Shown here piece by piece: positions 1 to 64,000 of a stretch of DNA of 64,000 bases. Both the position numbers and the translations under genes were made by a program. The notes under the pieces were generated by a model. It had not been told where the DNA came from. It saw only the letters and a program-made list of their open reading frames with translations, and did no database searches. The stretch is from Physcia stellaris. Taxonomy: Eukaryota > Ascomycota > Lecanoromycetes > Caliciales > Physciaceae. The stretch is taken from contig JABSSW010000066.1 of assembly GCA_018902385.1 (NCBI GenBank), forward strand, positions 154,718-218,717, read 5' to 3'. The first letter of the stretch is position 1; the number at the start of each line of letters is the position of its first letter.

Positions 1-1161
1 CACTGGGTTCCGCCGACCATAAAATCAGAGTCTTCGATATCGACACGAAGAGTAATTGGAATTTAATAGATCAATGGCGTGGACATGACGCTGAAGTGCT
101 TGACGCAAGTTTTTTGCTGTCCATCGTACTAGACCTCGCTGAATCAAGTCAAGGTTCAATGGGTCGGACCCACGCTGGGGCAGATATTCGGAACCACTGG
201 CGGTGACAATAAATTCAAATTGTGGCGAGAAGATCCATCTCAGGCGCCCAGAGGCGGTCGCCGATTCAAGTGTATCTTCTCCCAGTCGCCCAACAACCAT
301 GTATCTTACATCTCACTTGATATCAAGACCGTCAAGACAGATGTGTGGATTGCGCTACTTACTCACGATGGCTTATTGAGTCTTCTCGAGCCCTCGGAAC
401 CAGAGTCCATGACAACATGGAAAGAGGTCGATACAATTTACCCCTTTGGCCAACATTCCCGGGGAACTGAACCCAGATCCAAGCTCTCTTTCCACCATTC
501 TGAGCGACCGTGCTACGATGCAGTCATTGCGGGCCTTGACCCTAAAGCCTTGTCCATTGCCGTATCTGCTATGAACGTTATTAAGATATTTCGCGCCCTC
601 AAGATTGAAGACACAAGCTATCAATTCTACGAAATGCTAGAAATGAAGACCAGTGCACCTTTGATCAACGATATAGCCTGGGCACCTGGATGTATTCGAC
701 CTTATGACTTATTAGCTGCGGCATGTGACGATGGCCATGTCAGAGTATTTGAGGTTAGCACGCCTCATGATAGCATCGTATCATCGACCGCTGGAGCAAA
801 TGAATTACTTTCGGGGACGGATCGAACGAAAACCACTTCATCGACTTCAAGAAATGCTCCATCGGGTATTGGCGCTGGCCTTGCTGGAGTCAATCGTGCA
901 GCTGCTCGGCACGCTGGTAGCCCTCTGAGGATCAGGCACAAGTGGAAGGAGGTGGCAAATCTGTCACATGATGAGAATGCACCTGTATGGAGAGTTAGGT
1001 GGACTCACGACGGTAAGTGCTCAGGTCTCTATCGACTGGCTTGTTTTCTGATAGTCCCAGGTAATGCATTAGCATCTACCGGTGACAGTGGAAACGTCCA
1101 CCTCTGGAAGCAGAATCTGGGCGGCGAGTTCATAGAATTTGCAGAGACAGGACCCTCATAA
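1..1161 (+). CDS. SEH1: Seh1-type nucleoporin / SEA-complex WD40 protein (5' partial)
   Basis: The protein is the C-terminal part of Seh1, a WD40 beta-propeller that works in the Nup84/Y subcomplex of the nuclear pore and in the SEA/GATOR complex at the vacuole. The window opens inside a WD repeat reading LGSADHKIRVFDID. It continues with DQWRGHDAEV and, after an intron, KVQWVGPTLGQIFGTTGGDN, followed by KLWRED, which is characteristic of Seh1. The last repeat ends VHLWKQNLGGEF. Exons are about 3-108, 149-1012 and 1061-1161; the introns (40 and 48 bp) were placed by frame and GT..AG. A Ser/Thr/Ala-rich loop around 780-930 is an insertion common in filamentous fungi. The start codon lies outside the window. 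The family call is from recognised sequence; the first intron is short, so its ends are less sure. Confidence 0.88.
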
Positions 1162-1456
1162 GTCAAACTCATCAAGATGATTGATCGAACTCTATTGGGT
1201 AGAACTTTGAGCGCTCCTTCCATATACAAGTCCTCACCTATGAGCCGGTAAAAGTAGCATCGTTTGTGTTTAAGGGCCTGTCTGCGAAGCTGTTTCCATC
1301 GCAACGTGGTATGCATTCCTCACCTTGAAGTCTCGGATTATTTACTGATCCCCTGAGCCAGATTTTTGACCCGTACTATGATCTATCTTCGAGTCACCTA
1401 TGTATTGGTGATATTCATCATAAATTAATGGAAGTTTTTGATTAGTCCTAGAGGAG

Positions 1457-3079
1457 ATGGCCTCAAACCTACTGTCTGAGGTATGTCGACAAAGTTACGG
1501 GAGTATTATGGCTGGGAAGGTCGCAATGAGGACAGTTGGCCATGATGATGAATTAACCCAGCGTGGCGCAAACCCAAGGACGGGACTAGTAACGCCTTTC
1601 GTTACGACCGATGGTAGTAAAGCAAGTGCAGGACATGACTATGTAGCCGCCAAAACCCCGCATGCAAAGCGCAGACATCGAAGTCATGGTCGTTGGAAGC
1701 AAGATGATACAGGCTGGAGCTTCACCGACAGTGCTCTCCCAAGTCCGATCGTGCAAAGCGCGGAGAACTCTTGCTCTGCGGCATCGACCAAAGGCCTGCA
1801 AGACAAGTTTGTGGTGGACATGCCTGGAGTGGATAATCCTGAGCCTCCACAAATGTCGATAAAGCAGATCCTGGAATACCAAGAAAGTATACAAGGCAGC
1901 CTTGGAAAGAATGGAAGGGATAGAGAAGTACAAACAGCAACTGATCCAACGACGGATCCACCACAGTCTATCAGAAGAAAAGAGATCGGCACTGGCGCAA
2001 ATTCTGCTAGAGATACTCATACAACCACTCGATCGAGGCCTAACGATAAGAAAGGACTACATGCTCACATCCTCGATGAGAACAATCAGCAGTCTTCAAC
2101 GCCACCGGGTCTGCCGCTGCGACTCAGTCAATATCTCCCAAGAATTGACCTACTTCATCCTTCCCACTTTGCTGATCTCCCATCCTCGTACAGACGACCT
2201 TCGAATCTACTACCAGGACGCCTCCGTCGACCTAACATGAAGCCGGACATCTCCGTGGGATTTGACACTTCGCCACCCCGGCCCCAGGTGCAGCGTCAGG
2301 ATGGAGCTATGATAGTGCCTAGAGTCCGCTGGGATCCACGTGAAGGTGAGACAGGAAATAAGAACCATCAGCCTCACCCAAGCAAATTTAGACCATCAGC
2401 GGAATCGTCAGGAGAGAAGTCTGCCACAGAGCTTGAGGTAGTACGCGAGAAGCTCAGGCCATCTCAAATGTGCAAGTGTTCCAGGTGTCAGGATGCACAT
2501 GCTGTGAGCAGAGCGCCAACGCCTATCCTGCGCGCAACAAGCGGCAATGTCACGGGAGACCCGGCTTCAAACACCAAAAAATACCATAGGGATGATGAGG
2601 GTGTCAGCGCAGGGGATACGAAAGAGACGGGTCCAGGAAAGATGAAGAAGACTCCATCGACCTCAGATCAATCAGGCCCAAAGTCACCAAACGAGCTTTC
2701 CACAGGCCGGACAATGGACCTCACCCGTTCCAAGTCATTCGTAAGGCGCGTCGAAAGGGTCACAGAGCTGCTGGACTTGGCGTCATTACCTGATCTCAAA
2801 TGGCTCAAAAATCACATGGTGGATGCGGCGCAAGAGGTGATACTTACCTTTTGCTACACTCCGTCGGCATTGCGCGTTTTAAGGGGAGGCAACGTCCTCT
2901 CTGAGACGGGTGTGGAAGCAGTCAAAACGGTGCTCCTCGCTGCTGTGTATTTTCTCGTACTGCTCAAGATCGCCATTACGCTGGCGAGGGTAGTAAGATT
3001 GATCCTGAGTATTCTGGTGGTGATTAGCTGGCCGGCGAAGATTTTCGCAACGGTGGTTAGATGGTGCCTGATAGGCTGA
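1457..3079 (+). CDS. Uncharacterised protein with C-terminal membrane segments
   Basis: This is an uninterrupted frame of 540 residues that I do not recognise. The first ~430 residues are polar and look disordered, rich in Ser, Pro, Arg and Lys. They include one Cys cluster (MCKCSRCQDAH, near residue 338) that could bind a metal. The last ~110 residues are ordered: an amphipathic stretch (LASLPDLKWLKNHMVDAAQE) is followed by two strongly hydrophobic segments near residues 490-535. This suggests a tail-anchored or two-pass membrane protein with a long cytosolic N-terminus. A possible 39-bp in-frame intron (GTATGT at 1481, AG at 1519) would remove 13 residues near the N-terminus. The gene converges on NUR1 across 199 bp. 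Coding status is well supported by ORF length; function is unknown. Confidence 0.6.
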   Translation: MASNLLSEVCRQSYGSIMAGKVAMRTVGHDDELTQRGANPRTGLVTPFVTTDGSKASAGHDYVAAKTPHAKRRHRSHGRWKQDDTGWSFTDSALPSPIVQSAENSCSAASTKGLQDKFVVDMPGVDNPEPPQMSIKQILEYQESIQGSLGKNGRDREVQTATDPTTDPPQSIRRKEIGTGANSARDTHTTTRSRPNDKKGLHAHILDENNQQSSTPPGLPLRLSQYLPRIDLLHPSHFADLPSSYRRPSNLLPGRLRRPNMKPDISVGFDTSPPRPQVQRQDGAMIVPRVRWDPREGETGNKNHQPHPSKFRPSAESSGEKSATELEVVREKLRPSQMCKCSRCQDAHAVSRAPTPILRATSGNVTGDPASNTKKYHRDDEGVSAGDTKETGPGKMKKTPSTSDQSGPKSPNELSTGRTMDLTRSKSFVRRVERVTELLDLASLPDLKWLKNHMVDAAQEVILTFCYTPSALRVLRGGNVLSETGVEAVKTVLLAAVYFLVLLKIAITLARVVRLILSILVVISWPAKIFATVVRWCLIG

Positions 3080-3278
3080 TGTCAGTGTTCCAGTGACTTG
3101 TGGAGACTTACGACTTGTGGAGAATTCGTATCTGCCTTTTATCATTGGGTGTGACTCCAGGAAATGGTTAGCTAATCATGGAGATTCGCAGGTATAATGC
3201 TTTTCCTGTTGATGGTCCAGTTAAATGATTCTATGCAAACGCCCGCCGGGTATCTCTATCGCTTATGATCGTACATCC

Positions 3279-4645
3279 TTAATATTGCCTTCTTTCCCTT
3301 TCGACGAAAGCTCCTGTCTGACCAAAGCGCTGCCCATTGGGCACACCTGGCAGACTAACTCTCTTCAAGGGACTTCCCTCCCGCTTCATAGGACTCGAAC
3401 TTCGTTCCCTAAAATTCGTCGAAGCTGCTTTCCTCAACGGGGAGTTGGCGTGTGTGTATACGCCCAAGCTTCCTCCATCGCCCGCCTCGGGTCCCACTGA
3501 AGCTCGGAACTGTGGTTGCCGAATTGCGGTCCGAGGGCGTATGGGGGACGATGCATCTCGGAGGTGGGCTGGAGTTTGATGGGTTGGAGCCAGATTGGCG
3601 GACATCCCTCGAGCCGGTAGAGGTCGCTCGTTGTAGCCTTCAGGGTCAACGTGCTTGACGTAATTTGGGTTGGGGCGTGTGTGGAAGCCGCGATTGATGA
3701 CTACTGTAGGGGTATATGTCTCTACGGTGTTTGCACTGGTGTCATAACCAGACGAACTCCTTCTCGAGGCTGGAGAGCTTGAAAACTGTGTCCCAACGTC
3801 GCGTAGCAGTGGTTGAGTCCGTGGATGGACGAATTTGGTATCGTATTCGTTGAGAACTTCTTTATGTATGACCGAAGTGTCTTTGCATTGCTGTGAGAAG
3901 CTCGTCTGAAGGACTAAAAGCTGTACTGACAGTAACGCCGCTAACGCCACGGTGGTCACCACTGTAGTACTCGGGCGAGGGTCTGCAATCGCCGTAGGTA
4001 GAAAGAGCCAATAGACAAGTACATGTCCAGGGCTGAACATGCAGAACATCCGCAGGGACAATGGTGTTGGGTCCCAGACTGCGAGCTCCCAGACATCCTT
4101 CGTAGCGTCTGGATGCGCCCTCGATTCCGCCGTGTCGGGTGCCAACATGCTGGAGAGGAAGCGTAATGGAGAGGAGGAGAGGGGTGAGGAGTCTACACGG
4201 ACTCTATGAGCGGACGGCGTGCTAGGTACAGCATCTACAGGAGTCTCGAAGAGCCTGTAGTGACGGCGGCGGTAGAAGGTATAGGCCGCATTCGCAAAGG
4301 AAAGAAGTGAGAGCATATGGACGATAAAGGCTGCCTACAATGAGTTAATGATGTTCTATATAGGTTTTGCAAGGGAATCAAGGCGCGTACAAACCATGAC
4401 CACCAGCTGTAGCCTTCGTCGTCACCAAAGACATCGTCTCCTCTGCGCGTGCTTGGCCCATTGTTTGCCCTCGCTATAAGGAAAATGAAATTGAGTCCAA
4501 GGCCAATCGGTGTAGCCCAATCTCGCTGCCACTCTTCCCAGTCGCTAGAATCAAATTCTTCTGAAAGCCATAGCAGGAAGTCGAGTGGGTTGAGGTATGT
4601 TTTTATTCTCTCTGCCAAAGGGCGACGGCGCACAAGGCGCGGCAT
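3279..4645 (-). CDS. NUR1: Nuclear rim protein 1 (Nur1/Mug154 family)
   Basis: Nur1 is an inner nuclear membrane protein that, in yeast, helps tether rDNA and silent chromatin to the nuclear periphery. The N-terminus MPRLVRRRPLAERIKTYLNP followed by DFLLWLSEEFDSSDWEEW is the signature of the Nur1/Mug154 (DUF2418) family. Exons are 4645-4391 and 4334-3279, separated by a 56-bp phase-0 intron; the product is 436 residues. Hydrophobic segments lie near residues 50-57 and 80-105, and a further pair near residues 170-235. The C-terminal half is a Ser/Arg/Pro-rich nucleoplasmic tail. It is transcribed divergently from VMA7. The family assignment is firm; the rDNA role is known from yeast and only inferred here. 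Confidence 0.88.
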
Positions 4646-4947
4646 ATTAGCTCGTGAACGCTTTCACTACAGAACCGTCGTAGGGCATGGCCGGTCTGAT
4701 GCGAACGAGGAAGGTTTAGGGAACGCTGAATGTCGTGTTTGTTGATGGGTGTTCTAGGCATGGGAATGAGGTCTCCAGTGAAGCTCCCGGTTGGTCACTA
4801 GCTAGTGCCCGAGGGTTGCCCGTGTCACTAACTGCAGGTCCCAGTCTCTCCAAGAGCCGCATTCGAGTGGGGTTAATTCAAAGTTGGCTTGGACGCTCGA
4901 AGCCAAATTTGTCAGGTCAGTTCTCCAAGAAGAACTCGCAAGCAGCG
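4646..4947. other. Divergent intergenic region NUR1/VMA7
   Basis: About 300 bp between the start codons of two divergent genes, so it should hold both promoters and 5' UTRs. I see no TATA box I would trust and no further gene. Confidence 0.5.
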
Positions 4948-5482
4948 ATGGCGGCACCTCCATCGGCCTACAGGGATCGCCATTTCCTCGCTGTCATTGG
5001 TGATGAGGTGGCTATAATCACAGGCTCCGCTATGTCAGCAAGAGATTGACCAGATTACAGGATTCCGTGACAGGCTTGCTACTTGCTGGCATTGGAGTTT
5101 GTCAACCTAGCTTTAAGCACGAGGAAATCGACTGACTTCCTCATCAGCACGTAACCCAGCCTCCGGACGCGCAAAAGAATTTCCTCGTTGTCGACGCAAA
5201 GACCGAGACCTCGACGATCGAGGAGGCCTTTGACAGATATACGCAGGATAGGAAGGATATCGCTATTCTGCTTATAAATCAACATGTACGGCTACCGTTG
5301 CACTTGCGCGAGTAATACTTGTTGTCTGACTTTGAATGCAGATTGCAGAGAAGATACGACATCGACTCGATACCTATACAGAAGCATTCCCCTCGGTACT
5401 TGAGATACCAAGCAAGGACCATCCCTACGACCCGGAGAAAGATAGTGTACTCAAGAGGGTAAGAAGACTCTTCGGGGAGTGA
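4948..5482 (+). CDS. VMA7: V-type proton ATPase subunit F
   Basis: Subunit F belongs to the central rotor stalk of the vacuolar H+-ATPase and couples ATP hydrolysis in V1 to proton pumping in V0. Four exons join cleanly: 4948-5007, 5061-5096, 5148-5285 and 5342-5482, giving 124 residues, the normal family length. Landmarks are [20 protein letters not shown], then [33 protein letters not shown], and the C-terminal [18 protein letters not shown] typical of fungal Vma7. All three introns are 51-56 bp. The second exon is only 36 bp, so simple ORF finding misses this gene. Identity is highly secure. Confidence 0.93.
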
Positions 5483-5829
5483 TATCGGCTATCAGAGTTT
5501 CCTGAGCACCCCGAGTCACATAATCATGGATGCCTATTGTTTTCGCGTTCATGAAGTTGGCCTACAATACTAAGATCTTCGCGCAATGACGAGAGGACAA
5601 GATAGAGAATTCTCTCAGCCAAGTAGCCCTAGAAGTAGGCGTATAGGTTCGTGTCGCAGTATAATACAAAGCTGCATATGGGACATTGAATACTGTAGGT
5701 CATAGCGGTACCATTTGCATCAACATGCACCAATTTCTAAACCGTGCAACACCCACTCCGGTCAACTTTTGAATCGTACCATTAAGTCCGTATATACCTC
5801 GAAATCCGTCGTTACTACATTATTCTTAC
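5483..5829. other. Convergent intergenic region VMA7/NPC2
   Basis: About 350 bp holding the 3' ends of two convergent genes. No coding potential or repeat noticed. Confidence 0.5.
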
Positions 5830-6437
5830 TTAGAGATGGACCGTCGCCTGCAAACAGGTAATCTTCTTGTTGTCTTTATCGTAGACATCTGCGAGAACGT
5901 GGTACGTGCCCTAGAGATGATTAGAAGATCTGTGACAAGGCTAGCGAATACGATATACGTACTGGTGGGACTTGCGCAGGGATATCCACCTTCTTTGTGA
6001 TGAGTTTGTCGCCTTCTACCGGGCATTCCTCGTCGATAGTCTTCAGGTTGTCGCAGACATCTGCCTTGGTGTTGATGAGGGTTATCAAGCCGTACTTGAC
6101 CGAAAGGTTGACATAGGCATCTTTTTCCACCTTCTTGGTGAAATTGCCTTTGGCTTCGATGGTAAGCTGCTTGCCACTGTGTTGATGTTAGCGGCGACAT
6201 CCAAAAGCGCACGGGAGGGAGCTAGGCTCACGGTTCAGGAGGGTTTGGCGTGAGATCAACGTATTTGATGTCCAGGCTATAATCTTTAGTATCCTGGCAG
6301 AAGGTAAGTGGGTTCTTGCCAGGAACGCTGAGGGCTTCGTCGAGAACATGTTGGTCGCTGCCGAAAAAGGACGAGGACCTGGATGCTGCAAGAGAGGAGA
6401 AGAGCAGGGGCAGGATGGTAGTGGTGAGAAGCATCAT
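5830..6437 (-). CDS. NPC2: NPC2-type phosphatidylglycerol/phosphatidylinositol transfer protein (ML domain)
   Basis: Small secreted or vacuolar lipid carrier of the MD-2-related lipid-recognition (ML) family; fungal members bind sterols and phospholipids and hand them to Ncr1 at the vacuole. Exons are 6437-6232, 6176-5963 and 5910-5830, giving 166 residues. A signal peptide is evident (MLLTTTILPLLFSSLAASRS). The mature part carries the family's Cys residues: one before DTKDYS, a pair in ADVCDNLKTIDEECPVEGD, and one in KITCLQATVHL at the C-terminus, with the GTYHVLADVYDKD strand. Two adjacent Met codons are possible starts; the first was chosen, and this does not change the signal peptide call. 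Confidence 0.92.
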
Positions 6438-7743
6438 GGTTGACAAGTCTGACGCGGCTGTTAGAGATCGGAGAGGAGCGGTAGGTAGAGTGTGGGGAGT
6501 TTCCCTCTTAGATGATGGAAGGATGATAAGTGGATCAAGGATTGTTGATGGCGGGCGAGGGCGATGCGGGTCTTGGCATTTCATCACTTTCCAAGCACAG
6601 CACTCGTCCTGTGACTCGAAGTCAGAGACGGCAATCATCGTCTACGTGACTTACAAAAAGGCCTACTCTAGAAAGTAGGTATTCTCGTAGTCAGGCAAGA
6701 TGGCTCCTCATTATTATAGGGATTGTCCCAGGTTTGGAGTTTATTATCGCTATGAGTGAGATTGCTCTGGGATCACCTTGATACTCATCGACTTTCCGAC
6801 CAATTCCCTGCATAATTGTCTCGTGGGCGGTGCAGCTAAAATCATCATGACCTTATTACCTTTCGCAAGTAATCGAGTTACCTTACTATTACCTTCGGAA
6901 GGCAGACCTTCGGCACTTTCCACCGGGCCCAGCGCGGCACCAAGCTGGACTGGAAGTTTACCAGTCCACAGCGAAAGTCACCGCGACCCGCACTGTCATA
7001 TCCTCGACCCCAACATAGTCGCATATGGAATACCTGAAAGTACATCGTAGTACCTGCACTCTTCCAATGCTCTCTTTTGGAAGCTTACCTTATCAATTCC
7101 CGTCGAAATGGAAGAACCCCGCTGTTTCAGGGGGGGTTATGATTGGTCGCTCCCCCTAGTTCGGCTAACGCTTCCAAAGCCGCTTTTTCCTTCGCTCTCC
7201 TGGCCGCTTTCCCTACCAGACCACTCTGACTCGCTTTTTCCACCTTTCCCACCTGCCAAACAACACAAGCCAGACTCCCTCACCGTCTACTCCGCCTTTC
7301 CACCTTCTGTGCCCCAACAGTCACTCGCCCACCATCACCACCTCCGCTCCCCCAAACCTCCTCGTCCATTTCGCCTTTGCGCCCTAGGCCACTCGACTGG
7401 CATCCTCTCCGAGTCGTCCTTCTTCGCAACCGTCTCTAGGGAGGAACACCATTCATTCACAGCTCGAGTACGCAACCTACCGAATCCATGAGCTAGCGCT
7501 TAAATATCCACCTCTGATTCCACCTGTCGACATCTAACCATAGTACCGCTTTCGTCGACTTCCGTCCCAGTGCTACGTCGGTCTTGCAAAGCCTCATTAA
7601 CCCAAAGCCAACCTTGTCCGACGCCTACCCTTCGATTCTCCCATCAAGTTTTACGCGCCATGCGATCAAGGTCACGAACACGATATTCGTGAACGACTCG
7701 CTGCTCCTTTCCACTCGGTCTGCGGAAGCTCGTCTGTCATAGT
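6438..7743. other. Long divergent intergenic region NPC2/SET3
   Basis: About 1.3 kb. The half nearest SET3 (7150-7740) is strongly pyrimidine-rich on the + strand, typical of fungal promoters and 5' UTRs. A 127-codon open frame at 7108-7491 lies here but is low-complexity Pro/Ser/His and is best seen as leader sequence or chance. No conserved gene seen. Confidence 0.5.
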
Positions 7744-10698
7744 ATGACAGATAACCTGTCCTCTTTCGACACGTACACGGCGCCAGCTCTTCATGTCAAT
7801 GTGTTGTCAAACGGCATCTCGGGTCAGGCCGTGGACTCAGTTGCGTCGCCTATCGAGGAAGAGGAGGATTATACCATCAAGTGCTTCTGCGGCTTCCAAC
7901 TTGACGATGGGAATACTGTGTTCTGCGACCGCTGCGAGACATGGCAGCACATAGAGTGCTATTACTTTGAGGATTTTCGCAATGGTCTGGCCCCAGATGT
8001 CGACGCGATAGAGCACGCTTGTGTGGATTGCTCTCCGCGCCAATATGATAAGAAGAGTGCATCTGAGCGACAAAAGGACAGATTCTTGCCGGGAGAGCGG
8101 AAGATCAAGAAAGCTCCAGCGAAGCCTATCAAGAAGAGGGCCAAACCAGCAGAGTCCAATGCTACGCTGGCCAATGGCTACTCGCATGATGGATATGACC
8201 TGTCATTTGCCCACGAACGCACCAGCGGCAGCCCAAGAGATCACGGCCCTCCCACGAAGAGGCCAAAGACAAGCCACAGGAACTCTGGCTCAATAAACCT
8301 TCATACGGGACCATTCGCATCGAAGTCCCAGTCATCGCGCAAGATCTCGAAGGCCGTGACCCAACACCCTCCCGCCAACGAATACTTTGTTGAACCTCCA
8401 AGTCCCGAATTCCTCTGCCTCTATGATGATGATCCTGGTGATGATCCCGAAGCCGCAAATGTTTTCAACGACATCGCGATCACTCGAAGTTTGTCATCGT
8501 GGTCCCGTGATGTTGAGTCGCTCAGTCGTGCTGCTAATGGCCTCACACCGCCGCAGGTATTCCACCGTCTAAATGAGCCTCTAGATTCAAAGGTTATGCC
8601 TCAACTACACAAAGAGCATCGAGTTGATAAATCTATCGAGATTGGGGGCCGGCATCCACAATGGACATCATTATCGACAGAAAACGAGATGGCTAAGGAA
8701 TCCATTGTTGGGGAGCTTCGTGGAAGAATCGGTCATATGTCAGATTACTGTTTGGACACTGCCAACAGATGGGATTATTTACGTCACCCAGCCCCTTTCG
8801 TGTTCTTTCACCCCAAGTTGCCGATCTACATCGACACACGGCAAACCGGCTCCACGTGTCGTTACCTTCGAAGAAGTTGTCGTCCAAACGTTGAGTTAAG
8901 GACTATACTCGAAAATGGCTCTGACTACCGCTTCATCTTCATCGCGAAGGAAAACTTGGAAGCTGGAGCCGAGTTAACCATATCGTGGACACCTGACGAG
9001 CACATACGCAGATGTCAGCTTAGCAATCCTATCAAGCAAGAAGGTACTTCCGACGCGGATGCGGCTTACGTCTCGGACTGGGTACAAAAAGTCCTGTCCA
9101 ATTTCGGAGGCTGCGCATGTGAGAGTCCAGAGCAGTGCGGCTTGGTGAAATGTCTTCGGCCCAGGGACCTGTCAAGCATAACTAATGGGAATTTGATAAA
9201 CGGAAAAACTCCGAAGGGCCGTAACGGGCATGTCAAGGCCGTCTCGACTCCCGAGTTCGGTAATGGCACAAACAGCAGAGCAAGCAGCGAGGGTATGAAG
9301 CGTACAGACGATGAGGATGGAGACAATAGCCGATCAGTATCGGGCAGCAAGACACCTACGCGCTGTGGATCCGGCGTTCCTAGTCTGGAAATCTCGGACC
9401 GCGAAAAGAGGAAAATAGCAGCTGTGGAGAAAACGTTTGAACAGATCGAGCAGGAACGACAACAGCCAGTGCAGAGAAGAAAAAAGCGCAGCAGTGGCGG
9501 CTCCAATCTCAACACACCCACAGTAGCGACTTCCGTGAGAACCCCGTCGCAGACGCAACCACCATATGGCACTAACCTTTGGGACCAGAAGCAGCTCGGT
9601 CAAAACACACCTTCCGTGTCGCAACCAAATACCCCCGGATTGTCTGCTAGACCATCATACGTCGAAGCAAGTACTTCGCGTAAGGACCAAGGCTCGCCCG
9701 TCTCAAAGCATTCATATACCTCTTTCAAGCGCCCGAACTCGAATTCAAAACGCAGTTCTCATCCGAACACCCCTTCAACTAAATCCCCTCCCATGCGGCA
9801 GAATTACGTCCACAGGTCAGTGCAGACCGATGCCGATGAATCGGACGTGTGGGACCATTCCGCTGCTCTCCAAGGGCACAGGAGAAGGAGAAAGGTCTAC
9901 ATTTCCTTAGGCAAGCGCCTTCTGATGCGTTGCCAACAAGATCGAGAACAAGTGGAGGAACGCAGAAGGATTTCGATGGAACATACCGCCGATACTCTAC
10001 CGATTGAAACTGCAAGTGAACAGATGACGGCGAAGTCAACGAACAAGACAGCAGATGGAGAACCGATTGATAGAGACATCGAAATGAAGGATACTGCCGA
10101 GATCGTCAACTCAAGCCTGAGTGACGAAACCTCCGCGGATCGTCCAGTAGAGAAGCCACGACCTCCAGACGAAGATTCAAACCCTTCGGAGTCATTTGGA
10201 ACCGGGATAAAGCCACCTCCTCCGCCTTCAACCATTAGTCATACAACAGTCATGTCTAGTTCAAGCAAGCTTATGAATGGTTTCCGCTCAGCGGAGCTGC
10301 GAGTCCAGCTTCCCTCAGCCCAGCACCAATCTCATGATCCTGCATCAGCACCACCGATGAACACGACCGTCACCCCAACCGTTACTCGTTCTCCATTTCC
10401 TCATACGGCAAACAGCTATCCTCCACTTTTTACGAGCGCTCCATCTGGTGCTGTAGCACCAAGTCCAGTGAAGAAGGTTAGCCTGGGGGAGTACTTCAGC
10501 CGAAGGAAGACCGAGTCGCAGATCTCGACCCACGGAAGAACAGCTGGCAGCAGCCCTACCATCGCTCAAAGCACGATCAAAGAGGTGGGTCATGCGGATG
10601 AAGAGGATAAAGCTGCCTCATCGGAGACAAACGGTATGGTAGAGACCCCGAAGGAGGACACCGAGCCGACAATGGAAAGGAAATCCTCGGCTCCGTGA
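7744..10698 (+). CDS. SET3: SET3-type PHD-finger/SET-domain protein
   Basis: Orthologue of yeast Set3, scaffold of the Set3C histone deacetylase complex, which reads H3K4 methylation through its PHD finger. A single 984-residue exon. The PHD finger occupies about residues 45-97 with C47, C49, C61, C64, H69, C72, C93 and C96 in the C4HC3 order. The SET domain covers about residues 325-445: IYIDTRQTGSTCRYLRRSCR then PNVEL, and FIFIAKENLEAGAELTISW. It is followed by a Cys cluster (CACESPEQCGLVKC). The rest is disordered, Ser/Thr/Pro-rich, with a charged stretch around residues 550-600. Set3/MLL5-type SET domains are usually catalytically inactive. The start ATG follows the upstream pyrimidine-rich leader and begins just before conserved sequence. 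Confidence 0.9.
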   Translation: MTDNLSSFDTYTAPALHVNVLSNGISGQAVDSVASPIEEEEDYTIKCFCGFQLDDGNTVFCDRCETWQHIECYYFEDFRNGLAPDVDAIEHACVDCSPRQYDKKSASERQKDRFLPGERKIKKAPAKPIKKRAKPAESNATLANGYSHDGYDLSFAHERTSGSPRDHGPPTKRPKTSHRNSGSINLHTGPFASKSQSSRKISKAVTQHPPANEYFVEPPSPEFLCLYDDDPGDDPEAANVFNDIAITRSLSSWSRDVESLSRAANGLTPPQVFHRLNEPLDSKVMPQLHKEHRVDKSIEIGGRHPQWTSLSTENEMAKESIVGELRGRIGHMSDYCLDTANRWDYLRHPAPFVFFHPKLPIYIDTRQTGSTCRYLRRSCRPNVELRTILENGSDYRFIFIAKENLEAGAELTISWTPDEHIRRCQLSNPIKQEGTSDADAAYVSDWVQKVLSNFGGCACESPEQCGLVKCLRPRDLSSITNGNLINGKTPKGRNGHVKAVSTPEFGNGTNSRASSEGMKRTDDEDGDNSRSVSGSKTPTRCGSGVPSLEISDREKRKIAAVEKTFEQIEQERQQPVQRRKKRSSGGSNLNTPTVATSVRTPSQTQPPYGTNLWDQKQLGQNTPSVSQPNTPGLSARPSYVEASTSRKDQGSPVSKHSYTSFKRPNSNSKRSSHPNTPSTKSPPMRQNYVHRSVQTDADESDVWDHSAALQGHRRRRKVYISLGKRLLMRCQQDREQVEERRRISMEHTADTLPIETASEQMTAKSTNKTADGEPIDRDIEMKDTAEIVNSSLSDETSADRPVEKPRPPDEDSNPSESFGTGIKPPPPPSTISHTTVMSSSSKLMNGFRSAELRVQLPSAQHQSHDPASAPPMNTTVTPTVTRSPFPHTANSYPPLFTSAPSGAVAPSPVKKVSLGEYFSRRKTESQISTHGRTAGSSPTIAQSTIKEVGHADEEDKAASSETNGMVETPKEDTEPTMERKSSAP

Positions 10699-11615
10699 CG
10701 AAAGCGTTTGGATTTGCATGATGACGATTTGCGTATTAGCGAGGCGTTTGATATCGTTGGGCGGAAATAGATGCAGCGGGGGTTTTGCCAGCGCCACCTG
10801 GATGATTGTGGGATTCACTTTCGCCCCTTTGTGTAACTCCCTATTATGTTTTTCTTCATGGCCTGTTCCCACACGCCATGTCTTTGATAGCACACTCAGC
10901 TTAGGACAAGGCGATGTTAGCCATAACGATCTTGTCATTTGAGTTTGCATCTCTCATGATATTGGCTCGGCGGTAATCATCATCAGGTGACAGGTCAAAG
11001 CATACAAGCTCTCCAAGAACGGCCTCGTAGTTGCATCTAGTCAATAGGGGTTTTTCAAAGTGGCTACTTGCGACCTCGTAGAGCTCGTTCCCATTAGATC
11101 TCGTAGAGCTCGTTGAGTGGCCGTTACCGTGAGAGTCCCATTTGCGAGTTCTTACTGATTAGCAGAAGCAGCGTACGAAGAGCAAAATGAAAGCTCTGCC
11201 GACATAAGAACAGATCAAAGCCTACAAGATCTGAATTTCTTCGAAAAAGAGTCTTCAAATACGTCACAAGGAGGTCGTTAACGAGGTCTGATCGATCAAT
11301 TGAGATCAACTAGCTAACAAGGTCTACAAGTACTCGTAGATCTCGTAGACTTCGTGAGCAGGGGTCTGAGTAGCGTGGGTACCTGTTTTCAGACCCATGC
11401 TTACGAGGTCTACGAGGTCGAAAAGAAGGCTACTGTGAGGACCCCAATGAGGGCCTTTGCATGGGGATATGGATCAGGACATGCTGTGAACCCCAAGAGC
11501 ACTAACAGCTTTCGAATGCATTTTTAAATTTGGAAGCTAAAGGGCCACCGCGTCAGGCCGGATTCATACAAAGGCCCTTTTGTCTATGGTACACACCATT
11601 TTCCTGCGTGCCACT
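10699..11615. other. Intergenic region SET3/IAH1 with short repeats
   Basis: About 900 bp between the 3' end of SET3 and the 3' end of the esterase gene. It holds a group of short related motifs (separate entry) and a possible hairpin at 11540-11580, where AAAGGGCC and GGCCCTTT flank about 25 bp. The hairpin lies 35 bp beyond the esterase stop, so it may be part of its 3' UTR. No gene seen. Confidence 0.5.
11073..11425. repeat. Cluster of ctcgtaga / tctacgag motifs
   Basis: CTCGTAGAGCTCGTT occurs twice (about 11075 and 11100). Related forms in the same orientation follow at about 11333-11352 (CTCGTAGATCTCGTAGA), and in the opposite orientation at about 11404-11421 (ACGAGGTCTACGAGG). The core is a near-palindrome, so copies can fold on each other. 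Possibly the remains of a small non-autonomous element; no terminal repeats or target duplication could be defined. Confidence 0.4.
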
Positions 11616-12983
11616 TCACTCTGCCCAAGGAGCGTCTTGCCAAACGGGGACAACGTAGCTGTAGTTCTCCACCAATGGATCCTCGCTCGGCCACTTGTCT
11701 CTGATCAGCTCCATCGTAGCTTCGAAGAGGACTTTGTATGCCGGTGGCTTGAAGTGGAGTCCTAAACCAGGATTGATACGTTAGAATGCTCAATCGAAAA
11801 CGGTCCCATCCTATCTCCGCCTCCCCTTTTCCTGAAGGAGCTGAAAGAACTCACCATCAACCAGCATCTCCTCCAGAGCTTGACTCTTCTCCCTCTTCTT
11901 GCTCCCGACCAGTACCTCCCCTTCTTTCCCCTCCCACCCCGCCTTCTTCATCATGATCTCCCATAGATGGATCACAGCGACCCCCAACTCCTCCCCTACC
12001 TCTACACAGGCATCCGCGTAGCTCTTCGTCCTCTCCGCCGTCCGGATATCTAGAAGCGGGAAGCCTTGCAGCTGATACTCATCTATGGGAGGCGGAGTGA
12101 CGAGGATAATCTTCGTGGCAGGCTTGCCGTGGTTGTTAGTAGCATGGGCTTGGAGTTTGTGGTGTTGGATGATGTTCCTGAGATTGGCACGATAGCGGTC
12201 CAGGGGGACGTCTTGGCCTGATGTATTGGGGAAGACGGAGTCGTTGGCGCCGAGGAAGACCATCTAGTCCAAGGTTAGCACTTCTTTTTGTTCTAGGTCG
12301 CTTGGGCTGCAAAGATAGGATACCAGGAAGCGGACGTGGGCTTGAGAGGGGTTCGGCATGAAGGATGGGAGAACGGCGAGGCATTGCGAGGTGTTGTAGC
12401 CACTTTGGATTGTTAGTAGAGGATTGGAATGAGAGCGGTAAAGGGGTACCTGAAGCCGCGGTTGATGACATCTAGGCGGCGGATGAATGCTGATGGAGAC
12501 TTTGATTAGTTTCTCAGGCATGCCTAGACGCTTGTGCTTGGGCGTTGAAGCTGAATGGAAGACAAACATTGAAGAAGTGGTCTAGATCGAGAAGTTGAGA
12601 GTAATGACTACTACAGCCTAGATTGACGAACAGTTTCAATAAATACTACACCTCGAGGAAATATCGAGCGCCACTAGAAGAAGTGAAAAGGGATTGATGG
12701 GGGCCTTTACCAGTCAAGGTGACTCTCACAATCAAGCAACAATAGAATGACCCAAGGAAGGACGAAAAAAAAACCAGTAGAGAAGCTAGAGAACGACTGC
12801 TTTCTCTCGCAGCAGCTTACCGTTTTGTAATGCAGGTTGGAAGGCAAACCCCAGCTCCTGGCTGCTAGCTTGCTGAGTGATTGAGTCTCCGAAGAGGATG
12901 AATTGATCGAGCAATCCTCTCTGAAGGCCCACGTCTTGAGACTGATTTTCAGGGGACGAGGCGTCGATGTGCACCTCAGTCAT
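11616..12983 (-). CDS. IAH1: GDSL/SGNH-hydrolase, isoamyl acetate-hydrolysing esterase type
   Basis: Esterase of the SGNH family most like yeast Iah1, which hydrolyses acetate esters. Five exons join in frame: 12983-12821, 12489-12450, 12402-12324, 12263-11855 and 11761-11616, giving 278 residues. Catalytic blocks are all visible: LFGDSITQ (block I, Ser nucleophile), NRGFSGYNTSQ (block II, Gly), FLGANDS (block III, Asn) and VDGLHFKPPAY (block V, Asp and His). The final exon is essential because it carries the catalytic DxxH; a reading that stops at 11811 would lose it. The second exon is only 40 bp. The first intron is unusually long for this window (331 bp). It is divergent from the PPCDC gene. 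Confidence 0.87.
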
Positions 12984-13464
12984 TTTGAAGGAAGTGAGAA
13001 ACGACTTGATCGAATATTGACTTGACTCGACTTGATCAGATCATTGTCGTGTGAAGAAGGAAACCCGTCCAGGCCGGATTCATTATCTGCAGTATTCGGT
13101 CATCACTCTGTCACCGCAATGGATTGTTTGTCATTCGCCTGTGAACAACAAACAGCTGTGCTCGTAGAGGACCGAGTAGGGGTCCTGATGTGCCATTATC
13201 TCATTGGCCTCCTTATCGATAAAGTCGCTTCTTTAGTTGTTTGCTGACGTAACCGGCAGTTCCACTGTTTTCTTGTACTTGTACGTGAGATGGTCTGACT
13301 CCTTTGATATTGAGCCTACAATTCAATTGTTTAGGTGAAAGAGGAAGGGAATCGAGAATTACAACACGCTCTATACAACTCATCCCTACTCCGTGTCTGT
13401 ACAAGCGCGTTCTCGGTATCTGCTCTCCGCGTACTCTGACTGGCAGAGTCCCTGGCTGCGGACT
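12984..13464. other. Divergent intergenic region IAH1/PPCDC
   Basis: About 480 bp shared promoter region. A 14-bp word, CAGGCCGGATTCAT, at 13070-13083 also occurs at 11554-11567, so it brackets the esterase gene in direct orientation; probably chance or a small repeat remnant. Confidence 0.45.
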
Positions 13465-14205
13465 ATGCCTAATGGTTCCGACAATAGCGACAATAAAGCC
13501 CCCCGCAGTTCTGTCACAGATCTGACCGCCGCGCTCAGCGATGGCAAGACTCACCTGCTTCTTGCTGCTAGCGGCTCCGTTGCCGTTGTGAAGTTGCCAC
13601 TGATTATAAAATCACTAACACATCACCCCAACCTTTCCATTCGTGTCATCCTCACCGAGAACGCGGCTCGTTTCCTCGCCGGTCAGTCGTCCGAGACACC
13701 GACCGTAGCCTCTCTGTCCGCACTGCCGAATGTCGATGGTATCTATCAGGACCAAGACGAGTGGGCATTGCCCTGGGAAAGAGGTGCAGGCATACTCCAT
13801 ATTGAGCTCCGTCGTTGGTCCCATCTTTTCGTCATAGCCCCTTTAACGGCAAATACTTTAGCCAAGGTCACAGCCGGGTTGTCAGATAACCTCCTAACAA
13901 GCGTCTTTCGTGCATGGGATATCAATCCCGGTAGTTCCAAAAGAGCTCGCATCATTGTTGCGCCAGCCATGAACACCTCAATGTGGGCTCATCCTATAAC
14001 AGCAAAACAGATCAGCGTTTTGGAGGAGGAATGGGGCGTCACCGGCGCGAAACCGGACCAGGGATGGGTAGAAGTATTGCGGCCCCAAGTCAAAACACTG
14101 GCTTGTGGCGATGTTGGTCAAGGTGGAATGCGAGACTGGCAAGAAATTGTCAGAGTGATTGAGGAACGGTTATGCCTTGCCAACAGCGAGCCTGAAGATA
14201 CATAA
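13465..14205 (+). CDS. PPCDC: Phosphopantothenoylcysteine decarboxylase (HAL3/Cab3 flavoprotein family)
   Basis: Flavin-dependent decarboxylase that turns 4'-phosphopantothenoylcysteine into 4'-phosphopantetheine in coenzyme A synthesis. The 246-residue length is that of a single-domain enzyme, unlike the long Sis2/Hal3/Vhs3 proteins of budding yeast. Key features: the flavin-binding start (HLLLAASGSVAVVK), catalytic-type His in ILHIELRRWSHLFVIAPL, TANTLAKVTAGLSDNLLT, the substrate-binding motif APAMNTSMW (PxMNxxMW), and the Cys in LACGDVGQGGM. All three residues normally required (His, Asn, Cys) are present, so it should be active alone. No introns. The first ATG (13465) was chosen; upstream codons in the same frame lack an ATG. 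Confidence 0.92.
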   Translation: MPNGSDNSDNKAPRSSVTDLTAALSDGKTHLLLAASGSVAVVKLPLIIKSLTHHPNLSIRVILTENAARFLAGQSSETPTVASLSALPNVDGIYQDQDEWALPWERGAGILHIELRRWSHLFVIAPLTANTLAKVTAGLSDNLLTSVFRAWDINPGSSKRARIIVAPAMNTSMWAHPITAKQISVLEEEWGVTGAKPDQGWVEVLRPQVKTLACGDVGQGGMRDWQEIVRVIEERLCLANSEPEDT

Positions 14206-14793
14206 ATTCATTTAGGAAAGAAGTAGTCTTACTTAGGTCGTAAAAAGGAGTCCCATGAAGATCACTCTAAACCTACAGCAAGTAGCAGTAATTCAAACAC
14301 TGCGCTTGTGATCTGTCGATTTGAATGCTGGTATCCACTAGTACCACCAGCAGTGGAGGGTAATATTAACGTTTGGATCCGGTCCATTGGACCATAGTTA
14401 TGGCAGCGTAAACCTCACTTCATTGGTGCCCATATGATTTGCACTGCGAGGCAAGTTCCAGTGCTCCTCGTTGGGACTCGCCGGGTCAGCTTGATTGGAC
14501 CTGGAGTAGCGAAGAAAGTGTACTCGTTGAACTACCCTCTTCTTTGTGGCAACAACCAAGAATGCCCAGCCAGCGAGGACATCTCTGAAAGATAGCTTTC
14601 GTATGTCCTGGGAGAGAATAGCATATTTTCATGGCACGGTTCACGTTTTCACTACCTGTCGAGAGAATCATTGGGGAACGTTTGGTTTTTTCCATATTCC
14701 TTCATGCGGTTTCGAAGTCAGAATTACACGTGATGAATAAAACACGTAGTTGGAAGAAAATGCCAGGAATTATTGGATTAGGATCCAGTACCT
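14206..14793. other. Intergenic region PPCDC/CorA-like
   Basis: About 590 bp between two convergent 3' ends. Nothing recognisable beyond expected 3' UTRs. Confidence 0.45.
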
Positions 14794-17053
14794 TCATCGG
14801 TGGTGTATGCCCGCCTCCAGGAAGGACTCTAGATGATGCGCCTGGACTTTTAGATTCTCTTTATGCTTCTCCAACCAGTGTAGGGCAGCCCAGATTAATA
14901 TTGTGACGAAAGTCAGCGGAAGACTTGCAGCAAGATAGAGCTGGAGAGGTGAGAGATAGGCGTAGGGATTGGGACCAGGGTTGCTGAGGTCGTTGTTCGA
15001 TCCAAAAATGTCCGTAGACATCAATGTCTGTGCAGAAGCCGTCAGTTCGAAAATTCCTTGAATCTAGCTTTAGACAAGCTATGGATGATCTAGGTAACAG
15101 AAAGCAAGGGTGCCGAAACACCAGATGAAGGCTCAAAGGGTCAAAAGATTCGACATACAGAGATAAACGTTCCTGGTAGGAAGAACAAGGTCACGACTGT
15201 GATCACCTTCATTGACACAGTCTCAATTTTCGTTTTTCGAGCAATGTCGTTCATATCTTCGGTCATAGACATCATGTTCTTTGTCGATTGTTTGTTGGTT
15301 TCGGTGTTCTGGTATTCAAGGATGCTGTGGAGCTGGGGGTTCTCACTTAGCGTGGCATTCTCGGCATACCGAATGATTTGATATACCAAGGTTTTGCGAT
15401 CTCCAAGTAGTCGTAGTAAGGTCTCAAGCCTTAGAATTCGCATCTGCATATCATTGAGGATGCCATTGGTTCGGAGTTCAAATTGCTCCAGGTCGCCTTG
15501 ACACAGTTCGCGGATACCTTGAGGAAAGTGCCTAGACTTGATGATAGTGTCGTAGTATTGCTTTAATTGGCCAATGACACTGATATTCATCTTTATTATT
15601 AAGAGAGCCTCATGAGCCTTCTCTTCAATATGCTGGATTTTCTGCAATTTGGCAAAAGAGAAGTCTTGCTCCTCAGAGTTTTCGAAGCTCGGCTCTGGTT
15701 GGGGCTGTTCCAAATCTTCATCAGGATCCTCTTTCATCGAGATATGTGGAGGAAGCGGTTGGCTGAAGCCGCTTTCAGGATCCGTGTATGTGCGCTGGGT
15801 GGGCGACCTTGGCTTTGGACTTGAGATTGAGAGTTTTTCTGTCAGCATTGTTTGGGTCCTAGATATTCTAGCAATGATGGATCCGTTGCTTTTCTGAGTA
15901 TCTACGCGCGGCCTCATTTTGAAACTATCTTGAGCTGCGACTGGACTCGAAGGTAGGATTACGGGAGCTGTCAATGTTCTTCCGGACGTGTTCTGAAATT
16001 GATCCTCTAAATTGTTGGTGTACCAGCGCCATTGCTCAGCTGCCCAGTGGCACAATATCAAGTGGGTAGCAAGTGATGCTGCGAATGCTCTGTCGAGGGT
16101 CTCGAAGGATGGGATAGGATTATGATCATCACCACCTGTTGCTTGCCCAATGCGACTTTTCATGGCTTCGTTGGCTTTGATGACGACCCAATTTGCTCGA
16201 ATGTTCACCACATCCAGAGTGTGGTGCACTGCACATGGGCGTATTGACCAATCATTTGGGTCTGAGCCCGACTTCTCTACTGACCTTAGGTTATAGCATA
16301 CCTGTATCTCACTGCCGGACCAAGCAAGTTCAGGGACCGCAAGAGTTTGGCTAGAAGCCGATAGGCAGGTGCGCTGAAAGAAGCTACAAAAGTAGGGATC
16401 TTGAGCAACAGATTGGAAACCAAATGAGAAAAGGAACTCGATGACTTCTGGCATCACTCGAAAATAGGTGAAGCATAGCATGAGCATTTCCCGCGTTGTC
16501 TGCAGCCTCTCGCGGGAGCTGCCATTGATGGCTTGTAAAAACCTGATCCATTATTAGTGGGACGAGCGTCTCCAGTGCCGGGTAAGTGTAGACCTGCGTC
16601 TTGGGCGCATGGCTCTCGAGATATGGGTACCGTTAAACCAAACAAATGTCAACAACTTACAAAAACCTGCATCGTGGATCAGGGCTCTTTGATGTGGTTG
16701 TCAGCCCAAGGTGTGTCCGTAGACGAGCTTCAGTCCGTAGACAAGTTGGTGAAAAGTCTGCACAGTCGGTTGATTAGAGGTGTCTTGGAGGTTTTCTTCG
16801 GCGTGGAGGGTTGCATGCCTTTTCCCCTACTACTCAACTCCAGAAAATCTAATGAGCATGCATCTTCATCGGCAAAGAGTCTCTCGGCGTGTTCATCTAA
16901 CTGTGCATGCAGGCTACGATTGTAATACGATGGATTCCGCCGGTCCAGGTTTTGAGGGAAGGACTTGGCATCCTCCAATAAGGCAGTGAGATTCTGCATT
17001 TTCGATTGCGAAGCAGGTCGTGGAAGGGGGACGGGCTCGATTGATAATGTCAT
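14794..17053 (-). CDS. Fungal CorA-like transporter-domain protein
   Basis: Member of the large filamentous-fungal family with a degenerate CorA (Mg2+ transporter) C-terminus. Proposed exons 17053-16831, 16757-16667, 16542-15159 and 15027-14794 give 643 residues. Exon 2 supplies KSPDPRCR, joined to FLQAINGSSRERLQTTREML, the usual start of the conserved domain; then FTYFRVMPEVIEFLFSFGFQ and IQVCYNLRSVEKS. The membrane part is KVITVVTLFFLPGTFIS, then a second TM segment (LYLAASLPLTFVTILIWAAL) near the end. The classic GMN signature of CorA is absent, as is common in this family, so ion transport is not assured. Exon 1 and its junction are the least certain; the other junctions fit in frame and splice sites. 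Confidence 0.75.
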
Positions 17054-17414
17054 TTCAACATATATGGACAGGTGAAGGGAGGGTTATTATTTCTTGAAAT
17101 GGCTGGCCGTCAGCCCCTGAAACGGAGAGTGCCTCGAGTGCCCCGCGACGCCCCAGGGCTGTGCATCCATGATTTGGCCACATTATTACTTGGCCACATT
17201 AGCCCACCAGTGAACCGGATCCGCCCGTCAATCAATACATAAATCCCGAGCGCGTGACTAGCAAAATGTAAAAAGGAATCACAGCCTCTCGTATAACATT
17301 CCACAAACGATCCCGAACCCGCGAATAACACCATACGGCGCCACCACTCCCATGTAAGACGTCAGGTCATTTTTTTGGTTTGCGGCGTTTGATAAGCTCG
17401 TCTTGTTCCTTCTG
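17054..17414. other. Intergenic region
   Basis: About 360 bp containing the promoter of the CorA-like gene and the 3' end of the next minus-strand gene. Nothing else seen. Confidence 0.4.
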
Positions 17415-17848
17415 CTACAAGTCAGACACAACCGTACTCGGTATATGGTCATTGGTTGGGACATCCAAGACCTTTTTCAGCCTGCGCGGTACCCAGAATC
17501 TGAAGTCATCGCCGTGACGCTGTAAGGAGTCAGGTTGTGGGAAGCCTTCGATCCCCGAAACCTGACTTACCTCGACAAAAAACTTGTAGTTGCCCCAGAT
17601 AGTCTTTAAATAGGCGCTGATGATGTCCTTGTCTAAGTTGTAGTGCTCGATGTAGTCATATCGCCACACTGCATCGGATGCGACGGTTTCTGGCATTGTC
17701 AGAGCAACAATGATAGGTTCGAGGGCTCGAGGATCAGAGGTCTCGTCGATCACTGCAGGCGAATGCCTTGCACCGACACAGAAGGCTGAGAAACAGCTTG
17801 GATCTGGAGCGCCTTTAAATCCCAAGTAGGAGCTGAAGAGTCAGTCAT
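17415..17848 (-). CDS. Small uncharacterised fungal protein, apparently frameshifted
   Basis: A short gene of about 127 residues that I do not recognise by function. Evidence for coding is a clean 51-bp intron (17570-17520, GTAAGT..TTACAG) that joins IWGNYKFFVE to RHGDDFRFWVPRRL in frame, and an ordered region EPIIVALTMPETVASDAVWR. The only plausible start ATG (17848-17846; MTDSSAPTWDLKALQ) is in a different frame from the main ORF. The frames would join around 17771-17775 if one base were missing there. Without the shift the main frame has no ATG before 17699. Could be a real small gene with a sequence error, or a relic. No signal peptide or TM segment. Confidence 0.45.
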
Positions 17849-18475
17849 CCGGGTGGGCTGTGGCCTTATGAAAGCCTGGAAACCCTCAGAGCCGCATCTT
17901 AGCCACTTTGGGATCGCACTCCACCTGCCCAATGAGAAGACGCGCTTCCACATCATTCAGCTGGCTCCGCTTGTAGGGGTCCTCGACTGCACGAGTCTGG
18001 AATCCGACCAAATTCTGAAGATTCCCAGTTGGGGTGCCACCGGTCAGGTTTTCAGCCTTACAAAGTCCGACCATCTGCGTTGAACAGCAGTTACCCACAA
18101 CAGACATGGGTTGTCGGCATCGCTCCGATAACTTTGACCATGGCTCGCATCATCGCATGGTTTCCACTTTCGCGGTTACTTGTACGGGATGAACCGCGGA
18201 ACCTACTCGTAGTGTCCGAGGCAGGAGAAGCGGGGGCGAGCGTGGTTTGTCAGTCAGTCCAGCCAATGAACGCTCGGCTTGGTCTTGCAGCAATTCACGA
18301 GTCAGGCTGAGAGCCTGAGAAAAGATGAGACGAAAGAGTCAGAGGGGCAGATGCCTCGCCTGCGCCTGCGCCTCTTTTCAAGGAGCCTCATACCGGAAAA
18401 CAAAATCAGAGCGTTGCCTTCGTTTCATCCCTTCTCCCAATGCTGTATCCCTAGCCACATCCCTTGCGCCCTACA
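17849..18475. other. Divergent intergenic region
   Basis: About 630 bp between the starts of the small gene and the kinase gene. ORFs here are short and lack recognisable content. A CCAAT box in inverted form (ATTGG-like) is possible but not distinctive. Confidence 0.4.
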
Positions 18476-21400
18476 ATGCGCGAGACCCACTCAGAAGAAG
18501 ATGTAGAGATTCAGGCATTCTGGAAATGGGCCACTTCTCCAAATATAAGGCGACCGGGTATCGGAGGCTCGAGTCATGGCACTCAGCGCCATTTTATACC
18601 GCAAGCTGCTGTCAAAGAGTATCTCGGAGCTCCAGGTCGCGTCGAGGATCTTTTGGCCGCCATCTTCCGCCATGAGAGAAGCAACACCATCGATGCGGAT
18701 GTTGTCCGACAGCACTACTTGCGACCACTGGCCGTCCTTCTACTCATTGGGAAAGGTCCGATGATCAAACACTTCGTGCAGTACCCGGGCCTCCAAGATC
18801 AATATCTGCCTTTTCGAAGTCGTACCGATGATTTCCCCTTCTCCGTCGATGCTAATTTCTTCGACAAATTCTTCAAAGTACAGTGGCAATTCTGTGCTAC
18901 CGACCTTGAATACAATTTTCTCCTCCGTCTCCGCGAGGAGGAGATACTTCAATCACGCACAAAGAAGAGGTTGGCCATGGCGGAAACGCTGTCGTTTTCA
19001 AGATTAATGTTCACGAAGAATACAACAAATTGGTTCCCCAAAACTGGAAAATGCCTGTATGATAGGTCCCTCGGCTCGATTGCTAGATCGCTGATATTTG
19101 TCTAGGAGCGACCTGCCTATCTTCGTGATACTTTCGTTCTCAAAACGTATCGTGGGGCGGATGCAAAAGAACAGTACACAGCCGAGAGGGAAGCCTACAT
19201 GAAGCTAAGATACGATAACAAGCCTTCTCCATTCGTCCTTGCCTACTACGGAAGTTTCATTGATAGAGACACCTACAACATCATTCTCGAATATGCAGAT
19301 CGAGGGAATCTGGAACACTACTTGAAGTCGACACCCGCGCCTCCTACTTTTCAAGACATGATAGTATATTGGGAGCGGTTTTCTAACATCACCCATGGCC
19401 TAGCGGCTATACATGGTGTTCCGGGCAGCGCAGAAGCAGGCACGTCCGTACTACTTGGGTATGTCTAGTACTTATCGTCCATGTCTTGCGGCTTTACTTA
19501 CAGCTGGGATAGATGGCATCAAGACATCAAGCCCGCGAATATACTTGTCTTTAGTGGGAGCGGACCATCGCATTATGATGTCCATTTCAAGATTGCGGAT
19601 TTGAGTCTCTGCCATTTCAAGCAGAGTGATTCGTTACAGCATGACGAATCCGACTTAGATGCGATCGGTACAAGGGCATATGGTAAGTCTAATAGAAACT
19701 GCGTTTGCTCAGTGTCAGGGCTAATCGAGCAGGCAGGAGCACCTGAAACCTTCAGGCCTGATGATGGCACAGAGTACATCCCTGTGCAAGTGCGACCAGG
19801 CGTCGATATATGGTCAATTGGCTGTGTCTTTAGCGAGGTCGCGGTCTGGTCGCGCTTCGGCTGGGAGCGGGTAATGGAATATAAACGCTTACGACAAGCC
19901 GAGGTGAAGCAACGGTTGGATTTCGACGGCGAGGAGCTATTTCACGATGGACGAGATGTGTTGCAGGTTGTTCAAAATATGCACGATAACATCAGACTAG
20001 AAAGAAGAGATATGGATCTAGTTACAGTCGAGATTCTGCGACTCCTAGAAGACGACATGCTACTGAAAGAACATGAGCCACGCTACTCCGCCAAACAAGT
20101 CTTTCATAAATCCAGGCGCATCATCAATGCAGTACGGAAAATGCTCGAGAATACTGCGACAGACTCCCTCTCGAGGAGTGACGAAGACCGTGGAAGTATC
20201 ACCGAAATCGAGGAGGAGCCGAAAACGCCTCCAAACGTTCCACCAGGATATGACAGTAGCTTCTCATCATCTACAGCCAGACCGACCAACGGCCGTGTTG
20301 GCACATTCTCGTCATCACGGCCACTGTCAATGAGCAGTATAAGATCTGACTCGCCAAGTTTACGAAGTATTGCAACGTCTTACTCGTACCAATATCAGTC
20401 CAGAGCATCCGCTACTGGTGTTCAGAACCAACAGCACGGCAATTTTTTTGGACCTATTGTTTCTCAATCAGTGGAATTACACGAGCTCCCTGATCCGCCC
20501 AGCCCTGCAATTCCGTACAACTCGTCATCATTGGACAAATTCAAAAAGCTCTCGATCAACACCAAAGATCTCGATAGCCAGCACGCACATCGGCGCCTGC
20601 ATCGAGAAACGGTGGGAGAAGGATCCACCAAGGCTAGGAGCCTCGCCTCAAAGGAAATTCCTTTGCGAAGGAACAAGACAGAGAAGAAACCCTCCAGCCA
20701 TCTACGGCGCAACAGCAATGTATCATTGTCTGGCCCTCGTAGTGAGCCTTCATCGCCTGTCGAGTCTACTCAGCACCCTCTATCTCCACCTTCATCTTCT
20801 CCAAAGCACGATCGCCCAAAGTCATCTATAGCAGCAGAGAACAAGGCTTCTCCAGAAATCAGCAATCACAAACAGCAAGAGGAGCCTCGGCGTCCTCATG
20901 TAAATCTCCAAGAAGGGCTTCTGTGGAAGCAAAAGAAAAAGAAAGGTAGTTTGGCTGAACTAGACGGTCATGAGAACCTAACCTATCTGAACGAACGAGA
21001 TCATGTATGTGTAGAGCTGAGTTCCGGGCGCATTTTGGGTTCAGATACTGACGCCTACACTAGATCTTTGTCATTGACAATTCTGAATCTATGCGACCGC
21101 ACCGAGAGGACGTTCTGAGAGTGGTGTCCTTCCTGGCCTACCTACTTAAAGACATGGATGATGACGGTCTCGATGTCCGCTTCACTCAATCAACAGAGAG
21201 AAAAAACGCAGGGAGAACTTCGAAGCTACTAGAAGTAGTCAGTAAAGTGGCTTTCAAAGGTATATCAGACATGCGCACTCGGTTGAGCCAGATTCTCCAA
21301 GAGCACAAAAACAAATTTGGCACCACAGCTCCCCCTTCAGGATCCTGGTACAAAAGACCCCGAGAGACACAAAAGGCTTTGAGTTTCTACATTTTGACCG

Positions 21401-21730
21401 ATGGGAAATGGCAGCCTAACGAAGTAGGTCCGATCATCCTTTCGCTAGTCGAAAGCATGAAAGAAAAAAAGCTACACAAGGACCATGTAGGCATACAATT
21501 CATCAGATTTGGTCAGGATTCGAAGGGCATTGATCGCTTGAATCACCTAGATCACGGCTTGGGCTTGAAGGAAATTGATATGTGAGTGTCTTTACTCCTT
21601 TTGAGCTTCGTCTAGGGTTCAGGCTGACGAGGTGGGCAGGGATATTGTAGATACGACACCTTGGAACGGTAACATCTGGAAACAGCTCCTCGGAGCAATC
21701 AGTTCGTGGTACGATGACGACCCTGACTGA
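18476..21730 (+). CDS. Protein kinase fused to a vWA-like domain, one frameshift
   Basis: Large fungal kinase of unknown role. Exons: 18476-19056, 19106-19458, 19504-19682, 19737-21004, 21064-21581 and 21640-21730; about 990 residues. The N-terminal 160 residues are family-specific. The kinase domain shows a Gly-rich loop (EVGHGGNAVVFKI), the Lys in FVLKTYRG, the catalytic loop RWHQDIKPANILV (HQD instead of HRD), IADLSLC in place of DFG, then GTRAYGAPETF and DIWSIGCVFSEVAVW. A Ser/Pro-rich linker follows, then IFVIDNSESMRPHREDVLRV, a vWA-type fold start with a DxSxS-like metal site, ending in WKQLLGAISSWYDDDPD. The N-terminal part (ending LRLREEEIL) and the kinase loop are in different frames, and no intron fits; one base appears missing near 18949-18951. 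Confidence is high for the fusion, moderate for the exact N-terminus. Confidence 0.8.
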
Positions 21731-22953
21731 GCGAGGGATCAACGCGTCATCTTCAAAAGACTTACTAGTCCCTCCAAATTTTCGTCACCAAGACACGAAA
21801 ACGCCAACACGTTTTTGGAACCCTCACAACAATAGCCGGATGGTTTGACAAGCAGAAGCCTGAAGTTCCCCATCTTAGAAACTTTCAGCACTTCAATGTT
21901 TCTCCGTACGTCCTTGCAGACAACCTGAGGGTCATCACAACCAGGTTCCGCGAACTCTAGCCAGTTTGGTCATCCAGATTATGATGCCTCTGTGTCATTC
22001 AGCAGATGCTCCTACAGCATTTCGACAACGGCATATGCGTCGACAGCCGACAATGCGAGTATCATGATAGCCTGGAGACGTAATTTGACCGGTAAGTTCG
22101 ATGGATGTACACTCTCCCAATGATATCCTCAACAGAGAGGCTGGAAAAGTGGAGCGTCATGCCAATAGTGAGTTCAAAGGTGGGGTTGATGAGAGATGAA
22201 AAGAGGAATAATGGTAGGGTCAAATATCTCCGAGGATGCATTGTCGTGGGTTTTACTTCACACTATCATCTTGAAGTTTCATTGGAATCCTCACGCTCAC
22301 ACGATTTTACGCGATATAATCTATAAGGTAACGTCCGCAAGGCTTCTGATCACGTTAAGTGGATACAATTTGGCTTGAACAGGTTCTCTATATTTTAGTG
22401 TCGAGTGAACTTGAAGATCTTGAGAAGGTCGAAATGGATCCTGGGAATAATCACTGAGTTGATACTGCCACGACTTGCTGTTGCACTCGTTGATCCTTCT
22501 GACGTTCTGAGACTATGGGATGGACCGTTGACTTTAGAGGAATGAGAAGCCATAAATTCAATAGATTTATGAGTAGAACGAATATTATATACGATCCCTC
22601 AAGACAACGAACGAGATGGGCAAAGAACATGGAGAATAATTCAAGGATTTCCTTGCGATTCAACTGCCAAGGGTTCTGTGGCATCTCTCGGTGTGCTACT
22701 CGTAGCGTTGCGGACATGGAGTAACATTTACCCGTGGCGAACAATACTCTAAATTACGGTCTCAGCGTGGACCTGACAAAAAATCACAAGTCCACTGGTG
22801 GTAATAGTAAGACTCCTTACAACAAAAGATGCCTTGAGTATGAGGATCCTCCATGTTGATCACGAGCAATGAATCCCTAACGTATCCCTCTAGCTTTTAC
22901 GAAGGCTCATCTCGTTACAAAGGATCGCACGACGCAGACCTTTACGCTTAAGG
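21731..22953. other. Intergenic region with possible gene relic
   Basis: About 1.2 kb. From about 21775 to 22095 two overlapping open stretches look somewhat protein-like (for example FVTKTRKRQHVFGTLTTIAG, and CSYSISTTAYASTADNASIM) but carry in-frame stops and no intron joins them. From 22100 to 22900 nothing is recognisable. A decayed gene is possible; identity unknown. Confidence 0.35.
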
Positions 22954-23812
22954 ATGGCGGCCATACTCTTGCTTGCAAGTGCGATGTGCGTATTGATCGC
23001 ACCTTTGTGGTTTGTGTATAAGCCGCCCGGATTTGTCCTGCGCTATTTCCAGCATCGATGGCCTGACGTCCTCTGGCGTGTTCAAACCTCCTCCAAGGTC
23101 GTCGCTCTGACAATTGATGATGGGCCTTCTGAATATACGAAGGAAATTTTGCAAATCTTGAAGTCCAATGAAGTAACTGCAACGTTCTTCATCATTGGAT
23201 CACAAGTTGCTGGGCACGAAGAGATGCTTCAAGATCTTGTAAGCAACGGGAACGAGTTAGGAAACCATGGTACGTCGCTTCAGAGTCACACTTTGTTCCA
23301 AATCTTAGAGCGATGAGGTGCTCTACGGCCTTCTTGCTCCTTGACTATGTTGCGCGCCTTGTGGCCAACCTTGAATGAACACTGAAGATAAATTCATATG
23401 AACAGCGATGCACGACGAACCTTCGCGATCATTGAGTGACATCACACTTACCGAACAAATCCAGTCCGTCGAAGAGAAGATACACGGGGCATACTCTGCC
23501 GTTGGCAAAGAGCCTCCACCTCACTATTTCCGACCAGGATCTGGCTTCTTTAGCGACAAGATGCGTAATATCCTGCGCAGACTCGGTTACCGATTGATTC
23601 TTGGAAATGTCTATCCACACGACCCGCAAATTCACTACTGGCGTCTTAACGCGAACCACATCTTGAGCATGTTGGGCCCTGGAAGTATTATCATTTGCCA
23701 CGATAGAAGAAGTTGGACGCCTCCAATGTTACAGAAGGTACTCCCCGAAATTAAGCGTAAAGGGTACCGGATAGTCACTGTCACAGAACTTTTGAAGGAG
23801 GTGAAAGAGTAA
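22954..23812 (+). CDS. Polysaccharide deacetylase (NodB-homology), chitin deacetylase-like
   Basis: Carbohydrate esterase family 4 enzyme, expected to remove N-acetyl groups from chitin or a related polymer at the cell surface. Exons 22954-23269 and 23406-23812 give 240 residues. An N-terminal hydrophobic stretch (ILLLASAMCVLIAPLWFVY) is a signal anchor or signal peptide. NodB motifs are intact: ALTIDDGPS (motif 1, Asp-Asp), NELGNHAMHDEPS (motif 2, metal-binding His-x3-His, created only by splicing), YFRPGSGFF (motif 3) and SIIICHD (motif 5). The intron (136 bp) interrupts motif 2 exactly, so unspliced reading destroys the metal site. The length is that of a bare catalytic domain without chitin-binding modules. 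Confidence 0.9.
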
Positions 23813-24056
23813 CATAGGCCAGAGGCCTTCAGTTTTACCATCATCGATCGGGTACACATGACTATCAGCACGATTCACTGCTTATATACATTGAGCTCAA
23901 GATTTTACTTCCTGGTCTCTGCGGTTTGCTAGGCTTGGGAGGTGACACCTCCAGTGGAATAAGCATGGCCAAAAGATGAAGGTAATAATGGCATCTCGCA
24001 CGAATAAGCTCTGAATGGGTTTACCTTGCAGGTTTTCCCAAGGTTGAAGATACCCA

Positions 24057-26018
24057 TCATCCAAAGTGTGGCCAATAGGAGGGAAAGTTTAATTCCTGAT
24101 AAACAGCAGGATCCATATACGGTATGACGAGAATGATCTCAACCAGGAGGTATACTCTCGACAATGTGTAAGCCAGAAGTGCGGCGATCCCAAAGACACC
24201 GAAGGCAATGCTCATTGTTTGGTTGAGCCTCAAATGCGCGTCTGCTCCTCGCCACATTTTCAGGCCACCCCAGACTGCTAAAGCAAAAGGTCCGAGAGCC
24301 ATAAGTAATAAACAAGAAAGTTTCCAGAAGACTTCAGCAGGCCCCGTTTCCCTAAGAACACCGGACTGCCACGCCAGCCTATGCAAACCGCCATAGCACA
24401 TGCTAATGACGAGCAGCATCAACATCGCCTTGATAAGTTCCTCCGCTATTCTTGAACCGTCGACGCTGTCATCAAGTCCACGGGGCCATGCGAAGTTGGG
24501 CTGCCTGTCGCGAAGCCAAACCGTATAATTCATGCTTAACTCATCGTGCTGGAAAGTTCGGCTCCATCGGCGAAGGGTTATATTGTCTATCGCTAGAGAT
24601 TCGAATTGAGGAGCAAGCCTCGTGACTGTTCCAGGGATGAGCTCTCCGGTCTTGATCTGGGAGGTATCCGACGCTGCTCCACGTACGCGTAAAGTGAATC
24701 GATCAGTTTCTGGGAGATGGGGGAAGTAAAACCACCTCTCCACATGGTCAAAGAGATACCAATCCTCTCCACTACCAGGACAAAGAGTTATCCCTCTGCG
24801 GCCGCGAAACAGATTCAAAGAGAGTTCAGAGCCCGCATGCACGGCCATTGGTATCCAGGTGGAGAAATGTGATGTGTTCGAGTCACGATGAAACTCTAGT
24901 CTTTCATAGTACTTGCCTGCTGCCCCGGATGTCCACTGCGCAGCGCAAAGGTCCCGCAGCGCCTCTGAAGCTTCCGTGGATATGATGAACGGGTCCTCGA
25001 TGTCCCCTGGCTTATACCACCAAAGGATATAGATGAATAAAGCACACAATGAATGTGCGAATGTGTTTAACTCCAAGAGGCTGACCGGCAAAGATTGCCA
25101 GATTCGGGCAATGAATTGAAAGCAGAACCACAATGCTTGGATCACGATCAGGCACTTCGCCAATAGATCCACCTTCTGTTTGCCTTCAATCTTTTCGCGA
25201 GATAAGAAGCTGAGATCAATATCTTTGAAGGCATCTCTCTCGAAACATTCTTCAAAGCAGGCAGGTGTAATCGTGAGTACATCGCACCCTTCGGGCCACA
25301 CTCTCTCTTTATCGCGCGACATATCCAACACGATACCACCCATAACTATAACAAAACCGTGCATGACACCGAATCTCTCTCGGGACCTCGTGTCAGTCTC
25401 TTCTGCCTATTCCTTGTCAGGTCTCGGTTGACAATTCGATCGAGGAATACCCTCCGTGGAGCGAACCTGATTTGGGACTTCTGCACTCTCAGGTCCACCA
25501 GACTTTTCATTACTGCCTTGCGCTCTAGAATCCGATTTCACTGTAGTATTATCGCTGGTGGGAGGCAGATGTTGCCCTTGAGCCAAGCCCCGATTTCTCC
25601 ACCTAACCAACAGTCCATCTAGCTGCCTGTTTCGATAATTGGGTCTTTCTGGGTCACTCCTGCACGCTTTTGACCAGAGACGCGCCCACAGAGCTGAGAT
25701 GGGCGCGACGGGTTCTTCTTGACCACAGCGCCTTCGAAGCATGCGCGCTATCCCGACTGCCTGGCGCCGCTGAGACCAGGCATTATAAACGATGAATTCG
25801 GGTGCTAACAACGCAACGACTAGCCACTTCAACCTAATCAAGGCTCTTGTCCACCATCTACACTCGCGGTGAAAGACATTGAGATGAATTGCGCTGTATA
25901 CACACAGTCCCAATGTCAGCAAACAAGTCTGGACAAGGCCCCATGTTCCACGGCTGGTTGGCTCGGGCATCCATTGGGGATCGCTGTAATTACTTGTGCC
26001 GAACAAGCGGAGTCCCAT
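24057..26018 (-). CDS. Fungal multi-TM membrane protein of unknown function
   Basis: Belongs to an expanded filamentous-fungal family of multi-pass proteins without known function. Two open frames lie in the same phase separated by one TAG. A 48-bp intron (25450-25403; GTATTC..GGCAG with a CTGAC branch site) removes that stop exactly, so I annotate one gene with exons 26018-25451 and 25402-24057, 637 residues. Typical motifs: GTWGLVQTCLLTLGLCVYSA, IHLNVFH, KWLVVALLAPEFIVYNAWSQ, then after the intron MHGFVIVMGGIVLD. About five further TM segments follow, including FGVFGIAALLAYTLSRVYLL and a C-terminal YQELNFPSYWPHFG, a usual ending in this family. Without the intron the gene would be read as two. 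Confidence 0.75.
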
Positions 26019-27118
26019 TGCTGGACAACAGTCATCTCAAAAGTCAACGGAGAAGTTGTAGTTAGGAAATGAGGCACGGCTGAATTTGTGGGGCTTCAGC
26101 GAGGCTGAACTAGAGCTGCACCTTGGGGCCAAAATGACTCAATGAGGAGGACCGGGAAAGCCACATCTTCGCGGCATACTTTAATCTGTATTGGGGAGTC
26201 ATCTACGAGTATTGTAAGTGCTTTGAAAGGTCATTCATCTTGAGCAGCGTAATTGAGCTTATCGTGAATGGCACTCACTGAGCCTCGATTTAATAAATCC
26301 AGTGCAAGATTGGCCATGGATAGGCTTCCAGGAACTGCCAAGCGGCTTGCCATAAACAGTCCAAGCTCTTGCAACCACGAGTTTCGGAATTTTTTCACTA
26401 ATAACATCATCCAGCACAGTAATATCCCGTTGGATTGATGCAGGGAATCAAGATTCGTTCGGGTCGAGATATACATTTTCATGAACGGCGCAAAGACTGT
26501 CTTGCAGCTTGCAGCTTGCATCCGTACATCTCCACACATACATATTCTTGACAATCTGCCAACAACATTTTTTCCTCTCTGAAAGGCCATCTCATTGAAA
26601 CTTGTGGCTTTTCTTATTTGGTCAGAGGGTTTGTGCAGCTCCAAAATTGAAGAGTAGCTCGCAATAAACAATGATCGAATTCCAACCGGACTGAGAAGAG
26701 TATGTTGAAAGTCACTCGCCCTGGGCACAGCCGGCAAAACTGAGCACCGAAACAATGTCAACATACGGTAATTCGACTTGGAGATAGGACCAATTCCAAA
26801 GGTCCTTTCATGTCACATCTTCCATTTATAGACCCAAAACGGGATACCCTGAGTTCACCTTTAATCCCCTCATTACGGCACTCAGTCCTCTCCGGGATGA
26901 TGAGCCTGCATCTTGAGCTATTTTCTTATCCATTCAGTCGGACTCATCCCATACGATGTACTCGTACTTCACTTTGTCTGCGGCTCAATTCCGCAGCTCA
27001 AGCTTGAGGATGATGATATGATGGGATGACGTCAGGTAGATTTCATCGCAGAGCGTGTCTGTAGGATAAATTTTCTTTCCGACGTGCAACTCCCTGCATC
27101 GCCTCCAGTCGATCAATC
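26019..27118. other. Intergenic region with one doubtful ORF
   Basis: About 1.1 kb. A 178-codon minus-strand ORF (26231-26764) begins with ATG but has no recognisable motif, unusual Met/Leu/Arg-rich composition and no intron-flanked extension. I do not call it a gene, though a lineage-specific protein cannot be excluded. The rest holds the promoters of the two flanking divergent genes. Confidence 0.4.
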
Positions 27119-27728
27119 ATGGCACCAACCCAGCCTCCAGTCAAGCTGTCCACTGCTCAGACCGCCGAGGAGGAAGTATGCACTTGAAGACCCTCTCCAA
27201 TTCTCCAGGATCGCTAACAATCCTCCAGAAAAACATAGCGACAGTCAAAGAATACATGTCCCTCGCCTACTCCCCCAAAGAAAACAAAGGCCGCTCCACC
27301 GTCGCCCATGTACGCCTCCATCTCTACTCCTCTTAGCATCTCAGTGCCGCCCAATAACAAACCCCCGTCCGTAGCTCTGCACCCCCGACTCCACATTCAC
27401 CGCGCCGACGACCTTCCCCTCGTGCAAAACCCCGCTCGACTACGCCGACTCGCACGCCCACGTCATGGCCAGCATCGCCGACCTGCACATCACCTCCTAC
27501 GACTCCATCTTCGCCAAGAACAACCTGGTGCTGCTGCGCTACAGCGCCGAGGGCAGCCACTGCGGCGAACCGCACAATGGCATCGAGGCGAGCGGGAGGA
27601 AGGCGAGTTGGACGGCGGCGGCGATCTTCGAGCTCGAGGGGGGGAAGATTAAGGGGTGGACGAAGGAGTGGGATAAGTTGAATATGTGGAAGCAGTTGGG
27701 GTGGATGAAGGGGGATGAATATGTTTGA
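27119..27728 (+). CDS. SnoaL/NTF2-like fold protein
   Basis: Small protein of 163 residues assembled from exons 27119-27175, 27229-27309 and 27375-27728, all joined in phase 0. The features fit an NTF2-like (SnoaL) alpha+beta barrel: an N-terminal helix (VKEYMSLAYSPKENKG), FTAPTTFPSCKTPLDYADSH, HITSYDSIFAKNNLVLLRYS, and strands in WTAAAIFELEGGKIKGWTKE followed by WDKLNMWKQLGW. Such proteins bind or isomerise small hydrophobic substrates; nothing here shows which. No cluster genes around it, so no pathway can be inferred. Third-position GC is noticeably high in exon 3 compared with the neighbours. Confidence 0.72.
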
Positions 27729-28402
27729 GAATGAGACGATGAAAGGATGTATCTAGTATCGCGTTTGAAAGTATGCGAAGGCGGGAGTGGTCCTTGTGAG
27801 CGAATCTGTTGTCTAGGACGGACCATACATAATATCCAATGAGTCCTCAGCAAACGACGTTTCTTAATCCCGCTTCTCATGCTTGCTTACAGTTTATCTA
27901 GCTCCGCTTTTTGGTGTTCGAATATGAAATGCTTTAAGGGTATCCTCAGCCACTGGCCAACTTTGCGACTTACCAGAGTTGCCACTTCATTAGACTAAGG
28001 GGATTTGTCTCTCTTCAACCCGTTAGTTCGAGAAATCTGTTTTCTAAAAGTTGGGCAAGCAGTCTGAACAGTTCATCTCATTGCTGGAGGATCCTTGTTG
28101 TTCTGTCATGGACAGTTGGTTGAGCTCGAGTAGTCAGTCATATTGTCAAACCGTCAAACCGTCAAACCGTGGAATCAAAGTGTGAAATTTATTCGTGCAT
28201 CAATTCGTCTTCGGTTTCAGTCAGCCCAGTCCAGTGCTTTGTTGTCACAGCCATGAGATAGTTCGAAAAGAAAAGAGATCGGCAAGATCGTCGAAGGGGC
28301 TGCGTAAAGTAGACATTTATCTTCTCATGCGGACTTGAACTTTCTTACGTCTACTGCAAGCAATAAACACCTCGCGTCCGGCTATACATCGCGGCAGTGC
28401 AT
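27729..28402. other. Intergenic region
   Basis: About 670 bp between convergent genes. It contains a short tandem repeat at 28145-28170, three copies of GTCAAACC. Nothing else seen. Confidence 0.45.
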
Positions 28403-29406
28403 TCAATAATTGTCACTCCCAGCTCCATAGCCCGCCTGCTCCCGCTTCTCCAGCCCTTTCTGCTCCATCTTCTCATTCCCCATCATACCGCCTACCTTCT
28501 CCATGAACTTCCCAGCCTTGGAATCTATCACACAGCACAAATCAGCATAACCCACTCCCGGTCCTCACCAGCACCCCAAAGGATAATGAAGGCGAACTCA
28601 CCACCACCACCACCACCACCACCACCCGACGAGTCATCATCACGCCGAGTCATTTTATTCCCCTGACCCCGCTCCTCCCGTAGCCCCAGATCCATAGCCA
28701 CTGCTATTACTATACGGATCCGAGTTCCGCGCCAGCTCCGGGTTCCCACCATAACCGCCCTCGCCCGGCTCCCCGATGTCGGTCATCTTGTTGCCCGAGC
28801 CTGCGCCGCCGGTGGTCCCGGAGCCGAAGTCGCTGCTGCCTTGATACGGGTCCGAGTTCCCCATCTGGCTGCGGTCGCGGTTGTCGGTGCCGTAGTCCGC
28901 TGGGAGCGACGTTTCGTCGCCCATGCGGGCGGTGTGTTTGTTGCCGAAGCCAGTGCCTGAGGTTGCGGCGGAACCGTAGCCGGTGCTGTTGGAGCGGTCG
29001 TTGGAGGAGTAGTCGTTGCTGTTGGTGTTGCTGGACTGTGGGGGGTTAGCTCCGATGATACTCCTTGAGGTGATGCTGGTGGCTGACTCCGTAATCATCG
29101 TTGGAGCTCACGTCTGGTCGGCTGGAACCCTGGCGTTGACTTTCAGCGGTCATTGACACGACGATCGAATGATTGAAGTCCATACGCCAAAGGTGGTACT
29201 ATCTGAAGCTCCAAAGCCGGAGTTGCCGCCCGACTAATGGTTTGATTAATGGGAGCTACCAGGTTGACGATGGCGGAAAGCGTACCCCATAACTTCCAGA
29301 GTCCCCGTAGCCGCGAGAAGCCTGCCAGCAAGGTGAGCTCCAGCCCCTGTGAGTACAGGTCAGAGCTGGCTAAGCTTACGGTATTGTCATCACCGTAACC
29401 GGACAT
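28403..29406 (-). CDS. DDR48-like Ser/Gly/Asn-rich stress-type protein, apparently frameshifted
   Basis: Low-complexity hydrophilic protein resembling fungal DDR48-type stress proteins. Proposed exons: 29406-29380 (MSGYGDDNT), a micro-exon 29129-29112 (GSSRPD), 29035-28602, and 28524-28403. The main exon has two imperfect repeats, NSDPYQGSSDFGSGTTGGAG and NSDPYSNSSGYGSGATGGAG, each followed by GSGNKMT-like sequence. The last exon is more ordered: GKFMEKVGGMMGNEKMEQKG then LEKREQAGYG, a frequent C-terminus in this group. A run of four G (plus strand CCCC, 28660-28663) puts a stop after the second repeat; with one G fewer the frame reads GNKMTRRDDDSSG into a Gly tract and the last exon. An alternative start at 29153 is possible. 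The micro-exon is my inference. Confidence 0.55.
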
Positions 29407-30185
29407 GCCGTTAATATGAAATATAGAGTGAGATGAAATTGTCCGATGCAATGGACTTGCTTGAACAAAGTGAAATGGAATCAGAAGAATAGAAGATGTT
29501 CGATGTAGCCTTGGCAAAGAGCTCGGGTTGGACCCCAGAGGCGAAAGATTGGCACGATAAGAGAGACTGATATTGAAATGATCAACGATTGGCGCATTCA
29601 TCACGAATCCACGCTTGACTTCGGCCTATCCTTGATCCATCTTTTTCCATCTCCCCAGAATCGCCAAAGAAGCTTTCTGACCCCGCACGGTGGAACGTGA
29701 TCGCTGTCGGGCTGATCGGCTTCGTGCGTTGTGAGATTGCGAAGCGCTGGATGATAGTAGATCTATACAAAGTTAGGATCCATTCCTGCTCCTCCCGCTT
29801 CATGGACCCTTTTTGGCTTCTGTTAAGCGATCTCCATAGAGCGAGATGCATCCTCGGAAAGGCATCGTCGTACACGGAAGCACATGTGACGGCACACAAC
29901 ATCTTTCTGCGTTGCAGGACGTGATCGTCGAAGACGCCGTGTCACGTGATGACCTTGAGCAACGTTGAGCTACCCCGGACACTTTCTTGGTCACAACCTG
30001 ATACACCGTCAACAACTGCCTACAGGAGGATCCTGGCTTGCATACTGTAAGATCCGGGCGATCCTTTGTGCCTGTGCTCATCATGGCCGTCAATGAAGAT
30101 CTGTTAATATCCGAACATTGGACCAAGTCTGCTGTCATCGGACGTATTTGCTCTGCAAATCCATTAGTGACATGAAACTCTAGGA
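29407..30185. other. Intergenic region DDR48-like/CWC15
   Basis: About 780 bp: promoter of the DDR48-like gene and 3' end of CWC15. It contains a CACGTG E-box-type word at about 29943. No gene seen. Confidence 0.4.
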
Positions 30186-31267
30186 CTACATCTCATTTTG
30201 TACCATGAAACGCTTATGGAAGTCCGAACGAAGTAGATCCTGTGGAGGAGTTGTCAGCAGTCTCACGAAGGAACCGGACCATGTCATAGCTTACGTTTAC
30301 GAACTCCTTTTTCCCCTTGTTCTCCGTACCTCTCGCTTGATTCCTGAAGACTACATCGTCATCCCACCTGTGGAACAACGTCAGCCCCGCATCGTTCGAG
30401 CAATACCCGCCAGCCTACCTTCGCTTCGTATCAGCCTCTCTGTTTGGATTGAGGAGAGGATTGCCGAGGGCTATGTCATGTTCTCGCTTGTCTTGCTCGG
30501 CTTCAGCTTTCTCGAGTTCCTATAGCATCAGCCTTAACGGGGTTGAATATCAATAGCCATCGATCTGTTTATTTACCTCTTGTTCGCGCTGTGCTGCCCG
30601 CTCTCTCTTGATCTTTTCCAGCTCTCTAAGAAGCTCGGCTGTCTCATCTTCTTCGTCGTCACTTTTAAGACGTCAACCAAAATACGGGTCGATGAGAATC
30701 TTCATCCATACCTATCCTCTTCACTACTCTCGCTCGTTGACCCGTCGGAGTCAGCATCAATATCCCGTGTCTCGGCTAAGACCCGCCGCCGTTTTGCATC
30801 AATATCTTCCTCTGCATCGTCCTCTTTGCCCGGGCCCGCTTCTATTTGTCGCTTGCTCGATGTAGTCTTCTCGGCTGGAGCTGCTTCGGTGTTCGCAGTG
30901 ATCCCTTTGGTCTTCGAGAAGTGGACAGCCTCGGCCTCTAACAACTGGGCTCGCAGGTCTCGTGGTTTAGCGTCTGCGTCACCACCTTGTCCGGGCTGTC
31001 TTCAAAGATGTCAGCATGACTTATGCAAAAACGGAAGCAAATCCTCTGTACCGAGTCTTGAGCTGGGTGTGAGCTGGCAGTAACCGTTGGTGGTATGCGA
31101 CCCCTCGCTGAGCTTCTTTACCACGAGCCTACAGCTACTTAGCTTTGTATATGTTTCAATCTAGTTGAATCGACAAACAGGGTCGAACGTGGGTCTATGC
31201 GCTGTTCACTAATCAGCAACTTTTGTCACCGCTGTGGACAGGGCCGTGGAGACCTACCGGTCGTCAT
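30186..31267 (-). CDS. CWC15: Pre-mRNA-splicing factor Cwc15/Cwf15
   Basis: Cwc15 is a largely unstructured component of the Prp19-associated/NTC spliceosome core. Eight exons all join in frame: 31267-31258, 31201-31179, 31128-31052, 30999-30712, 30661-30577, 30519-30419, 30367-30295 and 30239-30186, giving 236 residues. Conserved ends are diagnostic: MTTAHRPTFDPARGKEAQRG at the N-terminus, and NPLLNPNREADTKRRWDDDV plus DLLRSDFHKRFMVQNEM at the C-terminus. The middle is acidic (DSDGSTSESSEEDRSDDEED) with a coiled-coil-like ELLRELEKIKRERAAQREQE. The first exon is only 10 nt. It is divergent from RRP45 with 273 bp between starts. Confidence 0.94.
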
Positions 31268-31540
31268 GGTGTCTCAGTCCTAGCCAAAAGGGAAGGTTTG
31301 AACTTGTCAGAACTAGAAGCAAAAGCTACTTAGATCTCAAGATCTTCAATGGCTCGAAAAGCGGTGGTTTGGGGTTGTAAAAAGCGTGCAATTTGGTCGG
31401 AGTGATGCCATCGAGGGGATGAGCATCTATGTCGATCATCCGTTACGCTAAATAGGCGAGATATCGCGCGCCAAGCCCCATCCAGATACTTTCCTACGGG
31501 GTACTCTTCAGTCTTCAGAAATGCTAGTCCGCATGTCACT

Positions 31541-32570
31541 ATGCCTCGAGAAGCAGAGCCTTCACTCAACGAGCGAGCCTTCTTGTTAGAGGCTTTAGGG
31601 GAAGATATTCGTTTAGATGGCCGCGCACTTGACGCTTTTCGCGAAGTGGAAATTACCTTCGGCGACGAATATGGGGTTGCAGATGTCAAACTGGGCAAGA
31701 CGAGGTATAAGATGATCACTCTCGATTTATGAAGGATAGAAGCTCACCAAACCACCCAATAAGAGCTCTTGCCCGCATCTCCGCCTCCATAGCAGCCCCC
31801 AATCCTGATCGGAAATTTGATGGTATTTTCACGATCACGACCGAGCTATCGCCCATGGCGTCCCCCAGCTTCGAAGTCGGCCGGTGAGTGTCCGATGTCC
31901 GTTGTCTTCTTTTTTCCTCCCCAGATGGCCTCTCCATAAACATCTCCCTTCACATTTTACTGAAGGCTCACACAGACAAACAGACCTTGAGACGCACCTC
32001 TCCCTCCTCCTCGACCGCTCCATCCGCCGTTCCTCCGCCCTCTCAACCGAATCCCTCTGTCTAGTAGCCGGTTCCAAAGTCTGGTCTCTAGCCTGCACGA
32101 TCCATATCCTCGATCACGACGGGAATCTACTCTCCGCGGCTTGCATAGCGGCTATAGCGGCGCTTTCGCATTTCAGGATCTGTGACACCAGCATACACGG
32201 CGGAGAACTCACAGTCTATTCCACCAAGGAGCGAAATCCAATACCGCTGGCGTTGCTTCATTGGCCGTTCTGTGTCAGCTTTGCCGTCTTTGAGGGAGGC
32301 GAGAAGATGATCGTAGACGCGGACCTGAAGGAGGAGCAGTGCAGTGAGGGCGAAGTGGTGGTCACGGCTAATAAGGGTGGAGAAATTTGTGCGATATCGA
32401 AGCAAGGAGGCGTGCCTACTGATGCCTTGATACTGCTGGCTTGCGTGGATACAGCAGTGGAAAAGGTGAGAATGCTAGATGGGATCGTTAAGAAAGCGCT
32501 GGATCTAGATGCTACGAAGAGAGACATTGGAGGTTTGATGGCAGAGTTGAGCGCTGAAAATGCAAGATGA
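31541..32570 (+). CDS. RRP45: Exosome complex subunit Rrp45 (RNase PH-like)
   Basis: One of the six RNase PH-fold ring subunits of the eukaryotic RNA exosome, which processes rRNA and degrades RNA in nucleus and cytoplasm. Exons 31541-31704, 31764-31883 and 31976-32570 give 292 residues, normal for the family. Motifs: MPREAEPSLNERAFLLEALG, DIRLDGRALDAFREVEITFG, MASPSFEVGRQTDLE, then VWSLACTIHILDHDGNLLSA and LLHWPFCVSFAVF. The phosphorolytic residues are not expected to be active in eukaryotic ring subunits; the role is structural. Both introns (59 and 92 bp) split Arg codons. Confidence 0.93.
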
Positions 32571-32847
32571 CTTCCGAACAATGATACCTTTTGCGAACTT
32601 GTGAAGCGACCGACGTGGCAGGCCAAGCGTAAGTCCCATGATGCGTCTGTATTGATGAGAAACATGTGTCCACAAGCCACTAACTATGCAAGATGAAGCG
32701 TCGAAAATGTTTGTATATCGTATCCCGATATCTATCCACATGTGATGTTGTATGACCCCGCTATGCAAAATGATAGTTTCCTAGACGCCCTTTGCTATGC
32801 TATTGAATAACGCTAATATAACAGCAACCGAAACAATAGGTAATACA

Positions 32848-35676
32848 CTATTCGATGCCCCCTTCTTCTTCAAGTCCTTTGACGTATTTGACAAAGGTCT
32901 TCTTGTGGACCATGCCCCAATATTGTCCTTCTTTCAAAACACAGATATAGCGTAGACCAAGCTTTACGAAGCATTGGAACACGAGATCCATGGGGGAATT
33001 CGCATCCAGGGCGACAGGTGCGGGATCAATATACGGCGTGAAATCTGTCGGGTCGCTAATCCTTTCTTCATCGTCTTCTGTGTCCTGCCAGCTTATGTTG
33101 GTCGCCATGAGGCAAAGAGAATGTTCTTCGTCATCCAATTTATCCAAAGCAAACTCAAGATCGGGCGCTGGAATAAGGCCTACAAGTGCTCCATGCTTTA
33201 GGATAGGCAAGCCCCCGTCGAGCTCTCCGGCATCATGAAGTCTGTCGAGCTTGCCCCGCAAGTTCTGGGCAGGAACAAGAGGCGAACCAGAAATATCAAT
33301 GACCCGGTGAGAGCGAAATCTTGGCGCGATATCGCCCAAATCAGAAGTGAAGATTGGTCTGATCTTATTGTCCAAAAGTGGATAAGAGTTCATATCGGTC
33401 AAGAGGTCCTGTGAAAGTAGTCAGCTTCAAGAACTTCATGAATAAGCCATATCACTCACGTAAATACTAAGGGGCTCAATCGCATCGGCTGTCCATTTGG
33501 CGACCAGAACTGATAGAGAAAAAGGTAACACGTGGTCCAAGCTGCCCGTGAGTTCGAAGAGAATGACAGCCAGTGTAACCGACAAACGTGTGACTCCGCA
33601 CATAGTTGCACCTGCTGCAACCAAGGCGTACACACCAGGCGTTATACAACGCTCGAGACCGCCGTCGACTGAGCAGCTGGAGAAGATGGCAGCATGGGGG
33701 TAGGTGACGGTGAGATATTGCACAAGATGGCCAAAAATACGGCCAAGCAGGCCACCAACAACCATAGACGGGACGTAGATACCGGCTGGTACTTTAATAC
33801 CAAAAGTTATAACAGTGAGAAGACTCTTAACAACAAAAGCACCGCACAAATAGCGAACAACTGGCATGATTTCGTCGCCTGACGCAGGGCAAAGACCGGA
33901 GTGATCATGCTTGGAGCAAGGACTGGCCAGTTCGAAGAGTAATTCTGTGACAGCTAACTTGGTGTAGCGATTCCAGAAGCTGGCAAGGCCGGTGACCAAG
34001 GCGACCAAGAAGACCTCCAGAACGGGCCATCTCTTTATCGCTGGTACTCGCCTAAAAGTACGAGCCCACATACCGGAGGCCTTGATGAATAGAGCGCCCA
34101 GCGCACCACCGAGGACGCCAAGGAAGATGAAAACGAGCATCTCGAAGAACCTCCAATCAGTCACATAGCGAACTTCGAAAATAACAATCTTGCCGGTGCC
34201 GTAAGGATTGAGAAATTTAAGGGAAAGAGCCGCGACGATGCAGCAAAAAAACGTCCGAAACAGTGTCTTGGCCGGAAAATAATAGCTGACCTCCTCCAGA
34301 CTGAATAATACTCCACCAATAGGGGCACCGAAAGCTACTCCAACACCACTGGCAGCGGCAGCACTGAGAATCTCACGCCGTTTGCCATCATTGTGGTTGT
34401 ATTTGGAAAACAGTCGGCAAGCGATATTGCCTACGCAAGTCGCGATATGCACATATGGCCCTTCTTTACCCAGGCTAAGACCGGAAGCTACACTGAGAAT
34501 CAGGGCCAACGTTTTCACCACCAGGGTCTTGACACCGAGATAGCCGTGCACAACGAAACCACTGAGAATCACTTTCACCTCGGCCACGCCGCTTCCTGCA
34601 GCAGGATAGTATACCATTGTTGGCGGGTGTGACGGAGGAGGTACTGGCTGCAAGGGACTCAGGGATCCTTTGTATCCGTCAGTATCATTTTTAAGTTTCT
34701 TGTCTGCTGCAAGATTTTCGTCCAGTGTCGTCATTGAGAATGCGGATGGTATCTCAGTCTTCGTAATAAGCGTAAGAAGGCAGGTTCCAACCGAGAAGAG
34801 TACAACAAAGAAGACGAATGCTGCGAAGTTGATCCATCGTTCATCAACGCCAGTAGCCTTCAACGATTGACCCCAACTCGTCCACGCATCACAACGTTCT
34901 TCTCCAAAGCAGCACTTTCGCTTACTGAAATACCATTCTCCTTTACAGTATCCTTCTTTGATGTCGAAAATCGAGGTCTCGGCGACATTGACAAAGTATG
35001 CAATGCATGCTGTTATGAATCCGATGATGCCAACCAAGATCCAGCCTTGTGCGCCATCGAACCATGCATACAATCGTCCGCGAATGTCCTTGCGAGATCG
35101 TAGATCCCGCACTCGAAAGGCGTCCGCTATGCTGTCGTGAACCCAATCCGTGGAGGTGAATTGATCGTACCATACACGCTCATCAGTAAAGAGAGAAGCC
35201 TTCGATGCAGCGAGTCCATGGTCAGGTGTCCGGTCTGAGCCAAGAGCGTTGGCAATCCTGAAGCCCCAGGAACTTGCTCGACTGTGATGCTTGGGCGTCT
35301 TGATACTCTCGATCAGGGACTGACGTCGCGAAAAGCGCTGTCCTATAGAAGTATTGGGCGCGCTGGCAGTGTAAGGTCGGGCACGTCCATCTGGAAAAGC
35401 TAAGAGACTCGAATTTTCATCCATCTGTAACCGTGAGGGTAGACGACTTCGTAGGTCGAGGCAGGAGGTTCTGGCGGAGTGTAATCGGCGTGCAGCTGTT
35501 GGCGAGGTGGGCGTGGTCAAGGACGCTCTCAGAGCAGCGAATGAAAGCTCCTCCTCCTCTTCATCATTGTCGGCAGCAGTCTCAGAAGCATCGTAGGAGG
35601 CATTAGAGCGAGGCATTATAGGAGAAGAAGTACAGATAGGAGCGAAGCTGAGTCGGGGCGGTCTGACAGGCTTCAT
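32848..35676 (-). CDS. CLC-type anion channel/H+ exchanger
   Basis: Voltage-gated-chloride-channel-family protein, likely a 2Cl-/H+ exchanger of an endomembrane (Golgi, vacuole). Exons 35676-33460 and 33408-32848 give about 925 residues. A ~190-residue disordered N-terminus precedes the conserved WVHDSIADAFRVRDLRSRKD. Selectivity-filter motifs: AGSGVAEVKVILSGF (GSGxPE with Ala replacing Pro), GKEGPYVHIA with the gating Glu, and KVPAGIYVPSMVVGGLLGRI (GxFxP-like). A Glu in KLAVTELLFELASPC sits where exchangers keep the proton glutamate. Two CBS domains fill exon 2 and the end of exon 1 (PLVPAQNLRGKLDRL, GLRYICVLKEGQYWGMVHKK). A second ATG 20 codons in (MPRSNASYD) could also be the start. The subtype (Gef1 or another fungal CLC) is not resolved. 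Confidence 0.9.
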
Positions 35677-36576
35677 GTTAGCTATATCAAATGACTAAGA
35701 AAAGTATGAGGCAGCAACGAAATACATAGAGTCTTCATCACCGGAACAGGAAAGCACGAGACCCAAGCAGGTGCGCTTATGGCCCTACAAGAAAGATGAC
35801 ACCCATCCTGAAGGGCTGGGTAGGATCGGCAGGCGCGGTTCCGGCATAGTATGGATATTTGGGGCTGATGAAGGGAAGGATTAAGCAGTGAAGCAGGTGG
35901 CGGCGTCTGTTTCGGTGAAAAGTTCCATTGTTGGAACACAAAGGGATTTTGAAGGGAATGAAAGAAATGAACACGAGCCGTGAAGGCGGTGCGGTTTCAC
36001 GTTGGCCAGGTGAGGGTCTCGAGGGTGTATCAGATGAACGGGGGAGACTCATCCACTTTATGATAATGATTACAATACTCATAACTCCGGACGAGCGACT
36101 CGATGGTGGGGGCTGTCAGGTTCAAGGGTGCGAATCCTGATCACTTGACTGCATCCAGAAGGGAGCTATCGTATGGCCTCAAATAAAGGCTCGCTTGTCG
36201 AAGAGTGTGGGGATAGCGCACAGTCTGGAAACGGATCTGCAACCGCTATCCAATCATATCGACGCTGTCGCAATATCTTCGTCTCGAACTTCACCAAGAG
36301 ACTTGGCAATGTCAGTGATAATGCAAGTCGAGCAGAAAGGTAACTTAATCCACGAGTAGACCCTTAAACAAACATGAGTTAATCCTCACCTCCGGGGCAA
36401 TGATTGCTTCACTCGATCAACAACACAGAGAGTAGTCCTCATATTTCCAGTGATAGGGAACCTTATACTCCATATCTGATGGAGTATACAACTTATTAGC
36501 CAGTCCTACAACGTTGTGGTCGGTTTGTGGGAGTTGCAACTTTACAGGAGCAGATCTCTCTACTCAACGATTGGAC
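35677..36576. other. Divergent intergenic region CLC/MED22
   Basis: About 900 bp. A 57-codon plus-strand ORF (36173-36343; MASNKGSLVEECGD) ends at a stop overlapping a GTAACT word, so it could be an upstream exon of something, but no partner was found. Otherwise promoters and leaders only. Confidence 0.4.
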
Positions 36577-37280
36577 ATGGACTCTACCCAACGCACACCA
36601 AGTGCCCTGCAGGGTCAGTTTCTCTCCAGACCCTGCATCCCTCTACACTGGCACACTGACGTATATCGTAGCTCGTGCTCTCAGCGATGTGACTCAACTC
36701 ATTCAGCGTTTTGAGAATATACTTAGCCATGCACAGGTGAGAAAGGTCCTCTTCGTCTTTTCATTCCAAACCCATCGCGTTTATCCTCTTTGTAATCAGA
36801 AGCAGTGGAGTGACACTAGAATGGAGCATCTCGGGTGACTCTGGAATGGAACATCGTGCAGCGAAGACGATCGTCCTCCACTACGGCAATGGACTAGGTC
36901 AGGCAATGGTAGAGTCAGTGATTGATAACGCTACTATCGGTACTACCAGGGAGGCAAAGTACTGAATGCTCGTGCGTCCCAGGTTGAAACAGGAAACCGT
37001 AATGCCACTGCTGTAGCAACATATCAGATGGGTGTCGAAGCCGCAGGTTTGGTAAGTGCTTTAATTCTTCTTGTTCGAAGCACAAACTCTGACAACAACC
37101 CAGACCCGAGCCGCAGAAGATGTCTTATCACTTATACGAGAGCTAAAGCAATTGTGGTTTGATGGTCAACTTCAGACGATCGGAACTAGTCAGTCAGAGA
37201 AGGAAGCAGAGAAGTACGCCCTCGACGTAGGGGAGAGGCTGAAGAGACTTCATGTGATCAAGAGCGAAAGGCAAGAGTAG
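36577..37280 (+). CDS. MED22: Mediator complex subunit 22 (Srb6)
   Basis: Head-module subunit of Mediator, bridging activators and RNA polymerase II. Exons 36577-36613, 36672-36736, 36983-37051 and 37104-37280 give 115 residues, typical of Med22. The first exon reads MDSTQRTPSALQ, joined to ARALSDVTQLIQRFENILSH. Exon 3 reads VETGNRNATAVATYQMGVEA, followed by LTRAAEDVLSLIRELKQLW and a Lys/Glu-rich end. Both helical segments are the family hallmark. The second intron (36737-36982, 246 bp) is clearly longer than the others in this gene. Very short exons make the gene invisible to ORF finding. Confidence 0.88.
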
Positions 37281-37544
37281 CACTGATGGTCACGACGGAA
37301 CTTAGATAGTACTACTACGTACCTCAGGATCGAGGAAGGAAATGAGGTATCATTCGAGATGGGCGAAGAGGATGCCTCAAGAGGCATGAGATTTTTGTCG
37401 CTTGGCGTTTATAAAAATGATACCCCTTTTCCACCACAAAAAGTGATTGAGAGCCGAGAGAGCTTTGAATCTCATAGATACTACAGTAATACAACCCAAC
37501 CAAGAAATGTCCACATCCCTTCCCCCTCCCATTTCCAAACCTCA

Positions 37545-38290
37545 ATGCCACCCTCCCCCCTTCCCCCTCTAACCCTAATCGTAGCCACAACCCCCACCCT
37601 CGGCATCGGCCTCCGCGGTTCCCTCCCCTGGCCCCCCCTCAAATCCGACCTCGCCTTCTTCGCCCGCGTCACCAAACGCCCTCCCCCACCCTACATCCAC
37701 CCCGCCACCTCTACCACCCACAACGACGCCCCAAAACAAAATGCCAATGTACAAGCAAGGGCGGTCAACGCGGTCATCATGGGCCGCAAGACGTGGGACT
37801 CGATACCCCCAAAATTCCGACCGCTGAAGGGGAGAGTCAATGTAGTCATTTCACGGAACAGGGATATGCTTGACCAATTAGGAAAGCTGGAGGGGCCGGG
37901 GGATGGGGCTTCGACGAGGGCTGTGGGCGCGGAGAGTATCCTGGACGCGGTACAGGCGTTGCAAAAGCACTATGGGAACCCGGACGCGGACGTTAAGCTG
38001 GGGAGGGTGTTTGTGATTGGGGGCGCGAGTATCTACGAGCAGGCGATGGGGATGGAGTGCTGTGAGCGGATACTGTGGACGAGGATACGGACGGAGTTTG
38101 AGTGTGATGTGTTTTTCCCGGGGAAGGGATGCTAGAAGGCAGGGAGGAATGGCAGAGGAAAAGCAAGGGTGAGCTTAGGGAGTGGAGTGGAGAGGAGAAG
38201 GAAGGGATGGGAGAGGTCCAGAGGGAAGGGGATGTGGAGTTCGAGGTCCAGATGTGGGAGAGATCGAGGGATTTGAGTAGGGTAAAATAG
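37545..38290 (+). CDS. DFR1: Dihydrofolate reductase, apparently frameshifted near the C-terminus
   Basis: DHFR reduces dihydrofolate to tetrahydrofolate with NADPH for thymidylate and purine synthesis. Landmarks: LIVATTPTLGIGLRGSLPWP, then KSDLAFFARVT, VIMGRKTWDSIPPKFRPLKG, VNVVISRN, and RVFVIGGASIYEQAMGMECC with LWTRI. The frame stops at 38135 just after ECDVFFPGKGC, about 50 residues early. The next frame continues with EGMLEGREEWQRKSKGELRE and ends VEFEVQMWERSRDLSRVK, which looks like a normal fungal DHFR tail with a final beta strand, stopping at 38290. One G appears missing in the GGGG run at 38120-38123; no intron can explain it. Start chosen at the ATG directly before the first beta strand. 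Confidence 0.85.
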
Positions 38291-38663
38291 TGAAGAAGGA
38301 TGTCACCGTATGAAGCACAGGGCGGACTGCTCAAAGATCTCCAGTTGTGAGATTGGACTATTGCTACGGTGGGACTTCAGGAAGTTGTTACATGCAGCAA
38401 AGAGCGGTCCCCGTGAGTCAACATTTGCGGACAGCGGTGGGATCCTCAAAGGAGAATTTCCAGATTTCCCAAGTCCGAGATATCATCTTTCCATAGTTAA
38501 CATCACCTCTGGTTACTTCAGTATCTATCCATTGAGGCTGTTAAGCTAAGGTAAGCTGCATATGCCAATGTTCAGCGGAGCACCGTGTTAGAAGATAACC
38601 GCTACTTAAAGTCTAGCAAATCACAAAGGACCCGTCGGATCTGGAGAGACATGGAACCAGAGC

Positions 38664-40455
38664 TCACGCCTCGGCAGCATGTGGATCTATGGCTTCGACC
38701 TTCGCAGCGTTCAGCCACTTCAAATTGCCCTTCAACGTTTCTCCTGTGACATTACAAAGTTCATCTAGAAAGGCTGGCACAAACGTTCCGGGACCCTTAA
38801 CGTCGGAGCGCTCAGAAGCACGTTCAGCAGCAATCTCAAAAACTAACATGGCTGCCAAAGTCGCCAGTAGTTTGTCTGGCTTGTTGGCGACTAGGTACGC
38901 AGCGATGGTCGTTCCAAGCACACAGCCACTTCCCGTAATCTTGGATAAGTATGGACTTCCGTTTGATATCATATAGGTACGAGTACCGTCGCTCAAGTAA
39001 TCGGTGGAACCAGTAAGGACGGCGATATTGCGCTCTTTCAGTGCTAGCTCTTGCACTAAGAGTGCTTTATCGCGGTTCGAGGCGGTGGAGCTGCTACTAT
39101 CGACACCTTTCTGCTGTTGATCGGCCTGACCCAACACCGTCTTGATCTCACTCTCGTTACCTTTGATAACGTCGAAATAGCCTCCGCCTATGAGGGATTT
39201 GACAGCTTCGCGGCGTATTTTTGTCGCTCCAGCGCCGACGGGGTCAAATAGGACAGGCCCACCGTTGCGATTGTATGCTTGTATAGCCAAGAGGTAGTTT
39301 GCAATGCCATCCGGGGTCACGGTACCCATGTTTACAACAAGGGAGCCCCCATTTCGAGCCAGATCCTCAGCTTCTTCACCAAAATTGGCCATAATTGGGC
39401 TAGCACCACTAGATTCGGGCTTAGATCTAAAATCGTAGCATACGCCACGACAATAATGGATACTTACATAGCATGAGCAACATTAGCGGCAAGATTCTGT
39501 ACCACTAGATTGGTCATGTTGTGGCACAGTGGCTTCTCGTGAACAACTTTGGTGATCACACCTGGGACCCTCGCAAGTAGATCTTGCACGCTCGTGTCGG
39601 GGCTTTCTTGAGAGACTATTGCGAATGCTGGCGGCTCTGCAATCAGACCTTGCAATCGCGCCGCTGCCGCTCTTGGATCGGCTGCGGAGATGATTCCACT
39701 CACAATGGCGACACCGTCGAGGCATTTTGATATAGCCTTGGACTGATAGAGGACTCGCTGTACGTTGGAGGCATTGATGCCGCCAATTGCAACAGTATTT
39801 ACTCGTTCCTCCATAGCTGAAAGGCCTTCCAAGATCGCTCGTGTACCGTGAACCCCAATGATAGACTTAGTGTTCTGCTTGCTTTGGAAGTATTAATGGC
39901 CCGGATTGCTAAAAGTCGAGGACCCACGTACGTTGGAGTTGCAAAAACAGTACCGATCCCAAGGTAAGAAGCCCCTGCCTTCGTAGCGGCACGAGCCTCT
40001 TCCAGAGTGCTACACGTAATGCCAATGATGGCGTTAGGCTCCAGAAGCAATTTCGCTGTTTCAATATCTGTGTCTCAAGTAAGCGGACATACATGCAACG
40101 GACTCATACGCAACGGGGCAACTCTTGGAGGACTAGGACCATGCTGACGCCCAGGACAAATCAGAGAAGCTCACTCACCCATGTCATCTTGTCCAAGGTG
40201 AACACCCTCGGCGCCTACAGCATGAGCAACATCAACACGGTCATTGATGAGCAGTGGAATATTGTGTGCCGACGTAATCGAGTGCAGGATCTTTCCCATC
40301 CGTATGAGCTCGGCAGTCTCGCTTGTCTTGTCGCGGTATTGGACAATGGTGACGCCGCCTTCGACCGCCTCACGAACAACGGCGGCGAGATCCTTGTCTT
40401 CTAGTATTGCCTTCGTGGAGTCGGTGACCAGGTAAAGGGAATAATCAATAGCCAT
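38664..40455 (-). CDS. THI6: Bifunctional thiamine-phosphate synthase / hydroxyethylthiazole kinase
   Basis: Fungal fusion enzyme of thiamine synthesis: the N-terminal half joins HMP-PP and thiazole phosphate to thiamine phosphate, the C-terminal half phosphorylates hydroxyethylthiazole. Exons 40455-40179, 40067-39932, 39881-39468 and 39408-38664 give 523 residues. ThiE part: TIVQYRDKTSETAELI, PLLINDRVDVAHAVGAEGVH then LGQDDMD, GASYLGIGTVFATPTK, and VAIGGINASN. ThiM part: PLCHNMTNLVVQNLAANVAH, GASPIMANF, LFDPVGAGATKIRR, DVIKGNESEI, and the catalytic KITGSGCVLGTTIAAYL. Three introns of 50-111 bp. I looked for a TPP riboswitch in the leader and saw none. Convergent with DHFR. Confidence 0.95.
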
Positions 40456-42013
40456 AGTGTTTTGCGGGTCAGAAAGCTATCTTGGCTAGGAGACGATTTT
40501 TACCGTATCAACGTTGACGCCCAGTAAAATCTCTAATTTCACTGATCATCGCTGAACTAAAAAGGAGACTTGAGATGAGAGTGTGACCCCAGAGGGGCAA
40601 GGTTTCTTTTCCACAAATATCTAAGCAATCTTTTGCAAAGCAAATATCCTAAATATTAGGTAAGTACAGTTACCCCTAGCGTCTTTGATGAAGAAGATAT
40701 TTTTAATTCTACCCGTACGTCTATCTTTAACTGTCAGAGGTCGAATGGAAAGAGTTCCTCAACCTCGGTTTCGGGATACTTTAAGTTGAAATAGTAAGAT
40801 GTGACCACTTTGCTCATAAGCTTCGGAATCGCCAGAGCCCTTCGTGCTAGCCGGGGGTTTACAGAAGACGGTCGCTTTGAGACGGGCAAGAGATACGTAC
40901 AATTATTACAGTCGTTGAGATATGGTGAAAGTAAGATGGAAGAGAGTATCTGATCTCGGATGTCTTGAATAGCTAAGGTCATCCGGTCAATTGGAGAATG
41001 TTCTGGCACCAAATCCTGTTATCCAACAAAGCCCACTCTTGAGATGGGTGTGAGTACGTAGTTATCCTAGCACTTGACAGAGCTAGTGGAGAGAATGATG
41101 TGGTTGAGTACCGAGCGTGTAGTTGACTATCTTACCAGTGGCTATCGAGAAAGGGTTGAGTGAATGGATATGGCACAGCCGCAAGAGCGGTGATTACTGC
41201 GGTCACGTTACTAATGCTTGATGCCATCAGATGCAGAGTTCCGTCGTCAGCAGATGCCTTTAGTCCTGCAAACCTGTTCAGGGTACAGTACCGTTAAATA
41301 CATCTAGCTGAGGGCGGGTATCTGTACGGAGTAAGCCGGCCAAGTCATGCGTTAAGCCGCTCATCACGTAGTTTTATCATGAATTTTGACAAGAGATTGA
41401 TCCAATATTAGCGCGACTTGGGACACAAGATCGAGTGCAAACCTCTATTAATATCACTGTATGTTCTGGATTCCAAAGACAGCTAGGTAACGAAGCCACC
41501 TATGAGTAGAGGAGAGGAGGAGGTGGCTGTAAAGGCTTGGCTGTAATGATGCGTTCGTGCCGTTGAGTTAAATGTACCTATTGTAATTAAAAAACCTAAA
41601 TTCGTTAGCATCCCTTTTGTTTCCTCTCCTCAACTTGAATCTTGCTCCAAAATTTCCACAGACTTCACCAACTTCCAGAAAACAGTACCTCTCGACTCAA
41701 ACACCATCGATAGCCCAAGCAAAGCCTACCTGCACCGTCTATGTATTCGGTGTTCGTCAACGCCATCGTACTCCAGCCGCCGCTCAAGCTGCAAACATTT
41801 CGCATACCGCGAAAGCCTTGTAGTCGTCACTCAAGGTCTAACGGCTAGCCTACATCGTTCCTCATAAAGCCCTTCTGCATACTTGCAGGATTTCTCTGTT
41901 CAACCTGGATCCACGCATGTCTTTGTCGGTCTTGATCCGCGCCGACATCTCTTCTTCTCTGGCTCTCATCAATTCGGATCCTCTCTAAACCTTAGGCAAC
42001 AACAACCGCAATT
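40456..42013. other. Long divergent intergenic region THI6/TIF5
   Basis: About 1.55 kb, the longest unexplained gap in the gene-rich part. The last ~400 bp before TIF5 are pyrimidine-rich like a leader of a highly expressed gene. ORFs at 40734-41012 (minus) and 41617-41823 (plus) are short and featureless. No RNA gene recognised. Confidence 0.45.
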
Positions 42014-43449
42014 ATGGCTACTATCAACATTCGTCGGGTAAGCTTTGGGATCTAGGTATGAAGGAGCAACTTGCGCTAATCGTAAGCTAGGATGTCTCCG
42101 ATCCCTTCTACCGCTACAAAATGGAGAAGCTGCAGTCCAAGGTTGAGGGCAAAGGCAACGGTATCAAGACTGTCATCGTCAATCTCAGCAGCGTGGCTCA
42201 TTCTTTGAGTCGCCCACCTGCCCGTGAGTAAAGTCAGGCCTCGAAAAGAATTCCAAGCTAAGTTATGATAGACGTCATCAAGTACTTCGGCTTCGAGCTA
42301 GGCGCGCAGACGAATACCAATCCGTCTGATGACCGCTGGATCATCAACGGTGCCCATGAGGCTTCCAAGCTCCAAGACTACTTGCATGGTTATATCACCA
42401 AATTTGTTCTCTGCAAGAAATGCAAGAATCCGGAGACTGATACTGTCATCAAAGACGGGCATATTGTCCTCGACTGCAAGGCTTGTGGCCAGCGATCCGA
42501 TGTCGATATACGCCTCAAGCTCAGCGGGTTCATGTTGAAGAATGTGCCTAAGAAGGGGAAAAAAGACAAGTCCGAGAAAAAAGCTCGCCGAGCCAAAGCG
42601 AAGGAGAACGGAGACAGCGAACAGAATGGTAACGGGCACGGGGGCTCTGGAGAGAGCAACTCAGACAATGCCGATGCAGATGATGCAGATGAAGCCCCTG
42701 ATGCCGGCAGTGACGATGAGTTGACACGCCGCATCAATGCCGAGGCTAAAGAAATCGATGATCACCGTGAGGCCAAAGACGAGGTCTGGGCTGTCGATGT
42801 TTCCGAAGAGGCGGTCAAAGCTCGCGCTCAGCAGCTTCCTGATGATCTCAAGCAGAAGCTTGTTGTCGACGAGGATGACGAGGGTGCCGAGGGCGAGAAC
42901 GGCGTGAGCGCCTATGATCTTTTGGGCAGCTGGATCATCGAGACCGCTACTTCTCAAGGCGGCGTCAGCAACGTGACTGATGTCGACATCTACGTCAAGG
43001 CGAAAGATCTAGGGATCGAAGGCAAGCACAAGACTTTGACCGTCCTAGCCCAGACTATCTTCGATGACGACATTGTCGCCCAAATTACTATGCGTCAGAG
43101 CATGCTCAAGAAGGTGGGTTCTTTCTCCTATCTTGCTCTCAGGTACGCGGGCTAACAACTTAAATAGATGATTACGTCTGAGAAGCACGAAAAGGCTTTC
43201 CTCGGCGGTACTGAGCGCTTCGTCGGCAATGAGCATCCCAAGCTCATTCCCCAAGTCCCCAAGATCCTTCTCGCCTACTACCAAGAGGATCTTGTCTCCG
43301 AGGCTGTACTCAAAGCCTGGGGCACTAAAGCAAGCAAGCGCTATGTCGATCTGTCAGTCAGCCGTAAGGTCCGCCAAGCCGCTGAGCCGTTCCTTGAATG
43401 GCTTCAGAATGCTGAGAGCGATGAGGAGGAATCTGAGGAAGAGGAGTAA
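42014..43449 (+). CDS. TIF5: Eukaryotic translation initiation factor 5
   Basis: eIF5 is the GTPase-activating protein for eIF2 during start-codon recognition. Exons 42014-42037, 42091-42223, 42272-43113 and 43168-43449 give 426 residues. N-terminus [20 protein letters not shown] has the GAP arginine region, followed by the zinc ribbon with CxxC pairs in [12 protein letters not shown] and [11 protein letters not shown] Lys-rich then acidic linker follows ([14 protein letters not shown]). The C-terminal W2/HEAT domain ends in [20 protein letters not shown], the usual aromatic-acidic box that binds eIF2beta and eIF3. Codon use is strongly C-ending, in keeping with high expression. First intron follows only eight codons. 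Confidence 0.95.
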
Positions 43450-43732
43450 ATCTCTCCCTTGGGGGTTTCTTAACGGCAGACCCAACCCTGCACGCTAATT
43501 TGATATGCCTGTTACCAAGGCTGCTGCGTGATTCTGTTGTACATGATCTGGCTCACCTCCACTCATTAGGCATTCGTGTCCCCCTTTGGTATCTTAGATA
43601 GGCTTCAGTAATTCCACTCACGTTCTGCATGCACCCATAATGTTTCGAAATGGACTAGGATATGACACATCAACCGCCATCACTGCCAATAGTACAACGT
43701 GCTGGCCAGGAACCTCCCTTCGCCATCGACAT

Positions 43733-46700
43733 TCATAGCCTTACCTCCGGAAACTCTACCCCCTCAAAAACCGGCCTTTCCAACACCTCCCCACCCTTCC
43801 TCAGCCTCGCCTTCTCCTCAATCAGCCACAACGCATCCGCATTCAAATCCTCCAGTACTACTCTCAACAGCCTCACCCCCTCCCCATCCCCTCTATCCAC
43901 ACCCTCTCCTATAAGCTCCCAAACCCCATCCTCCATCTCGCCACTAACCCCCACCCACTCTATCACCGCTCCAACCAACCCCAACACCGCCTCCCAAACC
44001 CTCTGTTTCGCACCTCCCCTCCCCATCGCCTTCCTCTCCACCAGCATCTCCCTCTCCGCCTTCTTCGCCAGCGATAATATCTTCCCCCATTCATCATCAA
44101 ACCGACTACTCATGAAATCCCCCGCCGTGCGGCATAAGCTGACCAGAGCCTGGCAAGCGGCAATGCAGATATAAGGCTCCGGATCATAGAGACGGGCAAC
44201 GAGGACCGGCCAGAGGGAGTTGACGAGCGGGAGGAGGGTGTCTTGGTGGTGGGACAGGGGCTCGAAGGCCGAGGGGAGGAGGCGCAGGAGGAGGAGCCGG
44301 AGGGAGGGGGAGGAGGTGGGGAGGTGGTGCTGCGTTAGAGTTGCGATGGAGGTTACGGTTTGGAGGGACTTGGAGAGGGGTGCCGGGTTGTCTTCTGGGG
44401 GCGGTTCTGATGGAGGTGGGGATGAGGGCTCGTCTTCGGCTTCGGCTTTTGGGTCTGGCGAGGATGGTGGGCTTGGAATGGGGTCTAAGTGTGGTTTTTC
44501 TATGAGCCTTTCACGTAGCTGGGTTGCGAGGTCGGCGATGTTGGGGGGTTTGTAGTTTTTGATGCGGGATATTGGTTCTGGATTGGCGGTGATGGCGGTG
44601 GCGGAAGCTTTTTTCTGTTCTTCGATGATGGAGCTGAGGACGGAGAACATGGACTCGACGAGCTTGGGGTAGCCATGGTAGTATTCTAGGATTGTGAAGA
44701 TGCTTTCGATTAGGTCGTCGAGGTAAGGAATCAATCTCGGCCCGCAGAGCTGGAGCATCATGACTAGCACTTGTGGTGCCTGGGGGCTGATGTCGAAGGT
44801 GTTCAATTTCAATGCTACAGCATTGACGAGATAGTCGACGTTGTCGATGATGAGCTCTCGGGGTGAAGCGTAGTCGCAAGCGTTCGAGACAAGGCTCAGC
44901 GCTGTGATGGCTTGGTGTTGGAGGGCGACATTTGAGGAACCAAGGCGCTCTAGGATGGGATAGAGGGCATCAACAAGCTCAGGACGGAATTCGAATTTCT
45001 GCTGACGAGCCTGAAGCGTGATGGCTTGAAGAGACAGGGCTTGCAAGCGCCAGTCGACATCGGAATCGTAGGTTGGTTTGGAGAGGAGCGAAAGTGAGAA
45101 GTCGTACACATCGTCAAGTAGGATATTTTGGGCGTTTCTGTCGTGGACTTGACTAGGTATGAATCGATCAGAGTCTTTTATGGAGGGATCGGAACAGCAG
45201 AGGAATTGGAGAGACAGCCACAGACTTGCCAGCTGTTCGTCGCCAGTTGCTGTTCTGAGAGACTCAACAACGTCTCGTCTCAAGTGCTGTGACAAGGAAG
45301 TGCTATTGATATGGGACATCAGAGATTGAAATGCGGCCATCGTAGCTTTCTGGCTACTCTTGTTGAACATTATCTCAGGGAATCTCCTCATATTCCCCGA
45401 CTCCGGATTCGATACCACTAATTGAGATAATTCCAAATATGTTTCTGGGACGTCCTGAACGGCCTTCACCGCAGATGCCTGTATGGCGGCAGATACGCTT
45501 GCTCGTAGATTGTTGATGGCGACTTCGTCTAGTGTTTCAAACGTCGCACCGTAAGTGCCAATAATTTTGAAAGCCATGGAGATTTGGTTTATACATCGTT
45601 TCTGACTAACATCATCTGATGATTGCATGACTCTAGGCAAGGCAACAAGCCAGTCGCGTAGTGCGTTCTTAAGTACATCTAAGAGGTCCATGTTCTCGTT
45701 CATGACTGCGTTCAGATTATCCTGGAGCTCGATGACATCGACTTCCGAGCTTTGTGTGCAAATAATGATGGACGTTTCGACTATCATAGGTACTGATTGG
45801 TGTAATGATCTTCGACTTCTTTCCAGAATCGATATGCAAAGCTGGAAAAGAGCCTTTCGCACCTCGTCTCTGTCATGGTATCGAAGGGGTAGGATATTTG
45901 CTAATGCTAATTTGAGCTGAGAGGATGTCGCTTCCAGCCACGGGTCGTTGTCGACGATAGATCGTCTTGAAATTACTGCCTTTGCAAAGCCTGCAGCATC
46001 GTCTTGAGGCTTGTCGGGCTCTGAGGAATCACCGTCGCTAACAACTTTGAGTATGACCTTGTCCAGTACTTGAATGCAGCCTTCGAGAATTCTGAAGGGG
46101 CCCTTTGTTCTATTACCGGAGGACAGCAATTTTGTCAATGATGAAACGATGCCTGGAAAGAAGTTTTTGAGAGCTTCCTGGTCCGAGATGTTTGATACCA
46201 ATGCATCCAGCGCATTCAGGGCCGCCCGACGCACTTTCGTTGAAGGGCCATTTGATACTCCGTCAAGCAGGACAGAGACTGAATGACCCAGCACAGGAAA
46301 ATTGGCGGGATCAACAGAACCTTTTACACTTAAGCCAGCGGCGTCTGAGACCTGGAACAGACTAGCTGAACAGGCAAATGCGATTGCACCCAACTCTTCG
46401 TTGACGTCTTTACTCTTCGCTTCTGTGGCGCTTCCACCAGCCAGAAATGTCAAAAGAATCAGCAGCTGCTTAGCTAGCTCTGGGGTGATAGTATTGCGCC
46501 AACCGCGCGATATAAGAATTTGAAGACATTGAAGCCCAAGCTCCAGTGCCCGGGCAGGGACAGATTTACTTTCTCGAAAAATATGGGAGAGAGGGAAGAA
46601 GGCATACTCGGCCAATTTATTATCTAAAGCATGGTCTTGCTTTGTCACATTTCTGAGAGTTTGGAATAACGACTCCAATGCAGCGATGATGTCTCTTGCG

Positions 46701-46852
46701 GTAGCCTTCTTTGCTTGGAAGCGGAGAGCTACTTGGCTTAGCTCCACACATGGTTGCTTGAGCTGCAAAGGGTGTTAAAGTGAAGAATATTCTAAAGGAA
46801 GGCACAGTTTCCTTACCGTGCGGAAGGTCGCTACTCGTGCATCATCCATCAT
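43733..46852 (-). CDS. TTI1: TTT-complex subunit Tti1 (Tel2-interacting protein 1)
   Basis: HEAT-repeat protein of the Tel2-Tti1-Tti2 complex that stabilises PIKK kinases (TOR, ATM/ATR, DNA-PK type). A short first exon 46852-46817 (MMDDARVATFRT) joins through a 54-bp intron to 46762-43733, giving 1021 residues. The start of exon 2, LKQPCVELSQVALRFQAKKA, and KVRRAALNALDALVSNI with LKNFFPGIVSSLTKLLSS are typical of Tti1. The protein is all-helical with recurring HEAT units and a disordered Pro/Ser/Glu-rich insert near residue 750-800. The C-terminal third is unusually GC-rich and Arg/Gly-rich compared with the middle. A frame-only reading without exon 1 has no ATG at its start. Confidence 0.88.
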
Positions 46853-47203
46853 ACAAATCAAGGGTTAATATGAAGATAGAGATGAGAACTGCTTACCGAG
46901 GTCGAGTCTCAGGAGCAATCTTTGTGCGTGGGCGAAAGATATACGAAATCATCTCTCACACTTTGCCCTTTTCTAGAGAGCCATTAACACTTTTCATCCC
47001 CGTCACACGGATCCTCCCAGTGTGGCTGCCTCACGTGGATGAGAGTGTGTCGAGAAGTCATGGAATCGGCTTGCGATCCCACCGAGCCCCATGCGAGAAA
47101 TTTGGCTTATCTAACCAGGAGCGAGGAAAAGTTCAAATCATGCATGGAAAGGAAGATCAACATATCAGTCACCTGTGTGTGAGACGATGTTGTGTCGGTA
47201 GAT
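46853..47203. other. Intergenic region TTI1/AKR1
   Basis: About 350 bp: TTI1 promoter and AKR1 3' end. Nothing else recognised. Confidence 0.4.
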
Positions 47204-49627
47204 TTATACAGCGTCGTCACTCTCCACACTATGATACATTCCTCCTTCTCCATCCTGCCTCGCCCTACGTCGCTTCATCCTTGGAGGTGTCTCATACATC
47301 CTAGTGTAATTAACTACCTCGCCACCCAGCATTGCTGCTCCAGTCTCTCTTCTGCCAAAGTACGGGGCTGGATCGCACCAAAAGTCTCTACAATTCGTCA
47401 CGATGCCTCGCGAGAAAGGGTTCCCTCGTCTTCGTGATCCTGCGTTTCCTTGAGCCGTGGCTACGAACGTATCGAGGCCCAAGAGCTTCTTCCATTGCGC
47501 GAAAAATCCTTCCTTTCGTCGCGAGTGTGGCCTGTGGCCTGGTACTACAGGGTTCGGCCCCACGCCCGTATCTGTTAGCTGAGCACCGCTCATACTAGTG
47601 GATCCAGAGGTCATCATGGAGGTGACAGCCTCTGACGCCGGCGAGACATGATGCACGTTTCCTCTCATGCTCTCATATGTAGTGACAGCTCTCGCGATCT
47701 GTATGAGTTGAACAGTCAGGAGCATGGTCACCCACAGAAGTTGTAAGCCGGACCAGATAGCGAGAACTACGGTAAAAGTGTCTCGGAGGGCGATGCCACA
47801 AAGATCCTCCGGGAGCACATTGCACTGCCTCTCAGTGGGCAGCGGAAGGATTACAAGATCTAAACAGTTAGCAAGAGTATTGATATCTAGCGATAATCTC
47901 AATTCACTTACGCTTCCAAGTCAAGAACAAGAAAAATGATATCCCAGCCTCCAATGTGATAACGTACAAAAAGAAATGTCGGTGGTTGTTGGCGCCCACA
48001 CAATTATGTACCCATGGACAATGACTGAGATATGTTAGCAAAAAGTAGAGATTTTTTGATTACCCCTTACTGATCGTGCTTCGCGACGCAACGAGTACAC
48101 CTCTTGCAATGTTTTGCGCGCAAAGGCATTCTGACCATGCAGTGTACGCAAAAATTCTGCTCGTCATACTTCCATAATGCCAGTAGTTCGTCAACACTGG
48201 CTTTTTGTTGACTGCGGCTGGCAGGCTTAGGCACAAATCCCGGATCCTCAACCATGCTGATCGTGTAAAAATATGCACAAAGAGCGTACAGAATCGTGAA
48301 AATAATATTGGAGAAGGAATAATTTTTATATGTGTCTAAGACTAGTCAGCAGATAGAATCTCGACGGTATGTTCGAATCACTCACTGGGAAGGATATGCG
48401 TGAGCCATCGTACACCCACCCAGAATAATGTCGCCGCGAAAACGCCCGCTAGATATGGCTATTAACTCGTCAAATTCACTCCAAAGCTTGCCACTTATGG
48501 TAAACTAACTGTTCTTTGTATGTGCTTCATGTCCGTGGGCGCCCATTGTAGCACTTGCTGGGCACAGTATTGAAGAGCACACGCAAGAAAAATAGCAATA
48601 GGCACCGCTGCATAAATCACCATCCGGCTAAGGATGGAGAAAACCATGATGAGAAGCACAAACGGGCAAAGAAAGAAGAACCTGTTGAGGAAGCCGCGTG
48701 ACTTGATGTATGACATGCCAGGTAATGGCAATTGCTTGGGATTTCCGTCGGGCGCGAAACCACACTCTTTCAGTGCACGATGCCAAGGTCCCGTAGAATT
48801 CATCTCCTCCGCAGTGATTGCCGGTGTCTTGTGAGTATTCGTTTCTGCGAAACGGTCACAGCCATACTCGATCAGCTTCTGTATGCAGGCGGCGTTTCCT
48901 TTGACCAAGGCCCAATGTAGGGCAGTGAAGCCATCCTGGTCTACACTGCTAACGTTGGCTCCCCAGCGCAAGAAGAGATCAACAACAGCCGGAAACCCTT
49001 TGTATGCAGCCCACATGAGGCAGGTATGCCCTTGAGGGTCAGGCGCATCGAGAGGTACGTTCTCCTGTAACAGAAGGATCAAGAGGAAGACGTTGCCATC
49101 GAACGTCGCCAGATGAAGGATGTTGTAACCTTGGGCATCGGTGATTGAGGGATCGGCGCCATGTTGTAGAAACAGATTGACGACGTAGTAGTGACATCGC
49201 TGAGCTGCCCACATCGCAGGTGTTGCAGAGGATTCTCCACCTTTTATATTGACTTCTGCCCCCTCTCGAGCAAGTACTTGCATAAGGCGTAGTGATTATT
49301 GATCGCAGCCCACTACAGGCCAAACCTTGTCAGCTTCTGCGTAGAGTGTCCGAGGTATGGCTTTCATACGTGCAAAGGCGTTATGCCTTCCTCGTCCTTG
49401 TGGGTGATAGCATATCTGCCGTCGTCCAAGAGCTTTTGTATTGGACCAAGTTCACCGAGCATCGCCAGCTGCATGAGATCTTCATGGAGTGGCAATTTGA
49501 TATCATTGTCTGCCGACTGTATCCGATCAAGCTCCACATCGTTTGCTTCGCTTGCCTCGTTTCCCCTTCCGTTCGGCGACGTAGTTGCAGAAGGGGCTCG
49601 ATGGCCCAAGGCTGGCTGTGAACTCAT
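47204..49627 (-). CDS. AKR1: Ankyrin-repeat palmitoyltransferase Akr1 (DHHC), apparently frameshifted
   Basis: Golgi/endosomal S-acyltransferase with cytosolic ankyrin repeats. Exons: 49627-49370, 49312-48510, 48458-48386, 48335-48071, 48024-47912 and 47859-47204; about 722 residues. Six ankyrin repeats (for example [20 protein letters not shown], and [20 protein letters not shown]) precede TM segments. The DHHC-CRD reads [20 protein letters not shown], then [17 protein letters not shown] with catalytic Cys in DHHC, the last His and Cys completed by splicing. C-terminus has further TM segments and a tail. In exon 2, [13 protein letters not shown] and [14 protein letters not shown] are in different frames: the GGGGG run (plus strand 49259-49263) seems one G short. 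A 22-nt GT-AG gap there is too short for an intron. All other junctions are in frame. Confidence 0.87.
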
Positions 49628-50563
49628 CGCTCACGATGCTGGTGGATTGCGCGCAGCAGGCGCTTCATGGCCACAAAGCGCCACATGTCATATCAGGTAT
49701 GACATTCGAGCTGTTTTGGATCAAACAGAGCAGTTTTTGGAACATCGAGAATTGAATCTTCTTTTCTCGCTATTGACAGTCTTCGCTTATACGTGATTCA
49801 TGATGCAGATCAAACGATCGTCGTCAATTTCAAATCGACATCGCGTGTGCGTATTCGATTTCGTCTGATGATTCACGCTCGAACGAGTTTGATTTCGCGA
49901 ACGATTTTTTCTCGTTCGCGATTTGTGAACTGACATTCGAAACGATGATAAAATATTTTGAAAAAAATTTGTGAATTGAAATTCGAAACGATGATACGTA
50001 AAATATTTTGAAAAAACAAAATAAAAAATCAATCGTTCATCGAGACGTCGCGATCGTTGCTTTGAACAAAAAACGAAAACGAACAAATCTCGTTCACACA
50101 AATTGAGATTGATTTTCACGTTTTCGTTTCAAAACGTTCTTTCGCGATGATTTTTGAAAATGAATGAAACGATTCGATGACTTTTTCAATTCATGCGACG
50201 TAAATCAAATGATAACATTCAATTTCGAAAATGAATCGATGAATGAATGACGAAATCAATCGCGATGTGTGTTGTTGTGTTGTTGTGAATTTTTTTTTGC
50301 GTTCGAATTTAAAAACGTCGAAAATCTCTAAACGAATTTTTTTTCTTTGTAATTTTTTGTTTCAGATTTCGCATCGTTCAACAAATTTTCGTATACAACG
50401 TATTAAACAGCGATCAACGCACTTTTCAGTTTCATTTTTTTGAAAATGTCAAAAAACGTTTTGAATGTGATTTTCGCGATTGATAAACGTTTTCGCGAAA
50501 AATTCGAGAAATGATCAAAATTTGATCTTTGACAATCTTTGTATGTTTTGAAAAATTAGTGAT

Positions 50564-50756
50564 TGTCAAGGGCCGTGCCTGGGTCAATAGGTAGCAGAAA
50601 CGAGAATATTTGATCTAGAGAGCAAATATGTACATGGAGGTCGAATGCCAGAAATAGATTGTGGGCGTCAAGTTCTAGATCGCGCTAGTCCCCATAAGAA
50701 CTCCCGCTGATAAGATAAGGCTCTACCGAAGTTCCTTTCAAGGCATGCTCGTAACA
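50564..50756. repeat. Left LTR (less mutated copy)
   Basis: 193 bp, TG..CA ends. Aligns without gaps to the right LTR with 25 differences; at 20 of them this copy keeps C or G where the other has T or A. Confidence 0.88.
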
Positions 50757-51654
50757 CTATCCCCTCCTTTCCTTCAAGCTTCGTTCCGAAGCGACTATCC
50801 CTTTCTCCTGATCGGTCGGCATTGCGAAGGGATTCATTGGCTGTGGCCCAGGTACCAGCCTGGCCATGATTGGAGCAGAAAGGTCCAAAGCAGATGCGGC
50901 AGGCGTGGAGAGATAAATGCGGAAACAGGAGATGCAGAGCGAAGGCAGAGGATATATGCGAAGCGGCCGAGAATGAGGACCTTGTTGAGGACCTTGAACC
51001 GCGGAGATACCTGCAGATTAGTATGGTGAAACGGCCGATGTCTCAGGGCAAAGCAGAAGCAGAAGCAGCAGGGCGGTATCGGTTCCGCAGGCGTGTGCTG
51101 TTCCAAACTCCTCGGATTTGAGCTTTTCGAGTCCTTATTAATCGACGCGTCCTGATTGGCTGCAGGCTTTGAGGGTATCCAGGCGTGGAGCAGGGTATTG
51201 GCGCATCGACGGCTGGCAAGGGGCTGCGGAGAAGGCGGGCTTGTGTGACTGAGTAGCAGGCCCAATTGACCGGTGTTCTCCTTCTATCCATGCCATTGCT
51301 CCCGTATCGTGTGTAATAAGTCCACCTCTTTCTAGAATCGTAGAGGTGTAAAGAATTGAACGCATGCGCTTTTTGGGCCATTGTAGCGGCCTCACTGAGG
51401 CCGATGCGGGCTCGTTCGTAAGATGCCATTGAAGCAGGATCACTAGCCGTTGTAGCGGACTCACTGGGTGCCGTTGAAGCAGGCAGGTCGCTGGGGCAGG
51501 GGCGGAGCGGAGCGGAACCCAAAAATTTTTTTGTTTGGTGTTTTGGGTGTTGGTTTGTTTGTTAGAGGTAGGTGGTTTGATGTATGTGTGTGGCTTCTAT
51601 CCCCCTCTTTATCAAGCGGTGTCCCAACGCTTCAAGGAGGTGAGTATTGTAGAG

Positions 51655-51800
51655 GCCGTTTGATGGGTGGGCTGACTGGCTCGGGGAAGCATGGAGGTCG
51701 TCTATTGACTGAATGTCGACTGGTCTCGACGAACAAGGAGGTCGACTATTGACTGGATGCCGAAGGCTCGAAGAAGGAGGTCGGCAATTGACTGTCATTC
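51655..51800. repeat. Three imperfect GGAGGTCG..ATTGACTG units
   Basis: GGAGGTCG followed by a short spacer and ATTGACTG occurs near 51691, 51738 and 51777, spaced about 40-47 bp, between longer similar stretches. Part of the element's interior; no coding frame. Confidence 0.6.
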
Positions 51801-51884
51801 TCGCAGACTCACGGCCATTCTCGCTGGCCCACGATGCGCATAGTGGAAGTGAGGTGCAACCACCGCCTCCAAAGGGAGGACTTA

Positions 51885-52080
51885 ACTGGCGGTTTTCTTT
51901 TGACTCGCGTACCCCTACGAGTGGTCCGGCGGTTTTCTTTTAAATACTCGCGTACCCCTACGAGCGGTGGAGGCTTTGTTTTAACTCGCTCCTCCTACGA
52001 GCAACTGGCGGTTTTCTTTAATCTCGCGTACCCCTACGAGACTGGCGGTCTTATTTAACTACTCGCGTACCCCGACGAGC
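51885..52080. repeat. Five tandem ~38-bp units inside the LTR element
   Basis: Units start near 51888, 51928, 51968, 52006 and 52044. Each has a GGCGGTTTTCTTT-like part followed by ACTCGCGTACCCCTACGAG-like part; the latter has CTCG and CGAG at its ends and can form a small hairpin. Unit 3 is the most diverged. A related word, TCTCGCTAACCCTGTACGAG, stands alone at about 52118. Confidence 0.75.
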
Positions 52081-52302
52081 AACCCACAACAGCAGGATTT
52101 GGCCGGGTAACAGTTAGTCTCGCTAACCCTGTACGAGAGATCGCTGTGCTGTAGGCAATGAACCACCGTCACTGCTGATTGAGAAAATTGCGCTGGAGAC
52201 GTCACCGTCGCAAATTGACCGATCTTGTTTCTTTCTACTCGCTGGCCGTTTGATAGCGAGTGTGGAATTTACATCGCCCGTCACGATGGAGATCAAATAT
52301 TA

Positions 52303-52495
52303 TGTCAAGAATCGTGCCTGGGTCAATAAATAGCAGAAACGAGAATATTTGATCTAGAAAGCAAATATGTACATGAAGATCGAATGTCAGAAGTAGATTG
52401 TGGACGTCAAGCTCTAGATCGCGTTAGTTTCCATAAGGATTTTCGCTGATAAGATAAGGTTCTATCGAAGCTTCTCTCAAGACATGCTCGTAACA
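52303..52495. repeat. Right LTR (more mutated copy)
   Basis: 193 bp, same ends and length as the left LTR. Carries 20 of the 25 C-to-T or G-to-A changes, all at CpC or CpT dinucleotides on one strand or the other. The G-to-A changes lie mainly in the first third, the C-to-T changes in the rest. Confidence 0.88.
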
Positions 52496-55400
52496 GTGAT
52501 ATACGCAGTCAATTTTCAAATATTCATATAATGTGAAATTTCAAACGTGATTTTGAAAAAAAAATTTTGAATGTCAACGTTTTTGCATTGTGATCATGAC
52601 AACGTCGACGTCGTTCAACAAATTTTTATATTCATTATAATTTTGTTGATTGTGTACGAAATCATATTTGAATCGTTGATACGATCAAAATTTCGAAATT
52701 TCAATAAATTTGAAAAAAAAAATTAAATGTGTTTGAAATATTCGATGATTACACGACTTTTCAAATTTAATTCACATGATGTTGTTCAATTCAAATTTCA
52801 AAAATAAATCATGTGAAACAATATTCATCGTCACGTCGATTTGTTGTAAAAAATTCGAAATTTTCAATTAATTTTGTCAACAATGTACGATCAAGCACGT
52901 GAATCGATTATATCAACAAAATTTTGAATTTTCATTAAATTTTGTGTTGATGAAATTAATGATTTCGAAACGATTTTTTTTTGATCACAATTCATGAATG
53001 TCGAAAAATCAAATTGAAATGCGAATTTTACATGCACATGCACACGATTTGAAATCAATTTTTCATTGCTATCTAAATATTACGTTTGATAATGTCACAT
53101 TTTCGAAATCAAAATATTTCAATTGTCTTTTTAACTTTCTGTATTTATGATTTATTTTTTTTTTTTTGAACAAAACGACACGTCTTTTTGCGTGAAATAA
53201 TCGAAAACGTTGACAAAATTTTCATCATATTCGTTTTTAACACGATCGATATTTTTGACATTGATTTTCTTTTTGTACGTTGCGATTTTCTTTGTGATGT
53301 CGATTTGATTCATAAATTTTGTTTTTCGTGTTTTGAAATCAAAATTTTGATGATGAATTCAAAAATTTTCGTTGAAATTATATCGACTTCGTAATTGCAC
53401 GATTTGTTGCATTTGATCAATCAACAATGAACAAAACAAACGTTTATATGATTTATTTTTCAAATACGATATTGTTTTTTCATAGTTTTTCAAATTTGCG
53501 ATTGTTGTTTTTTTTCAAACAATTTGTTTCAATATTTCAAAAAAACGATCACGTTTTTGACGAAAATCACGATTGCGACGAAATTATTTCATTCGTCGAA
53601 CAATCGATTGAAATTTTTCGAATACGTTTTGACGAAAAATGTCGATACATCGAATTGAACATATTGAATCGCTTTATGAAACATCGTGAACAACAACGAT
53701 TTTTTCGCGTTCGCATTTTTTTTGTTTTTTTTTCGAAAAATGTTTGTATTGTTTTGTTTCAATCGATTTCGTTTGAATGATGTGATTTGTGAATATATCA
53801 TTTGTTCATACATGTCGTTTCGCGCGTTTGTAACGAATTTTCGTGCAATTTGTTTCAAAACGTTTACGATCGAAACATTTGCATGAATGTGATGATGATA
53901 AATAAAATGAATATCGATGTTCGATTTCGAAATCGATGAAATTATGATTTTTCGCATCAATGAAATTGTCGAAATCATTTGATTTGTGAACAACGAAAAA
54001 ATATCGAAAATCGAATTCGCAAATAACGAAAAATTCGAACAATGCACATCGCGATCATCGATGACAAATTCAAATTCAACATCAACGAAAACGTCGAATT
54101 GTTGCAATTTGTATGTAAATAAATATTGATCAATCAAAAAAAAAAAATATGTATCGAATCAAATCGCGAAACGTTCGTTCATTTTTTTTTCTTTTTATAA
54201 AATTGTAAAGTATGTGAATTCAATTTTTTATTTTGATGATTTGATTTGAATTGCGCAAATTTCGTTCAAATTTGCAATCAATTTTTTTTTTTTTTTCGAT
54301 AAAATCGCAAATTTTGAAGTTCGCGATGTCGTTTGTTTGCGAACGTCTTTTTTGAACATGATGAATACGATTGACGAATTCGAATATCGATATGAACGTA
54401 AAAAAGTTTAATGAAATCAAATGAACGATATGTAAATAACAAAATGCAAAATCAGCGACACGAAACGAAAATTTTCGCGTTACAAACATTCAATGTTTTT
54501 TTTTGACACATCATTCAGTTTTTTGTGACATTTATATTTAGAATTCGTATAATCGTCTGTTTTGTTTTTGACGTCGTCTTTATTATCGTACGAATAATGT
54601 TACAAAACAACAAAATGTTCAATCAACGTTTCATCGACGAACAAATTGTTAAAATTGATCAAATCAAAAATATTTCGTCTTTTTTTCAAACGTGTTGCGT
54701 TGAATTCATTCGTTCATGAAACATTGTTTACATACATATTTTGACAAATTCTTTTCAAAATTCAAACAACAAATCATTATTTTTGATCGCAATTTTTTTG
54801 ATTTTTCAAAAATTTCGTCATCTTTCAATACAATACAGATTTCATTTGTGCGTTTATTTTTTGTTCGCGTCAAATGCATTTCGTCAAAAATCAACGCGTC
54901 GTCGTTCGATTTTGTGTTTTTTGAAAATTACAAATTGATTTACGACAAAAAACGATTGTTCAATTCAATTCATCGTTTTTCAATCAAAAATTCAATATGA
55001 AATCGATCATTTTCGCTCAATTGCGAATCATCATGAAAAAAATTACAAAAAATTCGATCATTGCACAGAAAACAAAATTCGATTTGATCGAATCAATCGA
55101 AAAAATGAAAATCGAAATAGTCGAAAAGAACGAAAACGAAAAAAAAAAATGAAAAAAAAAATGAAAAGCAAAACAACGAATCAAAACATCAATTTTCAAC
55201 GTTCAAAAAAAAAACACATGTGTTCAAAAAAATGCTACAGAAAATTTTTGAAAAAGTTCACGCTTTTTTTACATTGAAAAATTACAAAAAGTTTGTGATT
55301 GCTGTTCATTAAATCAACGTTACAATTAAAAATCATATAGTCAATGAAAGAAATTCGAAACGTTCGTTAAAAACAATTTTTTTCGAATTATTTGAAATGT

Positions 55401-57957
55401 TTCAAACAATTCGACGAAAAAACGTTCGAGTTGATCATGATTTGAATATACGTCGTTTGTGATAATTCGAACATGATTTGTATCGATACAAACAACGTTG
55501 AAAAAAAAAATTTCGATTTGATTTTACAAAATCGAACATACAATCACGCGTTGAAAATGCGTTTCGCGTGCAATTGACATTATAAATATCGACAAAAAAA
55601 ATATCGATACGTTTCGTCACGAGAAAAATGATTTTTGAAATGACAATTCGTCGTTGTTTTTAAACGTGTTTATTTACATAAAAAATTTACAAAAAAAAAA
55701 TATCGTCGTTGAATTTTTAAAATATCTTTTTTAATAATGTATGTTATTTACAAATTGCAACATCGAATCGACAAAATCGTTATCAACGCGCGCGTTATAA
55801 ACGAAAAAAATTTACAAAAAATGTAAAAATACAATCGACAACATCGTTCGATCGATGATTTACAACGACTCGATACAAATCATAATGAAAATCGATTTTA
55901 AATCGAAATCAAACAACGAATTATGTTGCAATTGATTTACGTCATGATTTTTTTGTGTTTATTGCGAATTGACAAAGTTTTGCGCATTGAATTTCATCAT
56001 ATTGAAATCGTAAACGAGAATTTCAATCATTTTTGCATCAAATTGATGTTGAAATTTCGAAAAATTTATCAAAATAAAAATAAACAAAACATTGATAACG
56101 AATTCGTCAACAATACAAAATTAACAATGTTTTAAACATCAAATTTTTTTATTTCTATGACAATAAAAACGAATTTTGATTGAATGTGTTTCATTTATTC
56201 GCAAAATGAATTGTTTTGTTCGATTTTGAATTTAACGACAAAATTTTTCGACGATTTGATGTTATGAATCGCGTTGTCACAATCAATGTTTTTTTATGAT
56301 ATTGAATTTGATATTTCAAATTGAATGAATTTCGTTAACGTTTTTATTACAAACATCTCAAATTTTTTTGAGTAATTTTCGCAATAATTTTGCTAATATC
56401 GATGTGAATTCGAATTTTTTCGAAACGCACTCTTTTCGCAAAGACGATGTTCAATATTTTTTGATTCAAAAACGTTGAAATATTCGCAAATTATGTGACT
56501 GAAACGACTGAAATATGAAATATGACAATGTGACAATTGTTAAATACATTATCAATTGAAATAATAAATTTATCAAAATGCGAGAAAATTTTTTTAATTT
56601 TGACGATCAAAAAAATACACGTTGCAACGCATGCGACAAAGAATGCGATTGCGCATAATTGTTGTTCACTTTTGTCGATATTTGAAATTAGCTATCGATT
56701 TCTACGAAAATTTTTTCGTAGTGATTTTTTCGAGTCATATTGAAAAAAACTTCAAAGACAAAATTTTGAATTAATAAACAAAATTCAAAATCGTCACGAA
56801 AAAAATGACAATATCGAGCAAAAACAAATTTCGAAATGTTAAACAATGATTTGTCGACGAGTGCAAATTTGATCAACGATAATTCGTTTCATTGACATAT
56901 ATATATATCTTTTAGAACATCAATTTTTCGTTAATCGTTCGATGTCTTTTCATGATCGTTTTGATTCAAAAATTTTCAAAATAAATCGTACGTTATTGCA
57001 TATTAAATATCGCAACTCGATTGAAACAATAAATATTGTGAAAAATGTTGTTTTGTCGTTGATATTGTCAATCGAAAAATGTTTAATCAATATTGAAATT
57101 CAAACGATTCATTGATTGAAATCGTTTTCGTGTAATATACGTTGCTGAAAATATATTTCAGTTAATTGTCGAAATTTCTACTATTCTTTCAGCATATATA
57201 CTCGTACGATAATTTCAATTTATTTGTAAAAAGCTGAAACGATCAGTCGAATTTAAAATGAAAATTCTTTAACGTTCAAAAAGATTGAAATTGAAAACGT
57301 GTTTACGAAAATTGTCGATTGAATCATTTTTTATTTTTCACATCATTTGAGCATCGTTTTTCATTATGAATCACATTATTGCATAACAAACAACTCGTTC
57401 AATGATTACGATTTGAACAACATAAAACTATTGCTTTAATGCAATACACAGCAGCAAAATCTGTCTTGTTCAAAATTCTGAATCAAAATTTTGACATCTG
57501 TTTGATATATGCATTTACGTCTAAAACAAAAACGAAAATCGTTGTTTTATTGACTTTTATTTTAATTTTTATTATTTTTTTTTCACAATGACATGAAGTA
57601 TGTCAATGCAATGTTTAATGAGTATTTTTTAATCTGTTAATATGTATTGATGCAAAGCGAATTTGTTTCTGAATGTTCAACGTTATGTGTTTTAAAATTA
57701 TAATCATTTTCGCGAGCGCATGATCGACTCATCAATGCAAAATTGAACGAAAAGAACAGTTATCACGATAATCGAAAAAGAACAAAATCAAAAATTGAGC
57801 GTGACGAACACAGAGCGACTATAAATAACTGATTATTGAATGTAAATGATGCGAAAACTGAAATATTTTAAAGCAGAACGTGAAGAATTGACTGAAACAA
57901 AACGTGAAAAATTGATTGTAAATATATTTTGATTGATGAAAATGTGAAAATATTTGA

Positions 57958-58740
57958 TAGTCGTCGCATAATGTTTATATATGCAAATAAAAAATCAATA
58001 TTTTAATGAAGCGAATCTGATTGAATGATTTAGCGATTAAAATTGTAAATAAACATTTTTCATTCAAAAGATCGCGAGTTCGAATCGTATAATGAGCAAA
58101 ATGCGTAAAAAATGATGAACAATTCGCTGAATTTCATGATTAAAAACGCGCTTTCTGATGCGAATGAAAATTTTCAAAATAATTGCATTGATAATTTGAA
58201 ATCATTGCTAACATGTGAAATATAACAGACAATAAACATTACTTTTTTGTTGTTGTGACAACGTCGAAAACTGATGCTGAACGCAAAACAGAGAAAAAAA
58301 ATGATTGAAACGTTGACGAGACAACGACGACTGCACAAAAAAATGACAAAACAAAATCGTGACGAGATGATGTATCAATGAAAAAAAAAGAAAATGTTGA
58401 AAACGTCGATCGAAAAAATAAAAACGATGTAATGATATTGACGAAACGAATGATAAAAAAAAAACGAAAACGAAAAAGAAAAAAATGAAAAAGACGAAAA
58501 AAGAACGAATCGAACAAATGTTTCGACAGATTTTTTGATTTGAATTGTAAAAGAAAAAAAAACGCAACAAATCGTAAAATTGCTAATGACTAGAAAGAAG
58601 AAATTGCAAAAAACGAAAAAAAAACGAATCGAACAAATGTTTCGACAAACTTCTTGATTTGAATTGTAAAAGAAAAAAAAACGCAACAAATCGTAAAATT
58701 GTTAATGATTAAAAAAAATCAATTTCATGTATTGATATGA
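57958..58740 (-). repeat. Dispersed AT-rich repeat, copy A (inverted)
   Basis: The reverse complement of this stretch matches copies B and C: shared words include TTATTTGCATATATAA, GTTTATTTACA, TGTCTGTTATATTTCACAT and ACATTGTCACAACAA-like sequence in the same order. Poly-pyrimidine sequence extends further on one side, as in B and C. Diverged by point mutation; no coding sequence. Confidence 0.65.
58501..58738. repeat. 119-bp tandem duplication within copy A
   Basis: Two nearly identical units; CGAACAAATGTTTCGACA recurs at 58511 and 58630, followed by TTGATTTGAATTGTAAAAG and GCAACAAATCGTAAAATTG. The differences between units are mostly transitions. A similar word, AAAGTTTG..GATACATTT, occurs twice in copy C, about 100 bp apart. 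Confidence 0.75.
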
Positions 58741-61700
58741 AAAATGATTTATTTCGTTGTCATCGAAAACATGATCGCACGATCACAATTGAACGTGTGT
58801 GAAATTTACGACGTGATGAAAATTCAAAAACGCGCTAAATCGTGTCAGAAATACGTTTTTGAAATTCAAAATTTCGAATTACAACTCATCGTCATGATGA
58901 AAAAAACATTGCAACAATGTAATGTAATGATTGCAAATTAAAAAAAAATAAATAAAAACGAAAAAGATTGCGAAAACGAATAATAAACTAAACGAATTTG
59001 CGAAATCAATTTTGTCGATTTCGCAATATCAACATCACGAAATCATGATCATGAATTTATATGAAATGAAAATATCAAAACAATTTCATCACGATTAATG
59101 CACAGTCGATATGACATATAACATCTATTTTTGAAAAAATTTATATTAGTGCTTTCGCACGAATTGAAAGACTGAACATCGAAATCTAAAAAACAAAATT
59201 ACATTAAATTAACATGAATAAAAATCAAACATAGCAAAATCATTTTAACATCATTGTTTTTATGAATACAACATGCAGAAAACATCGATTTGACAACGAT
59301 AAATATATTTTTTTTTCATAGATTGTTATAATGATTACACGTTGTCAATTTTCTGAACTCGAAACGATGTTTTTCAACAATACTATTTTAAATGTGCTAT
59401 TGTTTTTCTGTAATTCATAATGTAAATTGTCTTTGACTTTACATTATCGTGATTTTTAAAAATAAATGTTTTCGATCAAGAAAAAAGCAATGAAAATATG
59501 AACATTTTTTCGATGTTTAGATTATTTTTTAATATATTATACTCGTACGTTGACGAGAAATGATAATTAAAATTAAATAATCGTTGATTTTTTTGTTTGA
59601 TATTATGCAATTACGATGATATTGTTCATTTCATTGACAACGATGCTTTTGATAAATTGTTGTTGTTTCGACATGTGAATATTTTCGCGTCAACACATAT
59701 TCATCATTAACGTCGTTTGTAAAATCATTTTTGTCTACATGAATTTCAATTTTTTTTTCATTTTTTTTGTTGTTTAAATATCACGATCATCATCATCATG
59801 TCTCGTAACGCGAATCAGTTGATCATTTGTAAATGTATTATTGAATCGAAAATGAGTATGATTTTTGATATATGTTCAAACGTATTCGATGAAATTGTTA
59901 TCAACGTCAATATTTTCGTCGTAAATGAAAATGCGAAAAAATGCGCACACGTTGACTGATGTATGCGAAACTTCGTCAACGTCTATCAAAAAACGAGTTT
60001 TTTCAATTTATTGAAATTTACGACGATCATACAATCTTTTTGACGAGCGTCAATCGTTTCGTTTCGTTTCAAATCATTCATTCGAAACAATTGAAAGCTT
60101 TGATTATTCAAATAAATTTCGAATTTCAATGTTCATAACATTGTTGACGCAATTTCAAATCATCGATCGAAATGCTCGTTCGTTTTGCATTTATTGCGTC
60201 GTCACGAACAATTGTGTTTTTCGCGTTTGTCGTCAAATCAAAACGTAATTTGAGACATGCGACGAATGTTGATGAAAACACAAAACGTCGAAATGTTCGT
60301 TGAATATGTTTTTTTTTTTTCGTTTCATTCGAAACGAATGAAACGATTGTTGATTTATAATGTAAATTCGATGCGCGTAAAAGTTTGCGATCGCAAAAAT
60401 GATGTTTTCGATTTTTTTCAAAATTAAAAGTTTTTTTGTGTATGACAAAAACACGCGAACTCGTATCAATGCTGTAAAAACAACATTGTCGAGTTTCGAA
60501 ACGTGTTTTTCGCAACGACAATCAAATCGTCAAAAATTGTTTATCAATCAATTTACGACAAGTCGCGAACGATTGCAAAAAATCGATTTCAATGTCGACA
60601 AAAATGAATCATTATTTTTGTCTCAAAATGAAAACGAACTCATGAATATGAGCACAAAAATTCATTTTGAACACGACGACAATTTCGACGATTTCGAGTT
60701 TGACGATTTCGAAATCGAACGATTCGATTTTATCGAATTTCAAATCGTTGTTTTCGCATCAATTGAAAAAACAAAAATTTCGAATTTCTCGTTCTACAAA
60801 ACATTTACAATTTGAATTTCAAAATCGCGTCGCTTTCGCGTCGCAAAAAAAAAATTGTAAATGTGTTTTTAAAAAAAATTTGAAAAAATTCATTTTTTTG
60901 ATTTATAAAAAAAAAGTATCAAACGACGTTGAATGAAAACGAAAAAAAATACTGAAAATTGTGTTGACGAAAAAGAATCAAACAAAAAAAAATGTACGAA
61001 ACGTTGACGAAAACATCGTTTTCGAACATTCAAATGAGAAATATCGAATCAAACGACGAAAACGAAAAATAATGAAATGAAATTGTGATTTGAAATGAAA
61101 TTGAACACAATTGAATTTTTGTTTCGAGAATAATCATGTTGTGTGTCGATTTCATTGCATTTTTCGTTATATACGAAATTGCAAAAAAAAATTTTGCATT
61201 GTTGTTTGATTATGAATTTTTTTGAATTTTTTTGAAACAATCATGTTCTTTTCGCGATTGTAAAACATCATTTTGTAATTTATATCAAATTTTTTCAACA
61301 ATCAAACGATGCGAATGAAACGCGAAATTTGAAAAAATAAAATCGAACGTGTTGCGACGCAGAAAAAAATTTGACGTCGAACGTTGAATGTTTAAACATT
61401 ATTTCAATGATCATGTATTGAAAATTTTGTTATGAAAAACGATTTTATTGCAAACATCGTTATACACGATATTATGAAAAAATTGACATTATTCGCATCA
61501 AAACAAATTTGCATTGTATTTATTTTTCATTTTTAAATTTCGTTGATTCGTTTTTTTTTTTTATTTTGTTGTTTTTTACATTATTCGTACGAAAATGTTT
61601 TTTAATAAATGCAATTGATTAATGAACAGTCTTTTTGTATTTAATAAATTTGATGCTGTCAAACAATTATTCTTTATAAATTGTGATTTGATTTGATTTT

Positions 61701-62719
61701 GTTGATGTTAAAATGTTTTGATGATGTTTAATTTTTGTTTTGAATAAAAAAATGAATTTTTTTTTATTATTTTGATATTTGCAATTTGAAATGATACGAA
61801 AACAACAATTTATAAATATTTAAAACGAAATGCTGATAATTATAACAATTGATCAATAAATATGATAAAACAAATGTTTTCATTTTCTATGTTGTTTTTT
61901 CATTTCATATGTGAATTCATGATCATCATTTCGTGAAATTGTTATTGCGAAATCGATAAAATTTAATTTCGCATTTTCGTTTAATTTTTTGTTTTTTTCT
62001 TCTTGTTTATTTTTTACACGACATTTGATCTTTCATTTTCACGACGATAAGTTGTAATACGAAATTTTGAATTCTAGAAATGTTTTTTTGACACGATTCA
62101 ACGCGTTTCTATAATTTTCATCACGTCGTAAATCTCACGCACGTCAAAAATTAAAAAAAATTTTTATCGCGATGAAATGAATTCGTTCAACAAAACGAAA
62201 TCAATAATGACATCGAATTTCATCATCGACGACGTAATTAATAACTAATTCAAATTGTTTTTTTAATGAATTTTTTTTTTGCAATTTTTTTTCTTTTTAT
62301 CATTTCTTTCGCTCGTGCGTTTTTTCGTTTTTATTCTGTCACGATTTTTTTTTTTTTTTTTTTAATTTCGTTTATTTCGATCATTTTTTTATTGTCACGA
62401 TTTTTTTATTTTTTTTTTTCAATTTCGTTTAGACGATCACATTCAAACGATCATTTCGTTTTTATTCTGTCACGATTTTCATTTTTTTTTTTTTCTTTTT
62501 TTTCACGATTTCATTTTCTTCACGTCTATTCTTCATGATTTTTTTTTTTTTCGATTTTTTTTTCAATTTCGCGCAGACGATTACAATTCAAACGATTATT
62601 TCATTTTTATTCAATCATGATTTTTTTTTTTTTTTCACGATATTATCACATCGCTTTTATTTTGTCATGATTTTTTTTTTTGTCATTTTCAATCGTTGTT
62701 TCATCGCGTTCATCATTTT

Positions 62720-63110
62720 TCAATCAAGTCAATCGACAATCTTTTTCTCAATTTCGTATTCTGCGTAAAATATTCACGAGTTTTCAACATTGTCATCACA
62801 ACAACAAAAAAATGATGTTTGTTGTCTGTTATATTTCACATATTAGCATTGATTTCAAGTTAGTCAATTAGATGTCGAAGCGCGAATTCGATAATCAAAC
62901 ATTGTTATAACGTTTTCATTGAATTCAAAATTGTTATTGTTCGATTTTCTCAATTGTAGCATCAAATGTTCATCACACGAATCGAATTCGAACATTTTTT
63001 GAATGAAAATTTATCATTTACAGTTTAAATCGCAATTTTAATCACTAAATTAACAAGTCGATTTCATTTCGTTAAATCATTGATCATTTATTTGCATATA
63101 TAAACACGAT
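62720..63110 (+). repeat. Dispersed AT-rich repeat, copy B
   Basis: Contains TCAATTTCGTATTCTGCG, TTGTCTGTTATATTTCACAT and, near its end, TTGATCATTTATTTGCATAT. Copy C has the same order of words 690 bp further on. A long T-rich stretch (62266-62700) precedes it. Confidence 0.65.
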
Positions 63111-63419
63111 GCGTCATTCAAGAAATTCTACATGTTTTTTTCTTTTTCAACTTTTTTTTCATTCTTTTTTTTTTTTACAAAGTTTCAAAAGTTTGCTGAT
63201 ACATTTTTTTGATTTTTTTTTCTTTTTTTTTTTTTTTTTAGTTTATTCGTTTTTTTTCAATTTCTTTTTTTCAACAAAGCTCAAAAAGTTTGTCGATACA
63301 TTTTTTTTTCGATTTTTTCAATTCATTCGTCAATTTTTTTTTTTTTTTTCGATCAATACATCAATTTCATTATTATCGTGTAATTTTTGTTTCATATTCA
63401 ACATTGTTCAATCAAGCAT

Positions 63420-63830
63420 TCGTTCATTTTTTTTCTCAATTTCGAATTTTGCGCATCGAAATTCTGATTTTCAACATTGTCACAACAATCAGAAAAGTGA
63501 TGTTTTCTGTGATATTTCACTTGTTAATCGAAATTTCAAATTATCAATTCAATTATTTTGAGATTCTGTCATGTGCTCAGAAATGAATATTGTTTCATTG
63601 AGTCAAACTTGCTAGTTTCCGAAATTATCACAGAAATAAATTTTGAAAATAATCATCATTGCACACGCGACTCGAATTCGCAATGATGAATGAAACAATC
63701 ATGAATGAAAACTGTTTATTTACAGTTCATATCGTCAAATTAAACAATCAATTTCATTTCGTTAAAACATTGATCATTTATTTGCATATATAATCACGAA
63801 ACAACATTCAGAAATTTTTGCATTTGTGTC
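63420..63830 (+). repeat. Dispersed AT-rich repeat, copy C
   Basis: Direct copy of B: CTCAATTTCGAATTTTGCGC, TTTTCAACATTGTCACAACA, and TTTCATTTCGTTAAAACATT followed by GATCATTTATTTGCATATAT. It has a small perfect hairpin AACTGT/ACAGTT with GTTTATTTACAG. Preceded by a T-rich stretch like that of B. Confidence 0.65.
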
Positions 63831-64000
63831 AATCATCGTTTCACGAAAATCAACATTCAGCACTGAACATATTCATTTAATTCTATTTAGTCGTTTTATT
63901 TTATCGTCACATTCTCGCAGAGATAATGTTTATTTTTCAAATTTTGAATTTGTTTCGTCTGAATCATTTGAAATTTGCGTCTATCATAAAACATTAAAAA

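Follow-up and report, generated by a model that had tools for sequence, protein, structure and literature searches.

The analysed window is a stretch of 64,000 nucleotides of the Physcia stellaris genome (C66:154718-218717), and the genome searched for relatives of its repeats comprises 43.97 Mb in 147 contigs. Two nested repeats were found in its right-hand part (Table 1). The LTR element is inserted inside a larger mutated repeat, as the unmutated copy of this large repeat, found on contig C20, matches positions 50122-50559, resumes from position 52500 and does not carry the insert. The longest ATG-start open reading frame in the element interior of about 1.5 kb is 128 amino acids, and the element is therefore considered TRIM-like.

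Table 1. Features of the nested repeats in the window (window coordinates).
Feature	Position	Strand	Basis or remark
Left part of the large repeat, heavily mutated; left boundary of the domain depleted of CpC/CpT	49744..50558	.	Homology starts, CC+GG counts
Target-site duplication GTGAT, left	50559..50563	.	Sequence; C20 copy without insert
5' LTR	50564..50756	+	193 bp, TG...CA element ends; 5 of 25 C-to-T changes
Internal region of the 1.9-kb LTR element	50757..52302	+	TRIM-like; lightly mutated
3' LTR	52303..52495	+	193 bp; 20 of 25 C-to-T changes
Target-site duplication GTGAT, right	52496..52500	.	Sequence
Right part of the mutated large repeat	52501..64000	.	26.5% GC, one CC/GG; piecewise homologous to the unmutated copy in C20:451001-465817

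The two LTRs align without gaps and differ at 25 of 193 sites, by transitions only. Sorted by the next base on the mutated strand, twelve of these are CpC, nine are CpT and none is CpA or CpG, and at four further sites one LTR has CpC where the other has CpT. Given that 55 of the 95 available cytosines are CpC or CpT, the probability of 25 out of 25 is P = 5.6e-8. These counts agree with an earlier sequence-only reading of this DNA, which had reported 25 differences, all of them transitions, with every mutated cytosine placed before C or T. That reading had also held that hits on both strands argue against one-strand cDNA editing; both strands are indeed changed in the LTRs, and the window copy of the large repeat carries 776 and 599 changes on its two strands, so that strand-specific cDNA editing is ruled out.

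Loss of CpC/CpT in the interior of the window element is 0.07-0.17 by zone when the C42 element is taken as reference. In two of eleven elements, those of the window and of C9, the LTR zones show a higher loss (0.19/0.38 and 0.33/0.33) than the interior (0.02-0.17), as if mutation had entered from the flanks or followed LTR-LTR pairing, with both LTR zones of the C9 element possibly scored on one LTR copy. A repeat-linker-repeat effect on the LTRs is not claimed, as the zone counts hint at it in these two elements only and a single LTR copy may there have served for both LTR zones.

A DNA search with the LTR family gave 96 candidates; the 40 that were scored all proved to be matches, so that the family has at least 40, and 30 of them were taken up, yielding twelve complete pairs and six single LTRs that were excluded from the pair count. 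In the twelve pairs, 182 of 186 transitions are in CpC/CpT context (92 CpC, 66 CpT and 24 with CpC in one LTR and CpT in its partner), the remainder being one CpA, two CpG and one CpG/CpT; seventeen transversions were also found. The available cytosines number 301 CpC, 341 CpT, 279 CpA and 208 CpG, and the result has P = 1.8e-44 under random hits on them, a statistic that ignores linkage between hits. The C42 pair is nearly unmutated, with a single transition (CpG) and one transversion. An oddity of one LTR pair is ruled out, since the twelve pairs of the family agree.

The nearly unmutated C42 element also serves as a starting point for sixteen records of partly mutated copies of the element, in which losses are 1368/3547 (0.386) for CpC, 546/2849 (0.192) for CpT, 122/2702 (0.045) for CpA and 152/2690 (0.057) for CpG. 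The same comparison holds 846 transversions and 348 reverse changes, and the loss of CpA and CpG in these copies is therefore near general divergence, with CpA loss not above CpG loss. Counted from the window element, seventeen records give 1140/3003 for CpC, 614/3300 for CpT, 162/2974 for CpA and 147/2853 for CpG. The partly mutated copies thus show the order of preference before saturation. The C42 and C25 elements are hardly mutated despite being repeated. The stretch at C25:270443 (record L041) has an integrase-core match, two TGA stops, 43% GC and CC at 0.79 of expectation, and is perhaps a lightly mutated element.

The mutated domain extends from about position 49744 to the window end. 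Within positions 52496-64000 (26.5% GC), one CC and no GG were found in 11.5 kb, and CT, AG and CG stand at 0.28, 0.26 and 3.0 of expectation respectively. The AT-rich flank had been said to share the bias of the LTRs; it does, and the flank is itself a mutated repeat. Searches for homologues of the large repeat returned at least 58 and at least 125 matches, and twelve more matches to the right part are roughly 3 kb or longer, the C20 copy among them. Ten of the sixteen non-self matches to positions 48500-50563 start at 49744-49758, the others further right and none further left. The sum of CC and GG falls from 53 in positions 49247-49746 to zero in 49747-50246; position 49739 holds the last CC or GG before the repeat, and none follows until 50570, already within the nested element. 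Mutation therefore sets in no more than about 20 bp from where homology begins, which argues that it is repeat-directed; as in RIP, the repeat is targeted and its unique neighbour is spared, at the one edge examined.

The copy in C20:451001-465817 (records L052 and L055) has normal composition, with 48% GC over the length examined, although one 500-bp stretch of L055 falls to 35%. About a dozen mutated long copies were matched, and this one may have escaped as young or protected; more generally, the three hardly mutated sequences that are nonetheless repeated (the C20 copy and the LTR elements of C42 and C25) may be young, or targeting may be incomplete. An open frame of 764 amino acids with a MULE transposase domain (PF10551) lies at L055:71-2362, in or adjoining the unmutated copy; the mutated loci that were compared stop short of it. 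A Pfam search of seven open reading frames in the L052 part gave no match for five and only sub-threshold matches for two; the frame at 2752-3081 on the minus strand of L052, without a Pfam match, is presumably tyrosine recombinase-like, judging from a motif.

With the C20 copy as the starting sequence for the counts in every mutated record, the direction of change is known. Part 1 of the repeat was represented by eleven mutated records from ten loci (two C78 records overlap) and part 2 by eight, the window included; as the records of one repeat share ancestry, the counts are not independent. In part 1, 5622 of 5825 CpC (0.965) and 6494 of 7540 CpT (0.861) are lost, compared to 584 of 8604 CpA (0.068) and 124 of 7025 CpG (0.018), with per-record ranges of 0.93-0.99, 0.79-0.98, 0.03-0.21 and 0.007-0.047 respectively. 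Each record of part 1 has 5-18 reverse changes and 14-41 transversions over 3.4-7.2 kb aligned. Part 2 shows the same picture (CpC 4431/4557, CpT 4397/5076, CpA 393/5653 or 7.0%, CpG 92/4354 or 2.1%), with 5-23 reverse changes and 7-50 transversions per record. Expressed as Poisson intensities relative to CpG, the ratio CpC : CpT : CpA : CpG is about 170-190 : 95-110 : 3.4-3.9 : 1. An undirected comparison of the window with eleven records, the C20 copy included, gives 0.66 for CpT, 0.047 for CpA and 0.018 for CpG; its CpC cases come almost wholly from the C20 copy (421 of 425), because the mutated copies keep next to no CpC.

These directional counts rule out composition alone as the cause, and deamination of methylated CpG is likewise ruled out, as CpG, with a loss of 1.8%, is not the main target. 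The changes are C:G to T:A transitions on both strands, as in RIP, whereas they lack the preference for CpA that is characteristic of RIP (loss of 6.8% for CpA against 96.5% for CpC). The original observation is confirmed, and the effect is much larger than first stated. One qualification concerns its wording as a specificity for CpC and CpT and not for CpA: the dominance of CpC and CpT stands, and CpA turns out to be a minor target and not a null one (6.8% vs 1.8% for CpG in part 1; 7.0% vs 2.1% in part 2). CpA loss is highest where CpT loss is highest (0.21 in record L053 and 0.12 in L046), which would fit a graded preference of one activity. The rare CpA changes of the large repeat are more frequent at CCA and TCA (0.09) than at ACA and GCA (0.04-0.05), and at CAC and CAT (0.10-0.11) than at CAA and CAG (0.04).

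The base preceding the cytosine has no visible effect on CpC loss in saturated copies (0.96-0.97) and little on CpT loss (0.82-0.88). In the partly mutated copies of the LTR element, CpC loss is 0.43 after A or T and 0.35 after C or G, and CpT loss is 0.22 after A, 0.19 after C, 0.14 after G and 0.24 after T, so that the effect of the 5' base is at most about 1.2-fold for CpC and about 1.7-fold for CpT. The choice of cytosine is mainly governed by the 3' base, with a mild 5' effect that is masked in saturated copies. RID/DIM-2-class C5-methyltransferases read the 3' base, and AID/APOBEC-type deaminases mainly the 5' base. A DNA deaminase of the AID/APOBEC or toxin type, acting on single strands of repeats, would produce C-to-T changes only, would make methylation unnecessary and could be reconciled with the mild 5' effect in the partly mutated copies; since the 3' base decides here and both strands are hit, such an agent is weakened, and we regard it as very unlikely.

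A third repeat family agrees with the other two. In 3686 aligned bases of its copies on C80 and C31, CC and GG are absent from both, and the differing cytosines amount to 31 of 37 CpT, 74 of 828 CpA and 33 of 1004 CpG. All three repeat families agree on CpC/CpT targeting, with changes at CpC and CpT greatly exceeding those at CpA and CpG after correction for availability; the LTR pair first noticed is thus not exceptional, and the earlier reading of a cytosine-mutating process with this choice of dinucleotides is supported. A wider sample of 545 windows of 500 bp was drawn from 41 sources around these repeats and genes; it is non-random, some windows overlap and six fall outside the bins. Both CC and GG are absent from 203 of the 213 windows with less than 28% GC, whereas CA and TG together number 63 per window there and 67 in normal windows. 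If only cytosines before A or G survived, the C20 copy would reach a computed 25% GC, compared to 26.5% in the mutated block of the window.

An artefact of assembly, alignment or composition, or a chance LTR pair, was weighed against these results, as comparing mutated copies only with one another can give a false picture; CpT came first in the alignment counts of Neurospora Tad1 (PMC2621366) and of control fungal genomes (PMC7882544). With the direction of change fixed by an unmutated copy, few reverse changes and transversions per record, availability-corrected counts that agree in three families and the loss of CC and GG from nearly all low-GC windows, we consider such an artefact hardly credible.

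The common RIP indices do not register this pattern. Under the thresholds TpA/ApT >1.15 and (CpA+TpG)/(ApC+GpT) <=0.75 (PMC7882544), none of the 264 windows with less than 32% GC passes both, the only window of the sample that does having normal GC. The low-GC bins have mean values of 0.39-0.44 for TpA/ApT and 1.28-1.44 for the substrate index, and a survey based on a TpA index would call such DNA RIP-free.

A search of the genome with the PF00145 profile gave four stretches at three loci (C3, C5 and C6), so the RID/DIM-2-type genes that the sequence-only reading had proposed to look for are present, as two RID-like genes and one DIM-2-like gene. The C3 gene is one that we take to be DIM-2-like from its make-up (DUF7893, a C5-methylase domain and a sub-threshold BAH domain); in its best 120 hits every relative that bears a name is a lichen, the best being Heterodermia with 76%. 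The genes on C5 and C6 (C6:791557, record L031) are presumably RIDs, judging from relatives annotated as DmtA, with N. crassa RID lying outside the comparison, and are here called RID-A and RID-B; a RID-class methyltransferase gene, expected for RIP, is thus represented twice. The catalytic part of RID-A (309 amino acids) is 100% identical to the Physcia stellaris protein G7Y79_00005g016670. With predicted splice sites both genes read through, and the PPCQ and other motifs are kept.

In a tree of 49 rows (55 were offered and six, which have no start motif, were dropped; quick method, midpoint root), RID-A groups with the RIDs of other lichens, and RID-B, which has a long branch, is paired with Heterodermia within a 13-row group that includes Eurotiomycete RIDs. 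A 20-row tree adds further relatives of RID-B. Among the best 120 of 2824 hits of RID-B, most database proteins being nameless, the only named relative above 44% is Heterodermia aff. obscurata with 72%. RID-B, standing beside an ordinary lichen RID, may be an ancient paralogue or the product of a transfer. Its loop before the PDG motif has one extra residue, which is common to Cirrosporium, and two extra residues occur before IGNAVPP, where Tuber and Morchella are of like length. RID-B has a long branch, and the one close relative with a name in its top 120 hits likewise belongs to the Physciaceae; RID-B is therefore a candidate for the enzyme, a lead suggested by distribution and divergence. 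Anisogramma also has two RIDs, with CpA and CpT mutated (PMC10998396), and the possession of two RIDs is therefore not special to Physcia stellaris.

What was observed is a repeat-directed, two-strand C-to-T mutation governed mainly by the 3' base, in the order CpC > CpT >> CpA, CpG. We attribute it, with a probability of about 0.8, to RIP or a pathway derived from RIP in which the preference for CpA is inverted, with CpC above CpT, CpA targeted weakly in third place and CpG almost untouched. Repeats would be recognised by homology, and a C5-methyltransferase of the RID/DIM-2 class, proposed because this class reads the 3' base and deaminases mainly the 5' base, would act on cytosine in CpC and CpT. 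The product would become T, probably premeiotically. Sex occurs in Physcia stellaris, as its apothecia are abundant (PMC7513301). One of the two RIDs would be the likeliest enzyme, RID-B being a candidate, though RID-A or the DIM-2-like gene may be responsible instead. More tentatively, RIP may have been re-targeted in the Physciaceae, with the divergent RID-B as a CpC/CpT-specific RIP enzyme beside an ordinary RID and with TpA-based surveys blind to the outcome; we hold this extended version to be possible, though somewhat more likely wrong than right.

The main rival is a putative dense methylation of CpC and CpT in the repeats of vegetative heterochromatin, for instance by a DIM-2-like enzyme, followed by slow spontaneous deamination of 5-methylcytosine. 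A DIM-2-like gene is present, loss of Dim2 lowers repeat mutation in Zymoseptoria (PMC8016269), the LTR elements are mutated to very unequal degrees, as age would give, and in two of eleven elements the ends beside mutated flanks seem more mutated than the middle. The near saturation of CpC with so few transversions in the same alignments means, however, that C-to-T change ran tens of times above background, and the edge of the repeat is sharp; we therefore judge slow deamination improbable.

To our knowledge, it is not settled what sets the dinucleotide attacked by RIP. The inverted order, two unlike RIDs and an unmutated repeat copy together offer a direct way to test the choice of dinucleotide by swapping RIDs. 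A system of this kind escapes any index that relies on TpA and CpA, and statements that RIP is absent, or that a CpA preference is common to RIP-like defences (PMC12543289), deserve a context-free recheck. It follows from the genetic code that the stop codons created would differ as well: few would arise from CAA (to TAA) or CAG (to TAG), and TGG to TGA would be hit via the other strand.

The RIP of Neurospora crassa, exerted by RID with DIM-2, resembles the present case in its C-to-T changes on both strands of repeats and in the presence of RID- and DIM-2-like genes, whereas its order of CpA>CpT>CpG>CpC (PMC5496416) places last the dinucleotide that leads here (CpC>CpT>>CpA>CpG). Trichoderma reesei RIP is likewise repeat-directed and C-to-T, although CpA and CpG are about equal there, followed by CpT and lastly CpC (PMC5496416; the sign between CpG and CpT is missing from the accessible text). 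Signatures of CpA, CpT and CpG were reported across ten genomes, with CpT prevailing in one strain of Botrytis and in Magnaporthe (PMC4352252). As in Physcia stellaris, CpT is among the main targets in Botrytis, Sclerotinia, Magnaporthe and Anisogramma, whereas in the first three it goes with CpA, CpC being absent from the accessible text of PMC4352252, and in Anisogramma CpA and CpT are mutated (PMC10998396). In Monilinia, double changes of CpC to TpT occur beside CpA (PMC8959702).

Rhizoctonia solani and other basidiomycetes have a RIP-like C-to-T bias, and in one table for R. solani the changes are most closely spaced at CpC (214 bp), followed by CpG (370), CpA (422) and CpT (491); its authors, however, name a CpG bias and report that genes are affected as much as repeats (PMC4014442), whereas in Physcia stellaris CpG suffers least and only repeats are hit at the single edge examined. 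The genome paper of Physcia stellaris (46.57 Mb, 43.3% GC) does not use the terms repeat-induced or AT-rich in its accessible text (PMC7513301). The lichen RIP of Cladonia rangiformis shows two GC classes, sharp edges and homologues of RID and DIM-2, as here, but its mutated DNA peaks at 16% GC (PMC12542154). Loss of CpC and CpT alone stops near 25% GC when starting from 48%, and Cladonia would therefore have to lose more contexts; the accessible text of that paper contains none of the words dinucleotide, CpA, CpC and CpT. No fungus with RIP led by CpC and CpT is described in the mostly subscription-free literature on RIP context, RID and lichens that was accessible, and none of the compared systems, as far as their accessible texts describe them, spares both CpA and CpG.
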